Of a stretch of 64,000 bases of DNA, positions 1 to 64,000 are shown piece by piece. This DNA is from Planktomarina sp. (GTDB taxonomy: Bacteria; Pseudomonadota; Alphaproteobacteria; Rhodobacterales; Rhodobacteraceae): NCBI GenBank assembly GCA_020630015.1, contig JAHDCF010000005.1, positions 1-64,000 on the forward strand, given 5' to 3'. Under the pieces are notes generated by a model. It had not been told where the DNA came from and made no database searches. It saw only the letters and a program-made list of their open reading frames with translations. Within the stretch, counting starts at the first letter, position 1; each line of letters begins with the position of its first letter. The position numbers and the translations under genes were made by a program.

Positions 1-52
1 TACCGGCCTGTCACGCCGGGGGTCGCGGGTTCGAGCCCCGTCAACCGCGCCA
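1..52 (+). tRNA. tRNA-Asp (GTC), 3' portion only (5' end outside window)
   Basis: Anticodon arm cggcctGTCacgccg, then a T-arm ggtcgcgggTTCGAgccccgt and an acceptor end ending in CCA; 5' half missing at window edge. Confidence 0.85.
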
Positions 53-54
53 TT

Positions 55-1428
55 TCACCCCCTGGAAATTTTATCCAAAATCCGAACCCAGCTGCGCATA
101 CCCTTTTGAAAGCTGCGCAGGTCATATTTCTCGTTCGGGCTGTGGATCGCATCATTTTCGCGTCCAAACCCAATCAACATGGAATTCAGACCCAAGATAT
201 TTTGAAAATGCCCAGCAATGGGGATTGATCCGCCGCATCCGATAAAAGCGGCTTCCACGCCCCATTCATCCGACAATGCTTCGCGGGCAGATTCGAACGC
301 GGGATGATCCGTTGCCATTTGTGACGCGCGCGATGTGCCATGACCAATCCATTCGACAGAACAATCTTTGGGAATCATGCCTTCCACCATCTTGCGAAAG
401 CTATCTCTGATTTTATGGGGGTCTTGGCCGGGCACCAATCGGAAAGATACTTTGGCCGATGCTTGGGCTGGCAAAACGGTTTTAAATCCTTCGCCTGTGT
501 ATCCACATTCCATCCCGTTCACTTCACAGGTTGGTCGGGACCAAATCATTTCCAGAACGGATTTTGACGTTTCGCCTGCAGGTTCAGACAAGCCAACTGC
601 GCCAAGGAAATCAGCCGTGTTAAAATCCAATCGGTTCCATTGATCCAGCACCTCGGGTGAGGGGGATTCGACGTCATCGTAAAACCCCGGGATGGTGATC
701 CGACCAGCGTCGTCGTGCAATGACGCGATTATTTTGGCAAGAACCCGCCCAGGATTCATAGCTGCACCGCCAAAAAAGCCGGAGTGCAAATCCATTTTTG
801 GACCATGGATCGTGAATTCTTCGCCCAACAGTCCCCTCAATTGTGTGACAATCGCTGGTGTGTTGTCGCCAAATAGGGTCGTATCACAAATCAAAACCAA
901 ATCCGCTGACAACTCATCTTTGTTGGCTTCCATAAATGGCACCAAAGAAGGGGAGCTTGATTCCTCTTCCCCTTCTAAGAACACCGTAATTTTGCACGGA
1001 AGGGTGCCGTGAACTGATTTCCAGCTTCGACAGGCCTCAACAAATGTCATGATTTGCCCTTTGTCGTCTGAGGATCCACGCGCACGTAACGCGGGCCCAA
1101 GGTCTGCTTCGATGATTTGTGGGTCGAATGGATCAGACTCCCAAAGGGCGATGGGATCAACTGGTTGTACGTCGTAGTGCCCATAGAACAATATGTGGGG
1201 TCCCGGGCCGTCGTGATGAGCCACGACCATTGGATGCCCCGGTGTTTGTCGTTTGCTGGCGTCAAAGCCGATCGATTGCAGATCACTGACCAGCCAATCC
1301 GCAGCGGCATCGCAATCGACAGCGAACGCCGGGTCGGTTGAAATTGATTTGATCTTCAAAAGATCCTTCAGGTGATTGAGTTTGGCATCGAAGTTTTCAT
1401 CGATGTTGGCAAGAACCGGTTCGATCAT
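55..1428 (-). CDS. M20 family dipeptidase / peptidase
   Basis: 457 aa; M20 metal-site motifs (ILFYGHYDVQPVDP, ARGSSDDKGQ, EGEEESSSPS). Confidence 0.9.
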   Translation of the reverse strand: MIEPVLANIDENFDAKLNHLKDLLKIKSISTDPAFAVDCDAAADWLVSDLQSIGFDASKRQTPGHPMVVAHHDGPGPHILFYGHYDVQPVDPIALWESDPFDPQIIEADLGPALRARGSSDDKGQIMTFVEACRSWKSVHGTLPCKITVFLEGEEESSSPSLVPFMEANKDELSADLVLICDTTLFGDNTPAIVTQLRGLLGEEFTIHGPKMDLHSGFFGGAAMNPGRVLAKIIASLHDDAGRITIPGFYDDVESPSPEVLDQWNRLDFNTADFLGAVGLSEPAGETSKSVLEMIWSRPTCEVNGMECGYTGEGFKTVLPAQASAKVSFRLVPGQDPHKIRDSFRKMVEGMIPKDCSVEWIGHGTSRASQMATDHPAFESAREALSDEWGVEAAFIGCGGSIPIAGHFQNILGLNSMLIGFGRENDAIHSPNEKYDLRSFQKGMRSWVRILDKISRG

Positions 1429-1671
1429 TTTGGCATTCCTTCATTTGGGGCGGAGCTTTTCAGGCCTTGCAAAGAAGGTCCAGAGGGGGTGTGATGATCA
1501 ATGTGATTAATGATCATTGCGCGGTCAGTTGCATGGGCACCGTGCAAGATATCATTGTTTTTGCGCATTTTTTCTGCCGTCGGGGTGTTTTTCTAACACA
1601 ATTGTGTTAAGGAGCAGAGGCAGTAGGAGACTCAGCTAAAACATGCTGGTCGAAAAAGTGGGGCGGGGCGT

Positions 1672-2919
1672 ATGATTGGCCTTCGATCTAAGTTCGCGAA
1701 AGAAGACGAAGTCGTGAAGCTTAAGGGCTATGACGATTTCGACGTAACCTTGGGGGATGTCCTTCGGGGGGAACGCGCGACGCAAGGGAAATCCCTTGAT
1801 GATCTGAAACGTGAATTGCGCATTCAACCTTCCTATCTTTTGGCGATCGAAGAATCCGATCCAACGGCGTTTGATACGCCAGGGTTTATTGCTGGTTATG
1901 TGAGGTCCTATGCGGGTTATCTTGGCCTTGACCCGGATTGGGCTTTTTCCAAATTCTGTGAAGAAAGTGGTTTTGCCACGGCCCACGGGATGTCAGAGGA
2001 AGCCAAGCCGCGTCGCCGGGACGATGAGATGGTGGTGGCATCCGGTGGCGGGGCATCTGATCCATTCATGAACAGCGCTGCCCCGTTTATTCCGCCAACT
2101 GAATCCTTCATGGAACGTGTCAACGTAAAGGCACTGGGGTCCATGTTGGTGTTGTTGCTGTTGGTGGGCGGCCTTGGGTATGGTGCGATGAATGTCGTGC
2201 AGCAAATTCAAACGGTGCAAGTGGTTCCAATTGATCAGCCTCCGGCAGTGGAAGCGGATCTTGATCCATTGGTATCAACAGTTGCCACGCTCGATGCAAA
2301 TCCAATCGATCCATCCGTCATTGGTACGCCGCGCGTTGGATCATTGGACCGTTTGTATCGCCCGCAATCGTTACAAGAACCAATTTTTGAACCGCGCGAT
2401 GGCCCAATCGCCAACTTGGATCCTGCGGAACGCGGTATTTTTGGCGATCGTGTAGCATCACCCGCCTTGCCGAATGTTGACGTGGCCTCAGCCGAAGAGG
2501 TGCCACAAGAGGGCCCCGAAGCTGGATTTTCGCAGTTAACTGAAGCACCGGTGCACGAAGTTGTTATGTTCGCTGTGCGCGAAGTTTGGGCAAGAGCGGT
2601 GGCGCCCGATGGCACGCGTGTGTTCCAAGGTATTTTGCAACCCGGCCAACAATTTGTGGTGCCACAAACCGAAGAACCCGTTCGGTTGCGGGCCGGCAAC
2701 CGTGGATCATTGTATTTCTTGATCGATGGTGAGGTTTATGGCCCAGCGGGACGGGGAACCGGTATCGCCAAGCGCGTTTCGATGGACAAAAAGGACTTGA
2801 TTGAAAAGTACAATCAAGTTTCGGGCGATTTGGATCCCGCATTGGTCACCGTTATGGACAAATGGAAAAATCCTGACTTGCCCAGTGAAGATGCAGCCCT
2901 TGTTGAAAACCAGAACTGA
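1672..2919 (+). CDS. RodZ-like protein: N-terminal helix-turn-helix, single TM segment, C-terminal DUF4115-like domain
   Basis: HTH (LGDVLRGERATQGKSLDDLKRELRI), TM (GSMLVLLLLVGGLGYGAM), C-terminal region typical of RodZ; located upstream of ispG. Confidence 0.8.
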   Translation: MIGLRSKFAKEDEVVKLKGYDDFDVTLGDVLRGERATQGKSLDDLKRELRIQPSYLLAIEESDPTAFDTPGFIAGYVRSYAGYLGLDPDWAFSKFCEESGFATAHGMSEEAKPRRRDDEMVVASGGGASDPFMNSAAPFIPPTESFMERVNVKALGSMLVLLLLVGGLGYGAMNVVQQIQTVQVVPIDQPPAVEADLDPLVSTVATLDANPIDPSVIGTPRVGSLDRLYRPQSLQEPIFEPRDGPIANLDPAERGIFGDRVASPALPNVDVASAEEVPQEGPEAGFSQLTEAPVHEVVMFAVREVWARAVAPDGTRVFQGILQPGQQFVVPQTEEPVRLRAGNRGSLYFLIDGEVYGPAGRGTGIAKRVSMDKKDLIEKYNQVSGDLDPALVTVMDKWKNPDLPSEDAALVENQN

Positions 2920-2973
2920 TCTTAGATCAGTTTTCAAAGTTTCCTAACACCAACGATGCTGGAACAGGGGTAG

Positions 2974-4095
2974 ATGTCTCTTAATCATATTCGCCCATGG
3001 CGTGAAATCATTCGCCGAAAAAGCCGTCAAATCATGGTTGGATCTGTTCCGGTTGGCGGGGGGGCACCCATTGCGGTGCAAACCATGACCAACACTGTCA
3101 CCACAGACATCCCTGGCACCATTGCACAGGTCCAAGCCGCGGCAGAGGCTGGGGCAGATATTGTACGCGTGTCTGTGCCCGACAGGGATTCTTCCATTGC
3201 ATTGAAAGAGATCGTGAAAGAAAGCCCCGTTCCAATCGTGGCGGACATTCATTTTCATTACAAACGCGGAATAGAAGCGGCAGAGGCAGGGGCCGCCTGT
3301 TTGCGAATAAATCCCGGCAACATTGGCAATGAAACCCGTGTGCAAGAGGTGATCAAAGCCGCCCGTGATCACGGGTGTTCGATGCGCATTGGCGTGAATG
3401 CGGGGTCGCTTGAAAAGCATTTGTTGGAAAAATACGGTGAACCTTGCCCTGATGCGATGGTCGAAAGTGGGTTGGAACACATTAAAATCCTGCAAGATAA
3501 TGATTTTCACGAATTCAAAATCAGTGTGAAAGCATCCGATGTTTTTATGTCGGCTGCAGCGTATCAGGCATTGGCGGATGCCACAGATGCCCCCTTGCAT
3601 CTGGGGATCACAGAGGCCGGTGGCCTGATGTCAGGCACGATCAAGTCGGCGATTGGTCTTGGCAATCTTTTGTGGATGGGCATCGGTGATACCATTCGTG
3701 TGTCCTTGTCGGCTGACCCGGTACAAGAGGTCAAAGTTGGATTTGATATTTTGAAATCCCTTGGTCTGCGTCACCGTGGGGTGAATGTTATTTCTTGTCC
3801 CAGCTGTGCGCGGCAAGGGTTCGACGTGATCAAAACGGTGGAAACCCTCGAACAACGCTTGGAACACATCAAAACCCCCATGAGCCTTTCTATAATCGGG
3901 TGTGTTGTGAATGGCCCGGGTGAAGCTTTGATGACGGACGTGGGTTTCACCGGCGGCGGTAATGGGGCCGGCATGGTGTATTTGGCCGGCAAGCAATCTC
4001 ATAAATTATCTAACGACGAAATGATCGAACATATCGTCGAACAAGTTGAACGTAAGGCAAGCGAAATCGAAGCGGCCGAAAAAGCGCCCGATTGA
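2974..4095 (+). CDS. ispG: 4-hydroxy-3-methylbut-2-en-1-yl diphosphate synthase (flavodoxin/ferredoxin)
   Basis: 373 aa; [47 protein letters not shown] Fe-S motifs. Confidence 0.96.
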
Positions 4096-4109
4096 ACCTT
4101 CGGTCCGGA

Positions 4110-5414
4110 TTATTCATTTCCCAAAATATCTAGGGCGCGTTGCCGACCTTTGGTTCCCACTGGCAACCGCGCTGCCGCCCGTCGAGCTTGAATTTTTGCA
4201 TTTTTAAGATCGCCACGCAGGGCATATCTTTCAGCCGCGGCAAGGGCGGCAAAGCCGGGTTTTCCGTTCCGAGCATAAGCCGTTCCAAGGTCCCGTAGGA
4301 TCCGGGCATCCCGGCTGTCGCGTGAACGCGCTTTGATCAAGGCATCCAATGCTTTTTTATCATTTGCCGGTGTTTTCAACGTCAAAAGGGCGCGCCCATA
4401 TCCGCCAAGGATCAGGGCATTGTTCGGGGCAAGCCGCACGGCCTGACCATAGGCTGCGACTGCGTTTTTAAATTGGCGACCTTCCAACAAAATCTGGCCC
4501 TGAAGCTCTCGGAAATAGGCATCTTTGGGGTATGCCTTTACAAGCTGCGCAATCAAAGATTGGGCTTTTGAGCCTTTGGATTGGCGATGATGGGCAATGG
4601 CTTGCTGCATGACCGCCAATTGAGAGGACCCCTTGGCCCGTCGCAATGTCCACTTGGGCGCACGTTGAAAAGCGTTCAATTTTGCTTTGGCACGGGCATA
4701 CCAATAGGTGAACTCCTTGTTTTCAGGAATTCGCGCTTCGCCCGCTGTGGCGCCTTTGATCGCGCGAATGCGGTCGCGGTTCATCGGATGTGTTTGCGCA
4801 TAAGGATCACGTCTGCCCACATTCAAGGCCTCTTGCCCTTTAAAAAGGCCAAAAACCTCAGCCATGGAAGCTGGGGGTATTTTCGCACGGCGGAGATAGC
4901 TGAGCGCAGATTGGTCGGCTGAGGATTCTTCCGCACGTGTATGGCCCAGAAAAACCCCTCTAGCGGATCCAAATCCGCCTGCGGCGATCCCAGCGGCGGC
5001 CTCTCCATTCCCTCCGGCGGCAACGGCGGCTGCCAACAACATGCCAAAAAGGGCTGATCGCTGGGCGCTTTGCGCGTTTGCGATCCGTCTTGTGATATGA
5101 CCGTTTGCAATGTGCGCGGCTTCATGCGCGATCACCGCTTGAAGTTGGCTGGCGGTTTCGAGTTTGGAAATCAGCCCTGAATGGATAAAGATATGAGATC
5201 GATCAATGACAAAAGCATTCAATCGGCGGTCATCCACCAAAAGGATTTTCACAGATCCAGCCCCGAGCCCTGCGGCACGCAGGATGGGGTTCGCCAGTTT
5301 TTGCAAACTGTTTTCAATATCCGGATCACGCAAAAGGGTGGCGGCATTCGCGGCCTGCGAAAACAAAACCGCCGCAAGCAGAACAATCCGAAAAAGAAAT
5401 CGAGGAACATACAT
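4110..5414 (-). CDS. M48 family metalloprotease with TPR-like C-terminus (BepA-like); start chosen at MYVPRFLFRIVLL
   Basis: HEXXH motif VIAHEAAHIANGH; signal-peptide-like N-terminus begins at 5414, so upstream part of the ORF is probably not translated. Confidence 0.88.
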   Translation of the reverse strand: MYVPRFLFRIVLLAAVLFSQAANAATLLRDPDIENSLQKLANPILRAAGLGAGSVKILLVDDRRLNAFVIDRSHIFIHSGLISKLETASQLQAVIAHEAAHIANGHITRRIANAQSAQRSALFGMLLAAAVAAGGNGEAAAGIAAGGFGSARGVFLGHTRAEESSADQSALSYLRRAKIPPASMAEVFGLFKGQEALNVGRRDPYAQTHPMNRDRIRAIKGATAGEARIPENKEFTYWYARAKAKLNAFQRAPKWTLRRAKGSSQLAVMQQAIAHHRQSKGSKAQSLIAQLVKAYPKDAYFRELQGQILLEGRQFKNAVAAYGQAVRLAPNNALILGGYGRALLTLKTPANDKKALDALIKARSRDSRDARILRDLGTAYARNGKPGFAALAAAERYALRGDLKNAKIQARRAAARLPVGTKGRQRALDILGNE

Positions 5415-5466
5415 TGACGCACCGCCATCTGGTTGAAACACTAAGACAAAATAATAAGAGGCCGGC

Positions 5467-6615
5467 ATGCGATCTTCAAACAGAAGTGACATTGATCCGT
5501 TTATTGTGATGGACGTGATGGAGGCTGCCACCGCGGCTGAACGAAACGGACAGCACATAATTCATATGGAAGTGGGCCAACCCGGCACCCCAGCCCCCCA
5601 AACCGCACGGGATGCCGTTACACATGCGATGAATGATGGGGCCTTGGGGTATACGGTGGCCATGGGCCTGCCGGATCTGCGATCCAGAATCGCACAGCAT
5701 TATGGGGAAAAGCATAACGTTGATTTGGATCCCAAACGCGTTGTCATCACATCAGGTTCTTCCGCGGGTTTTTTATTGGCGTTTACAGCCTTGTTTGATG
5801 CAGGCGAAAATGTGGGTATCGGTGTGCCGGGGTATCCCTCATATCGGCAAATTCTGAAAGCGATGTCCTTAAATGCCGTATTGATTGAAACCACGGCTTC
5901 GGCCCGTTTTCAGCCAACACCGCAGGACATATCTGAAAATGATTTGGATGGTTTGTTGGTTGCCTCACCCGCCAACCCAACGGGCAGCATCTTAGACAAA
6001 GATGAACTTTCGGCCTTGGTTGATGCCTGCACCGAAACTGATACTGCGTTGATTTCAGACGAAATTTATCATGGCATTGAATATGAACGGCAGTGCGTTT
6101 CGGCCCTGGAAATTACGCAAGACGCATATGTGATCAATTCATTTTCCAAGTATTTTTCGATGACGGGATGGCGCGTGGGCTGGATGGTGGTGCCAGATGC
6201 ACATGTGCGCACGCTTGAGCGGTTGGCGCAAAATATGTTCATCTGCCCCCCTCATGTCGGTCAGGTTGCGGCACTTGGGGCGTTTGAGGCAACCGATGAA
6301 ATCGAGTCTAACGTTGCCGTATACGCGCACAACCGGGATATCATTTGCCAAGGTTTGTCCGACGCGGGGTTTCGAAATGTAACGGTGCCTGACGGGGCGT
6401 TCTACGTCTATGTTGATATCACTGATTTGCAGATCGACAGCCGCGACTTGGCCCGCGATATTTTGGAAAATGCCGGGGTCGCCGTCACGCCGGGAGTGGA
6501 TTTCGATCCTGACCGTGGACAACATTTTTTGCGGTTCAGCTATGCCCGCAGTACCCAAGAAATTGAAACCGGGATCGCCCGCCTGACAACTTATATGCGT
6601 GAGAAGTATTCATGA
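5467..6615 (+). CDS. PLP-dependent aminotransferase class I/II
   Basis: 382 aa; SPANPTGSIL and SFSKYFSMTGWRVGW (PLP lysine) motifs. Confidence 0.92.
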   Translation: MRSSNRSDIDPFIVMDVMEAATAAERNGQHIIHMEVGQPGTPAPQTARDAVTHAMNDGALGYTVAMGLPDLRSRIAQHYGEKHNVDLDPKRVVITSGSSAGFLLAFTALFDAGENVGIGVPGYPSYRQILKAMSLNAVLIETTASARFQPTPQDISENDLDGLLVASPANPTGSILDKDELSALVDACTETDTALISDEIYHGIEYERQCVSALEITQDAYVINSFSKYFSMTGWRVGWMVVPDAHVRTLERLAQNMFICPPHVGQVAALGAFEATDEIESNVAVYAHNRDIICQGLSDAGFRNVTVPDGAFYVYVDITDLQIDSRDLARDILENAGVAVTPGVDFDPDRGQHFLRFSYARSTQEIETGIARLTTYMREKYS

Positions 6616-7817
6616 GGTTTTTTGTAATATTGTTACTGATGGTCGGTGTTATGACCCCGATTCAGGCACAGGATTTGTCTGCCATTGGGCAGGTTTTGCC
6701 GCGCGGAAGTGTGGTAAAGGACGGCCGGTCAGAGACGCTGCAGCTTACGCTGAACCTGACACAGCGTGTGCCGTATCGTATTTTTACGCTGACAGAACCA
6801 AACCGCCTTGTGTTGGAGTTCAATGTTTTGGGGTTTGAGGGGTTGGACACCCTTAAGTTTGATCGCAGTGAAAAGGTAGATGCAGTTCATTTTGGCGCGT
6901 TAAAGGCCGATCAATCCCGATTGGTGTTGGAACTTTCGCAACCAATGGCGGTGACCTTGGCATCCATCACGGGCGGCGCGGAAAGTGCAAGTTTGCAATT
7001 GGCCATGTCGCCTGTCAGCCAAGAAGAGTTTGATCAAAAAGCTGAGCTTCAAGAACAGGATGTCGCCCTGTCAGAACAAATTGCGGCCCCCAAAGCACGC
7101 CCAACCGGCGACCGGCCTTGGGTGATCGCCCTTGATCCCGGGCATGGCGGAATTGATCCCGGCGCCGATGGTGGGCGTCGGTCAGAGGCGGATTTAATGT
7201 TATTGTTTGGCTTTGAACTGCGGGATGCCCTGCGCCGTTCTGGGGAGTTTGACGTTGTCATGACCCGCGAAGAAGACGTGTTTGTGGGGTTGGAAGACCG
7301 GATGACCATCGCGCGTGAGGCCGGGGCAGATGTTTTCATTTCCCTGCACGCCGACGCAGTGGTCGAAGGTTACGCCGAGGGTCTTACAACCTATGTTTTG
7401 TCGGATGTTGCCAGTTCCGAGGCGGATGCAAAGCTGGCTGCCCGTCACAATCGTTCCGACATCTTGGCCGGGGTGGATTTATCCGGGCGCGGGGATGACG
7501 TGGCCAATGTCCTTTTGGATATGGTTCGCCGCGAGACCCGGCCACGCACCGAACGATTGGCGGCAATATTAGTCGAAAATGTGAAACAACGCGGTGGGGT
7601 AATCAATTCCAAGTCATTGCGCATGGGGGATTTTGCCGTTCTTCGCAGCGCTGACATTCCATCCGTATTGATTGAACTTGGTTTTTTGTCTTCAGACTCT
7701 GATCTTCAGCGTTTGAACGACCCAGTTGCACGTAAGGTATTGATAGATGGAATTGTGGGCGGGCTAAAAAAATGGTCCATCGCGGACGCTGCAGAGGCGG
7801 AATTGTTGCGGAAGTGA
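6612..7817 (+). CDS. N-acetylmuramoyl-L-alanine amidase (AmiC-like, AMIN plus Amidase_3)
   Basis: IALDPGHGGIDPGADG, FISLHADA, VLIELGFLSSDSD; 4-nt ATGA overlap with upstream gene. Confidence 0.93.
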   Translation: MRFFVILLLMVGVMTPIQAQDLSAIGQVLPRGSVVKDGRSETLQLTLNLTQRVPYRIFTLTEPNRLVLEFNVLGFEGLDTLKFDRSEKVDAVHFGALKADQSRLVLELSQPMAVTLASITGGAESASLQLAMSPVSQEEFDQKAELQEQDVALSEQIAAPKARPTGDRPWVIALDPGHGGIDPGADGGRRSEADLMLLFGFELRDALRRSGEFDVVMTREEDVFVGLEDRMTIAREAGADVFISLHADAVVEGYAEGLTTYVLSDVASSEADAKLAARHNRSDILAGVDLSGRGDDVANVLLDMVRRETRPRTERLAAILVENVKQRGGVINSKSLRMGDFAVLRSADIPSVLIELGFLSSDSDLQRLNDPVARKVLIDGIVGGLKKWSIADAAEAELLRK

Positions 7818-7896
7818 AAGAAAACGCGGTTTCGTGTTTTGACCATTTGTCTTGCACATCCTATATGGATGGCATCCAAACCGGAGTGATCTTCAG

Positions 7897-10476
7897 GTGT
7901 TCGATCGTATCGTAAATTTAATAATTGGATTGCCAAACGCGGCCTTTATGGCGGTATTGCGCGTATCCGGTGCAATCTTTTCTATGGTTACGCTGGGCGT
8001 GTTTTTGGCCGCGTTCCTGATTGGCGCGATTTTCTTTATGTATGGTCAAGATTTGCCGGGTCACGATGAATTGGCAAGTTATAAACCCAAAACGATCAGC
8101 CGGATTTATTCGGGTGAGGGGCGCATCATCGACGAATTTGCAGAAGAACGCCGGTTGTTTGCGTCTTCTGACGAAATCCCCGATCTGGTGAAAGCTGCCT
8201 TCATATCTGCCGAAGACAAGAATTTTTATACGCATGCGGGATATGACCCGCGCGGCATGGTTGCCGCCCTGCGCGATGCTGTTGTTACCCGTGGCGAAGT
8301 GGTGCGCGGCGCGTCTACGATCACGCAGCAGGTAATGAAAAACTTCCTGCTTGATGGATCTCGTCAGGCGGAACGCAAAGTCAAAGAGATTATCCTCGCC
8401 ACCCGCATCGAAAGCACCTTGGACAAAGAAGGTATCCTCGAACTGTATATGAACGAGATCTTTTTGGGCCAAAACGCTTATGGGGTTGCCGCGGCCGCCC
8501 AAACATATTTCAACAAACCGCTGGAACGTTTGTTGCCAGAGGAAGCAGCCTATTTGGCAGTTTTGCCAAAGGCGCCTTCGACGTATCATCCTGTACGTCA
8601 AAAAGAACGTGCCTTGGCGCGCCGGAACTTCGTTTTGAAAGAAATGAAAGAAAACGGATATCTGACAGATGCTGCCTATGATCTGGCCGTGGCCCAACCT
8701 TTGCGCACCGTACAAGGCGGCGAGATTGAAGGATTTCGCGCCCAACTTCCCCCGCGTGACTATCCGACAGATGAAATTCGTCGTCAGCTGAGCGAAGATT
8801 TTGGGCAAGCTGAATTCTTTACAGGCGGGTATTCGGTACGCGCAACCATTGATCCTGATTTGCAATTGGTCGCGGCCAAGGCATTGCGCCGCGGATTGGA
8901 AAAATTTGATCGTTCTCTGGGCCTTTGGCGCGGAACCGGAAAAACACTGAACGCCGAACAACGCCAAAACTGGCAGGCTGAACTGCGCAAAGTGAATGTA
9001 TCTCGCGATATCATAACAGACCGAGAATGGTATCCGGCGGTGGTTCTGGAAGTGGGCAACAACGCGGTGATCGGTATCGAAGGGTTTGATGAGTTGGCCA
9101 CAATTCCGGCCAAGGATGTGCAATGGGCCAGAAAGCTGTTTCCTGATGGCAAGCGCGGACCACGTGCCAAGGCAGCACGGGATTTGCTGGAGGTTGGGGA
9201 TGTTGTTCTGGTGCGCAAGATGTTGCGTGACAGCGATGGCAGTTTTATCCGTTGGACATTGCGCCAGGTGCCAGAAATCCAAGGTGGCTTTGTCGCGATG
9301 GACGTCAACACAGGCCGCGTGTTGGCCATGCAAGGTGGCTTTTCATATCAGCATTCGGTCTTTAACCGCGCCACTCAGGCGCAAAGACAGCCGGGGTCTT
9401 CGTTCAAACCATTTGTATATGCGGCGGCTTTGGACAGTGAATTCACACCGGCATCAATCGTTGTGGATGCCCCGATTGAAATCAACACCCCGCAAGGGGT
9501 CTGGCGTCCGCAAAACGCATCCAAGCAATTCTATGGCCCGACGCCCGTGCGCACGGGGATCGAACAATCCAGAAACTTGATGACCATTCGATTGGCGCAA
9601 GAGGCCGGGATGAATGTGATCGCCGGTTATGCGGAACGTTTTGGTGTCTATGAAAATATGTCGCCTGTTTTGGCAGCTTCTCTGGGGTCAGAGGAAACGA
9701 CACTTTACAAAATGGTATCTGCCTATGCGATGTTTGCAAACGGTGGCGAACGTGTGCACCCGACATTGATTGACCGGGTCCAAGATCGAAGCGGTAAAAA
9801 TGTGTTCCGCCACGATCAACGTGATTGTGTGGATTGTGATACATTGAACCTCAAATCAGGGCGATTACCCCGTGTTCGTACCAACCGTGAGCGCGTTTTG
9901 GACCCAATTACCGCGTATCAGCTGACCTCTATGATGGAGGGAGTTGTCGAGCGGGGCACAGCCAAAAAGACCGTGAAACTGCCTGTGCCCATCGCGGGAA
10001 AAACCGGAACCACGAATGATGCCAAAGATGTTTGGTTTGTCGGATTTTCGAGCAACATCGTGGCTGGATGTTACATGGGTTATGATCGGCCAAGATCATT
10101 GGGTAAAAATGCATCGGGCGGCGGAATGTGCGGCCCTGTGTTCACAGATTTCATGCGGGCCGCAATCAAACGGTTTGGTGGGCGCGAATTTGATGTGCCA
10201 GAGGGCGGCGTGTTTATTAAGATCGACCGTTTTACCGGTGAACGCCTTCCTGACGATGCAACCGGTGATAACGTGATTTCAGAATTTTTCCGCGAAGACG
10301 ACATACCTGAATTTGGCATCCAAATTGATGGTGGCTTTGCAATGGCACAGGGAACGCCATTGTTCACCCGCGGCGGAGAAGAGCCCGTGAAACAAGTGAC
10401 AACATCAACAGGTAAGAAAGTCACCATTGGCCGCAAAGCCACGGTTAGGACCTTGTCGTCGGGTGGGTTGTATTAG
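7897..10476 (+). CDS. Penicillin-binding protein 1A family (bifunctional transglycosylase/transpeptidase)
   Basis: Transglycosylase motifs (AEDKNFYTHAGYDPRGM, GASTITQQVMKN), transpeptidase SSFK in QPGSSFKPF, KTGT; likely GTG start at 7897, ORF opens at 7852. Confidence 0.93.
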   Translation: MFDRIVNLIIGLPNAAFMAVLRVSGAIFSMVTLGVFLAAFLIGAIFFMYGQDLPGHDELASYKPKTISRIYSGEGRIIDEFAEERRLFASSDEIPDLVKAAFISAEDKNFYTHAGYDPRGMVAALRDAVVTRGEVVRGASTITQQVMKNFLLDGSRQAERKVKEIILATRIESTLDKEGILELYMNEIFLGQNAYGVAAAAQTYFNKPLERLLPEEAAYLAVLPKAPSTYHPVRQKERALARRNFVLKEMKENGYLTDAAYDLAVAQPLRTVQGGEIEGFRAQLPPRDYPTDEIRRQLSEDFGQAEFFTGGYSVRATIDPDLQLVAAKALRRGLEKFDRSLGLWRGTGKTLNAEQRQNWQAELRKVNVSRDIITDREWYPAVVLEVGNNAVIGIEGFDELATIPAKDVQWARKLFPDGKRGPRAKAARDLLEVGDVVLVRKMLRDSDGSFIRWTLRQVPEIQGGFVAMDVNTGRVLAMQGGFSYQHSVFNRATQAQRQPGSSFKPFVYAAALDSEFTPASIVVDAPIEINTPQGVWRPQNASKQFYGPTPVRTGIEQSRNLMTIRLAQEAGMNVIAGYAERFGVYENMSPVLAASLGSEETTLYKMVSAYAMFANGGERVHPTLIDRVQDRSGKNVFRHDQRDCVDCDTLNLKSGRLPRVRTNRERVLDPITAYQLTSMMEGVVERGTAKKTVKLPVPIAGKTGTTNDAKDVWFVGFSSNIVAGCYMGYDRPRSLGKNASGGGMCGPVFTDFMRAAIKRFGGREFDVPEGGVFIKIDRFTGERLPDDATGDNVISEFFREDDIPEFGIQIDGGFAMAQGTPLFTRGGEEPVKQVTTSTGKKVTIGRKATVRTLSSGGLY

Positions 10477-10549
10477 ACCTGCGCGAACCCTTGCCGCTGT
10501 CGGCGGGGGGCGATATCAACAAGGTCCAAACGCTTGAGGTCAGAAATAC

Positions 10550-11680
10550 ATGCGCGCCGAAATAACCAATCTTGTCGAAGATATAAATAAGTCGCTGGAT
10601 CTTTTGGCCCAACGCTTGAATTACGAGACTGCCGCCTATCGCTTGGAAGAATTCGACGCCATGATCGAAGACCCCAATTTGTGGGATGATCAGGAACGCG
10701 CCCAGAAATTGATGCGTGATCGACAGTTGCTGATCGATGCGGTGAAAACCTACGAAAGCATCAAGCAAGATTTGTCCGATAATGTTGAATTGATCGAACT
10801 CGGTGAGTTGGAGGAAGATGCCGAAGTGATCGCAGATGCGGAGGCCGCGATCACGGCCCTTCAAAAAACTGCCGCCGACAAAGAGCTTGAGGCACTGTTG
10901 GACGGAGAGGCGGACAGCAATGATACCTTCCTTGAGATTAACTCAGGGGCAGGTGGGACCGAAAGCTGCGATTGGGCATCCATGCTTGCGCGGATGTATG
11001 TTCGCTGGGCGGAAAAACGGGGGTATACGGTTGAACTTCAATCCGAAACCCCGGGCGAAGAGGCGGGTATTAAATCGGCGGCTTATAAGATTTCGGGCCA
11101 CAACGCATATGGTTGGTTGAAATCAGAAAGTGGTGTTCACCGCTTGGTTCGCATCAGCCCATTCGACAGCGCGGCCAAGCGGCATACCTCGTTTTGTTCT
11201 GTGTGGGTTTATCCTGTGGTGGATGACAACATAGATATCGAAGTGAACCCGGCCGATATTCGCATTGATACCTACAGGTCTTCTGGTGCAGGTGGTCAAC
11301 ACGTGAACACAACCGACTCTGCAGTTCGTATTACCCACGCCCCAACTGGGATTGTGGTCACGAGTTCAGAAAAATCACAGCACCAAAACCGCGATATTGC
11401 GATGAAAGCACTGAAATCGCGTCTGTATCAATTGGAATTGGATCGCAGAAACGCCGCCATAAACGAAGCGCATGAAGCGAAGGGTGATGCTGGATGGGGC
11501 AACCAAATCCGGTCCTATGTATTGCAGCCGTATCAAATGGTAAAAGATCTGCGCACCAATTTTGAAACATCAGATACCAAGGGTGTTCTGGATGGTGATT
11601 TGGATGGGTTCATGGCCGCGACGTTGGCCCAAAATGTATCAGGAAAATCCCGATCTGATGCACAGGCCCAAGACGAATAA
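10550..11680 (+). CDS. prfB: Peptide chain release factor 2
   Basis: GGQ motif [20 protein letters not shown]; 376 aa in one frame. Confidence 0.95.
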
Positions 11681-11701
11681 ACCCGCCTTAACGGGCGGGT
11701 T
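11680..11701 (+). terminator. Hairpin after prfB (weak terminator candidate)
   Basis: AACCCGCC-ttaacg-GGCGGGTT immediately after the prfB stop; no strong T tract. Confidence 0.4.
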
Positions 11702-11731
11702 CATCAAAGTCTTTGTAAATTGAATGGCGAC

Positions 11732-12214
11732 TTATTTGTCGTCGGCTTTTGCCGCTTTGGACGTCGAAGCCGCAAGCGGATCATCTTTACGCTGAACAGA
11801 CCCTTCGAAATGTGCACCGCTTTCGATGGCGATGGTTTTGTGAATGATATCGCCTTCGACTTCCGCTGATGATGTCAAACGCACTTTCAAACCGCGAACA
11901 CGGCCAATAACATGGCCATTCACCACAACATCATCTGCAATAACTTCGCCTTTGACCAAAGCACCTTCGCCAATTGTCAGAAGATGGGCACGCACGTCGC
12001 CTTCGACGGTGCCTTCAATCTGAATATCGCCAGTTGTCTTAAGGTTGCCTTTGATCAAAAGATCAGATGACAACACAGATGCTGGCGGCTTTGCCTTTGG
12101 CGCGGCAGGTTTTGCATCGGCGGCAGCCGCTTTGGGCGCTGCTGCTGCGGGTTGAGCTGCAGGTGTGGCTTTGTCACCTGACGCGGGATCATTGATTTTG
12201 CTTTTAGAAAACAT
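11732..12214 (-). CDS. Bactofilin family polymer-forming cytoskeletal protein
   Basis: DLLIKGNLKTTGDIQIEGTVEGDVRAHLLTIGEGALVKGEVIADDVVVNGHVIGRVRG beta-helix pattern. Confidence 0.9.
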   Translation of the reverse strand: MFSKSKINDPASGDKATPAAQPAAAAPKAAAADAKPAAPKAKPPASVLSSDLLIKGNLKTTGDIQIEGTVEGDVRAHLLTIGEGALVKGEVIADDVVVNGHVIGRVRGLKVRLTSSAEVEGDIIHKTIAIESGAHFEGSVQRKDDPLAASTSKAAKADDK

Positions 12215-13520
12215 CGTTTGCTGCCTTAATATAAACCATTGGATTTACTGCTTTTCCGCCGACGCGTACTTCATAGTGAAGATGAGTACCGGTCGACCGA
12301 CCTGTATTCCCCATATCACCAATTCGCTGCCCGCGCGAGACCCTTTGACCTTTCTTCACACGAATGCGCGAAAGATGCGCATATCGGGTTTCGATTCCAA
12401 ACTCATGTTGAATTTTGATCAAACGGCCATAGCCGCTTCCCCAACCGGCAAATGTGACAACACCATCAGCAGTGGAATAGATCGGCGTGCCGTGGGCGGC
12501 GGCAAAATCTGTGCCGCTGTGCATCCGACCCCATCTCGGTCCAAAACCACTGGTGAATCGGAAATTGCCGCGCACCGGCATTCCAAACGGCGCCTTTTGT
12601 GCGGCGATACGATAGATGTTCAAACGATCAAGTTGGGACAAAATATCGTTGGCCCGTTTCGCATTCGCCGCTGAATCCCCAATAGATCCTGTTGAATACC
12701 GCAGGGGCGACAATGCACCGCCTTGGCCGGAATATCCCCGGCGCACAGTTTTCAAAAGGCTGTTTGTGTTTAAACCCGCGTTGCGGAACATTCGATCCAG
12801 TGGTTTTACGGAAATTGTCATCGCGTCTTCCAATTTGCGGAAGATTTCGTCGTTGCGCTGCTCCATTTTTTGAAGTGCGCTATCAATTTCAGCATATTGT
12901 TTTTGTGCGGCAAGGGCCGTGTCAGCGGCTTTGTCACGTTCACGTGCTGTGCCATCCAAAGTATCAGATAAGAAGGCCAATGTTTGTGACATATCTTCTG
13001 CGGACAAGCCATTTGCACCATTCGCAGATTCACCGCTCAGTTGGTTTTTGATGGATGCATAATCCTGCAGGGCTGTTTCGCGCTCTTTCGCTGTTCGCTG
13101 TAGGGTGGCCTGCATCACCTCGATGCCGCGTTCAAGTTCACGACGGCGATCCTCTGATTCCAGCAGCTTGCTTTGCATCATGGATACTTGTTCCAGTGCC
13201 GTGCTGAAACGTTGCTGCGCCGCGCTTGCTTCTGCGGCGCGTGCATTGCGCTCCTCTGACATCGCGTTCAGGCGTTCTTCGTAAATGCCTTGGTCGCGTT
13301 TTGCCTGATCCCTGAAATTTCCAGAGCTGACAGAATCCATGAGAAAAATGGCGGTGGCGACAATTGTCCAACCTATCACCAAAACCACGCCTGAAACGGC
13401 GATCAGTTGCGTTGCAGGGCTGAGGAATACAAATCGCGTGTCTGAATCAGTTCGCAAAAACAGGCGCTTGGCCGGGAAAAGACGTTCCAATAGGCTTGGC
13501 TGACTTTGTGTTCCACTCAC
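12204..13520 (-). CDS. M23 family metallopeptidase with coiled-coil N-terminal region
   Basis: M23 motifs HSGTDFAAAHGTPIYS and HLHYEVRVGGKAVNP; TM segment and coiled coil in the N-terminal half; 11-nt overlap with bactofilin. Confidence 0.92.
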   Translation of the reverse strand: MSGTQSQPSLLERLFPAKRLFLRTDSDTRFVFLSPATQLIAVSGVVLVIGWTIVATAIFLMDSVSSGNFRDQAKRDQGIYEERLNAMSEERNARAAEASAAQQRFSTALEQVSMMQSKLLESEDRRRELERGIEVMQATLQRTAKERETALQDYASIKNQLSGESANGANGLSAEDMSQTLAFLSDTLDGTARERDKAADTALAAQKQYAEIDSALQKMEQRNDEIFRKLEDAMTISVKPLDRMFRNAGLNTNSLLKTVRRGYSGQGGALSPLRYSTGSIGDSAANAKRANDILSQLDRLNIYRIAAQKAPFGMPVRGNFRFTSGFGPRWGRMHSGTDFAAAHGTPIYSTADGVVTFAGWGSGYGRLIKIQHEFGIETRYAHLSRIRVKKGQRVSRGQRIGDMGNTGRSTGTHLHYEVRVGGKAVNPMVYIKAANDVF

Positions 13521-13680
13521 TGAAATTCACCCCACTTTTTAAATGGTAAAGGTTTCGAATTCTCACTCCGCGAAAGTGTTAACCCGCAGGGAATAAGGGT
13601 GCAAGAATTTATCGCGATTAGAAGCACTTAACTTAACAATCTACGACAATGTGAACTGATTGTATCGTCCTATTTTGTGA

Positions 13681-14487
13681 TCATTGCGCCAATGGCCAGT
13701 AAAAATCGGGTGGCAAGCCTGCATCTGCGCGCTTTTCTTCATTAAACGGTGGTTTCAAGGGGCCATGAAAATAGGTTTGAACAAGTTCGTGGAATTTCGG
13801 CTTCGGGTCGATGTCATGACGCCCGCACAAAAAGTGAAACCATTTTGATCCATAGGCCACATGGGCGACTTCTTCGGCGTATATCACCTCAAGCGCTTCC
13901 ACAGCGCTTGTGGCTTTGGCGCGTTTGAAAATATCTATCATGCCCGGCGTGACATCCAATCCCCGTGCCTCCAACACCATGGGCACGACGGCAAGGCGCC
14001 CCAAAAGATCATCTTTTGTTTCTTCTGCTGCCCGCCACATGCCGGCGTGCGCCGGCAACTGTCCGTAATAGGATCCCATTTCTTCCAAACAGTCACACAT
14101 CAGGTTGAAATGCTTGCTTTCTTCATCGGCGGCTTTGACCCAATCATCAAAAAACCCAATCGGAAGTTTGACATGCGAAAATCGTGCAATCACATCCCAA
14201 TGCAGGTCAACGGCATTTAATTCGATATGGGCGACCGCATGCAGAAGGGCTTTGCGGCCTTCTTCCGTGCCTGGTTTGCGTTTTGGTACGTCGCGCGGTG
14301 ACAACAGGGCGGGTTGATCAGGGCGTGCTGGGCAATCTGGCGGGGTTATCACCCCAACCTCTGGTGTGGCGCCATTTTCACGCGCCGCTTGCCACTGGGC
14401 CGCATATTTCCGTGAAAGTTTGGTTTTTGCGCGACCATTCGGTGTGCGCAAAACATCATCCGCCATTTGGGCCAGTGTTTTTGTCAT
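13681..14487 (-). CDS. Ferritin-like domain (DUF455) protein
   Basis: 268 aa; [15 protein letters not shown]-like and [13 protein letters not shown] metal-ligand patterns. Confidence 0.82.
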
Positions 14488-14948
14488 CCGGCGTTTTGGG
14501 CGGCGGTCAGCACCTCTTCCACATGACCGGGAACTTTCACTTTGCGCCAGATCGCCGCCAGTTTGCCGTCGGTATCCACAAGGAAGGTTGATCTTTCGAT
14601 ACCCATGTATGTTTTCCCGTACATGCTTTTTTCAACCCATGTTCCATACATTTCACAAACGCCGCCTTCAGCATCGCTGAGCAATGGAACCTCAAGGGCG
14701 TGTTTGGCCTGAAACTTTTGGTGCTTTTGCAGGGTGTCTTTTGAAATGCCAAAGATCAAAGTGTTTGCGTCTGCAAAATCTTGCATTTGCGCGGTAAACC
14801 CAATCGCCTCTTTGGTGCAGCCGGGGGTATCATCTTTGGGATAAAAGAACAAAACGACCTTTTTTCCACGAAAATCAGACAATTTAAACGCATCCCCCGA
14901 CGATGATGGAAGGGAAAAGTCCGGGGCCGGATCATTTAGTTCAAGCAT
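14484..14948 (-). CDS. Peroxiredoxin (Bcp/PrxQ type); start at [11 protein letters not shown]
   Basis: [17 protein letters not shown] active-site motif; upstream ORF extension probably not translated. Confidence 0.93.
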
Positions 14949-15028
14949 TTGTGCCTCTGACGCCTTAAAATATGATGTGATAAATAATAGGTCACGTGCT
15001 AGGACGCGCAATATAAACAAAGAAAAAT

Positions 15029-18000
15029 ATGATCAGGCGACCCCAAATAACGGCATTCCTTATATGGTGCGGTAAGTTCGTTTCACGGACTTTTGGATCA
15101 TTGGTGTTCATTGTCGCGGGTGTTGCGGCGATGCTGTTTGTGTTGTTTGTGGCTTTGCAAAACCGTTTCATTGACGCGCCGGATATGTTGGCCAAGCGTA
15201 TTGAAACCCAGATCAATGATCAGATTTCCCCGTTGTCGACCACGTTTTCGAATGTGGAAGTTGCCCTGTCTGATGGGATCAATCTGAAGGCGAAACTGTC
15301 TGATATTGGGTTTCAAAATGCGGATGGTACCGACGTCGGAAATATTGAGGCGCTGGAAATTGAATTTGATGGGCGGGGCCTGATAAACAGCCGCCTAACG
15401 CCCAAAACCTTGTTATTGCGGGGCGTTTTTGCGGATGTTGTGCGCAACGAAGACGGAAAATTTAACTTTGGTCTTGCCGCTGAAAATTCACCGCATCTTT
15501 CTTTGAATGCAGCACAAATCAGTGCGGCACTCGGATCTTTGAAAACCCTTCCAATCTTGGAACACGGGGAAAATTTGATCATCGAAAATCTGCATTTGGA
15601 TTACGATGATCAGATGATCGGGCAAACCCATGCGTTTGAACAAGGCCGGTTCGAACTCGATTTGTCTGGTAGGAATGTTGCCATGTCAGGCGACATTAAG
15701 TTGCAACAAACGGCATTGGATCCCGTTACAATCGCGGTTGGCCTGGACACCCTGAACGATTCCGATTTGGATGTGCGGCTTTGGTTTTCTGACACGGATA
15801 TTGCGCAAATTGCGGCGTTTTTTCCTGCAAGACCAGTGTTAAAGCAGGTCAGTGGTTCAGTCACAATGGCGGCAACTGGATTTGTGCGCGGAGCTGAATT
15901 TACCAAGGCTGAGGTGAATTTTTCAGGGCAAGAGCTTGGATTTAGGTCTGCACCCCTTTTGGATTTGGCGGTGCATAACTTGAACGGCGCCCTGAGTGTC
16001 GATGTGGCGAAGGATAAGATTACTTTGACACGCATGACTGCGTCCACATCCAAGGGAAACTTTGTTTTGTCGGGGCAGGCGTTGAACGTAAGCCAAGATG
16101 CCGTCATTGCACAGATCGATCTTGAAACAGACGACATTTCAAATCTTGCAGAGTTCTCAGAAGATCAATTGTCGGCGCGGGTGCGCGCAGATTTAAAAGT
16201 GATGCCAGATCGGCGGCACGCGGAAATCGGAAGTTTCAGTTTGGATTTTGCCGATGAAACTTTGAACGGTTACGGTCAGATTGGGTGGTCTGATGGCGCA
16301 AAGTCCAATGTGAATATATCAAGCGATCGGATCAACGTCGCCAAGATGATGCCGTATTGGCCGGTGCAGTTTAAACCCAAGATGCGCAACTGGTTTGCAC
16401 AAAATATCCGCAGTGGCGATATCATTAATCTGTTTTTCCATGCGTCTGTGGCGCAAGGTAAACTTGTTCAACAAGCCGCGAACTTTGGATTTGAAAATGG
16501 AACCATCAATTTTATGCGTTCCATGCCGGTTATGACCGGAGCATCTGGATATGGCACATTACATGATAACGAATTTCATCTGGCCCTAAACCAAGGCAGC
16601 GTTCAGGCCGGGCAGGGCGGTGTGGTGCGGTTGGGTGCCAGTTCGATGGTTATTGGCGATGTACGGGAAAAACCGGCGAAGGCCAGATTTCAGTTCAATG
16701 GGAACAGTACAATCACCGCGGCTTTATCGCTGTTGGATCGTAAGCCCATGCAAATTATGACCAAATCAAACCGCCCAGTGACAATCGCGGATGGTCGGGT
16801 TGCGTTTAATGCCACGGTGCGAACCCCATTGAAAAAGGGCGTCAAACCACAAGAGGTTTCATACAATGTAACGGCAACCGCGCGCGATGTTCGAAGTTCC
16901 AAAGTGGTTGAAGGGCGCAAATTGGTGGCGTCAAAAGTGAATATCAAAGCCGACAATGCAGGGGTTGAAATAAAAGGGCCCATCACCCTCAGCGGTCTTT
17001 CGGCAAACGGAAGTTGGCGCAAAAAGACAGGCGCAAAAGATAGTCAGGTGTTAGCCACACTGAATCTATCGCCATCCAAATTGGAAGCCTTTGGTGTGAA
17101 ACTTCCCAAAGGAATGATCCGGGGGGAAACGCGGGCTGATTTTGTAATGAACCTGCGCGAAGATCGCCCTCCAACCTTTGATCTGCAATCTTCTTTGAAT
17201 GGCATAAAGATCGCGATCCCAGAAGTCGCATGGTCCAAATCGGCAGGTCGCAACGCAACATTCCGCATAAAGGGCACTTTGGGAAAATCCCCCGATGTGA
17301 GTTCGTTTTACCTAAAAGCACCCGGTTTAGTCGCTGATGGGGATCTCAATTTAGGGTCTGGTGGCGGTTTGAAATCCGCGCGGTTTAAGTCTTTTGAGGT
17401 CGGTAATTGGCTGAAAACTGATCTGACCCTTACCCCAACGCGCCCCGGGCGCGCACCAAATATAAAATTGAACGGTGGGTATTTGGATATTCGAAATCTA
17501 CCACCTTCGCAAAATGGGTCATCTTCTGCATTTTCTGCAAATCTTTCGCGGTTGCGCATTACAAGTGGCTTGTATCTTTCGAATGCGGTTATTCGATTTC
17601 CGTCGGGCACTTCTGAAGCTGGCGATTTTAATGGACGGATAAATGGGAAAAGCGGAATTCAAGGGATCGTCCGCCCCACGCGAAACGGAACTGAAATCAC
17701 GATCAAAAGTGCAAATGCCGGTGCCGCGCTGCGCGACGCGGGCCTGTTGGATCGGGCGAATGAAGGCACTTTGTTTTTACAATTGCGTGAAATTAAAGGT
17801 GGCTTTGCGGGCACAGCACAAATCGAAAATATTCGCGTAAAGAAAGCCCCCGCCATTGCAAATTTGGTAAGTGCGATCAGCATCGTCGGTGTGTTGGAAC
17901 AAATGGATGGTAAAGGGTTGATGTTCACCGATGTCCGTTCTGACTTTCAGCTGAAAAACAACCAGCTGACCGTACAGCGGGCCAGCGCGATCGGGCCTTC

Positions 18001-18256
18001 GTTGGGTATTTCCATCGATGGCTTTATCAACACAAAACAAAACACAATTGATTTGCAGGGTGTATTGTCACCATTTTACTTGGTGAATGGCTTGGGGGCT
18101 ATTTTTACCCGTCGGGGGGAAGGGTTGATCGGTTTCAACTTCAACCTTAAGGGAAATGCTGCTAACCCAAGGGTTATTGTTAACCCGCTTTCTGCATTTA
18201 CCCCGGGCATGTTCCGCGAAATTTTTCGAAGACCCCCGCCAAAGATTACTCCATGA
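15029..18256 (+). CDS. Large AsmA-like / DUF3971 (YhdP-type) envelope protein
   Basis: 1075 aa; N-terminal TM, long beta-rich repeated region, C-terminal AsmA-like region ([23 protein letters not shown]). Confidence 0.8.
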
Positions 18257-19302
18257 AATTAACAGACTTTGATTTCGACCTTCCCGAACGCCTGATCGCG
18301 GTGCGGCCAGCCAAGCCAAGGCGCGCATCAAAGCTGTTGGTGGTGACGCCAGATGGGCAGGCCGATCATGTTTTTTCAGACATTTGCACGTTTTTGCGCC
18401 CGGGTGATCGTTTGGTCATGAATGACACCAAAGTCATTCCCGCCCGATTGTCAGGCCATCGCACCAAAACCGTTGCTGGACAGGGGGATGTCATTGCCAA
18501 GATTGAGGCAACCTTGTTAGAGCCGACCGGCCATGGCATGTGGCGGGCAATGATAAAGCCTTTGCGAAAACTGGCTGTTGGCGAAAAAATAGTATTTTCA
18601 GAAGGGTTTAGCGCCACATGTGAGGCGAAATCAGATGGTGTCGCAGAATTAAGCTTTGAACATCCAAGCCTTACTTTTGAAGAAGCCTTAAACGCACATG
18701 GCGCGATGCCATTGCCGCCTTACATCGCGTCCAAGCGGGCGGCTGATGCACAGGATATGGAAGATTATCAAACCGTTTGGGCCAAACACGATGGTGCCGT
18801 CGCGGCCCCCACAGCATCCCTGCATTTTGATGAAACTGTTTTGTCAAATTTGAAAGACCACGGGGTAAATATTAGTTTTGTCACCCTGCACGTTGGGGCC
18901 GGAACATTTTTGCCGGTAACCGTGGACGATGTGAAAACCCACAAAATGCATGCAGAACGAGGGGAAATAACGTCCCAAGCGGCCCAAGAAATTCGCGCGA
19001 CCCAAGAAAATGGCGGCAGGATCATTGCCGTTGGAACAACCGCCCTTCGACTTCTGGAAACGGCAGCAACGCCGACCGGCCTGCAGGCGTGGAAAGGAGC
19101 AACCGATATCTTTATTTATCCGGGATATGATTTTCGGGTTGTGGATGGTCTGATTACAAATTTTCATTTGCCAAAATCCACTTTGTTGATGCTGATTTCG
19201 GCGCTTATGGGAAAAGATGTCGTCGATCGTGCATATTCACATGCGATTAAGAACAATTATCGGTTCTTTAGCTATGGCGATGCATCATTGCTATTGCCTT
19301 AA
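18253..19302 (+). CDS. queA: tRNA preQ1(34) S-adenosylmethionine ribosyltransferase-isomerase
   Basis: [42 protein letters not shown]. Confidence 0.95.
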
Positions 19303-19354
19303 GCCCAAAACTGGGCACTGATCATAAATATAAACCGAACGACAGGATATCGGC

Positions 19355-20614
19355 ATGCTTGACGTAATCAAAGGGTCTTGGGCGTTGTTGTTCGGTATGA
19401 TGCTGTTGATGGTTGGCAATGGCCTGCAAGGCACATTGCTGGGTGTTCGCGGGGATATCGAAGGGTTTTCCACCCTTGAGATGTCCGTCATTATGTCGGG
19501 TTATTTTATAGGCTTTCTTGGCGGATCGCGCAGTGCACCAGAATTGATCCGCCGCGTGGGGCATGTGCGGGTCTTTGCCGCGCTTGCATCGTTCATTTCT
19601 GCGGTTTTGATTTTATATCCGATATTGGCGCACCCCGTGGGGTGGTTCGTGGGACGTGTCATCATCGGGTTTTGCTTTTCAGGTGTGTATGTGACCGCTG
19701 AAAGCTGGCTCAACAACGCCGCGTCGAATGAAAATCGCGGACAAGCGTTATCGGTTTATCTGATCGTTCAAATGTTCGGGATCGTTTCAGCGCAAGGTCT
19801 TTTGGTCTTAGGGGACCCTTCGGGATATATTTTGTTCGTTATCTCATCGGTTGCAGTTTCGATTTCTTTTGCACCTATTTTATTGTCGATTTCGCCAACA
19901 CCAGCTTTTGACACAACCAAGCCAATGCCATTGAAAGAGCTTGTGCAAGCTTCGCCATTGGGCTGTATCGGCATATTCTTGCTTGGCGGCGTTTTTGCCG
20001 CGCAGTTTGGGATGGCTGCGGTTTATGGAACGCAAGCGGGCCTGACAATCGGGCAAATATCTGCCTTTGTTTCGGCGATCTACGTTGGGGCTTTGATCCT
20101 TCAATTTCCCATTGGGTTTTTGTCAGACAGAATGGACCGACGCGTTTTGATCATGTTGGTATCTTTCTTGGGCGGATCCGCCGCTGTTATCTCGTTTATG
20201 TTCAGTGGTAATTTTTTGATAAACTTGGCCGTCGGATTCGTGATTGGCGGGACGGCTAACCCTTTGTATTCATTGCTTTTAGCTTACACCAATGATTACC
20301 TTGATGCGGATGATATGGCCTCTGCATCTGGCGGTTTGATCTTTATCAATGGCGTTGGGGCCATCGCAGGTCCGGTCATCGTTGGTTGGTTTATGGGAAT
20401 GTTTGGGGCCGAAGGTTTCTTTTTGTTCATTGCTGTTTTGATGATGGGGTTGGGAACCTACGCACTTTATCGCACAACACAGCGTCCTGTTAATGTGGAA
20501 GAGGCTTCAAGCTATGCTGCGGTTTCGCCCAGTGTTGGCCCGGTTTTTGCTGAAGTCGCCACAGAAGTTTACATCGAAAACGCCAACGAAGACGACGAAG
20601 AAGGGGGCAACTAA
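19355..20614 (+). CDS. MFS transporter
   Basis: 419 aa with about 12 hydrophobic segments; GFLSDRMDRR loop motif. Confidence 0.85.
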   Translation: MLDVIKGSWALLFGMMLLMVGNGLQGTLLGVRGDIEGFSTLEMSVIMSGYFIGFLGGSRSAPELIRRVGHVRVFAALASFISAVLILYPILAHPVGWFVGRVIIGFCFSGVYVTAESWLNNAASNENRGQALSVYLIVQMFGIVSAQGLLVLGDPSGYILFVISSVAVSISFAPILLSISPTPAFDTTKPMPLKELVQASPLGCIGIFLLGGVFAAQFGMAAVYGTQAGLTIGQISAFVSAIYVGALILQFPIGFLSDRMDRRVLIMLVSFLGGSAAVISFMFSGNFLINLAVGFVIGGTANPLYSLLLAYTNDYLDADDMASASGGLIFINGVGAIAGPVIVGWFMGMFGAEGFFLFIAVLMMGLGTYALYRTTQRPVNVEEASSYAAVSPSVGPVFAEVATEVYIENANEDDEEGGN

Positions 20615-20684
20615 ATATGCCTTCTTTCTTTTCAAATCAGACCTTCCTAAACTCAACATAGGTTCAACATAAACGGTATGTGCC

Positions 20685-21254
20685 ATGTCAAATCCTGAAC
20701 GCATTTTAGAATTCTGGTTAGATGAAGTCGGACCCCAAGGTTGGTACGCAGGTGGGGCGGACTTGGACGCGCGCGTCAAAGACGAATTTGAACAGCTTTG
20801 GTGGGATACCTATTACAGTGGCAACGGTCTTTGGTTGACATACCCCAGTGGAACGTTGGCTTATATTATTTTGATGGATCAAATGCCCAGAAATATGTTT
20901 CGGGGCACGGCGCGTGCTTTCGCGTCAGACAAATTGGCTTTGTCCGCAGCGAAATCCGCAATTCGCATGAATTGGGATTTAAAGATCGATGAACCGGCGC
21001 GCCAATTCTTCTATCTACCTTTGATGCATTCTGAAAGTTTGACCGATCAAGACAGATCAGTACGGATGTTTAAATTGCGCATGCCCAAAACAGGGGAAAA
21101 TCAGTTGGGGTATGCAATCGCACATCGCGAAGAAATTCGCGCCTTCGGGCGGTTTCCCGGTCGTAATCCTGCTTTGGGACGCAAGCCAACCCCGTCAGAG
21201 TTGCAATATCAGGCGAAAAACCAAACTGAATCCGCATCTCAAGCCAGCGCCTGA
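20685..21254 (+). CDS. DUF924 family protein
   Basis: ILEFWLDEVGPQGWY, ILMDQMPRNMFRGTARAFASD, FYLPLMHSESL. Confidence 0.88.
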   Translation: MSNPERILEFWLDEVGPQGWYAGGADLDARVKDEFEQLWWDTYYSGNGLWLTYPSGTLAYIILMDQMPRNMFRGTARAFASDKLALSAAKSAIRMNWDLKIDEPARQFFYLPLMHSESLTDQDRSVRMFKLRMPKTGENQLGYAIAHREEIRAFGRFPGRNPALGRKPTPSELQYQAKNQTESASQASA

Positions 21255-21372
21255 TGATTTGACCTGACTTGGGCATGTTGGTTTCACCCTTTTGAGGGGT
21301 ATGCTGTTTTGCCTTTGCGTCCCCAGGAAGAATAGTTTAAGGCTAAACTAATTTTTCGATATGGAGGCTGGC

Positions 21373-22767
21373 ATGTCTGATCCAACCTTAGATGTAATCG
21401 TTATCGGGGCTGGCCCTGGCGGGTATGTTGCGGCCATACGGGCGGCGCAGTTGGGGCTGAAAACAGCCATCGTGGAAAAAGAGCACTTAGGTGGCATTTG
21501 TTTGAATTGGGGCTGTATCCCAACCAAAGCATTGTTGCGATCCGCAGAAGTTTTTCATTTGTTTGAACGGGCTGCGGAATTTGGCCTGTCAGTTGAAAAG
21601 CCAGGGTATGATTTGGATGCGATCGTTAAAAGATCGCGCGGCATTGCCCAGCAATTGAATTCTGGTGTCGGCCATTTGTTGAAGAAAAACAAAGTCTCTG
21701 TTCATTCTGGTCGGGCCACCTTGAAGGGTGCGGGAAAAGTCGAAGTCACTTCGGACAAAGAAGTTATATCGCTACAAGGCAAACATATAATTTTAGCCAC
21801 CGGTGCGCGGGCGCGGGAATTGCCGGGGCTGGAAGGGGATGGAAAACGGGTTTGGACATATCGCGAGGCGTTGGTGCCAAAGCATATGCCCAAAAAGCTG
21901 TTGGTGATCGGATCAGGCGCCATCGGCATTGAATTTGCAAGTTTTTACAATGCACTTGGGGCTGAAACGACGGTCGTGGAAGTGATGGATCGCGTGTTGC
22001 CCGTAGAGGACGCCGAGATCGCAGATTTCGCAGCGAAATCATTTGCCAAACAGGGCATGACATTGATGACCAGCGCCATCGTTGAAAAGCTTGATCGCGG
22101 CGATAAGAAAGTGACCGCGCATATCAAAGCCGATGGTAAGGTTCAAAAACATGATTTTGATACGGTCATTTCCGCCGTCGGAATCGTTGGAAATGTAGAA
22201 GATCTAGGGCTTGAGGCTTTGGGAATTCAAATCGATCGAACGCATGTGATTACGGATGAATATTGCCGCACTGGCGTTGAAAACGTGTATGCCATCGGGG
22301 ATGTGGCCGGGGCCCCGTGGTTGGCCCACAAGGCCAGCCACGAAGGGGTGATGGTTGCTGAATTGATTGCCGGTCAAAAGCCACATCCAATCAAACCGAA
22401 CAGCATCGCTGGTTGCACGTATTGTCATCCGCAAGTTGCCAGTGTCGGCCTGACAGAGGCGCAAGCCAAAGAAGCAGGGTACGATATCAATGTCGGACGT
22501 TTTCCATTTATCGGAAATGGTAAGGCCATTGCCCTTGGGGAATCAGAGGGTTTGGTGAAAACGATTTTTGATGCCAAAACCGGTGAATTGCTGGGCGCAC
22601 ACATGGTTGGGGCAGAGGTGACGGAATTGATCCAAGGCTATGTGGTTGGGCGACAGCTTGAAACCACAGAGCAAGAATTGATGGAAACCGTTTTCCCACA
22701 TCCGACGCTTTCTGAGATGATGCATGAGTCTGTACTTGACGCCTACGGCCGGGCCATTCACTTTTAG
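21373..22767 (+). CDS. lpdA: Dihydrolipoyl dehydrogenase
   Basis: GGICLNWGCIPTKALL redox disulfide, two Rossmann motifs, C-terminal HPTLSE. Confidence 0.93.
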   Translation: MSDPTLDVIVIGAGPGGYVAAIRAAQLGLKTAIVEKEHLGGICLNWGCIPTKALLRSAEVFHLFERAAEFGLSVEKPGYDLDAIVKRSRGIAQQLNSGVGHLLKKNKVSVHSGRATLKGAGKVEVTSDKEVISLQGKHIILATGARARELPGLEGDGKRVWTYREALVPKHMPKKLLVIGSGAIGIEFASFYNALGAETTVVEVMDRVLPVEDAEIADFAAKSFAKQGMTLMTSAIVEKLDRGDKKVTAHIKADGKVQKHDFDTVISAVGIVGNVEDLGLEALGIQIDRTHVITDEYCRTGVENVYAIGDVAGAPWLAHKASHEGVMVAELIAGQKPHPIKPNSIAGCTYCHPQVASVGLTEAQAKEAGYDINVGRFPFIGNGKAIALGESEGLVKTIFDAKTGELLGAHMVGAEVTELIQGYVVGRQLETTEQELMETVFPHPTLSEMMHESVLDAYGRAIHF

Positions 22768-22791
22768 GCAGCATCAGCCAAAGGTGGGCCA

Positions 22792-23583
22792 ATGAAAAAG
22801 AACCTGATTATCCTCATTCCCACAGGGGGTAAGGTCCACACGGCATTTATGAAATGCATGATTGGTTTAACGCAGGCGCTTGGTCGGCGCGGTATCGCCT
22901 TTGGCGTGAAAACATATGAGTTTTCTGATCTGGTTATGTCGCGCAATTATTTGGTCAGCTATTTCTTGAGCCAAGAAAAGCATACCCATGCGCTGCTTTT
23001 GGACAGCGATCTGGAATTCAGTCCGGAACAGGTTTTTCGCCTGTTCGATTTCGAAGAGGATTTTGTCGCCGCAACCTATCCCGATCGCCGCGTAACTGGG
23101 CCGGTTTTGCGGGATGCGTTAATGAATTGTGATCCCGACACTTTGAAAGATCAAAACGCTGTGCGGGCCTTGCTGGCCAAACACATGCGATATATCGCAA
23201 CCCAGAATTTGGGCGCAAACAAAAAGTTCAATGTTCAAAAACGGGATGGGTTTCGCACTGTTGCCTCGGTCGGGACCGGCTTTATGTTGATCACCCGCAA
23301 TGTTGTGGAACAGATCGTAGAGAACGGGCAGGCCCGTCCATTGCCCCGGTCTGGGCGGTTAAATATTTATCAGGATGCACCGCGGTTTTCTGATTTCTTT
23401 TCCCACCATCTGACGGATCAAGGGGATGCGTTTTATGGCGAGGATCAGAGTTTTTGCCGGCGATGGATTTTGGGATGTGGGGGCGACATCTGGGTGGATG
23501 ATAATTCGCAAGTCAATCACATTGGCGAGTTTTCTTATTTCGGTGATTTTGGCGCGCATTTGGAGGCCACCGGAAAACTATAA
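22792..23583 (+). CDS. Glycosyltransferase-like (GT-A fold) protein, function unknown
   Basis: DXD-like LLLDSDLEF; overall shape reminiscent of Anp1/GT2-type enzymes. Confidence 0.55.
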   Translation: MKKNLIILIPTGGKVHTAFMKCMIGLTQALGRRGIAFGVKTYEFSDLVMSRNYLVSYFLSQEKHTHALLLDSDLEFSPEQVFRLFDFEEDFVAATYPDRRVTGPVLRDALMNCDPDTLKDQNAVRALLAKHMRYIATQNLGANKKFNVQKRDGFRTVASVGTGFMLITRNVVEQIVENGQARPLPRSGRLNIYQDAPRFSDFFSHHLTDQGDAFYGEDQSFCRRWILGCGGDIWVDDNSQVNHIGEFSYFGDFGAHLEATGKL

Positions 23584-23625
23584 CCGGGTTCTGGGGGCCA
23601 ACAGAGAAAGATTGGCCTCACAAAA

Positions 23626-23640
23626 GTTCACAGTATGTTC
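23626..23640 (+). promoter_or_regulatory. Alphaproteobacterial LexA (SOS) box upstream of uvrA
   Basis: GTTC-ACAGTAT-GTTC, exact GTTC-N7-GTTC, 66 nt upstream of the uvrA start. Confidence 0.8.
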
Positions 23641-23706
23641 TCATTTTTGGATTGGCGTTCTGATTGGTTCACTCTATGTTAACCCTCAAGAGATTTGGGG
23701 GCCACA

Positions 23707-26565
23707 ATGGCAGAGCTGAAGACGATCGAGGTGCGCGGTGCGCGCGAACATAACCTCAAGAATATCGATGTAGATATCCCGCGCGACGAATTGGTGGTGA
23801 TCACCGGATTGTCGGGTTCGGGCAAGTCATCGCTGGCCTTTGATACGATTTATGCCGAAGGGCAGCGGCGGTATGTGGAATCCCTGTCGGCCTATGCCCG
23901 GCAGTTTTTGGATATGATGGAAAAACCCGACGTCGATCATATCTCGGGTCTTAGCCCCGCAATTTCCATCGAACAAAAAACAACCTCCAAAAACCCGCGA
24001 TCCACCGTGGGAACGGTTACGGAAATCTATGACTATATGCGGCTTTTGTTTGCCCGCGTTGGCACGCCGTTCAGCCCCGCCACCGGCCTGCCGATTGAGG
24101 CGCAGCAAGTTCAAGACATGGTCGATCGTGTCATGACGATGGAGGAGGGAACGCGTGGTTACCTTCTTGCGCCCATTATTCGGGACCGCAAAGGCGAATA
24201 CAAAAAAGAATTCTTGGAATTGCGCAAACAAGGCTTCCAGCGGGTCAAGGTGGACGGTGAATTTTACGATCTGGATACCCCACCGACGTTGGACAAAAAG
24301 TTTCGCCACGATATCGATGTTGTGGTGGATCGGATTGTGGTGCGCGAAGGCATTGAAACCCGATTGGCCGACAGTTTCCGCACGGCGTTGGATCTGGCTG
24401 ATGGGATAACGGTTTTGGAAACCGCCCCCAAAGAAGGGGATCCAGAACGCATTACCTTTAGCGAAAATTTTGCCTGCCCTGTGTCTGGCTTTACCATCCC
24501 TGAAATTGAACCACGGCTGTTTTCCTTTAACGCGCCTTTTGGGGCATGCCCCCATTGTGACGGTTTGGGGGTTGAGCTGTTTTTCGATGAACGCCTCGTT
24601 GTTCCTGATCAAACCCTTCGCATCGCGGACGGGGCTTTGGCCCCATGGCGCAAAGGCAAAAGCCCGTATTTCTTACAAACGATCGAAGCTTTGGCAAAAC
24701 ATTATGATTTTGACAAAACCACCAAATGGAAGGATTTGCCTGCCTTTGTACAGCAGGTGTTTTTGTACGGATCCAATGGTGAAGAAATCTTGTTTCGGTA
24801 CGATGAAGGGGGCCGTGTTTATCAGGTCACCCGATCCTTTGAAGGGGTCATTCCCAACATGGAACGCCGGTATCGTGAAACAGATTCGAACTGGATTCGC
24901 GAAGAATTCGAACGGTATCAAAACAACCGATCCTGCGGTCACTGCGATGGATATCGCCTCAGAGAAGAGGCCTTGGCCGTAAAAATTGCAACGTTGCACG
25001 TGGGCCAAGTTGTTGAAATGTCGATCCACGAAGCGGCGGATTGGTGTGCCAGTGTTGAACCGACCCTCAGCCCACAAAAGCTGGAAATCGCCCGGCCGAT
25101 TTTGAAAGAAATCGCAGAACGGCTTGGGTTTTTGAACAATGTAGGTTTGGAATATCTAACGCTCAGCCGGAATGCCGGAACATTATCTGGTGGCGAAAGT
25201 CAGCGTATTCGATTGGCCAGCCAAATCGGTTCGGGCCTTCAGGGTGTTCTTTATGTGCTGGATGAACCGTCAATCGGGCTGCATCAGCGTGACAATGATC
25301 GATTGTTGACGACACTGAAAAACCTGCGCGATCAAGGCAATACCGTCATTGTTGTGGAACACGACGAAGAGGCGATCCGCGAAGCGGACTATGTTTTTGA
25401 CATTGGGCCAGGGGCAGGTGTGCACGGGGGGCAGGTGGTTGCCTGCGGGACACCGGCTGATATCATCGCCAATCCGAAATCGGTAACGGGTGATTATTTG
25501 GCCGGCCGACGCGAAATCAGTGTTCCCACCAAGCGGCGCAAGGGGAATGGCAAAAAGGTAACGGTGAAAAAGGCCACCGGAAACAACCTGCAGAAAGTTA
25601 CGGCAGATTTTCCATTGGGGCAGTTTGTCTGTGTGACGGGTGTGTCTGGTGGTGGCAAATCCACCCTGACGATTGAGACCTTATTCAAAACCGCCTCCAT
25701 GAATTTGAACGGGGCGCGCCAAACACCGGCACCCTGCGAAACGGTGAAGGGCTTGGAGCATCTGGATAAAGTGATCGACATTGATCAACGCCCCATTGGC
25801 CGCACGCCGCGATCAAACCCCGCCACATACACCGGGGCATTCACCCCCATCCGGGATTGGTTTGCGGGCCTGCCAGAGGCCAAGGCACGCGGGTACAAGC
25901 CGGGCCGGTTCAGTTTTAACGTCAAAGGCGGCCGGTGTGAGGCATGTCAGGGCGACGGTGTGATCAAAATTGAAATGCACTTTTTGCCTGATGTTTATGT
26001 GGAATGCGAAACCTGCAAGGGCGCGCGGTATAATCGCGAAACGCTTGAGATCAAATTCAAAGGCAAATCTATCGCCGATGTTTTGGACATGACCGTGGAA
26101 GATGCCCAAGCGTTTTTCCAAGCTGTGCCATCCATCCGCGAAAAGATGGATGCGTTGATGCGTGTTGGGCTGGGCTATATCAAGGTGGGCCAGCAAGCCA
26201 CGACATTGTCGGGGGGTGAGGCACAGCGGGTGAAACTGTCCAAAGAATTGGCGAAACGATCCACCGGGCGCACGCTGTATATTTTGGATGAACCCACAAC
26301 AGGCTTGCATTTCGAAGATGTACGCAAACTGTTGGAGGTGCTGCACGAACTGGTCGATCAGGGTAATTCCGTCATCGTGATTGAACACAATCTGGATGTT
26401 GTCAAAACCGCTGACCACATCATTGATATCGGCCCCGAAGGGGGCGACGGGGGCGGCACGATTGTGGCCAAAGGCACACCAGAAAAAGTTTCAGGCGTGG
26501 AAGAAAGCCATACGGGAAGATATCTAAAAGAGATGCTGAACCCATCCCGGGTGGCCGCGGAATAA
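23707..26565 (+). CDS. uvrA: Excinuclease ABC subunit A
   Basis: Walker [30 protein letters not shown], zinc-finger CxxC pairs, ABC signatures [13 protein letters not shown] and [12 protein letters not shown]. Confidence 0.98.
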
Positions 26566-26686
26566 GGCAATTGGGCCGTATAAATGTTTCGCACGCGAAA
26601 CATAGCGCCCCCAAGTGTTTGAGGTTACACGGTCAACCTATGGGGCGAACGCACCGTTAACGGCTGCTTTTTTGGGGGGTGGCGGT

Positions 26687-26730
26687 GTGCACAACCCGTA
26701 CACACCCTGTACACAATCCGTACACCGGCG
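26687..26730. repeat. Four-copy 11-bp tandem repeat containing GTACAC
   Basis: GTGCACAACCC/GTACACACCCT/GTACACAATCC/GTACACCGGCG; starts at 26687, 26698, 26709, 26720. Confidence 0.8.
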
Positions 26731-26763
26731 GTCTTTCGAGACCATCACCGGGCAAAGGTTAAC

Positions 26764-26787
26764 GGCGGCGCAAAAACATGCGCCGCC
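26764..26787 (-). terminator. Hairpin directly downstream of mmsA
   Basis: GGCGGCGCA-aaaaca-TGCGCCGCC, perfect 9-bp stem; no clear T tail. Confidence 0.45.
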
Positions 26788-26794
26788 ATGGCAA

Positions 26795-28294
26795 TTATTC
26801 CATCACGGGGATGCTGAATTCGCCGCCTTCTTTGATGCCTGATGGCCAACGGGCGGTGACGGTTTTGGTGCGCGTGTAAAACTTGAACGCATCGGGCCCG
26901 TGTTGATTCAAATCGCCAAAGGCCGATTTTTTCCACCCACCAAAGGTGTGGTATGCCAGCGGCACTGGGATCGGCACGTTGATGCCCACCATCCCGATGT
27001 TGATGCGGTTGGCGAAATCGCGGGCGGTATCGCCGTCGCGGGTAAAGATCGCGGTGCCGTTGCCATATTCGTGATCCATGGCAAGGCCGATCGCCTCTTC
27101 ATAGGATTGCGCGCGCACGGTGGACAGGACCGGCCCGAAAATCTCGGTCTTGTAGATGTCCATGTCTTTGGTGACGTTGTCGAACAGATGCGCGCCAACA
27201 AAGAAGCCGTCTTCATATCCTTGCAATTTGAAATCACGCCCATCAACAACCAATTTCGCGCCTTGATCCACGCCCGTTTGCACCAAACGTTCGATGTTGG
27301 ATTTGGCAGCGGCGGTCACCACAGGGCCATAATCCACGTCATCGCCGGATGTGTATGGCCCGACTTTCAGTGCCTCAACCCGGGGAACCAGCTTTTCGAT
27401 CAAACGATCGGCGGTGTCATCGCCCACAGGCACAGCCACGGAAATCGCCATGCAGCGTTCGCCGGCCGCGCCATAGCCCGCGCCGACCAACGCGTCTGCG
27501 GCTTGGTCCATATCTGCGTCTGGCATGATGATCATGTGGTTTTTGGCGCCGCCAAAACACTGAACTCGTTTGCCCTGCGCACAACCAGTTCCATAGATAT
27601 ATTCGGCAATCGGTGTTGATCCCACAAAGCCAACGGATTGGATCACATCATGATAAAGGATTGCATCCACCGCTTCTTTGTCGCCGTTCACCACTTGCAA
27701 AATGCCCTTGGGCAGACCCGCTTCTTCCATCAATTCAGCCAGCATCAATGGCACCGATGGATCCCGCTCTGACGGTTTCAGGATAAAGGCATTGCCGCAG
27801 GCGATGGCGGGGGCAAACATCCACATTGGGATCATGGCCGGGAAGTTAAACGGCGTAATGCCCGCCGTCACACCCAAGGCCTGACGCATGGAATACATAT
27901 CAATGCCGGGGCCAGCAGAATCGGTATATTCACCCTTCAGCATTTGTGGCGCGGCGATGCAGTATTCCACAACTTCCAAACCACGGATCACATCGCCCTT
28001 GGCATCGGGCAGGGTTTTGCCGTGTTCACGCGAAAGCGCCTCTGCCAATTTGTCCATGTCGCGGTTCAAAAGATCCACGAATTTCATCAACACACGCGCG
28101 CGGCGTTGCGGGTTCACGGCGGCCCAGGCAGGTTGGGCGGCGGATGCCGCTGATACGGCCTGATCCATTTCAGCCTGATTGGCCAAAGGAACTTTGGCCT
28201 GCACTTCACCCGTGGCGGGGTTGAATACATCGGCAAACCGGCCTGAGGTGCCCTTCACATGGGCGCCGTTGATATAATGTGTCAGTTCTTGCAT
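26795..28294 (-). CDS. mmsA: CoA-acylating methylmalonate-semialdehyde dehydrogenase
   Basis: HYINGAHVKGTSGRFADVFNPATGEV, GERCMAISVAV, GITPFNFPAMIPMWM. Confidence 0.93.
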   Translation of the reverse strand: MQELTHYINGAHVKGTSGRFADVFNPATGEVQAKVPLANQAEMDQAVSAASAAQPAWAAVNPQRRARVLMKFVDLLNRDMDKLAEALSREHGKTLPDAKGDVIRGLEVVEYCIAAPQMLKGEYTDSAGPGIDMYSMRQALGVTAGITPFNFPAMIPMWMFAPAIACGNAFILKPSERDPSVPLMLAELMEEAGLPKGILQVVNGDKEAVDAILYHDVIQSVGFVGSTPIAEYIYGTGCAQGKRVQCFGGAKNHMIIMPDADMDQAADALVGAGYGAAGERCMAISVAVPVGDDTADRLIEKLVPRVEALKVGPYTSGDDVDYGPVVTAAAKSNIERLVQTGVDQGAKLVVDGRDFKLQGYEDGFFVGAHLFDNVTKDMDIYKTEIFGPVLSTVRAQSYEEAIGLAMDHEYGNGTAIFTRDGDTARDFANRINIGMVGINVPIPVPLAYHTFGGWKKSAFGDLNQHGPDAFKFYTRTKTVTARWPSGIKEGGEFSIPVME

Positions 28295-28377
28295 GCGACT
28301 CTCCAATCATTTGGCCAAAGTCTAACATTGCAATTTTGCATAGGGTAGAGAAGTATTTCCAAAATGATTTTGCAAGG

Positions 28378-29289
28378 ATGCAAAGCGTGGAAAACTGGGA
28401 TGACCTAAAGGTTTTTTTGATCGTGGCGCGCACCGGGGGGCTGACACCGGCGGCAAAGCTGTTGAAAATGGATGCTGCAACCGTTGGTAGACGCATCACA
28501 AGGTTAGAGGCCGCCCGCGGCGTCGTGTTGTTTCAAAGATCGCCGCAGGGATATGTCCTGACGCCTGCGGGCCAAGCGTTGCAAAGTTTTGTCGATGCGG
28601 CTGAGGCTTCGTTGAACGCGGGTCTTGGCGCATTGGCGCAATCCACCGATCAATTGGAGGGTCAGGTGCGTATTGGCGCGCCGGATGGCTGCGCCAATTA
28701 TGTATTGCCACAAATTTGCGCAGACATTGGCAAAGACCATCCGGATCTTGATCTTCAAATTGTTGCCTTGCCGCGGGTGGTAAACCTGTCTGGCCGCGAG
28801 GCCGATATGGCCATCGGCGTCAGCGCGCCCACGGCAGGCCGCCTGATCGTTCAGCGCATTTGCGATTATCATCTGCATTTGGCGGCGATCCCGGATGTGG
28901 GGCGGCGTTTAACCACGCTGGATGATCTGAAATCAGAGCGGATTGTGGGGTATATCCCCGATATGATCTTTGATCGGGAACTGGATTATTTGGGTGAATT
29001 GAACCTGACCCGGGTGCACGCGGCGTCGAATTCCATCGCTGTGCAAATGCAACTTTTGCAAGCGGGGGCAGGGGTTGGCGTGGTGCATCAATTTGCCATG
29101 CCCCATGCGCCGGGTTTGATTCCCGTTTTACCCGAGATCCGCTTTAAGCGTTCCTTTTACTTGATCCGTGCCAAAGAAGATCAAAAAGACGAACGTCTCA
29201 ACAAAATCGCAGAGATTTTGCGCCGTGCTGTGATCGCGCAAATCGCGAAAGCCGAAGCAAGCCTTGGCACGCCGGGCGAAAGCCGTTAG
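28378..29289 (+). CDS. LysR family transcriptional regulator divergent from mmsA
   Basis: N-terminal HTH (WDDLKVFLIVARTGGLTPAAKLLKMDAATVGRRITRLE); ATG at 28378. Confidence 0.9.
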   Translation: MQSVENWDDLKVFLIVARTGGLTPAAKLLKMDAATVGRRITRLEAARGVVLFQRSPQGYVLTPAGQALQSFVDAAEASLNAGLGALAQSTDQLEGQVRIGAPDGCANYVLPQICADIGKDHPDLDLQIVALPRVVNLSGREADMAIGVSAPTAGRLIVQRICDYHLHLAAIPDVGRRLTTLDDLKSERIVGYIPDMIFDRELDYLGELNLTRVHAASNSIAVQMQLLQAGAGVGVVHQFAMPHAPGLIPVLPEIRFKRSFYLIRAKEDQKDERLNKIAEILRRAVIAQIAKAEASLGTPGESR

Positions 29290-29323
29290 CAACACCGCCA
29301 ACTTGGTTTCGAAAGGAACGACC

Positions 29324-29818
29324 ATGCGCACAGGTCTTTATCCAGGCACCTTTGATCCCATCACATTGGGGCATATTGATATTATTCGGCGCAGCTGTGC
29401 CTTGGTGGATCGTTTGGTCATTGGGGTGGCCATCAACCGTGACAAGGGCCCTTTGTTTTCCCTGGAAGAACGTGTCGCGATGATCGAGGCAGAGGTGGCC
29501 GGCCTGAAAGGCGCATCCGCCACAGTGATCGAAGTGCATCCATTTGAAAATTTGCTGATTGATTGTGCCCGCGATGTGGGTGCCACCATTCTTATGCGTG
29601 GCCTTCGCGCGGTTGCAGATTTTGAATACGAATATCAAATGGTTGGCATGAACCGCCAAATGGATGCATCGATCGAGACGGTGTTTTTGATGGCCGAAGC
29701 CCAGTATCAGCCCATTGCATCAAAGCTGGTGAAAGAGATTTCAAGGCTGAACGGGGATGTGTCAAAATTTGTCACACCCGCCGTTAACGAAGCCCTGAAA
29801 CGTAAGTTTTCGGATTAA
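29324..29818 (+). CDS. coaD: Pantetheine-phosphate adenylyltransferase
   Basis: MRTGLYPGTFDPITLGHIDII, MRGLRAVADFEYEYQM. Confidence 0.96.
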   Translation: MRTGLYPGTFDPITLGHIDIIRRSCALVDRLVIGVAINRDKGPLFSLEERVAMIEAEVAGLKGASATVIEVHPFENLLIDCARDVGATILMRGLRAVADFEYEYQMVGMNRQMDASIETVFLMAEAQYQPIASKLVKEISRLNGDVSKFVTPAVNEALKRKFSD

Positions 29819-30819
29819 ATCAGTTTGCCCATGGCAACCGCTGTGTCGCACATGCGGTTGGAAAAGCCCCATTCATTGTCATACCATGACAAAACCCGAA
29901 CCATATCATTTTCCATGATCATGGTTTGGTCTGCGGCAAATATGGATGAATGCGGATCGTGGTTGAAATCAATCGACACCAGCGGCACGTCGACCACATC
30001 CAAAACGCCTTTTAACTTGCCCTTTGCCGCGTCGCGCATCAGGGAATTGATTTCGTCAATGTCTGTTTTGCGGCCCGCCTCGAACGTCAAATCCACAACA
30101 GACACATTGGGGGTAGGTACCCGGATGGCCACGCCATCCAGCTTTCCGTTCAGTTCCGGCAACACCAATCCCACGGCGCGTGCGGCCCCGGTTGTGGTGG
30201 GCACCATTGACATGGCTGCGGCACGCCCGCGGTTCCAATCTTTGGCATTCAGGCGATCCAAGGTGGGCTGCGCGCCGGTATAGGCATGCACGGTGGTCAT
30301 CAAACCGCGTTTGATGCCAACACTGTCATTCAACACTTTGGCCACGGGGGCCAAGCAGTTCGTGGTGCAAGATGCGTTTGACACCACGATGTCATCAGAT
30401 GTTAGGGTATCATGGTTCACGCCATAGACGATGGTTTTGTCGGCATCGCTGGAGGGCGCGGAAATCAAAACCCTGCTGGATCCATTTTCAAGATGGGCTT
30501 GGCAGGCCTCTTTCGTTTTGAAAACACCGGTGCATTCCAACACCACATCCACGTCTGACCATGGTAAATCCGCTGGATTGCGCAGGGCGGTGACCGCGAT
30601 ATCGCCATAGCCAACGTCAATTGCGGTATCGGTGACTTTGACATCAAAATTGCCACGCCCATGGACGCTGTCGTATTTCAAAAGATGGGCATTTGCTTCG
30701 ACAGAGCCCAGATCGTTGATGGCGACAACTTCTAAATCGGTGCGGTTGCTTTCAAGGATGGCCCGAAGGATGTTTCGACCAATCCGCCCAAATCCATTAA
30801 TCGCGACTTTTGTTGTCAT
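29815..30819 (-). CDS. gap: Type I glyceraldehyde-3-phosphate dehydrogenase (copy 1)
   Basis: KVAINGFGRIGRN, SNASCTTNCLAP, Asp at NAD ribose site (VVAINDLG). Confidence 0.96.
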   Translation of the reverse strand: MTTKVAINGFGRIGRNILRAILESNRTDLEVVAINDLGSVEANAHLLKYDSVHGRGNFDVKVTDTAIDVGYGDIAVTALRNPADLPWSDVDVVLECTGVFKTKEACQAHLENGSSRVLISAPSSDADKTIVYGVNHDTLTSDDIVVSNASCTTNCLAPVAKVLNDSVGIKRGLMTTVHAYTGAQPTLDRLNAKDWNRGRAAAMSMVPTTTGAARAVGLVLPELNGKLDGVAIRVPTPNVSVVDLTFEAGRKTDIDEINSLMRDAAKGKLKGVLDVVDVPLVSIDFNHDPHSSIFAADQTMIMENDMVRVLSWYDNEWGFSNRMCDTAVAMGKLI

Positions 30820-30841
30820 ATTGCTCTCCACCATATGTTGG

Positions 30842-30855
30842 TGTGAGCGCTAACA
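30842..30855. promoter_or_regulatory. LacI-family-like operator upstream of gap copy 1
   Basis: TGTGAGCGCTAACA, 13/14 match to palindrome TGTTAGCGCTAACA. Confidence 0.55.
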
Positions 30856-30891
30856 CCGTGTGCCTCGAAGTTCAAGGGCAGACGGGCGGCA

Positions 30892-31035
30892 TCACCGCCA
30901 GAACGCCATCCATTCAATAAGTTTCATACCCTTTTTGGCCAGAAACAAGATGGCGTTTGTATCATTAAGTGCGATGTCTGCAATGACGGCACAGGTCACC
31001 ATGATGGCCAGCACCAATGCAATTCTGTCCGTCAT
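30892..31035 (-). CDS. Small single-TM protein (47 aa) between the two gap genes; not in the provided ORF track
   Basis: MTDRIALVLAIMVTCAVIADIALNDTNAILFLAKKGMKLIEWMAFWR*; TGGAGG 6 nt upstream of ATG. Confidence 0.75.
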   Translation of the reverse strand: MTDRIALVLAIMVTCAVIADIALNDTNAILFLAKKGMKLIEWMAFWR

Positions 31036-31047
31036 GCAAAACCTCCA

Positions 31048-32052
31048 TTAATGGAGGAGCTGTCCCATCCGTGCTGCAACATCTGCCATGCGAACCGAAA
31101 AGCCCCATTCGTTGTCGTACCATGCCAGTACACGAACGGTCTTTCCACCAATAACTTTGGTCTGATCCGGCGCAAAGATAGAGGATTCGGGCGTATGATT
31201 GAAATCAATCGATACTTTTGGTTCTGGGTCATATCCGATGATGGATGCCATTTCGTTTTGGGCGGCGGCTTCCATGATTTCGTTGACTTGCTGTGCGGTC
31301 ACGGATTTTGACGCCTCAAACGTCAGATCAACACAAGAAACGTTTGGCGTTGGAACCCGCATGGCGGTGCCATCCAACTTACCTTCCAATTCGGGCAACA
31401 CTTCGCTTAAGGCCTTGGCCGCACCGGTGGAGGTTGGGATCATCGCCATGGCCGCGGCGCGGGCGCGATACAGATCCTTATGACGGCGGTCCAGCGTGGG
31501 CTGATCCCCGGTATAGCTGTGAATGGTGGTCATGATCCCGCGTTCAATGCCAATTGCATCGTTCAAAACTTTGGCAAGAGGGGCCAAACAGTTGGTGGTG
31601 CAAGACCCGTTTGAAATCATGCGTTCATCGGCCTTCATTTCGCGGTGGTTCACACCCCAAACAACAGTCCGATCCACATTTTTCGCAGGCGCAGAGATAA
31701 GAACCTTTTTGGCACCTTGATCCAGATGAACCGATGATTTGTGCCCATCGTTGAACTTGCCGGTACATTCCAACACAACATCAACACCCGTCCAATCCAG
31801 TTCGGTCGGGTCATAGGTTGAAAACATCTCAATTGGGCCGCGGCCCAGATCCATGGAATTGCCATCCAGCTTTACGTCATGTGGGAAACGGCCATGAACG
31901 CTGTCATAACGAATAAGATGCGCACTTGTTTCCAGTGGGCCAGTGGCATTTACCTTTACCACTTCCACATCATTCCGGCCGCTTTCGGCGATATGTGCCA
32001 ATGTGCACCGTCCGATGCGACCAAACCCGTTAATGCCAACTTTTACTGTCAT
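31048..32052 (-). CDS. gap: Type I glyceraldehyde-3-phosphate dehydrogenase (copy 2, GapB-like cofactor site)
   Basis: KVGINGFGRIGRC, SNGSCTTNCLAP; VVKVNATG replaces the VVAIND motif. Confidence 0.94.
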   Translation of the reverse strand: MTVKVGINGFGRIGRCTLAHIAESGRNDVEVVKVNATGPLETSAHLIRYDSVHGRFPHDVKLDGNSMDLGRGPIEMFSTYDPTELDWTGVDVVLECTGKFNDGHKSSVHLDQGAKKVLISAPAKNVDRTVVWGVNHREMKADERMISNGSCTTNCLAPLAKVLNDAIGIERGIMTTIHSYTGDQPTLDRRHKDLYRARAAAMAMIPTSTGAAKALSEVLPELEGKLDGTAMRVPTPNVSCVDLTFEASKSVTAQQVNEIMEAAAQNEMASIIGYDPEPKVSIDFNHTPESSIFAPDQTKVIGGKTVRVLAWYDNEWGFSVRMADVAARMGQLLH

Positions 32053-32136
32053 CGATCCGCTCCCGCGCCAAATGTTGGCGCAGGGCTATCAATCAATTGT
32101 AACGAAAGAAAGAAGAGAAAGTGTTGTATTTCAGTG

Positions 32137-32182
32137 TGTTAGCGGAAACATTGACGTTTCGCGCTAACACTTTGCGCTAACA
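32137..32182. promoter_or_regulatory. Cluster of three LacI-family-like operator sites between gap copy 2 and tkt
   Basis: TGTTAGCGGAAACA (32137-32150), GTTTCGCGCTAACA (32156-32169), ACTTTGCGCTAACA (32169-32182): 12/14, 11/14 and 11/14 to TGTTAGCGCTAACA. Confidence 0.55.
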
Positions 32183-32210
32183 ATTGGGCAATATTTTGCC
32201 AAAGCGCGTT

Positions 32211-34229
32211 TTATCCCAACAATTGGGTGGCAAGGCGTTCCACGGCGTCGGCCGTGATACCGAACTCTTGGTACAGACGTTCTGCGGGGGCCGAGGCCCC
32301 GAATCCTGTCATGCCCACGAACCCTGCTTTCGCTTCGCGGCCGCGTTCCCCCAGCAACCATTGGTCCCATCCTTGACGCACCGCAGCTTCGATGCCGATG
32401 CGAACAGGCCCGCTTGGAAGAACCTTTTTGCGATATGCTTCCGGCTGTTGGGCAAAGAGTTCCATACACGGCATTGAGACAACCCGGGTTCCGATCCCTT
32501 TGGCCTGCAACGCATCGCGTGCCGCCATGGCGATGGAAACTTCGGTGCCGGTGGCCATCAAGATCACCTGGCGCTTGCCCTCACTTTCGGCCAAGACATA
32601 GGCCCCTTGGGCCGTCAGGTTGGCACTTTTGTAAGATGTGCGCACCGCAGGAACCGACTGACGTGACAGGGCCATGACAGACGGCGTGTTTGTTTGGGCA
32701 AAGGCGATTTCCCAAGCTTCGGCGGTTTCTGTCGCATCAGCGGGACGGAAAACCAATGTATTGGGCGTTGCCCGGTTTAAGGCCAGATGTTCCACCGGTT
32801 GGTGGGTTGGGCCATCTTCGCCCAAACCGATGGAATCGTGGGTCATCACATAGACCACTGGAACACCCATCAACGCAGACAAACGCATGGATCCGCGTGC
32901 ATAATCAGTAAAACACATAAACGTGCCGCCATAAGGCTTGATCCCGCCATGCAAGGCCATCCCGTTCATCGCGGCGGCCATACCGTGTTCACGGATGCCA
33001 TAGTGGACATATCGGCCTTTGCGATTTTCGGGATCAAACACCGTCATATCCGTTGATTTTGTGTTGTTTGATCCAGTCAAATCCGCAGATCCACCCACCG
33101 TGTGCAACAAGATGTCATTTGTCACATTCAAGGCGGCCTCAGATGCCTTGCGGGTTGCCATTTTGGGCTGGCTTTCGGCCATTTCGCGCTTGTGGCGGCG
33201 AATGGCGTTTGTCAGTTTGGTTGGCAATTCTTGGGCATGGGCGGCTGCGAATTTGCGTTGTTTGCCAGAAGACGCTTTTGCCAAGCGATCTTCCCATGCA
33301 ACACGTTCACCGGCACCGCGCGAACCAATGTCTTTCCACGCTTGGGCAACATCAGCTGGAATTTCAAACGCGCCATATTCCCAACCATAGGCATCTTTGG
33401 CGGCCTTCAGTTGATCTGCGTCGGTCAGGGCGCCGTGGCCCTTGGATGTGTCTTGGGCCGCATGTCCCAGTGCAATGTGGGTTTTACATGCGATCATGGA
33501 TGGTTTGCCAGCTGATTTGGCCGCTGTAATGGCCGCATCAATTGCCTCTGGATCATGGCCATCGATGGCCTGTACATGCCAACCGGATGCCTTAAACCGT
33601 TGAACTTGATCGGTTTTGTCAGACAATTCCACGGTTCCGTCGATGGTGATGTTGTTGTCATCCCAAAGAACGATCAGCTTTGACAATTCTTGACGCCCGG
33701 CCAGGGCGATGGCCTCTTGGCTGACACCTTCCATCAGGCAACCATCCCCAGCAATCACATAAGTATAGTGATCTTGCAGGGCTTTGCCGTGGGTGGAGCG
33801 GGCCATTTCTTCGGCCATCGCAAAGCCAACCGAATTGGCGATACCTTGCCCCAACGGGCCGGTGGTTGTTTCAATCCCTTTGGCATGCCCATATTCCGGA
33901 TGGCCTGCGGTGATCGCACCCCATTGGCGGAAGTTTTTGATCTGGTCCAAGGTCATGTCTTCATACCCGGTCAGATGCAAAAGCGCATAAAGCAGCATGG
34001 AGCCGTGACCCGCAGATAAGATAAAGCGATCACGATCAGCCCAATCCGGTGCGCTTGCATCGAATTTCAGGTGCTTTTCAAACAGGACAGTGGCAACATC
34101 AGCCATCCCCATGGCCATGCCAGAATGGCCAGAATTGGCGGCGGCAACCGCATCCAGTGCCAAAGCACGAATTGCAGCAGCTTTGCGCCAGTGATCGGGG
34201 TTGCGGGCGGCAAGTTCTTTCAGGTCCAC
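32211..34229 (-). CDS. tkt: Transketolase
   Basis: [49 protein letters not shown]. Confidence 0.97.
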
Positions 34230-34407
34230 GGCGGTGATTTCCTTGGTGAAAATTGGTCAGATGCGCCTTCCTAGCAAGACCGTGGGGAAGTTCAAGCAAA
34301 CACAGCCTTGGACGTGCGACCTTTCATCGCCTAATCTATCGATTATTCGGGAACGAATCGCCTGATCACAATGGGTTGGGTGCCAAAGTTAAGAGAGTAG
34401 GGTGGGT

Positions 34408-34848
34408 ATGACTGATTTGCCGATGATCGAAAATCGCTTGGATTTGGCGTTAAACCAAATCGAGGCCCTGTTGGTATCGCGCGATACAGCTGGCTCTGAT
34501 GCGCAACTGGCCGATGTGCGCCACCAATTGATGCAATCCCAGGCGCAGGTCACCCAGCAAAGCACGCAGATTGATGACCTGACCAAGGCCAACCGGGATG
34601 CCGCCCAAGAATTGGAACAATTACGCACCAGTGTGATGGCCCTTGAAAAGGGGATGGAACAGATGCGCCAATCCAATGCGGATTTGCAGACCGCATTGGA
34701 TCAAGCGGCCGCAGGGCAAACTGGGGCTGATGAAACCTTGAAATCCCAAGTCAAAGCGATGCAGGCAGATCGCATCGCAGAACAAGCAGAGATTGCCGCC
34801 CTTCTGGTGGCGCTTGGCCCATTGGTGGAGGGTTCGAAAGATGCCTGA
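34408..34848 (+). CDS. Coiled-coil protein encoded immediately upstream of zapA
   Basis: Heptad-rich sequence (LRTSVMALEKGMEQMRQSNADLQTALDQ); overlaps zapA start. Confidence 0.7.
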   Translation: MTDLPMIENRLDLALNQIEALLVSRDTAGSDAQLADVRHQLMQSQAQVTQQSTQIDDLTKANRDAAQELEQLRTSVMALEKGMEQMRQSNADLQTALDQAAAGQTGADETLKSQVKAMQADRIAEQAEIAALLVALGPLVEGSKDA

Positions 34849-35176
34849 GATTACTGTAAATATCGGCGGTCGCCCGTTCAAAGTAGCCTGTCAGCCCGGC
34901 GAAGAGGCATTCTTGCATTCCGCAGCAGATATGCTGAACGAAGAGGCCAATCATTTGATGGATCAGATCGGCCAATTGCCCGAGGCACGGATGTTGTTGA
35001 TGGCGGGCTTGTTGTTGGCCGATAAAACCGCCGGTCTGCAAGATCAGCTGCGCGCGGCACAGGCCGAAGTGGCGGATTTAAAGCAGGGGGCTGCGGCACC
35101 CGCAGCTGTGGATTTGACCCGTCTTGATGCGATCACAAAACGGGCCGAGACCATGGCAAGCGCAGGCAAAGACTAG
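34841..35176 (+). CDS. zapA: Cell division protein ZapA
   Basis: MPEITVNIGGRPFKVACQPGEEAFLHSAADMLNEEA. Confidence 0.9.
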   Translation: MPEITVNIGGRPFKVACQPGEEAFLHSAADMLNEEANHLMDQIGQLPEARMLLMAGLLLADKTAGLQDQLRAAQAEVADLKQGAAAPAAVDLTRLDAITKRAETMASAGKD

Positions 35177-35179
35177 GTC

Positions 35180-35539
35180 TTAGCCGTTCGCTTCGCGGAT
35201 TTTATCTGCGGCGTCTTTGTCAAAGGCCACTTCATTTTCAACCAGCAAGGTGTCCAATTCGCCTGACAATGTCATGTCGCGAACGATATCGCAGCCACCG
35301 ATGAATTCGCCTTTGACATAAAGTTGTGGAATTGTGGGCCAATCTGAGAAATCTTTGATCCCTTGGCGCACGGCATCATCTGCCAAAACATTCACGTCTT
35401 GGTAATCAACACCCATATAATTCAAGATGCCAGCAACCTGACTTGAAAAGCCACACTGCGGCATTTCTTTGCTGCCTTTCATGAATAAGACAACATCATT
35501 GTTCCCCACTGTTTCTTTGATTTGCTCTTCTGCAGACAT
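35180..35539 (-). CDS. grxD: Monothiol glutaredoxin, Grx4 family
   Basis: [22 protein letters not shown] (CGFS motif). Confidence 0.95.
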
Positions 35540-35577
35540 GGTAATATCCTTATACATCAGTGGCTTGCGCCACGGTT

Positions 35578-35814
35578 TTAATCTGGCGCGCCTGTTGTCA
35601 GGGCAAGGGCATGAAGATCGCCATTCGCCCCATCCATGCGTCCCTTCATGGCGGCATAAACGGCGCGGTGTTGGGCCACACGGGACTTTCCGCGGAAACT
35701 TTCATCAATCACGCGCGCGCCCATGTGCACGCCATCATCGCCCGTTACAGAAATATCTGCGTTGGGAAAGCTTTCTCTGAGAAGCGTTTCAATTTCGGTG
35801 GCGGACATGGCCAT
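35578..35814 (-). CDS. BolA family protein
   Basis: [48 protein letters not shown]. Confidence 0.93.
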
Positions 35815-35874
35815 GGGAAACCTCTTTCGTCGTTCATGGTATAGGTAATCACGGCACGCGAGTGTCGCAAGTTT

Positions 35875-38040
35875 TCAGGTGACTGTTTCTTCAAATGCCG
35901 TTTCAAACACAAGTTTTAGATCGGCCATGGGGGCAGAGGCGCCACCAAAGCTGATGTCTGTGCCCGTAAATTGCCCGATGGTTTCGATGGCAACATCCGC
36001 TTTGTGCGCCGCACTCATCAACGCTTCGGCGGCGTCAAAGCTACAGGCAATCAAATATCTGCCCTGATCTTCCCCAAAGAGCGTGGCTGTATCATCACTG
36101 TCCAATGACAAGCCAACGTCACCTGCCACGGCCATTTCGAACGCCGCCATTGCGATGCCGCCGTCCGATACATCCGTACAAGATTTGATCCACGCCGCAT
36201 TGTCGCGAATGAAGTCACCGTTTTTGCGTTCCTCGGCCAGATCAACGTGGGGGGCGGGCCCGTCGGCGCGGTTGAACACTTCATGCAAAAGGGCCGATTG
36301 CCCCAAATGACCGTCAAAGGCACCCACGCACAACAACACGTGCCCGTCGCGTGCAACATCCCCGATCATTTGATCCGGTGTCGGGATCAATCCCACCGCG
36401 CCAATGGTTGGGGTGGGCAAAATCGCGGATCCATCTGTTTCATTATAAAGGGATACGTTGCCCGAAACGATTGGCATATCCAATTCCGATACGGCCTCGG
36501 CGATGCCCTTGATGGCCATAACGAACTGCCCCATGATTTCAGGCTTTTCGGGGTTGCCGAAGTTCATATTGTCCGTTGTGGCAAGGGGTTTGGCACCCAC
36601 GGCGGTTAAGTTGCGATAGGCCTCTGCCACCGCTTGCTTTCCGCCTTCAAAGGCATTTGCAGCCACATATCGGGGGGTGACATCTGATGTAAAGGCAAGC
36701 GCCTTTTGCGTGCCGTGTACCCGCACAATCCCGGCACCCGCACCCGGAATGCGCAGGGTATCGGCCATGACCTGGCTGTCATATTGTTCATAAACCCACT
36801 GCTTGGCGGCATAATTTGGGCTGCCCAACAGGGCGCGAAGGCCGTCGATGGGATCAATTTGTACAACATCTTCCAATTCTGGCGCCGGATCAGGTTCGAC
36901 CCATGGGCGATCGTATTCGGGGGCTGATCCTGACAAGGTTGCCAATGGCAGATCGGCAACGATTTGCCCTTTGTGTTCAATCAAAAAGCGATCTTCAGCA
37001 ATGGTTTTGCCGACAATCGCAAAATCCAAATCCCATTTTTCAAACACCGCACGGGCCGCATCTTCCAGATCTGGTTTCAAAACCATCAGCATGCGTTCTT
37101 GGCTTTCCGACAGCATCATTTCATAGGCCGTCATATTGTCTTCGCGTTGGGGCACATCATCCAAGATCAGGTGCACACCAAGACCACCTTTGTCGCCCAT
37201 TTCCACCGCAGAACACGTTAACCCAGCGGCGCCCATATCCTGAATGGAAATCACCGCACCGGTTTTCATCAGTTCCAGCGTCGCCTCCATCAGGCGTTTT
37301 TCGGTGAAAGGATCGCCCACCTGAACCGTTGGGCGCTTTTCTTCGATGGTTTCGTCGAATTCCGCGCTGGCCATTGTGGCGCCGCCCACGCCATCGCGTC
37401 CCGTTTTGGCCCCCAAATAAACCACGGGCATGCCCACGCCCGATGCGGCGGAATAAAAGATTTTATCTGCATCCGCCAAACCGGCGGCAAAGGCGTTTAC
37501 CAAACAATTGCCGTTATAGGCCGGATGAAACCGAACTTCACCCCCAACGGTGGGCACGCCAAAGCAGTTCCCGTATCCACCCACGCCCGCAACCACGCCG
37601 TGCACCAAGGATTTGGTTTTGGGGTGATCTGGGCTGCCAAAGCTGAGAGAGTTCATCGCCGCAATCGGGCGGGCGCCCATCGTAAAGACATCGCGCAAAA
37701 TGCCCCCAACACCGGTTGCTGCGCCTTGATACGGCTCAATGTAGCTGGGGTGGTTGTGGCTTTCCATTTTGAAAATCACGGCCTGGCCATCGCCGATATC
37801 AACGACACCGGCATTTTCACCCGGGCCGCAAATCACCTGTGGCCCTTCGGTTGGCAAGGTGCGCAACCATTTTTTGGATGATTTGTAAGAGCAATGTTCG
37901 TTCCACATCGCAGAAAAAATACCCAGTTCGGTGAACGAGGGCGTGCGGCCGATGATGTCTAAAATACGATCATATTCATCTGGCTTCAGGCCGTGGGCTT
38001 CGATCAAGTCCGGCGTGATCTTTGGTTCTGTCACAGTCAT
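35875..38040 (-). CDS. purL: Phosphoribosylformylglycinamidine synthase subunit II
   Basis: [46 protein letters not shown]. Confidence 0.97.
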
Positions 38041-38098
38041 CCCCTTTGGTTGGGGTTCTGTTACAATCAAATTCCAGAAGGTTCAAAGGTGATTAGAC

Positions 38099-38126
38099 AA
38101 AAAAAGAGCCGGGCACGCGGCCCGGC
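38099..38126 (-). terminator. Rho-independent terminator (minus strand) downstream of LysR gene
   Basis: Minus strand GCCGGGC-cgcgt-GCCCGGC then CT and a T7 tract. Confidence 0.75.
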
Positions 38127-38274
38127 CTAAGTCCAACAGGGAGGTATGAAAGCTGAACTTGCGTCCGTCGCTTCCATGAAGGTCAGATAGGTCCCGCGTG
38201 CCAATCCGGCAAGGGGGCGGGGTATGTGTTTTGGGAATGCCCGACATGCACCGGATGCATGGCTTCCGTTCGGA

Positions 38275-39183
38275 TCAGTTTGCCAAGGCTTGTTCGCGTT
38301 CCAACTTGCGACGTGCGATGATTTCGTCTTGCACAAAATCGCGGAAGGCCGCGATGCGTTTGGATTGACGCAATTCTTCGGGGTAGGCCAAGAAAACCGG
38401 CACCTCTGCGGAATCGATTTCAGGCAAAACGCGCACCAGATCGGGAAAATCATGGGTTACGTAATCGGGCAAAACCCCAATCCCTAGATTGTGGATTACC
38501 CCCTGAAGCACTCCGAAATAGTTGTTCACCGTCAAAAGGGAATCTACATCGTTGGCTAAAATCCGATTGATCAGGGATGCACCGGCGCTGACCTGAGGTG
38601 TATCTGGGTTTTGGCAAATCAACCGATGCCGAGAGATATCTTCCAAGGTTTCTGGTGTGCCGTTTTCCACCAAATATTCAGGCGATGCATAAAGTCGCAT
38701 GCGCACAGACATCAATCGCTTTCGAATAAGATCGGCTTGGCTGGGTTCTTTCATGCGGATGGCAACGTCAGCTTCGCGCATGGGCAGGTCAAGAACACGT
38801 TCTTCCAACCTAAGGTCAACTTTAAGATTGGGATATTTTTCATAAAGGTGGGGCAGGCGCGGGGCCAGCCACAGGGTTCCAAAACCCGTTGTTGTGGTGA
38901 CACGAAGTTGGCCGAACACCTCTTCTTCGCTGTCGCGAATGCGCGCGGCAGCGGCATCAAGACGTTTGGTCATGGACCGGGTTGCGTCAAACAGGTGTTC
39001 GCCTTGTTCGGTTAAGATAAGACCGCGAGCGTGGCGGTGAAACAGGGTAACGCCAAGGCTTTCTTCCAAGGCGCGCACCTGACGCGACACCGCCGATTGT
39101 GACAAATGCAATGTTTCCCCCGCATGGGTCAGGGACCCCGCATCGGCCACCGCATGAAAAATTCTAAGTTTGTCCCAATCCAT
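38275..39183 (-). CDS. LysR family transcriptional regulator
   Basis: MDWDKLRIFHAVADAGSLTHAGETLHLSQSAVSRQVRALEESLGVTLF. Confidence 0.92.
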   Translation of the reverse strand: MDWDKLRIFHAVADAGSLTHAGETLHLSQSAVSRQVRALEESLGVTLFHRHARGLILTEQGEHLFDATRSMTKRLDAAAARIRDSEEEVFGQLRVTTTTGFGTLWLAPRLPHLYEKYPNLKVDLRLEERVLDLPMREADVAIRMKEPSQADLIRKRLMSVRMRLYASPEYLVENGTPETLEDISRHRLICQNPDTPQVSAGASLINRILANDVDSLLTVNNYFGVLQGVIHNLGIGVLPDYVTHDFPDLVRVLPEIDSAEVPVFLAYPEELRQSKRIAAFRDFVQDEIIARRKLEREQALAN

Positions 39184-39298
39184 GATGGCCCCTATCTCTT
39201 AGGTTGCACCATAACACGAAGAACTTTGCCGCGTCATAATGTTTTTCTTGATAGGTCAGCATTTGTGACCTAAAGTTGGAAAAGATAAGGGGGAAACC

Positions 39299-42200
39299 AT
39301 GTCGCACCACGTCATTTCGCTCGCTGATCGGACGGATCTTTCCGTTGAAACGGTTTTGTTGAACGGCACACAGGCTTTGGTGCGATTGATGTTGATGCAA
39401 TCGGCGCGGGATCGAAAGGCGGGTCTTAAAACAGCCGGACTTGTCACGGGATATCGCGGATCGCCCCTTGGTGCCGTTGATTTTCAAATGCAACGTGCGA
39501 AAAATGTTTTGGACAGTGCAAAAATTGAATTCCAACCCACCCTGAACGAGGATTTGGCGGCAACCGCCCTTTGGGGCAGTCAGCAAGCAGAGCTGCGCGG
39601 TGAAGGCAAATTCGATGGGGTTTTTGGCCTTTGGTATGGCAAGGGGCCGGGGGTTGATCGCACCGGCGATGTGTTTCGACATGTGAATTTCGCTGGGACA
39701 TCGCCCCATGGCGGTGTTTTGGCCGCCCTCGGGGATGATCATACCGGCGAAAGTTCAACCACCCTGCATCAATCTGAATTTACGATGATGGACAGTTACA
39801 TGCCTGTGCTGTCACCCGCAGGTGTACAAGAAATCTTGGATCTTGGCTTGGCGGGATACGCTTTGTCACGCTTTGCGGGGGTTTGGGCCGGTTTGAAATG
39901 CATCAAGGATACGATCGAAGCCACATCTGTGGTAAATGGCGATCCCTTCCGTTTGCAATTTGTTCACCCGGAATTTGATATGCCCGACGGGGGGTTAAAC
40001 ATTCGATTGATCGACACGCCGCAAGATCAAGAATACCGAATGGTGCATCATAAACGGCAGGCAATATCTGCTTTTGCCCACGCCAATAAGTTGGATCGCC
40101 GTATGGCTGGGCGGCCCGGCGCGCGGATCGGATTTGTGGCGGCGGGCAAAAACTGGCTTGATCTGACCCATGCGCTGTCATTGCTGGATATCGACGACAC
40201 ACGGGCCGAGGTGTTGGGCCTGACCACCTATAAGATTGCCATGACATGGCCGCTGGAACCCAAGGGTTTTCAAGAATGGGCCGAAGATTTGGATTTGATC
40301 GTTGTGGTCGAAGAAAAGCGCAAAATTATCGAAAGCCAGATCAAGGAAATCCTGTTTAATCGCCGGGGCGACACGCGTGTGATCGGCGGAACGGATTTGG
40401 ATGGTCAGTTGTTGTTTAGGGATGACGCAGATCTGGATCCAGTGACCGTGGCCACCAAATTGGGGCAAATCCTGACGGCCGAGGGGCGGGGGTCAGACCA
40501 GCTTAGCGCGGCCATAAAGCGCCTGCACGACAGCACGCCAGCAATCTCAAACGCGGTTGAGACACGCAGAACCCCGTATTTTTGTTCGGGGTGTCCCCAT
40601 AATACATCCACCAAACTGCCCGAGGGCAGCCGGGCCTATGCCGGAATTGGGTGCCATTACATGGTGCAATGGATGGACCGCGAAACCGTTGGGTTTACCC
40701 AAATGGGTGGCGAGGGGGCGAATTGGATCGGCGAGGCACCGTTTTCAAACCGCGACCATGTGTTTCAAAATCTGGGGGATGGCACATATAACCATTCTGG
40801 TATTCAGGCCATTCGCGCGGCTTTGGCGACTGACACCACCATCACCTACAAAATCTTGTTCAATGATGCCGTGGCCATGACAGGCGGGCAAAGCAATGAT
40901 GGTGATTTGTCTGCCTATCGTGTGTGCGAAGAAATTGCCGGGATGGGCGTCAAAAATATTGCCTTTGTGTATGACGATAAAGAAGATTTTGATTTGGATC
41001 ATCTTCCCAAAGGCACCTTGGTAGACACACGTGAAAATTTGCCAATGGTGCAAGAAAAATTTCAGAAAAACAAAGGTGTATCGGTCATTGTTTATGCCCA
41101 AACCTGTGCGGCCGAAAAACGCCGGCGGCGCAAGCGTGGCAAGTTTCCCGATCCTGATCAACGCGTCTTTATCAATCCCGATGTGTGTGAGGGATGCGGG
41201 GATTGTGGGGTGCAATCGAATTGCGTTTCGATCCTGCCGTTCGAAACACCTTTGGGCCGAAAGCGCCAGATTGACCAATCGTCATGCAACAAAGATTTCA
41301 GTTGTATCAAGGGGTTTTGCCCGTCCTTTGTCACGGTGCATGGCGGGGTGCCGCGTAAAAACACGGCGATGAATTTGGAAATTCCTGATCTGCCTGATCC
41401 GAGATTGCCTGCCATCGAAGGCACCCATAATGTGTTGCTGACCGGTGTTGGCGGGACAGGCGTGGTGACCATCGGTGCGATATTGTCCATGGCCGCGCAT
41501 TTGGATGGCAAAGGGGCCGCCATGTTGGAAATGGCTGGAATGGCCCAAAAGGGCGGCGCGGTATTAATCCATTGCCGCTTTGCCAACACGCCAGATGATA
41601 TTTCTGCCATTCGTGTGGCAGATGGCGAATGTAATACGTTGATTGGCGGAGATTTGGTTGTCAGCTGCCACGCAGAAACCAAGCGTTTGTACCGCAGCGG
41701 GCAAACCAAGGCTGTGGTCAACAGTTTCGAAATGATCACGGGGGCGTTTACCAAAGATCGCCTGTTTCAAATTCCGGGCCAAGATTTGATGTCTGGATTA
41801 CAGGATCAGTTGAAAGGGGATGTTCAGTTTTTGAACGCTACGAAATTGGCTGAAAACACCCTGGGCGACAGTGTTTATGCAAATATGATTTTGGTGGGGG
41901 CGGCTTTTCAGGCCGGTCAATTGCCGCTTTCTGAAACGGGCATTTTGGATGCGATTTCCCTGAATGGGGCGAAGGTATCTGAAAACCAACGGGCCTTTCA
42001 ATTGGGCCGGTATTTCCAATCCAGCCCGCAAGGCGTTGACGCGGTCATGGCCTCAGCTGCACCAGACATGCCAACCACCGAACAGGCGATCACGGCGCAA
42101 TTAAAGGCATATGGCTCAGGTCGGTTGAAAAGATTTTCCAAGAAAATGGCGGCTTTTGAAGGGCATCCCTTACGCGATGTGATTGCCAGGAATTATGCCA

Positions 42201-42685
42201 AGATTCTGTGTTATAAGGATGAATACGAAGTGGCGCGGATGTTGGGGAACACCCGGAAAATGGTGGAAGATCAATTTGAAGGGACCCAGAAAATTGAATT
42301 CCATCTTGCCCCCCCTTTGATGTCACGCATGGGCCCAGATGGGCGACCAAAGAAAAAGAGGTACGGCCGGATGTTTGAACGTCTTGCCCCCGTATTGGCC
42401 AAAATGCGGTTCTTGCGCGCCACGCCCTTTGATGTGTTTGGATACACCAAGGAACGCCGCGCAGAGAGGGCATTGATCCCAATCTTTGAAAAAGACATGC
42501 AACATATTTTGGATCAATATTCCCCAGAACAGCATGTTTTGTGGGCCGAGCTTGCCAATATCCCGGATGGCATCCGTGGATTTGGCCCGGTGAAAGAACA
42601 AGCGATCCAAGAAGCAGACGAAAAACGCAAACTTCTTTTGGGCGACATAGAGGTGGCCAGATCCCAAGTCTTAGCCGCACAATAA
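39299..42685 (+). CDS. Fused indolepyruvate ferredoxin oxidoreductase family protein (IorA-IorB type)
   Basis: 1128 aa; TPP domain, ferredoxin-type Cys cluster INPDVCEGCGDCGVQSNC, C-terminal gamma-like domain GVGGTGVVTIGAILSMAAH. Confidence 0.92.
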   Translation: MSHHVISLADRTDLSVETVLLNGTQALVRLMLMQSARDRKAGLKTAGLVTGYRGSPLGAVDFQMQRAKNVLDSAKIEFQPTLNEDLAATALWGSQQAELRGEGKFDGVFGLWYGKGPGVDRTGDVFRHVNFAGTSPHGGVLAALGDDHTGESSTTLHQSEFTMMDSYMPVLSPAGVQEILDLGLAGYALSRFAGVWAGLKCIKDTIEATSVVNGDPFRLQFVHPEFDMPDGGLNIRLIDTPQDQEYRMVHHKRQAISAFAHANKLDRRMAGRPGARIGFVAAGKNWLDLTHALSLLDIDDTRAEVLGLTTYKIAMTWPLEPKGFQEWAEDLDLIVVVEEKRKIIESQIKEILFNRRGDTRVIGGTDLDGQLLFRDDADLDPVTVATKLGQILTAEGRGSDQLSAAIKRLHDSTPAISNAVETRRTPYFCSGCPHNTSTKLPEGSRAYAGIGCHYMVQWMDRETVGFTQMGGEGANWIGEAPFSNRDHVFQNLGDGTYNHSGIQAIRAALATDTTITYKILFNDAVAMTGGQSNDGDLSAYRVCEEIAGMGVKNIAFVYDDKEDFDLDHLPKGTLVDTRENLPMVQEKFQKNKGVSVIVYAQTCAAEKRRRRKRGKFPDPDQRVFINPDVCEGCGDCGVQSNCVSILPFETPLGRKRQIDQSSCNKDFSCIKGFCPSFVTVHGGVPRKNTAMNLEIPDLPDPRLPAIEGTHNVLLTGVGGTGVVTIGAILSMAAHLDGKGAAMLEMAGMAQKGGAVLIHCRFANTPDDISAIRVADGECNTLIGGDLVVSCHAETKRLYRSGQTKAVVNSFEMITGAFTKDRLFQIPGQDLMSGLQDQLKGDVQFLNATKLAENTLGDSVYANMILVGAAFQAGQLPLSETGILDAISLNGAKVSENQRAFQLGRYFQSSPQGVDAVMASAAPDMPTTEQAITAQLKAYGSGRLKRFSKKMAAFEGHPLRDVIARNYAKILCYKDEYEVARMLGNTRKMVEDQFEGTQKIEFHLAPPLMSRMGPDGRPKKKRYGRMFERLAPVLAKMRFLRATPFDVFGYTKERRAERALIPIFEKDMQHILDQYSPEQHVLWAELANIPDGIRGFGPVKEQAIQEADEKRKLLLGDIEVARSQVLAAQ

Positions 42686-42777
42686 TCCCACCCACGGCCA
42701 GCTATGCGGCAACAGAGGCAGGCGCATGTGCCAAGGCTATTATATCGGGTTTTGAACGTGTCTTTGGACGCGCGCAG

Positions 42778-43545
42778 GTGCTGCAGCGTGCCCAACATTT
42801 TGATGCTGGGTCTTATCCCACAAGCGATGTTTGGGCGCGCCTGTTTGGGCAATTCGGGCTGAGGCTTACGGTGCCCAAAGGGCAAGTGGCAAATATCCCC
42901 ACATCGGGCCCTGTTGTTTTGGTTGCCAACCATCCCTTTGGAATTTTGGACGGCTTGTCGCTTGGTTATCTTTTATCACAGGTTCGACCAGATTTTCAGA
43001 TCATCTCGCACAATGTTTTTCAGGCATTGCCGTCGATTTCACCATATATTTTGCCCATTGATTTTGCAGGGGATCGCGCTGCAGCTGTGCAAAATTTGGC
43101 TGCGCGCCGTGCGGCGGTTCACCACCTGAAGGGTGGCGGCGCCTTAGGCGTGTTTCCCGGGGGAACGGTTTCCACGGGGCGTCGAGTTTGGGATCGGCCC
43201 ACCGATCCGGCGTGGCGCACGGGCACGGCAAAAATCCTGCTGCAAAGCCGCGCCACTGTGGTGCCGGTGTTCTTTTCAGGGCGAAATTCGATTGGGTTTC
43301 AAATCGCGTCGCACATTCATTCGAACCTGCGGTTGGGATTGTTGATTTCGGAATTCAAGCGGCGGATGGATGGCCCCGTGGGCCTGACGATTGGTCGGCC
43401 GATCCCCCCAATGGTTTGGTCAAAATATGAAAAGAAACCCGTTAGGTTGATGGCATTCCTGCGCGAACAGACATACAACCTGTCGCAAGACAAAAAATGG
43501 CCCCATCGGTTGGGGTATGACTTTGATAAACCATATCGGACGTGA
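42778..43545 (+). CDS. Lysophospholipid acyltransferase family protein; start uncertain (GTG 42778 or ATG 42541 overlapping upstream gene)
   Basis: VLVANHPFGILDGLSLGYLL (NHPFGILD acyltransferase-like motif), GALGVFPGGTVS. Confidence 0.8.
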   Translation: MLQRAQHFDAGSYPTSDVWARLFGQFGLRLTVPKGQVANIPTSGPVVLVANHPFGILDGLSLGYLLSQVRPDFQIISHNVFQALPSISPYILPIDFAGDRAAAVQNLAARRAAVHHLKGGGALGVFPGGTVSTGRRVWDRPTDPAWRTGTAKILLQSRATVVPVFFSGRNSIGFQIASHIHSNLRLGLLISEFKRRMDGPVGLTIGRPIPPMVWSKYEKKPVRLMAFLREQTYNLSQDKKWPHRLGYDFDKPYRT

Positions 43546-43548
43546 ACC

Positions 43549-44361
43549 ATGGCAATCGGAATTTTTGACAGCGGACTTGGCGGTTTAACGGTTTTGCAGG
43601 CCTGTCAGGCCCGCATGCCCGATGTCGACTTCGTTTATCTGGGCGACAATCAGAACGCCCCCTATGGGGTGCGCACATCTGATGACGTGTATCGTTTGAC
43701 CACGCAAGCGGTGGAAAAATTCTGGGATCACGGATGTGATCTTGTTATTTTGGCCTGCAATACGGCCTCTGCCGCGGCGTTGCGGCGGATGCAGGAATCC
43801 TGGGTGCCAGCTGACAAACGGGTATTGGGTGTTTTTGTCCCCATGATCGAGGCATTGACCGAACGCAATTGGGGCGACAATTCCCCCCCGCGAGAGGTTG
43901 ATGTAAAACAGGTGGCCTTGTTCGCCACGCCCGCCACGGTGGCCAGCCGGGCGTTTCAACGCGAATTGGCCTTTCGCGCGATCGGTGTGGATGTTGAAAC
44001 CCAAGCCTGTGGTGGATTGGTGGATGCCATCGAAGACGGCGATATGGTTTTGGCCGAAGCGCTGGTTCGATCCCATGTGGATGCGTTAAAGCGCAAGATG
44101 CCCAACCCGCAAGCGGCGGTTTTGGGGTGTACACATTATCCCCTGTTGCAGGATGTGTTTCAAAACGCGCTTGGTGCGGATGTGAAGGTGTATTCACAAG
44201 CCACATTGGTGGCCGACAGTTTGGCCGATTATATCAACCGCCATCCTGAAAAGGTTGGGTCAGGATGTAAAAGCCTGTTTTTGACCACGGGTGATCCTTT
44301 GAAAGTATCAGATCGGGCAACGCAGTTTTTGCAATCCGCTGTGACGTTTCGCGCGGCTTAA
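43549..44361 (+). CDS. murI: Glutamate racemase
   Basis: [38 protein letters not shown]. Confidence 0.96.
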
Positions 44362-44430
44362 TCCGTGGATGTGCCGTTGATATTTCTATGACCAAACGTC
44401 ATATCGGCACCAACAAAGGGGATCGATCAA

Positions 44431-45456
44431 ATGGCAAAGAACATCGCAATCTTGGGGGCAAGTGGATACACCGGGGCGGAACTTATCCGTTTGGTCAGTT
44501 TTCACCCTGAGATGTCGATCGCCGCATTGGCGGCGGATCGCAAGGCGGGGCAGGCAATCGGGGATGTTTTTCCACACCTGCGCCATTTGGGTTTGCCCGA
44601 CCTTGTCAAAATCGAAGATATTGATTTCACGGATATTGATCTTGTCTTTTGCGCTTTGCCCCATGGGGTTGGCCATAAACTGGTGCGCGATCTGCCTGAG
44701 AAAACCAAAGTGGTGGATTTATCCGCTGACTTTCGTTTGACAGAGGCCGAAACTTACAAAAAATGGTATGGGTTGGATCACACCGCAATGGATATCCAGC
44801 CTGACGTGGCCTTTGGTTTGCCCGAATTTTATCGTGCCGATATCGCCAAGGCGCGGATTACCGCGAATACAGGCTGTTACGTTGCCACATCATTGTTGCC
44901 GTTAATCCCGTTGCTGCGTGAAAAGGTGATTGCCCCCGATCCCATCGTGATTGATGCAAAATCCGGTGTGTCTGGGGCCGGGCGCGGATTGAACGAACCG
45001 ATGCTGTTTTCCGAAGCAAACGAAGGTTTCAAGGCCTATGGCGTTGGGCATCACCGCCACATGGGCGAGTTGGATCAGGAGCTGTCCAAAGCGGCGGGCG
45101 TTGATGTGATCGCAAGCTTCACGCCACATTTGGTGCCAATGATCCGGGGTATGCAGGCCACAATCTATGCCCGTGGGGACGCCGAGACAGCGCAACAGGT
45201 GCTTGAGGCAACCTTCGCAGATGAAGCCTGCGTTGATGTGTTGCCCCTTGGGGGTATTCCGCAGACCCAACATGTGAAGGGATCAAATATTTGCCGCATT
45301 GGTCTTGTGCCTGACCGTATCGAAGGGCGTTTCATCATTCTGTCTGTGTTGGACAACCTGATGAAAGGTGCGTCTGGGCAGGCCATGCAATGCGCAAACA
45401 TCACCTTGGGGCTGCCTGAAACCATGGGCTTGCCGCAGGTTCCGGTGTTTCCCTAA
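44431..45456 (+). CDS. argC: N-acetyl-gamma-glutamyl-phosphate reductase
   Basis: AILGASGYTGAELIRL, ANTGCYVATSLLPL, SGVSGAGRGLNE. Confidence 0.96.
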   Translation: MAKNIAILGASGYTGAELIRLVSFHPEMSIAALAADRKAGQAIGDVFPHLRHLGLPDLVKIEDIDFTDIDLVFCALPHGVGHKLVRDLPEKTKVVDLSADFRLTEAETYKKWYGLDHTAMDIQPDVAFGLPEFYRADIAKARITANTGCYVATSLLPLIPLLREKVIAPDPIVIDAKSGVSGAGRGLNEPMLFSEANEGFKAYGVGHHRHMGELDQELSKAAGVDVIASFTPHLVPMIRGMQATIYARGDAETAQQVLEATFADEACVDVLPLGGIPQTQHVKGSNICRIGLVPDRIEGRFIILSVLDNLMKGASGQAMQCANITLGLPETMGLPQVPVFP

Positions 45457-45908
45457 TGCGGTCGCTTCAGAAACGACGCCGAATTCAGGTGATTGTTCTG
45501 GCCTTGGTTTGTCTGGTCGGGGCAACGGCCCTGATCGGGTATTCATTGCGAAACGGGATCAACCTTTTTCGTTCGCCGACACAAGTTGTCGAAACACCCC
45601 CCGCCGCAAGTGAGGTGTTTCGGTTGGGTGGTTTGGTGGTGGATGACAGCATCAAAAAAGATGCAGGCGTAAAGTTTTTCTTTGCGGTCACCGATGGGGC
45701 CAATGTGATTAATGTGCATTATGTCGGCGACAATCTGCCCCCTGATTTGTTCGAAGAGGGCCAAGGCACCGTGGCCACCGGACGATATGTGGATGGTGTG
45801 TTCCTCGCGACCGAGATTTTGGCCAAACACGATGAAACCTATATGCCGGCTGAGGTGATCGACGCTTTAAAAGAACAGGGCGTCTACCAAGCACCGGACG
45901 CTGGCTAA
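45456..45908 (+). CDS. ccmE: Cytochrome c maturation protein CcmE
   Basis: FRLGGLVV, VNVHYVGDNLPPDLFEEGQGTVATG, LAKHDETYMP heme-binding His motif. Confidence 0.94.
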   Translation: MRSLQKRRRIQVIVLALVCLVGATALIGYSLRNGINLFRSPTQVVETPPAASEVFRLGGLVVDDSIKKDAGVKFFFAVTDGANVINVHYVGDNLPPDLFEEGQGTVATGRYVDGVFLATEILAKHDETYMPAEVIDALKEQGVYQAPDAG

Positions 45909-45965
45909 AACAGCTGTTAATCTTTTCACGTTCAGGTTTGTGCCATTCATGCAAATGGGGGCACC

Positions 45966-46577
45966 ATGAAATCCGTACATTCCATTGCCGAAGAAATCGT
46001 CGCCCGCGAAGGCGGCTATGTGAATGATCCCGACGATCCCGGTGGGGCAACCAATTTCGGTGTCACGATTGGCACGTTAAAGCGGCTTGGCCTTGATATC
46101 GACCAAGACGGTGATGTGGATCGACGGGATGTTCAAAACCTGACCCAAAGACACGCGGTCGAGATTTTTAAAGATCACTATTTCCAAAAACCAGGCATCG
46201 CCCAATTGCCAGATGTTTTGCGCCCATCGGTGTTTGATATGTATGTGAATGCCGGATCAAATGCGGTGCGCATTTTACAGCGGCTTTTAAACAAAATGGG
46301 TTTTGATTTGGCCGTGGATGGCGCCATTGGGCCCGCAACACGGGATGCGGCCCACAAGGCCTTTGATATGGCGCCGCATCACTTGTCAGATGCCTATGCC
46401 ATCGCCCGGCGAAATTACTATTACAAATTGGCGGACGCACGACCCAAAAGCCGCAAATATGCCCGCCGCAGAAATGGGGGAAAGGGCGGATGGATTGTGA
46501 GGGCGGAGGAGTTTCTGGACGCCAAATACCATCTGTCCGCAAAAGATCATCAGAAAAGGACTGCGAAATGGGTTTGA
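45966..46577 (+). CDS. GH108-type N-acetylmuramidase / endolysin (GTA- or phage-type)
   Basis: EEIVAREGGYVNDPDDPGGATNFGVTIGTL (GH108 catalytic signature) plus putative peptidoglycan-binding C-terminus. Confidence 0.9.
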   Translation: MKSVHSIAEEIVAREGGYVNDPDDPGGATNFGVTIGTLKRLGLDIDQDGDVDRRDVQNLTQRHAVEIFKDHYFQKPGIAQLPDVLRPSVFDMYVNAGSNAVRILQRLLNKMGFDLAVDGAIGPATRDAAHKAFDMAPHHLSDAYAIARRNYYYKLADARPKSRKYARRRNGGKGGWIVRAEEFLDAKYHLSAKDHQKRTAKWV

Positions 46578-47113
46578 TGGTGCGCTTCTTTGATTTGATT
46601 TTTGGCAACGGGCGATCCGATTTGACGGATCTGGCAGAAGTTTTCCGTGAAAACGCAGAAGGGGCCGCCGTGCGCGCGGCGGATGCGCACACAGCCGCCT
46701 TGGATCAATTTGCAGCTGAATTTCAGCACGAGCGGAAAGGCCTTTTTGATCGGTTCATTGATGGATTGAACCGTTTGCCACGACCGGCCATGGCTTTGGG
46801 CACGTTGGCCTTGTTTGCATCGGCGATGTTTAATCCTGAATGGTTCATCACCCGAATGGATGGCCTTCAACAGGTGCCCGAACCCTTGTGGTGGTTGTTG
46901 GGCGCTGTTGTCAGCTTTTATTTTGGGGCGCGTCATCAATGGAAGGCACAAGAATTTCAAAAATCCATGGCACAGCGGAAATCCACGTCGGGGCAACAGC
47001 CGCCAGCAATTTCCCCGCAAGACACGGTGCAAGCCCCTTCCAGATTCGACGACAATGCAGCCTTGCAAGATTGGGTCAGATGGCGGCGCAACCGCACCGA
47101 ACCGCAAACATAG
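46568..47113 (+). CDS. GTA-type 3-TM holin family protein
   Basis: LPRPAMALGTLALFASAMFNPEWFITRMDGLQQVPEPLWWLLGAVVSFYFGARHQWK; start overlaps endolysin stop. Confidence 0.8.
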   Translation: MGLMVRFFDLIFGNGRSDLTDLAEVFRENAEGAAVRAADAHTAALDQFAAEFQHERKGLFDRFIDGLNRLPRPAMALGTLALFASAMFNPEWFITRMDGLQQVPEPLWWLLGAVVSFYFGARHQWKAQEFQKSMAQRKSTSGQQPPAISPQDTVQAPSRFDDNAALQDWVRWRRNRTEPQT

Positions 47114-47181
47114 ATGTGACCTGAGAACGCAGTTTCCCCCGTTGCCCTTGCGGTTGGGGGCAGGGCATTTATACCTGCGGT

Positions 47182-49125
47182 ATGTTCAATGAAACCGCGC
47201 ATTTTGCCCTGATCCTTGCCTTTTTTATGTCGATGGCCGGGGCCGTTCTGCCAATGATGGGGGCGGTGACACGCAATGCGGCGATGATGGATTTTGCGCG
47301 CGTCTCAGCCTATGTTCAGCTGATTTTGGTTGGCTTGGCTTTTGCTGTGCTGACCTTGGCATTTGTCACCTCTGACTTTTCTTTGCGCATTGTGCTGTTG
47401 AATTCCCACACCCTTAAACCCATGCTTTACAAAGTGGCCGGCGTTTGGGGGAACCACGAAGGATCCCTTTTGTTATGGGTGCTGATCCTAACTGGATTTG
47501 CCAGCGCCGTTGCGTTTTTTGGGCGTGGTTTGCCCAGCACCTTAAAGGCCCGTGTCTTGGGCGTTCAAAGCAGTGTAACGGCGGCCTTTTTGGCCTTTAT
47601 CCTGTGGACATCAAACCCCTTTGAACGGGTGCCAAATCCGCCCTTTAACGGGCAGGGGCTTAATCCTTTGTTACAGGATCCGGGTTTGGCGTTTCACCCT
47701 CCCTTTTTGTATTTGGGATATGTCGGATTATCGGTGACATTTTCATTTGCGGTGGCCGCCCTTTTGGAAGGGCGTGTTGATGCCGCTTGGGCGCGATGGG
47801 TGCGCCCTTGGACCCTTGCCGCGTGGCTGTTTTTAACCATCGGCATCGCCTTGGGCAGTTGGTGGGCCTATTATGAATTGGGGTGGGGCGGATTTTGGTT
47901 TTGGGATCCAGTTGAAAATGCCAGCTTCATGCCTTGGCTTATTGCGGCCGCCTTATTGCATTCCGCCATCGTGGTGGAAAAGCGAGAGGTGTTAAAGGCG
48001 TGGACCATCCTTTTGGCCATTTTGGCCTTTGGATTTTCATTGGTCGGCACATTTATTGTGCGGTCAGGGGTTTTGACATCGGTTCATGCCTTCGCCAATG
48101 ATCCGGATCGGGGCGTCCTGATTTTGGGCATAATGGCGTTTTTTGTCGGCGGTGCTTTGACGTTGTTTGCATGGCGCGCCAGCGCGCTAGAAAGCAGAAG
48201 TGTTTTTTCCCTCATCAGCCGTGAAAGCGCATTGGTGGCCAATAACATATTACTGGTCATATCCTGTTTTGTGGTTTTTGTTGGCACGTTCTGGCCCTTG
48301 GTGGCGGAGATGTTCTTTGATCGGCGCTTATCCGTGGGGCCACCCTTTTTTAATGCCGCCTTCACCCCGTTTATGGTGGCTTTGGCGACGATCCTGCCGG
48401 TTGGATCCACCCTTGCGTGGAAACGCGGAAACATCGGCCGGGTGTTCAAATCCCTGTTGCCAACGATGATATTTGCTTTGGCTGTGTTGGGTTTGGTCTG
48501 GGCCATGCAAACGGGACGCAGCCTGATTGGCCCAATTGGCGCGGCCCTTGGGGTGTGGTTGGTGATGGGGGCAGCGTCAGAGGTTTGGTTGCGTGCAAAC
48601 AAACAAGTGGGCCGGATAAAACGTTTACCCGCCTCAGATTGGGGCAAGGCCTTGGCCCACGCTGGGCTTGGCATCACAATATTTGGCATTGCAGCCCTGA
48701 CCGCATGGGAGGTCGAAGATATCCGTGTTTTGGATATTGGCCAAAGCTTTGAAATCGCCGGAAAAGAAATCACATTACGCGGCGTCGAAGATGTGATTGG
48801 GCCGAACTTCACATCCGTTGCCGCAACGTTTGACATCACCACCCCCAGCGGGGCCAGAGATCAAATCGTTGCAGAACGCCGTTTTTACCCGGTGGCACAG
48901 ATGCCAACCACAGAGGCGGCGATTCTGAACGGTGTTTTGAACGATATATATGTGGTGCTTGGCGATGCCCAAGATGCTGGGGGATGGGCTGTGCGCAGCT
49001 TTGTGAAGCCCTTTGCGAATTGGATTTGGGCCGGGGCCATCATCATGGCCATTGGCGGATTGATCAGCCTGACCGACCGCCGTTATCGTGTCGCCGCAGG
49101 TCAACGTTCAGGGGCGGGGCTTTGA
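47182..49125 (+). CDS. ccmF: Heme lyase CcmF/NrfE family subunit
   Basis: GVWGNHEGSLLLWVLIL, GSWWAYYELGWGGFWFWDPVENASFMPWL (WWD domain). Confidence 0.96.
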   Translation: MFNETAHFALILAFFMSMAGAVLPMMGAVTRNAAMMDFARVSAYVQLILVGLAFAVLTLAFVTSDFSLRIVLLNSHTLKPMLYKVAGVWGNHEGSLLLWVLILTGFASAVAFFGRGLPSTLKARVLGVQSSVTAAFLAFILWTSNPFERVPNPPFNGQGLNPLLQDPGLAFHPPFLYLGYVGLSVTFSFAVAALLEGRVDAAWARWVRPWTLAAWLFLTIGIALGSWWAYYELGWGGFWFWDPVENASFMPWLIAAALLHSAIVVEKREVLKAWTILLAILAFGFSLVGTFIVRSGVLTSVHAFANDPDRGVLILGIMAFFVGGALTLFAWRASALESRSVFSLISRESALVANNILLVISCFVVFVGTFWPLVAEMFFDRRLSVGPPFFNAAFTPFMVALATILPVGSTLAWKRGNIGRVFKSLLPTMIFALAVLGLVWAMQTGRSLIGPIGAALGVWLVMGAASEVWLRANKQVGRIKRLPASDWGKALAHAGLGITIFGIAALTAWEVEDIRVLDIGQSFEIAGKEITLRGVEDVIGPNFTSVAATFDITTPSGARDQIVAERRFYPVAQMPTTEAAILNGVLNDIYVVLGDAQDAGGWAVRSFVKPFANWIWAGAIIMAIGGLISLTDRRYRVAAGQRSGAGL

Positions 49126-49586
49126 TGCGGCGTTTGATATTGATATTGGCTTTGATGCTTGTGCCCGTTGTGGCCATGCCTGTGGAACCACAAGAGGTGT
49201 TGCAAGATCCTGTTTTGGAAAAGCGGGCCAGATCGATTTCAAAGGGATTGCGTTGCTTGCAATGCCGCAATGAATCCATTGATCAATCCAACGCTGAAAT
49301 TGCCCGTGATTTGCGCCTTTTGGTTCGCGAGCGCCTGTTGGCGGGGGATACGGATACCGAAGTGGTGGATTACATCGTGGCGCGCTATGGCGAATATGTG
49401 TTGCTTCAACCCAACGGACGTGGTGCCAATCTGGTGTTATGGTTGGCGGGACCGACGTTGTTGTTGATCACCCTTGCCGGTCTTTTCTTGGTGCGGGTGC
49501 GATCCTCTGGCGCGGAGGGGGATCAGGTGACCCCTTTGAATGAAGAAGAAGAAGCTGCCCTAAGGGAATTGCTGGACGATCGCTGA
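49125..49586 (+). CDS. ccmH: Cytochrome c-type biogenesis protein CcmH
   Basis: LRCLQCRNESIDQSNAEIARDLRLLVRE; 1-nt stop/start overlap with ccmF (TGATG). Confidence 0.95.
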   Translation: MRRLILILALMLVPVVAMPVEPQEVLQDPVLEKRARSISKGLRCLQCRNESIDQSNAEIARDLRLLVRERLLAGDTDTEVVDYIVARYGEYVLLQPNGRGANLVLWLAGPTLLLITLAGLFLVRVRSSGAEGDQVTPLNEEEEAALRELLDDR

Positions 49587-49630
49587 TCAAATCGGTTTAG
49601 TTGCCATACACATCAACACGAGGTTGGGAC

Positions 49631-50410
49631 ATGCAATACGAAACACTTCAATACAGCCTGGATGAAGGTATCGCCCGGATCACGTTGAACCGCCCCGACC
49701 AGTTGAATGCTTTGAACACCCAAATGCGAGCAGAGCTGCAATATGCGCTGACACGGGCCCCAAAGGACAATGCGCGCGTGATTGTTTTAACGGGTGCGGG
49801 ACGGGCATTTTGTTCAGGCCAAGATTTGGGTGGCCAAGGCAATGCTGCTGATATTGATTTGGAACGATTGCTGCGCGATGAATATCAACCGATATTAGAG
49901 GCTTTGTCACGTTGTCCGATCCCGACCATCGCCGCTGTGAATGGGGCGGCCGCTGGGGCGGGGTGCAATATTGCCTTGGCCGCTGACGTTGTGGTGGCGG
50001 CCGAAAGTGCCTTTTTCATGCAGGCCTTTTCGCGCATCGGGCTTATTCCAGATGCAGGTGGAACGCATTTTTTACCCCGTTCCATTGGGATGGCAAAATC
50101 CATGGGGGCCGCGTTGTTTGCAGACAAAATTACAGCCACCGAAGCGGAACGTTTGGGGATGATCTGGGAAGTGGCGCCCGACGCCACGTTTGAACAAACC
50201 TGGCAATCGCGGGCACGGGTTTTGGCCAATGGACCAACCCAAGCCTATAAGCGCATCAAAGACAGTATTCGTGCGACGTTTGAAAACGATTTGGAAACTC
50301 AATTGGATCTTGAAGCCAGCTTGCAAGGGCAGTGTGGAAAGACGCGTGATTTTCAAGAAGGGATCACAGCATTCGTCGAAAAACGCCCCGCAAATTTCGA
50401 CGGCACGTAA
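49631..50410 (+). CDS. Enoyl-CoA hydratase/isomerase family protein (PaaG-like)
   Basis: GAGRAFCSGQDLGGQG, AAVNGAAAGAGCNIALAADVV. Confidence 0.92.
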   Translation: MQYETLQYSLDEGIARITLNRPDQLNALNTQMRAELQYALTRAPKDNARVIVLTGAGRAFCSGQDLGGQGNAADIDLERLLRDEYQPILEALSRCPIPTIAAVNGAAAGAGCNIALAADVVVAAESAFFMQAFSRIGLIPDAGGTHFLPRSIGMAKSMGAALFADKITATEAERLGMIWEVAPDATFEQTWQSRARVLANGPTQAYKRIKDSIRATFENDLETQLDLEASLQGQCGKTRDFQEGITAFVEKRPANFDGT

Positions 50411-50437
50411 TCATCAGTTCACATAAAACTTTTTAAA

Positions 50438-51481
50438 TTAGGCGTTTTGTTCCGGATCCTGCTTTAGCAGCTGGATGTCGTTGGGTGTGATGGTGGCCGC
50501 CGCAGCAGCAACAATCGCAACATGGCGGCCATCAATGATGATGCGCGCATTGCCTTCGCCATCGTCTTCGACCTCAATCGCCGCGTTAGAAGACCCAGCG
50601 TATTCGATCAAGAGGGTGTCTTCACCGGCAACGAAATCGCGAATAATCTCTATGGTTTGAGCGTCAGCAGATGCAAGATCAGCCTCACCGGAAACCAATG
50701 CATCGATTTCAGACTGCATTGCAGCGTTCGTTACGATTTCTGATGCCAATTCAGAGGATGATTTAACATCTGCTTCGTCTGCCGTGTCAAAAATCGTCAG
50801 ATCAGCAGATTCAGTTGTGTAGAGAGGCGCAACATCTTGGCCTTCAGAAACCTCAACCGAAGCGGTTTCAACGTCTTCTTCAACGGCTGCTTCAACATCT
50901 TCAACGACAACTTCGATTTCAACCGCTTCTTCGTCGTCTTCTTCCGCGACGGCGCTGTCGACAGACGCGCTTTCGAATGCTTTCGTTTCCGTCAGCGGTG
51001 TAATTATGTGGGCCACAGATGTTTCAGCGGCAGCCGCAACGACGAAATCGTCAAAAATATCACTTTCCGAGATATGAGAGACTGCAACAACTTCTTCTTC
51101 TTCAATTTCTGGGAACAAGAAATCGATTTCATCAGACGCCGTGCTGGATGTTGTTTCACCCGTCATAACAGCGTCGATGTGGCCCCAAATATCATTTGAA
51201 ACGTCGTTTGAGGTAATACCACCAGCCAGTTCTTCGTCACTGGCAAAGCTTACGACGACATCTTCCCAAACTGTGGTTGTTTGATCGCCACTGGCGGCGT
51301 CCGCAACAACGGTTTCAGAAGATACATATTCTTGAATCAGGTCGGTTTGGGTTGAAAGTTCGCTATCAAGCTCTGCAAGCAATTCTTGGTTAGACACGTC
51401 TTCAGAAACATCGGCTTCATCTTCACCGATGGCTGCCGTTGTGACGCCGGTCCCTAGTAGCCAGGGAAGGATAAGCATCAT
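50438..51481 (-). CDS. Highly acidic low-complexity protein, unknown function, RTX-like C-terminal signature
   Basis: Very E/D/A/V/S-rich, few K/R; N-terminal hydrophobic MMLILPWLLGTGVTTAAIG; C-terminal IRDFVAGEDTLLIEY...ARIIIDGRHVAIV. Confidence 0.7.
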   Translation of the reverse strand: MMLILPWLLGTGVTTAAIGEDEADVSEDVSNQELLAELDSELSTQTDLIQEYVSSETVVADAASGDQTTTVWEDVVVSFASDEELAGGITSNDVSNDIWGHIDAVMTGETTSSTASDEIDFLFPEIEEEEVVAVSHISESDIFDDFVVAAAAETSVAHIITPLTETKAFESASVDSAVAEEDDEEAVEIEVVVEDVEAAVEEDVETASVEVSEGQDVAPLYTTESADLTIFDTADEADVKSSSELASEIVTNAAMQSEIDALVSGEADLASADAQTIEIIRDFVAGEDTLLIEYAGSSNAAIEVEDDGEGNARIIIDGRHVAIVAAAAATITPNDIQLLKQDPEQNA

Positions 51482-51720
51482 TTCCAAAGAACTGTCCCCA
51501 ATTGGTTAACAAACTAAACACTGAGCAGAAACTACCCTTGAGTTTGCCGTGATTTCAACACTTCTATGCCAGATTTCGAAGAATGAGCGGATTCTTGCAC
51601 ATAAATTCAACCATTGGTGTAGTTTCACATCGCCTTTACAGCGCAAATCCGGCAAAAATCATTGGAAAACAAGCATTTTTGCCGAATTTGTCGAATCGAC
51701 GCTATGATACGATTTTTGCC

Positions 51721-53010
51721 TTAGCGGTCTTCGATATTGACGTAATCACGCAATGTTTCGCCGCAATACAGCTGTCTTGGCCGGCCAATTTTCATCGCTG
51801 GATCAGAGATCATTTCTTTCCACTGCGAGATCCAACCAACGGTCCGCGACAGCGCGAAAATCGGTGTGAACATTGATGTGGGGAAGCCCATCGCCTCTAG
51901 AATGATACCGGAATAGAAATCTACGTTCGGGAATAGTTTCTTTTCAGCGAAGTAATCATCCGCCAATGCGGCACGTTCCAATTCTTTGGCGACCTGCAAC
52001 ACTGGGTTATCTTCAATCCCCAATAGATCCAGAACTTCGTCGGCAGATTGTTTCATAACCGTCGCGCGCGGATCGAAGTTTTTGTAAACCCGATGCCCAA
52101 AACCCATCAGACGGAAATCATCGTTTTTGTCTTTGGCACGTTCGATGTATTCCGGAATACGATCAACTGTTCCAATTTCGCGCAGCATTTCAAGACAAGC
52201 CTGGTTCGCACCCCCATGGGCAGGGCCCCACAGACACGCAATCCCCGCGGCGATACAGGCAAATGGGTTTGCCCCCGATGAAGATGCCAAGCGTACAGTC
52301 GAAGTTGATGCGTTTTGTTCATGATCTGCATGCAAAGTAAAAATACGATCCATGGCGCGAGCCAAAATCGGGTTCACTTCATAATCTTCCGCGGGAACGG
52401 CAAAGCACATGCGCAAAAAGTTTGACGCATAATCAAGATCGTTGCGTGGATAAACAAACGGCTGACCGACCGTATATTTATAGGCCATCGCAGCAATCGT
52501 CGGCATTTTTGCAATCAACCGGATCGTTGCCACTTCGCGTTGATGTTCGTCGTTCACATCGGTGCTGTCGTGGTAAAACGCTGACATCGCCCCAACAACG
52601 CCGGTCATAATCGCCATTGGATGAGCATCGCGGCGGAAGCCACGGAAAAAATTGATCATTTGTTCATGCAACATCGTGTGATGTGTGACCAACTGTTCAA
52701 AATCTTCAAGCGCTTTGGCACTGGGCAGTTCACCGTACAAAAGCAGGTAACACACTTCTAGGTAATGACTTTTCTCTGCAAGCTGGTCGATGGGATATCC
52801 ACGATGCAACAATTGCCCCTTGCCACCATCGATAAATGTTATCGTGCTGTCGCAAGCTGCGGTGGATGTGAAACCCGGATCATAGGTAAAGACCTTGGCC
52901 TCTGAATAGAGTTTGCGCACATCAACAACATCTGGACCCGCGGTGGGGGACATCATCGGCAACTCGTAGCTGTTTTCACCAATCGTAAGTGTTGCAGTTT
53001 TCTTAGTCAT
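51721..53010 (-). CDS. gltA: Citrate synthase
   Basis: [42 protein letters not shown]. Confidence 0.97.
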
Positions 53011-53077
53011 ATCATCCCCTTCAATGGTCGCGTCGCGTATGTCGCATCTTTGTATACCATTGTCTACAATGGATGCA

Positions 53078-54475
53078 TCACGTGACTTCAAGTATTCTTG
53101 CGATGGTTTCTTCGCGGCCCAAAACAAGCATCATATCAAAGATACTAGGGCTGACGGATCGTCCCGCAAGCGCCGCGCGCATGGGGGCAGCCATTTTGCC
53201 CATTTTTGAATTATGTTGCTCTGCCACGGACGTGACGAGGGCCTGAAGATCATCTCGCTCCCAGCTAGCATTTTGCAGGTGCGGCGTCAATTCTCGCATG
53301 ATCACGATCATCTCAGGCGTCAACGCATCTTTGGATTTATCATCCAACTGAAGCGGCCTGCTATTCAGAATAAATGCTGCCTTATCAATAAGATCAGAAT
53401 ATTTCTTTGATCTTTCTTTCAGGCAGAACATCGCCTGAGTGAGGCCTGTCTTTTCTTCCATCGATAAAGGCGATTTCGCAGTTGCAGCAAGAAATTCCTC
53501 AATCTCGGCCACCAAACCTTCGTCAGAAGTGGCCATGATATGTTGACCACACACATTATCCAGTTTTTTGAAATCAAATCGGGCTGGTGATTTTCCAACA
53601 CTGCCCAAATTGAACCATTCTTTTGCCTGCGCGTCGGTGAAGAATTCGTCGTCGCCGTGGCTCCAACCCAGACGGGCCAGATAGTTGCGCATTCCTGACG
53701 CGGGATACCCAAGGGCCTGATATTCTTCTACGCCGGTTGCACCGTGGCGTTTCGACATTTTCTTGCCATCGGGGCCGTGGATCAAAGGGATATGGGCGTA
53801 GATGGGAGTGGGCCAATCCATCGCGGCATAGATTTGCATCTGTCGCGCGGCATTGTTCAAATGATCATCCCCACGGATAACATGCGTTACCCCCATATCG
53901 TGATCATCAACCACCACCGCCAACATATAAACCGGGCTGCCATCAGAGCGCAGCAAAACCATATCATCCAGCTGATCATTGCGAATGGTCACATCGCCCT
54001 GAACTTCGTCTTTGATGATTGTCGCGCCATCGCGCGGTGCCTTTAGGCGCACAACAAAAGGTGCATCCGGAAAGCTGTCTGGGGGGGCATCCCGCCAAGG
54101 GGATTGAAACAGGGTTGACCGTTTTTCGGCCCGGGCGGCCTCTCGAAATGTGGTGATTTCTTCGGGTGTTGAAAAACACTTGTACGCATGGCCACTGGCC
54201 AGCATTGCATGCGCCACTTCTGCATGTCTGTCTGCACGGCTTGCTTGGCTGATCGGTTCGCCATCGTGATCCAAGCCCAACCATTTCAGGCCTGCGTGGA
54301 TCGCCTGAGTGGCCTCTGGCGTTGAACGTTCCTTGTCCGTATCCTCAATCCGCAGCAGAAATTTGCCACCGCGGCCCCGCGCGAACAGCCAATTGAACAA
54401 GGCCGTGCGCGCACCACCAATATGAAGCGTTCCAGTTGGGGAAGGGGCAAAGCGTGTTACCACATCTTTCGTCAT
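53078..54475 (-). CDS. gltX: Glutamate--tRNA ligase
   Basis: [23 protein letters not shown] (HIGH-type), KMSKRHGA (KMSKS-type). Confidence 0.96.
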
Positions 54476-54480
54476 GCAAA

Positions 54481-54495
54481 TTAACCTTTCGCTAA
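54481..54495 (+). promoter_or_regulatory. Near-match CtrA box between gltX and comEC
   Basis: TTAA-CCTTTCG-CTAA, 7/8 to TTAA-N7-TTAA, about 50-65 nt upstream of comEC. Confidence 0.35.
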
Positions 54496-54547
54496 CCTTG
54501 GCGGGCAAGTTTTGAGCTTGATTAAGGGGCGCGGGGGATAAGGACAA

Positions 54548-56563
54548 GTGCAACGAGGGGCTTCTCTGGTTCGGTTTATCGAACTTCAGGCCACGCGCCG
54601 CTTTTTATGGAGCCCCGTTTTCTTTGGTATTGGAATCTCTTTGTATTTTGCGGTGCACAGAGAACCTGAACAAATCGTATTATGGGCCATGCTGGTCGGT
54701 GCAGGCCTGTGTGTTGGGGGGGCGATCATCATCCGTGGATTGATGGGGGTCGCAGTGATGTTTACCGCCGCAATTTTGCTAGGCTTTGGATGGTCGGGAA
54801 TGCGCGCACGAATGGTGGCCGAACCGGTGCTTTGGCAACGATATTACGGGCCCGTAACCGGCGAAGTTTATCATATTGATCAATCGGCCGCGGGACACAG
54901 GCGTGTTTGGATGCGCGATGTATATCTTTCGGCAAAAACCAAAGCGGGTCAGGTGGGACGCGCCCGGGTTTCCATGACGTCCACCATCGGGCACACGCCC
55001 CAAATTGGAGACATCGTAATGGTGTCTGCGCATTTGTCACCTCCACCGGGGCCAGCGGAACCCGGTGGCTTTGATTTCCAAAAATTTGCCTGGTTTCTGG
55101 GGGTTGGGGCGGTTGGATACGCACGGGCACCCCCGGTGTTGTGGGATCGACCCAAAAACCCGACTTGGCAAATGGTTGTGTCAGATTTTCGGTTTCAAGT
55201 GGCGGATTGGATGGCGGCACGGATGCCTGAACGCACAGCAGGGATTGCCATCGCCATCACCGTTGGTTTGCGCCACAAGTTGGATGACGATGTCACGGCA
55301 TCACTGCGTCAGGCGAATTTGGCGCATCTTTTGGCCATATCGGGTTTGCACATGGGTTTGATGACGGCGCTGGTGTTTGCGGTTGTCCGGTTTTTGTTGA
55401 TTTTGAATATGCGGATCGCCCTTTATGCCCCCGTCAAACAGATCGCGGCGGGGGTCGCGTTAATCTTTGGGTTTGGCTATCTGTTGCTGTCAGGGCAAAG
55501 CATCGCGACGGAACGGGCCTTTGTTATGGCGTCTGTTGTGTTTGTGGCAATCATTCTGTCACGTCGGGCCTTAACCTTGCGGGCCTTGGCGCTTGCTGCG
55601 TGGATTGTCTTGTTATTGCGGCCCGAGGCGTTGATATCGCCTGGGTTTCAAATGTCATTTGCCGCAACTTTGGGATTGATCTGCGGGTTTGACGCTTTGC
55701 AGAGAACCCGACTTGCAAAAATGAACCGGGTGATCCGATGGGTTGCGAACGCCATCGCGTCTGCCGCGTTTGCGGGAATGGCCACAGCCCCCTTTGCGGC
55801 GGCGCATTTCAACTTGATGCCACATTATGGTGTCATCGCAAATTTCTTTGCCATCCCGATTATGGCTTTTGTCGTGATGCCGGGTGCGTTGGCCACCTCG
55901 ATCCTTGGCCCGCTGGGTGGGGGGGGCTTGGGCGTGTTCGTGATGGATTTTGGATTGAACTGGATCCTTCAGATCGCCCAGTTTGTGTCAGGGTTGGATG
56001 GGGCGGTCAGTCTGATCAAGGCCCCGCAACCGGGAACGTTGGCCCTGATTGGGGGGGGGATGTGTGTTGGCCTGTTGGCTTTGGGGTGGTTGCGGGCGGT
56101 GGGTGCCGGTCTTTTGGTGTGTGCCACCCTTTGGTGGGCAACCACACCACGCCCGGATGTATTGATCGCCGATACAGCAAATCTGGCGGGGATATTGGGG
56201 CCAGAGGGGCGGGTGTTATCACGTGAAAAGGGGGCCGGGTTTGTCGCCAACAGTTGGTTGGAAAACGATGGGGACGATGTATCGCAAGCTGAATCGGCAA
56301 AGCGCCGGTCGGGGGGAGATTGGGTTCGTATCTCTAAGGCATTGCCGGCGGGCGCTGAAAATTGTGACGGGCCGATTTTTGTTGTGGCCTCATGGGATCG
56401 AATGGCCCGTTGCGATACCATCACCCTGTGGGACCTTTCCAAATCAGGGGCGCGGGCAGGGTACCTGCAACCCAATGGTACTTTGAAATGGAAAACGGCC
56501 CGCGAGGTTACGGGCCGTCGTCTTTGGAATGATGCTAAGATACGTCGTGCGCGCCTTCAGTAA
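54548..56563 (+). CDS. comEC: ComEC/Rec2 family DNA-uptake channel
   Basis: Competence domain [42 protein letters not shown], polytopic; C-terminal periplasmic-like region. Confidence 0.92.
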
Positions 56564-57255
56564 GTTCTGATAAGGCCCACCAATTTGCCACGCACCTCTA
56601 CCTGATCTTCGGGGAAAACCCGGGTTTCATATGCAGGGTTTGCAGCTTCAAGCGCCACGGAATTTCCATTCTTGCGGAAACGCTTCAAAGTGGCTTCTTC
56701 GTTTTCAACCACAGCAACAACGATATCGCCGTTTACGGCTTCATGGGTTTCACGGATAACAACAACATCGCCATCGTTAATTCCCGCGTCGATCATCGAA
56801 TCCCCTTTGACTTCCAACGCGTAATGTTCCCCTTTGCCACCCAACATATTGCCCGGCACCGGGATGTCGCGGCTGTAATCGGCAATGGCGGAAATCGGAA
56901 CACCCGCCGCGATGCGACCCATCATTTTGACCGTCCCAATATCGGATGAATCAAGCGGGATTGCCGCCGCAGGCCGGGTTGGTTTTGATCCTTCGATGAC
57001 CCGTGGTTCAAATCCACGCGTCGCAGGGGCACCCCCCATGGATTCCGGCATTTTAACGATCTCAATCGCGCGGGCGCGATGGGCTAAGCGCCGGATAAAA
57101 CCGCGTTCTTCAAGGGCCGTGATCAAACGGTGAATGCCAGACTTGGATCGAAGGTCCAATGCCTCTTTCATTTCATCAAAAGACGGGGAAACCCCATTGG
57201 CTTGGGTCTTTTTGTGGATGAATTCCAGAAGCTGAAGTTGTTTTTGTGTTAGCAT
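56557..57255 (-). CDS. lexA: LexA repressor
   Basis: N-terminal wHTH, cleavage site GRIAAGVPI, Ser/Lys dyad [17 protein letters not shown]. Confidence 0.97.
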
Positions 57256-57301
57256 GATCTGCTCCTCAGTCTCCCCGTGGACAGGGTAATGTTTTGTTAA
57301 T

Positions 57302-57316
57302 GTTCTACCCTTGTTC
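57302..57316 (-). promoter_or_regulatory. LexA (SOS) box in the lexA promoter
   Basis: GTTC-TACCCTT-GTTC on the plus strand, exact GTTC-N7-GTTC, 47 nt upstream of lexA start. Confidence 0.8.
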
Positions 57317-57337
57317 CCACTTTGTGTCAACTCTGGA

Positions 57338-58510
57338 TCAGATTGGAATGAAATTCACCAAGGTTCCCGCAGTCGCCGTGGGTGCCTTTGGGGCGCGCAC
57401 GACCAATGCATTGGCGGTGTTCAAAATGCTGAGAAGGCCACTGTCTTGGCGTTCGAAGACGGTTATTTTTCCATCTTCAAGTCGGGCGCGCATGTAATGT
57501 TCACGCGGGCCATTTGACCAAAGGTCATGGGCCAAGGGTGCGGCAAATGTTTCGCGCGCCTTACTTGGCAGGCCTTGCAACGCAACCATCATGGGTTTGA
57601 GAAACACTTCACCGCACACCATTGCCGAAACCGGATTGCCCGGCAATCCCACCAAAATGGCCTGTCCCAAATGCCCGGCCATCAAAGGTTTTCCCGGGCG
57701 CATGGCGACTTTGTAAAACTTTTGGTCCAATCCCATTTCCGCCGCTGCGGACGCCACCAAATCGTGGTCCCCGACCGAGGCCCCGCCGATTGTCACCACA
57801 AGATCGGCGTCGGCGGCCAAGGTAAAGGCCATTTTCAAAGATGCCACACGATCACGCGCAATGGGCAACAGGCGCACATCAGCGCCCACGGATTGCAACA
57901 TTGCCGCCAATCCGAAGGAGTTTGAGGCGATTATCTGGTCATCCCCGGGTGTTTCGCCGGGTTGTACCAATTCATCCCCGGTTGGAATTATGGCCACTTT
58001 GGGGGCGGCTGACACCGTAACCTTGGCTTGGTTCATCGAAGCCAACAGGGCGATATCCGCAGGTTTCAAAAGACGGGGGGCTTTGATTTGATCGCCAATG
58101 GAAAAATCATTGCCCGCTTTTCGAACGAAACTGGAAGTGTTTTCACCATCGACCAGCACTAAGGTAGAACCTTCAACGGAAACATTTTCCTGGATGATCA
58201 CGTGATCGGCACTATCGGGCAAAGGGGCACCAGTAAAAATACGGACAGCGGCGTTTGGTGGCAAATCACCTTCAAACCGATGACCAGCGGCGGATTCGCC
58301 AACGATGGTCCATCTGGCATCAGGTCGAATTTCAGCTGCGCGCACCGCATATCCATCCATGGCAGAGGCATCAAAGGGGGGCTGATTTCGTGATGCGCTG
58401 ACAGGTTCACGCAAGACCCTGCCTGCGGCCTTGGACAATGGGATGTGTTCGGTTGGTAAGGGGGTGACCAAATCGAAAAGCGCGGCAAGGGCCTCTTGAA
58501 CTGAAATCAC
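57338..58510 (-). CDS. moeA: Molybdopterin molybdotransferase
   Basis: [43 protein letters not shown]; likely GTG start overlapping moaC stop (GTGA). Confidence 0.95.
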
Positions 58511-58986
58511 AGCTGTGCCTGCCAAATGCCTGACTTACCACCACTTTTCTTCAAAAGGCGGGTGGATGTGATTTCCATCCCCTTATCAGATGCCTTCAAC
58601 ATATCATAAAGCGTCAATGTGGCGATGGAGGCGGCTGTCAGGGCCTCCATCTCAACCCCGGTTTTGCCGGTCGTGCGTACGGTGGCCGTGACCGTAACGC
58701 CGGGTAAGTCGGGATCAAGATCCAAATCAACCGTCGCCTTGGAAATGGGTAAAGGATGGCAAAGGGGGATTAACTCTGACGTCTTTTTTGCCCCCATAAT
58801 CCCGGCAAGGCGCGCGGTTGCCATCACATCCCCTTTGGGTGTGTCCCCTTTGGTTAACAACGCGAAAGTTTCAGCCGACATTCGAATGGTGGATTGGGCA
58901 ATCGCTTCGCGGGCGGTGTCTTGTTTTTCACTGACATCCACCATGTGGGCTTCCCCTGCGGCGTTGATGTGGGTCAGCTTTGCCAT
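58507..58986 (-). CDS. moaC: Cyclic pyranopterin monophosphate synthase
   Basis: [46 protein letters not shown]. Confidence 0.97.
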
Positions 58987-58989
58987 GGT

Positions 58990-59802
58990 TTATGCCCCAA
59001 TTGGCCGCAATGGATTGCTCAGCAATTTACGGGTGGCTGTTGCCACGTCTTCTTGACGCATCAAACTTTCCCCGATCAGGAAATTGCGGACACCATATTG
59101 GGCCAAATCGGCCAAATCTTCGGGTTCGAATATGCCACTTTCGCCAACGATCATGCGGTTTGCTTCGACCATGCGTGCCAATCGACGGGTGGTTTCAAGT
59201 GTCACATCAAAGGTTTTAAGGTTGCGATTGTTGATCCCCATCAAAGGGGATTTCAACAAATGTGCCCGTTCCAGTTCAGCCTCATCATGAACTTCTAACA
59301 AAACATCCATGCCCCAATCCATTGCCGCGGCTTCCAATTCTGCGGCTTGGCCATCTTCGACCGATGCAAGAATGATCAGGATGCAATCGGCGCCCAAGGC
59401 GCGCGCTTCGGCCACTTGATAGGTGTCGTACATGAAATCTTTGCGCAAAGCGGGCAGGGTTGTTGCCTCACGCGCGGCGGTAAGAAAGCTGTCGTCGCCT
59501 TGAAAGGATGGGGCATCCGTCAAAACAGACAGGCAGGTCGCGCCCCCGGTTTCATACGCCTGCGCCAGGTCGGGGGGATTGAAATCTTCGCGGATCAAGC
59601 CCTTGGATGGGGATGCCTTTTTGATTTCTGCAATCAAACCATATCCATCTCGCGACGCCCCGCGCAACGCGTCTGCAAATCCCCGCACGGGGCTGGCTGA
59701 TCTTGCCTTTGCTTCTACATCCGCCAAGGCCACATCGGCTTTGCGTTGGGCCACTTCCTCCAATTTGTAGGCTTTGATGCGGTCAAGGATTGTATCGGTC
59801 AT
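58990..59802 (-). CDS. trpC: Indole-3-glycerol phosphate synthase
   Basis: [37 protein letters not shown]. Confidence 0.96.
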
Positions 59803-59806
59803 GTCG

Positions 59807-60826
59807 TTACCCCGCAGCACTGGTCAAAGTTGCCAACGCCGTGACCTTTTCTTTGGCGGCGCCGCTGTCGATCGCGGCTTCGGCCAATGCAACACCATCT
59901 TTCAGGTCATCGCATTTGTCTGCGATCATAAGGGCCGCGGCGGCATTCAACAAAACTGCGTCACGATAGGCTGACTTTTCACCATCCAAAAGCGCGGCAA
60001 ACGCCTTTCCGTTGTCTTCGGGACTCCCGCCAAGAATGGCCGATAAAGGATGAACGGGAAGGCCAGCTTGTTCTGGGTGAACTTCCTTGGATTTGATGTT
60101 GCCGTTTTCCAACGCGGCGACCTGCGTGGTTCCTGTGATGGTAATTTCATCTGTGCCATCGCTGCCATGAACCAACCATGCTTTTTCGGATCCCAATTCC
60201 ATCAGGGTTTCCGCCATCGGGAAAATCAAATCGGGTGCGAAAGCCCCCGTAAGCTGTCGCTTGGCACCCGCGGGATTTGTCAGCGGGCCAAGAATATTGA
60301 AAATGGTTTTTGTGCCCAATTCTTGGCGCACCGGCATCACATGTTTGATCGCGGGGTGATGCATCGGGGCCATCATGAACCCGATCCCAATCTCGTTTAT
60401 GGCTTTTTCCACAACATCTGGGCCGACCATAACGTTGATGCCCATTTGGCTTAAGGCATCTGCTGCGCCTGACAGGGAACTGAGGTTTTTATTGCCGTGC
60501 TTGGCCACTGGAACACCGGCACCTGCAACAACAAAGGCCGTTGCCGTGGATATGTTCAATGTGCCCATGCCATCGCCGCCGGTTCCAACAATGTCCATCG
60601 CGTCTGAAGGGGCCTTCACCGCGTTACATTTGGCGCGCATGACTGCGGCTGCGGCGGCATATTCTGCAACCGATTCCCCGCGTGTGCGCAAGGCCATCAA
60701 CAATCCGCCCATTTGCGCGGGTGTTGCCGTGCCGTTGAACAGATGTTCAAATGCCTCTTCCGCTTGGGCGCGGGACAGGGGCCCTTCGCTGGCTGCATAA
60801 ATAAGGGGTTTCATTTGATCGCTCAT
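59807..60826 (-). CDS. trpD: Anthranilate phosphoribosyltransferase
   Basis: [34 protein letters not shown]. Confidence 0.96.
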
Positions 60827-61404
60827 GCCGCCACCGGTGTCATTTCAAGAAAGTTTTGAAGCATTTTGTGCCCATGTTCAGAGGCGATACTTTCGGGGTG
60901 AAATTGCACGCCCTGTATCGGAAGTGTTTTGTGTTGCAGCCCCATAATGGTGCCATCATCCAACCATGCGGTAACCTCAAGGCAATCGGGCAGGGTGTCT
61001 TTGTCAACAACAAGAGAATGATATCGTGTTCCGGCAAAGCTGCTGGGCAGATCTTTGAAGATGCCTTTGCCGTCTGTGTTCATTTTGCCCATTTTGCCAT
61101 GAACAATCTCATGGCAGCGCACGACCTTACCACCGAAGGCCTGACCGATGGTTTGATGCCCAAGGCAGACACCCAAAAGGGGGGTTTTGGTTTCGGCGGC
61201 GGCTTCTGTCAGGGCAAGGCAAATGCCGGCCTGATCGGGATCACACGGACCGGGCGACAGCAATATCGCATCTGCGCCCATACCCATTGCCTCTTGCACG
61301 TTTAGGGCGTCGTTTCTTTTGACAACCACATCGGCCCCAAGTTCCCCCAAATAGTGAACAAGGTTATAGGTGAAACTGTCATAATTATCGATCAGCAACA
61401 GCAT
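60823..61404 (-). CDS. trpG: Anthranilate synthase component II (glutamine amidotransferase)
   Basis: [50 protein letters not shown]; overlaps trpD. Confidence 0.94.
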
Positions 61405-61535
61405 GATTTGATCAGCTTTCGATTCACTTCGTTATTGTAAAAGAAACGCTCGCACTTGAATGTTTCATCGCGTTATAGATGGTCTTGTATTGCGGTCAGG
61501 GTCAAGGCCCTGTGACCAGCACAAGTGAGGAAAAC

Positions 61536-62831
61536 ATGCGTCGCGGCTTCATAACTGGGCTTATTTGCGGATCACTGATCGGATTGACGTTTTTGGCGTT
61601 GATTTCAATTATTGATCTCGCACCGGCAGAAACCCCACCCATGGTGCAAACCAACCCGCAGGAGATGCCCCAACCCATGGTTGATGCATCCTCGATCACA
61701 GCGGCCACCCCAACACAGGATATACGGCCCTCCGTTCAGGTTTCTAAAACCAAGGTCACTGGGGATTTAGGCGATCCAGTCGTTTTGCCGGATGAAAACA
61801 AAGTCGCGGTTGCACCAAATTTGCTTTCAGGGACTGTGGCTTCTTCCGCGCCTGCGGGATTGGAAATGCCCGAACCATCTGCCGCGCCGATGCTGCCGCA
61901 ATTGGCAGACGCAACATCACAACCGCAATTTCGGGAAGTGGCCGTTTTGAACACGTTGAAACGTGACGGTCTGCCTTTGCCGCAGTTTTTAGCGGCGGAG
62001 CCCAATCCAACCGTGGCGCAGCCTGTTTCACCACCAGCCGAAGCGGACTTAACAGTAGAACCTGAAGCCGACGCGCCAGAAACGCCCCCCAGCCCGATGG
62101 AGGAAGTGGCGGCAACCATCCCAGAATTGGTTCCCCAAGACCAAAATTTTGAATTTGTGCCTGCCATTGATGCCTTTGCAAAACGTGTTGCCCTTGACCC
62201 CGAAAACCCAATCGTCAGTTTTGTTTTGCTGGATGATCCGAAGGTGGACCTGAATACAGAGGTTTTATCAGCCTTGCCAATTCCGGTGACTGTGGCTGTG
62301 AATGCAAGTTCAAGTGATGCGGCCAAACGTGCCGCCGCTTTGGATGCCGCGGGGTTGGAAGTGGCTGTCACTGGTGATTTGCCCAAAGGGGCATCCACGG
62401 GCAATACTTCGGATGCGTTTTTCGCCTACGTAAATGCGGTGCCGACTGCCGTCGCTGTTGTTGGCGGGCAGGGGCTTGGGTTGCGGGGATCTGCAGCACG
62501 GCTTGATACGTTGCGGTCCGATTTTTTGGAAACAGGTCATGGATATGTTGCCTTTTCACAGTCCGCTGACAGTAACTTGCGACGCGCGCGTTCAGCAGGG
62601 GTTCCGGCCGCATATGTGTTTCGCGATCTGGATGCCGATGGTCAAAACGCGAAAATTATACGTCGGTTCATTGATCAAGCCGCATTCAAGGCGCGCACCC
62701 AAGGACCGGTCATATTGATGCTGCGTATGCGCGAAGAAAGCATTCTTGCCCTGTTTTCTTGGGGGCAAAAAGATCGCAGCCGAACTTTAAACATCACACC
62801 GCTTTCGGCGGCATTGCTTGGCAATTTTTAA
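61536..62831 (+). CDS. Divergent polysaccharide deacetylase family protein
   Basis: N-terminal TM, Pro/Ala-rich linker, C-terminal domain resembling divergent polysaccharide deacetylase (VSFVLLDDPKVD...LPIPVTVAVNA). Confidence 0.7.
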   Translation: MRRGFITGLICGSLIGLTFLALISIIDLAPAETPPMVQTNPQEMPQPMVDASSITAATPTQDIRPSVQVSKTKVTGDLGDPVVLPDENKVAVAPNLLSGTVASSAPAGLEMPEPSAAPMLPQLADATSQPQFREVAVLNTLKRDGLPLPQFLAAEPNPTVAQPVSPPAEADLTVEPEADAPETPPSPMEEVAATIPELVPQDQNFEFVPAIDAFAKRVALDPENPIVSFVLLDDPKVDLNTEVLSALPIPVTVAVNASSSDAAKRAAALDAAGLEVAVTGDLPKGASTGNTSDAFFAYVNAVPTAVAVVGGQGLGLRGSAARLDTLRSDFLETGHGYVAFSQSADSNLRRARSAGVPAAYVFRDLDADGQNAKIIRRFIDQAAFKARTQGPVILMLRMREESILALFSWGQKDRSRTLNITPLSAALLGNF

Positions 62832-64000
62832 GAATTACTGGTGTCGTTGAATTTCGCCGCTTCGGCCGCGGCCGTCCAAACGGCTTTGGCTTTGTTAACG
62901 GTTTCTTGAAATTCGGCTTCTGGATCGCTGTCATAGACGACACCACCACCGGCCTGTGAATAAAGCTTGTTATCTTTGATCACAGCTGTGCGCAGCGCGA
63001 TACAAATATCCATTTCACCGTTGGCGGAAAAATAACCGCAACCGCCCCCGTAGACACCCCGTTTTTCTGGTTCAAGCTCGTCGATGATCTCCATCGCGCG
63101 CACCTTTGGCGCGCCAGATAACGTGCCTGCGGGCAGACCGGCCAGAAGGGCCGAAAGGGCATCGTGACCATCGTCCAATTCCCCGACCACGTTTGACACG
63201 ATGTGCATCACATGACTGTAGCGTTCTACGGTGAATTTTTCGGTCGGGCGAACGGTGCCGATTTTTGAAACCCGGCCCACGTCATTGCGACCCAAATCCA
63301 GCAGCATCAAATGTTCTGCCAGTTCCTTTTCATCCGCCAATAAATCTTGTTCCAAGGCACGGTCTTCTTCCGGCGTTGCACCGCGTTTGCGGGTGCCCGC
63401 GATGGGGCGAATTGTTACTTCGTTGTCCATTAACCGAACAAGGATTTCTGGGCTGGCCCCCACGATTTGAAACCCACCAAAGTTGAAAAAGAACATAAAC
63501 GGTGATGGGTTTGTGCGCCGTAAAGACCGATAAAATGAAAAAGGCGGTTCTTTGAAATCTTGGGTCCATCGTTGGGCGGGAACCACTTGGAAGATGTCAC
63601 CGGCCTTGATGTATTCTTTGGCGCGTTCCACCGCCGCAAGATAATCTGGCTTTTTGAAGTTCGACACCGGTTCCGAAATCGTATCTTGATCGGTGGGCAA
63701 CAGGGTTTGTGTGGGGATGGGACGTTCCAGATCGCGCAACGCATCCTGCACCCGTTCTGCCGCCTGTGCATATGCCGCGCGGGCGGATAAACCGCTGTTG
63801 GCCCAAGCGGGGGACACAAGGGTTACTTCACCTTTCACCCCATCCAAAACTGCCACCACCGAGGGGCGCATCATCACCCCATCGGGCAATCCAATAGGGT
63901 CTGGATTGATATCTGGCAAATGTTCAACCAAACGAATGGTGTCATATCCCAAATACCCAAACAGCCCCGCCGCCGCCGATGGCAAATCGTCCGGCATTTG
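62828..64000 (-). CDS. trpE: Anthranilate synthase component I (5' end beyond window)
   Basis: SPEILVRLMDNEVTIRPIAGTRKRGATPEED, AGLPAGTLSGAPKVRAMEIIDELEP; N-terminus truncated at window edge. Confidence 0.95.
   Translation of the reverse strand, partial: QMPDDLPSAAAGLFGYLGYDTIRLVEHLPDINPDPIGLPDGVMMRPSVVAVLDGVKGEVTLVSPAWANSGLSARAAYAQAAERVQDALRDLERPIPTQTLLPTDQDTISEPVSNFKKPDYLAAVERAKEYIKAGDIFQVVPAQRWTQDFKEPPFSFYRSLRRTNPSPFMFFFNFGGFQIVGASPEILVRLMDNEVTIRPIAGTRKRGATPEEDRALEQDLLADEKELAEHLMLLDLGRNDVGRVSKIGTVRPTEKFTVERYSHVMHIVSNVVGELDDGHDALSALLAGLPAGTLSGAPKVRAMEIIDELEPEKRGVYGGGCGYFSANGEMDICIALRTAVIKDNKLYSQAGGGVVYDSDPEAEFQETVNKAKAVWTAAAEAAKFNDTSNS

Follow-up and report, generated by a model that had tools for sequence, protein, structure and literature searches.

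The window, a 64,000-nucleotide stretch of a Planktomarina genome, carries an endolysin-holin gene pair between the cytochrome c maturation genes ccmE and ccmF. Judged by their sequences, the two genes are homologues of rcc00555 and rcc00556, the lysis genes of the gene transfer agent (GTA) of Rhodobacter capsulatus. The pair is thus an already known kind of gene pair, and it stands at the usual locus of the family. We consider it most probably an ordinary GTA lysis pair, inherited vertically at the common family locus argC-ccmE-endolysin-holin-ccmF, recently orphaned by the loss of the particle genes and on its way to being lost itself. The features of the region are as follows.

45456–45908, plus strand: ccmE (PF03100), the upstream neighbour in the conserved synteny.
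45917–45922, plus strand: TTAATC, 49 bp before the endolysin ATG at the position of the TTAACC of relatives; only the TTAA core is kept.
45966–46577, plus strand: endolysin, a GH108 N-acetylmuramidase with a PG_binding_3 domain, 203 aa, homologue of rcc00555; an intact open reading frame with the EGGYVNDPDDPGG motif, assigned by Pfam, PHROG and NCBIfam.
46568–47113, plus strand: holin (GTA_holin_3TM, PF11351), 181 aa, homologue of rcc00556.
47182–49125, plus strand: ccmF (PF16327/PF01578), the downstream neighbour in the conserved synteny.
49116–49586: CcmH, from the Pfam-level annotation of the flank.

The endolysin matches the Pfam domains Glyco_hydro_108 (E = 3e-27) and PG_binding_3 (E = 3e-20). 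It scores 348.2 bits against NF040573 (holin_dep_muram; cut-off 240), the NCBIfam equivalog ‘holin-associated N-acetylmuramidase’. The holin matches PF11351 with 93.9 bits (E = 1.4e-26), above the curated cut-off of 24.8. The original prediction, made from the letters of the window, had placed an overlapping gene pair between ccmE and ccmF, encoding a GH108 muramidase and a protein laid out like the GTA 3-TM holin family. Both assignments hold, and the endolysin stop and the holin start share 10 bp. The ATG at 46568 is the likely holin start, in preference to the longer open reading frame beginning at 46490, and gives the 181-residue protein. By Kyte-Doolittle hydropathy, two segments of the holin are clearly hydrophobic, at about residues 70–94 and 102–121, with no obvious third, and the amino terminus of the endolysin has no obvious strong hydrophobic segment. 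The holin of the window is the sole GTA_holin_3TM copy in the genome. Further downstream (50438–51487, minus strand) lies a gene for a 349-residue acidic low-complexity protein, rich in Glu, Val and Ala and without a Pfam match.

The gene order argC-ccmE-endolysin-holin-ccmF recurs in most of the family neighbourhoods that we read. This comparison concerns family homologues. In 80 named loci, mostly titled with Rhodobacteraceae genera and some only as ‘Alphaproteobacteria bacterium’, the holin always follows the endolysin (80/80). The ccmE gene is at most 300 bp upstream in 64 of the 80 loci and ccmF within 2.5 kb in 53, with several contigs ending too early for a decision. Because the same order recurs so widely, the position among the ccm genes is not special, and the earlier description of the pair as ‘inserted’ in this cluster is not supported. 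The same synteny contradicts the idea that an unrelated prophage recently inserted its lysis module here. Phages often encode GH108 endolysins. A tblastn search of 50,697 phage records retrieved distant endolysins only, at most about 36% identical among the matches listed, and no match for the holin. With neighbours that are argC and ccm genes, and a position conserved across the family, we regard the prophage explanation as extremely improbable.

The hexanucleotide TTAACC was found within 70 bp before the endolysin gene in 68 of 120 distinct loci (mean 1.4 and maximum 7 in shuffled sequences), although these 120 loci are related sequences and the counts overstate their independence. In the same locus set it did not occur upstream of the genes for CcmF, CcmE, ArgC, the holin or CcmH (0 cases). 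The enriched copies lie about 45–60 bp before the endolysin start, for example in L010, L016 and L082. The element of the window, TTAATC, is weaker than the TTAACC of its relatives. TTAAC is a CtrA half-site pattern, and CtrA may bind at this element. CtrA half-sites are reported at the rcc00555/rcc00556 promoter, which is controlled by GafA together with phosphorylated CtrA (PMC9638019). The R. capsulatus pair, like that of the window, has a TTAA-type element upstream. The published promoter primer for rcc00555 of R. capsulatus had no match in 397 family genomes. Taken together, the position between ccmE and ccmF and the upstream TTAACC provide a simple marker for finding such lysis genes.

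In R. capsulatus, rcc00555 and rcc00556 are co-expressed with the GTA structural cluster, and when rcc00555 is disrupted, gene transfer falls and the particles stay trapped inside the cells (PMC3423380, PMC4158056, PMC6209664). There too, the genes encode an endolysin and a GTA holin and are unlinked to the structural cluster. Their role in release was shown with mutants. In relatives that produce GTAs, late activation of the lysis pair would come from GafA and phosphorylated CtrA. The holin would then make the inner membrane permeable, the endolysin would gain access to the peptidoglycan and cut it, and the bursting cell would set the particles free.

A link between this kind of endolysin and GTAs is apparent across the family. 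An NF040573 match was found in 263 of 298 family genomes, exceeding the cut-off in 252. We compared its distribution with that of GTA_TIM, a domain of the structural protein g15. Both are present in 244 genomes, the endolysin only in 19, GTA_TIM only in 17 and neither in 18 (Fisher p = 8e-10; hand count from listings). Of the 17 genomes that have GTA_TIM and lack an NF040573 match (for example G102 and G105), 12 were tested for GafA and 11 have it; these genomes may use another lysis route.

The genome of the window, in contrast to that of R. capsulatus with its intact structural cluster, appears to have lost these genes by deletion. No GTA_TIM gene was found in it. When seven structural proteins of a relative were compared with the genome, only a g2 fragment was found (C5:49–279). 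Contig C5 carries, on its minus strand, fabF, mltG, a g1-like open reading frame and g2 up to GGRGAGKT, so that the Walker A motif, near residue 87, is where the g2 remnant stops. Contig C5 opens with the same 55 bases with which contig C44 closes. Beyond this overlap, C44 encodes the last ~135 residues of g15, followed by cysE and pyruvate dehydrogenase genes, which are the normal downstream flank of the GTA cluster. At this overlap g2 breaks off, at about residue 87, and the 3′ end of g15 takes over. Three genus members carry all seven proteins, and in them the positions corresponding to these two ends are 13.0–13.2 kb apart. As the C5/C44 overlap joins g2 to the 3′ end of g15, it implies a deletion of about 13 kb, and an internal deletion of g2–g15 is the simplest reading of these contigs. 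An intact head-tail cluster g1–g15 was not found in this genome, which holds only the g1-like frame, the g2 fragment and the g15 remnant.

These results divide the proposed connection to GTA release. Both NF040573 and PF11351 place the pair among GTA lysis genes, and across the family this kind of endolysin co-occurs with GTA_TIM. The pair also lies apart from the structural genes, as had been proposed, the remnant being elsewhere in the genome on contigs C5 and C44. An active role in GTA release is not supported for this genome, because g2–g15 appear deleted. An RcGTA-like cluster elsewhere in the genome is therefore represented by its remnant and not by an intact copy. The absence of an intact cluster was not accompanied by best hits to an unrelated prophage.

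The g2/g15 junction falls on a contig boundary, which leaves room for a chimeric join or a mixture of strains. Assemblers leave overlaps such as these 55 bases at branching points, and here the branch is on the g15 side. An intact allele may thus also have been sampled, or the join may be an error. The structural cluster could then be present but absent from the assembly, and the pair could still serve GTA release. If an intact g15 allele had also been sampled, the contigs would be expected to break at a 55-mer that falls entirely within g15. Three genus members carry full clusters together with the same lysis pair. However, no other structural gene or GTA_TIM was found in an assembly of 70 contigs that is 96.6% complete, the g2/g15 join itself is internal to contig C5, and comparable deletions lie inside contigs of other genomes, including the single-contig genomes G124 and G045. 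We therefore regard a cluster missing from the assembly as improbable. An exact search of viral contigs for a junction 40-mer gave no match.

Deletions of similar extent recur in six other genomes (loci L199, L200, L201, L202, L070 and L162). Numbered on the G281 reference proteins, g2 1–417 is joined to g15 1184–1344, followed by cysE, in G124, which is a single contig. The corresponding joins are g2 1–328 to g15 1257–1342 in G241 and g2 4–290 to g15 1116–1328 in G077. In G250 a complete g2 is followed by cysE, and in G211 g3 1–238 is joined to g15 from residue 1030. The genus-mate G045, also a single contig, joins g3 1–89 to g15 960–1336. Because the end points differ, these look like separate events. 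The lysis pair is kept, with full-length endolysin frames, in G124, G241, G077, G250 and G211, and lost in G045. Two further genomes, G204 and the single-contig G142, lack all seven structural proteins, yet retain the pair and GafA. In the GTA_TIM-less genomes that we read, endolysin frames are intact except for one that a contig end truncates, holin frames not truncated in this way are intact as well, and most genomes keep TTAAC upstream.

The genome of the window also retains the activator. It encodes a GafA-type DUF6456 protein (PF20057, E = 1e-44) in an open frame of 372 codons without stops. We tested 28 GTA_TIM-less genomes for GafA, choosing them for the states of their lysis pair. GafA was present in 12 of 13 genomes with the pair and in none of 15 without it (Fisher p = 4e-7), a count over genomes that are not phylogenetically independent and in part fragmented. 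This contrast is a lead and not proof of selection, since the genomes were chosen by state, are related and are partly fragmented. In addition, G071 and G036, which are among the 13, keep several structural genes.

The same contrast is what would be expected if GafA and the pair were kept by selection for programmed lysis without particles, in which some cells lyse and release DNA, nutrients or other contents. The intact endolysin and holin frames, mostly with TTAAC upstream, and the retention of pair and activator in G142 and G204 are in line with this. However, recent or ordered loss accounts for the same pattern, and a costly lysis pair should be lost, as it mostly has been in this genus. 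The relatedness and fragmentation of the genomes and the structural genes of G071 and G036 weaken the case further. We hold particle-free lysis to be unlikely for the window. Equally doubtful is the more general form of this idea, that the cluster was repeatedly and independently deleted and that selection in several lineages maintains GafA and the pair for regulated self-lysis without particles.

The preferred reading, a recently orphaned pair, requires only the deletion. A single internal loss of about 13 kb, from about residue 87 of g2 to the last ~135 residues of g15, would have left the lysis pair and GafA intact. What is left of g2 and g15 still forms open frames, and the lysis genes and remnants of this genome (G000) are only slightly more diverged from the outgroup G281 than those of G304 and G305. 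Both observations fit a recent deletion, so that selection on the lysis pair need not be invoked. Relaxed constraint might show as faster evolution of the lysis genes, but identities gave no clear difference. Protein identities near 70% suggest that synonymous sites are saturated.

Within the genus, the pair is present at the ccm locus in 4 of 20 genomes (G000, which is that of the window, G304, G305 and G306), and the last three have all seven structural proteins. In 13 genomes ccmF follows ccmE with nothing like the lysis pair between them, and the ccm locus was not found in the remaining three. The orphaned pair would thus be heading for the loss that has already happened in most genus members. 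Genomes of the RCA cluster (Planktomarina) have been described as lacking complete GTAs (PMC10675870). Our results agree in that the complete structural cluster appears to be lost from the genome of the window, and the genus-mate G045 shows a g2-g3/g15 remnant. They differ in that the lysis pair and GafA are retained here, and in that three members of the same genus have all seven structural proteins tested. A GafA-type activator (GafYZ) likewise occurs with the GTA of Caulobacter crescentus, in which no holin-endolysin homologues were found and lysis proceeds via LypABC, an immune-type system (PMC13236601).

The maintenance of GTAs is puzzling, since the producer cells die. Genomes with activator and lysis genes but without particle genes raise the questions of the order in which GTA parts are lost and of whether lysis has any value without gene transfer.

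Two further genomes of the genus show departures at or away from this locus. In G313 (L183), the ccmE-ccmF gap is ~550 bp compared with ~100 bp, and this is possibly a decayed lysis pair. In G315, a search for the seven GTA structural proteins found none, but a second endolysin-holin pair (L163:2705–3852), divergent from that of the window at 51% and 34% identity, is located between an ion-channel-like gene and rluD-rpoH.
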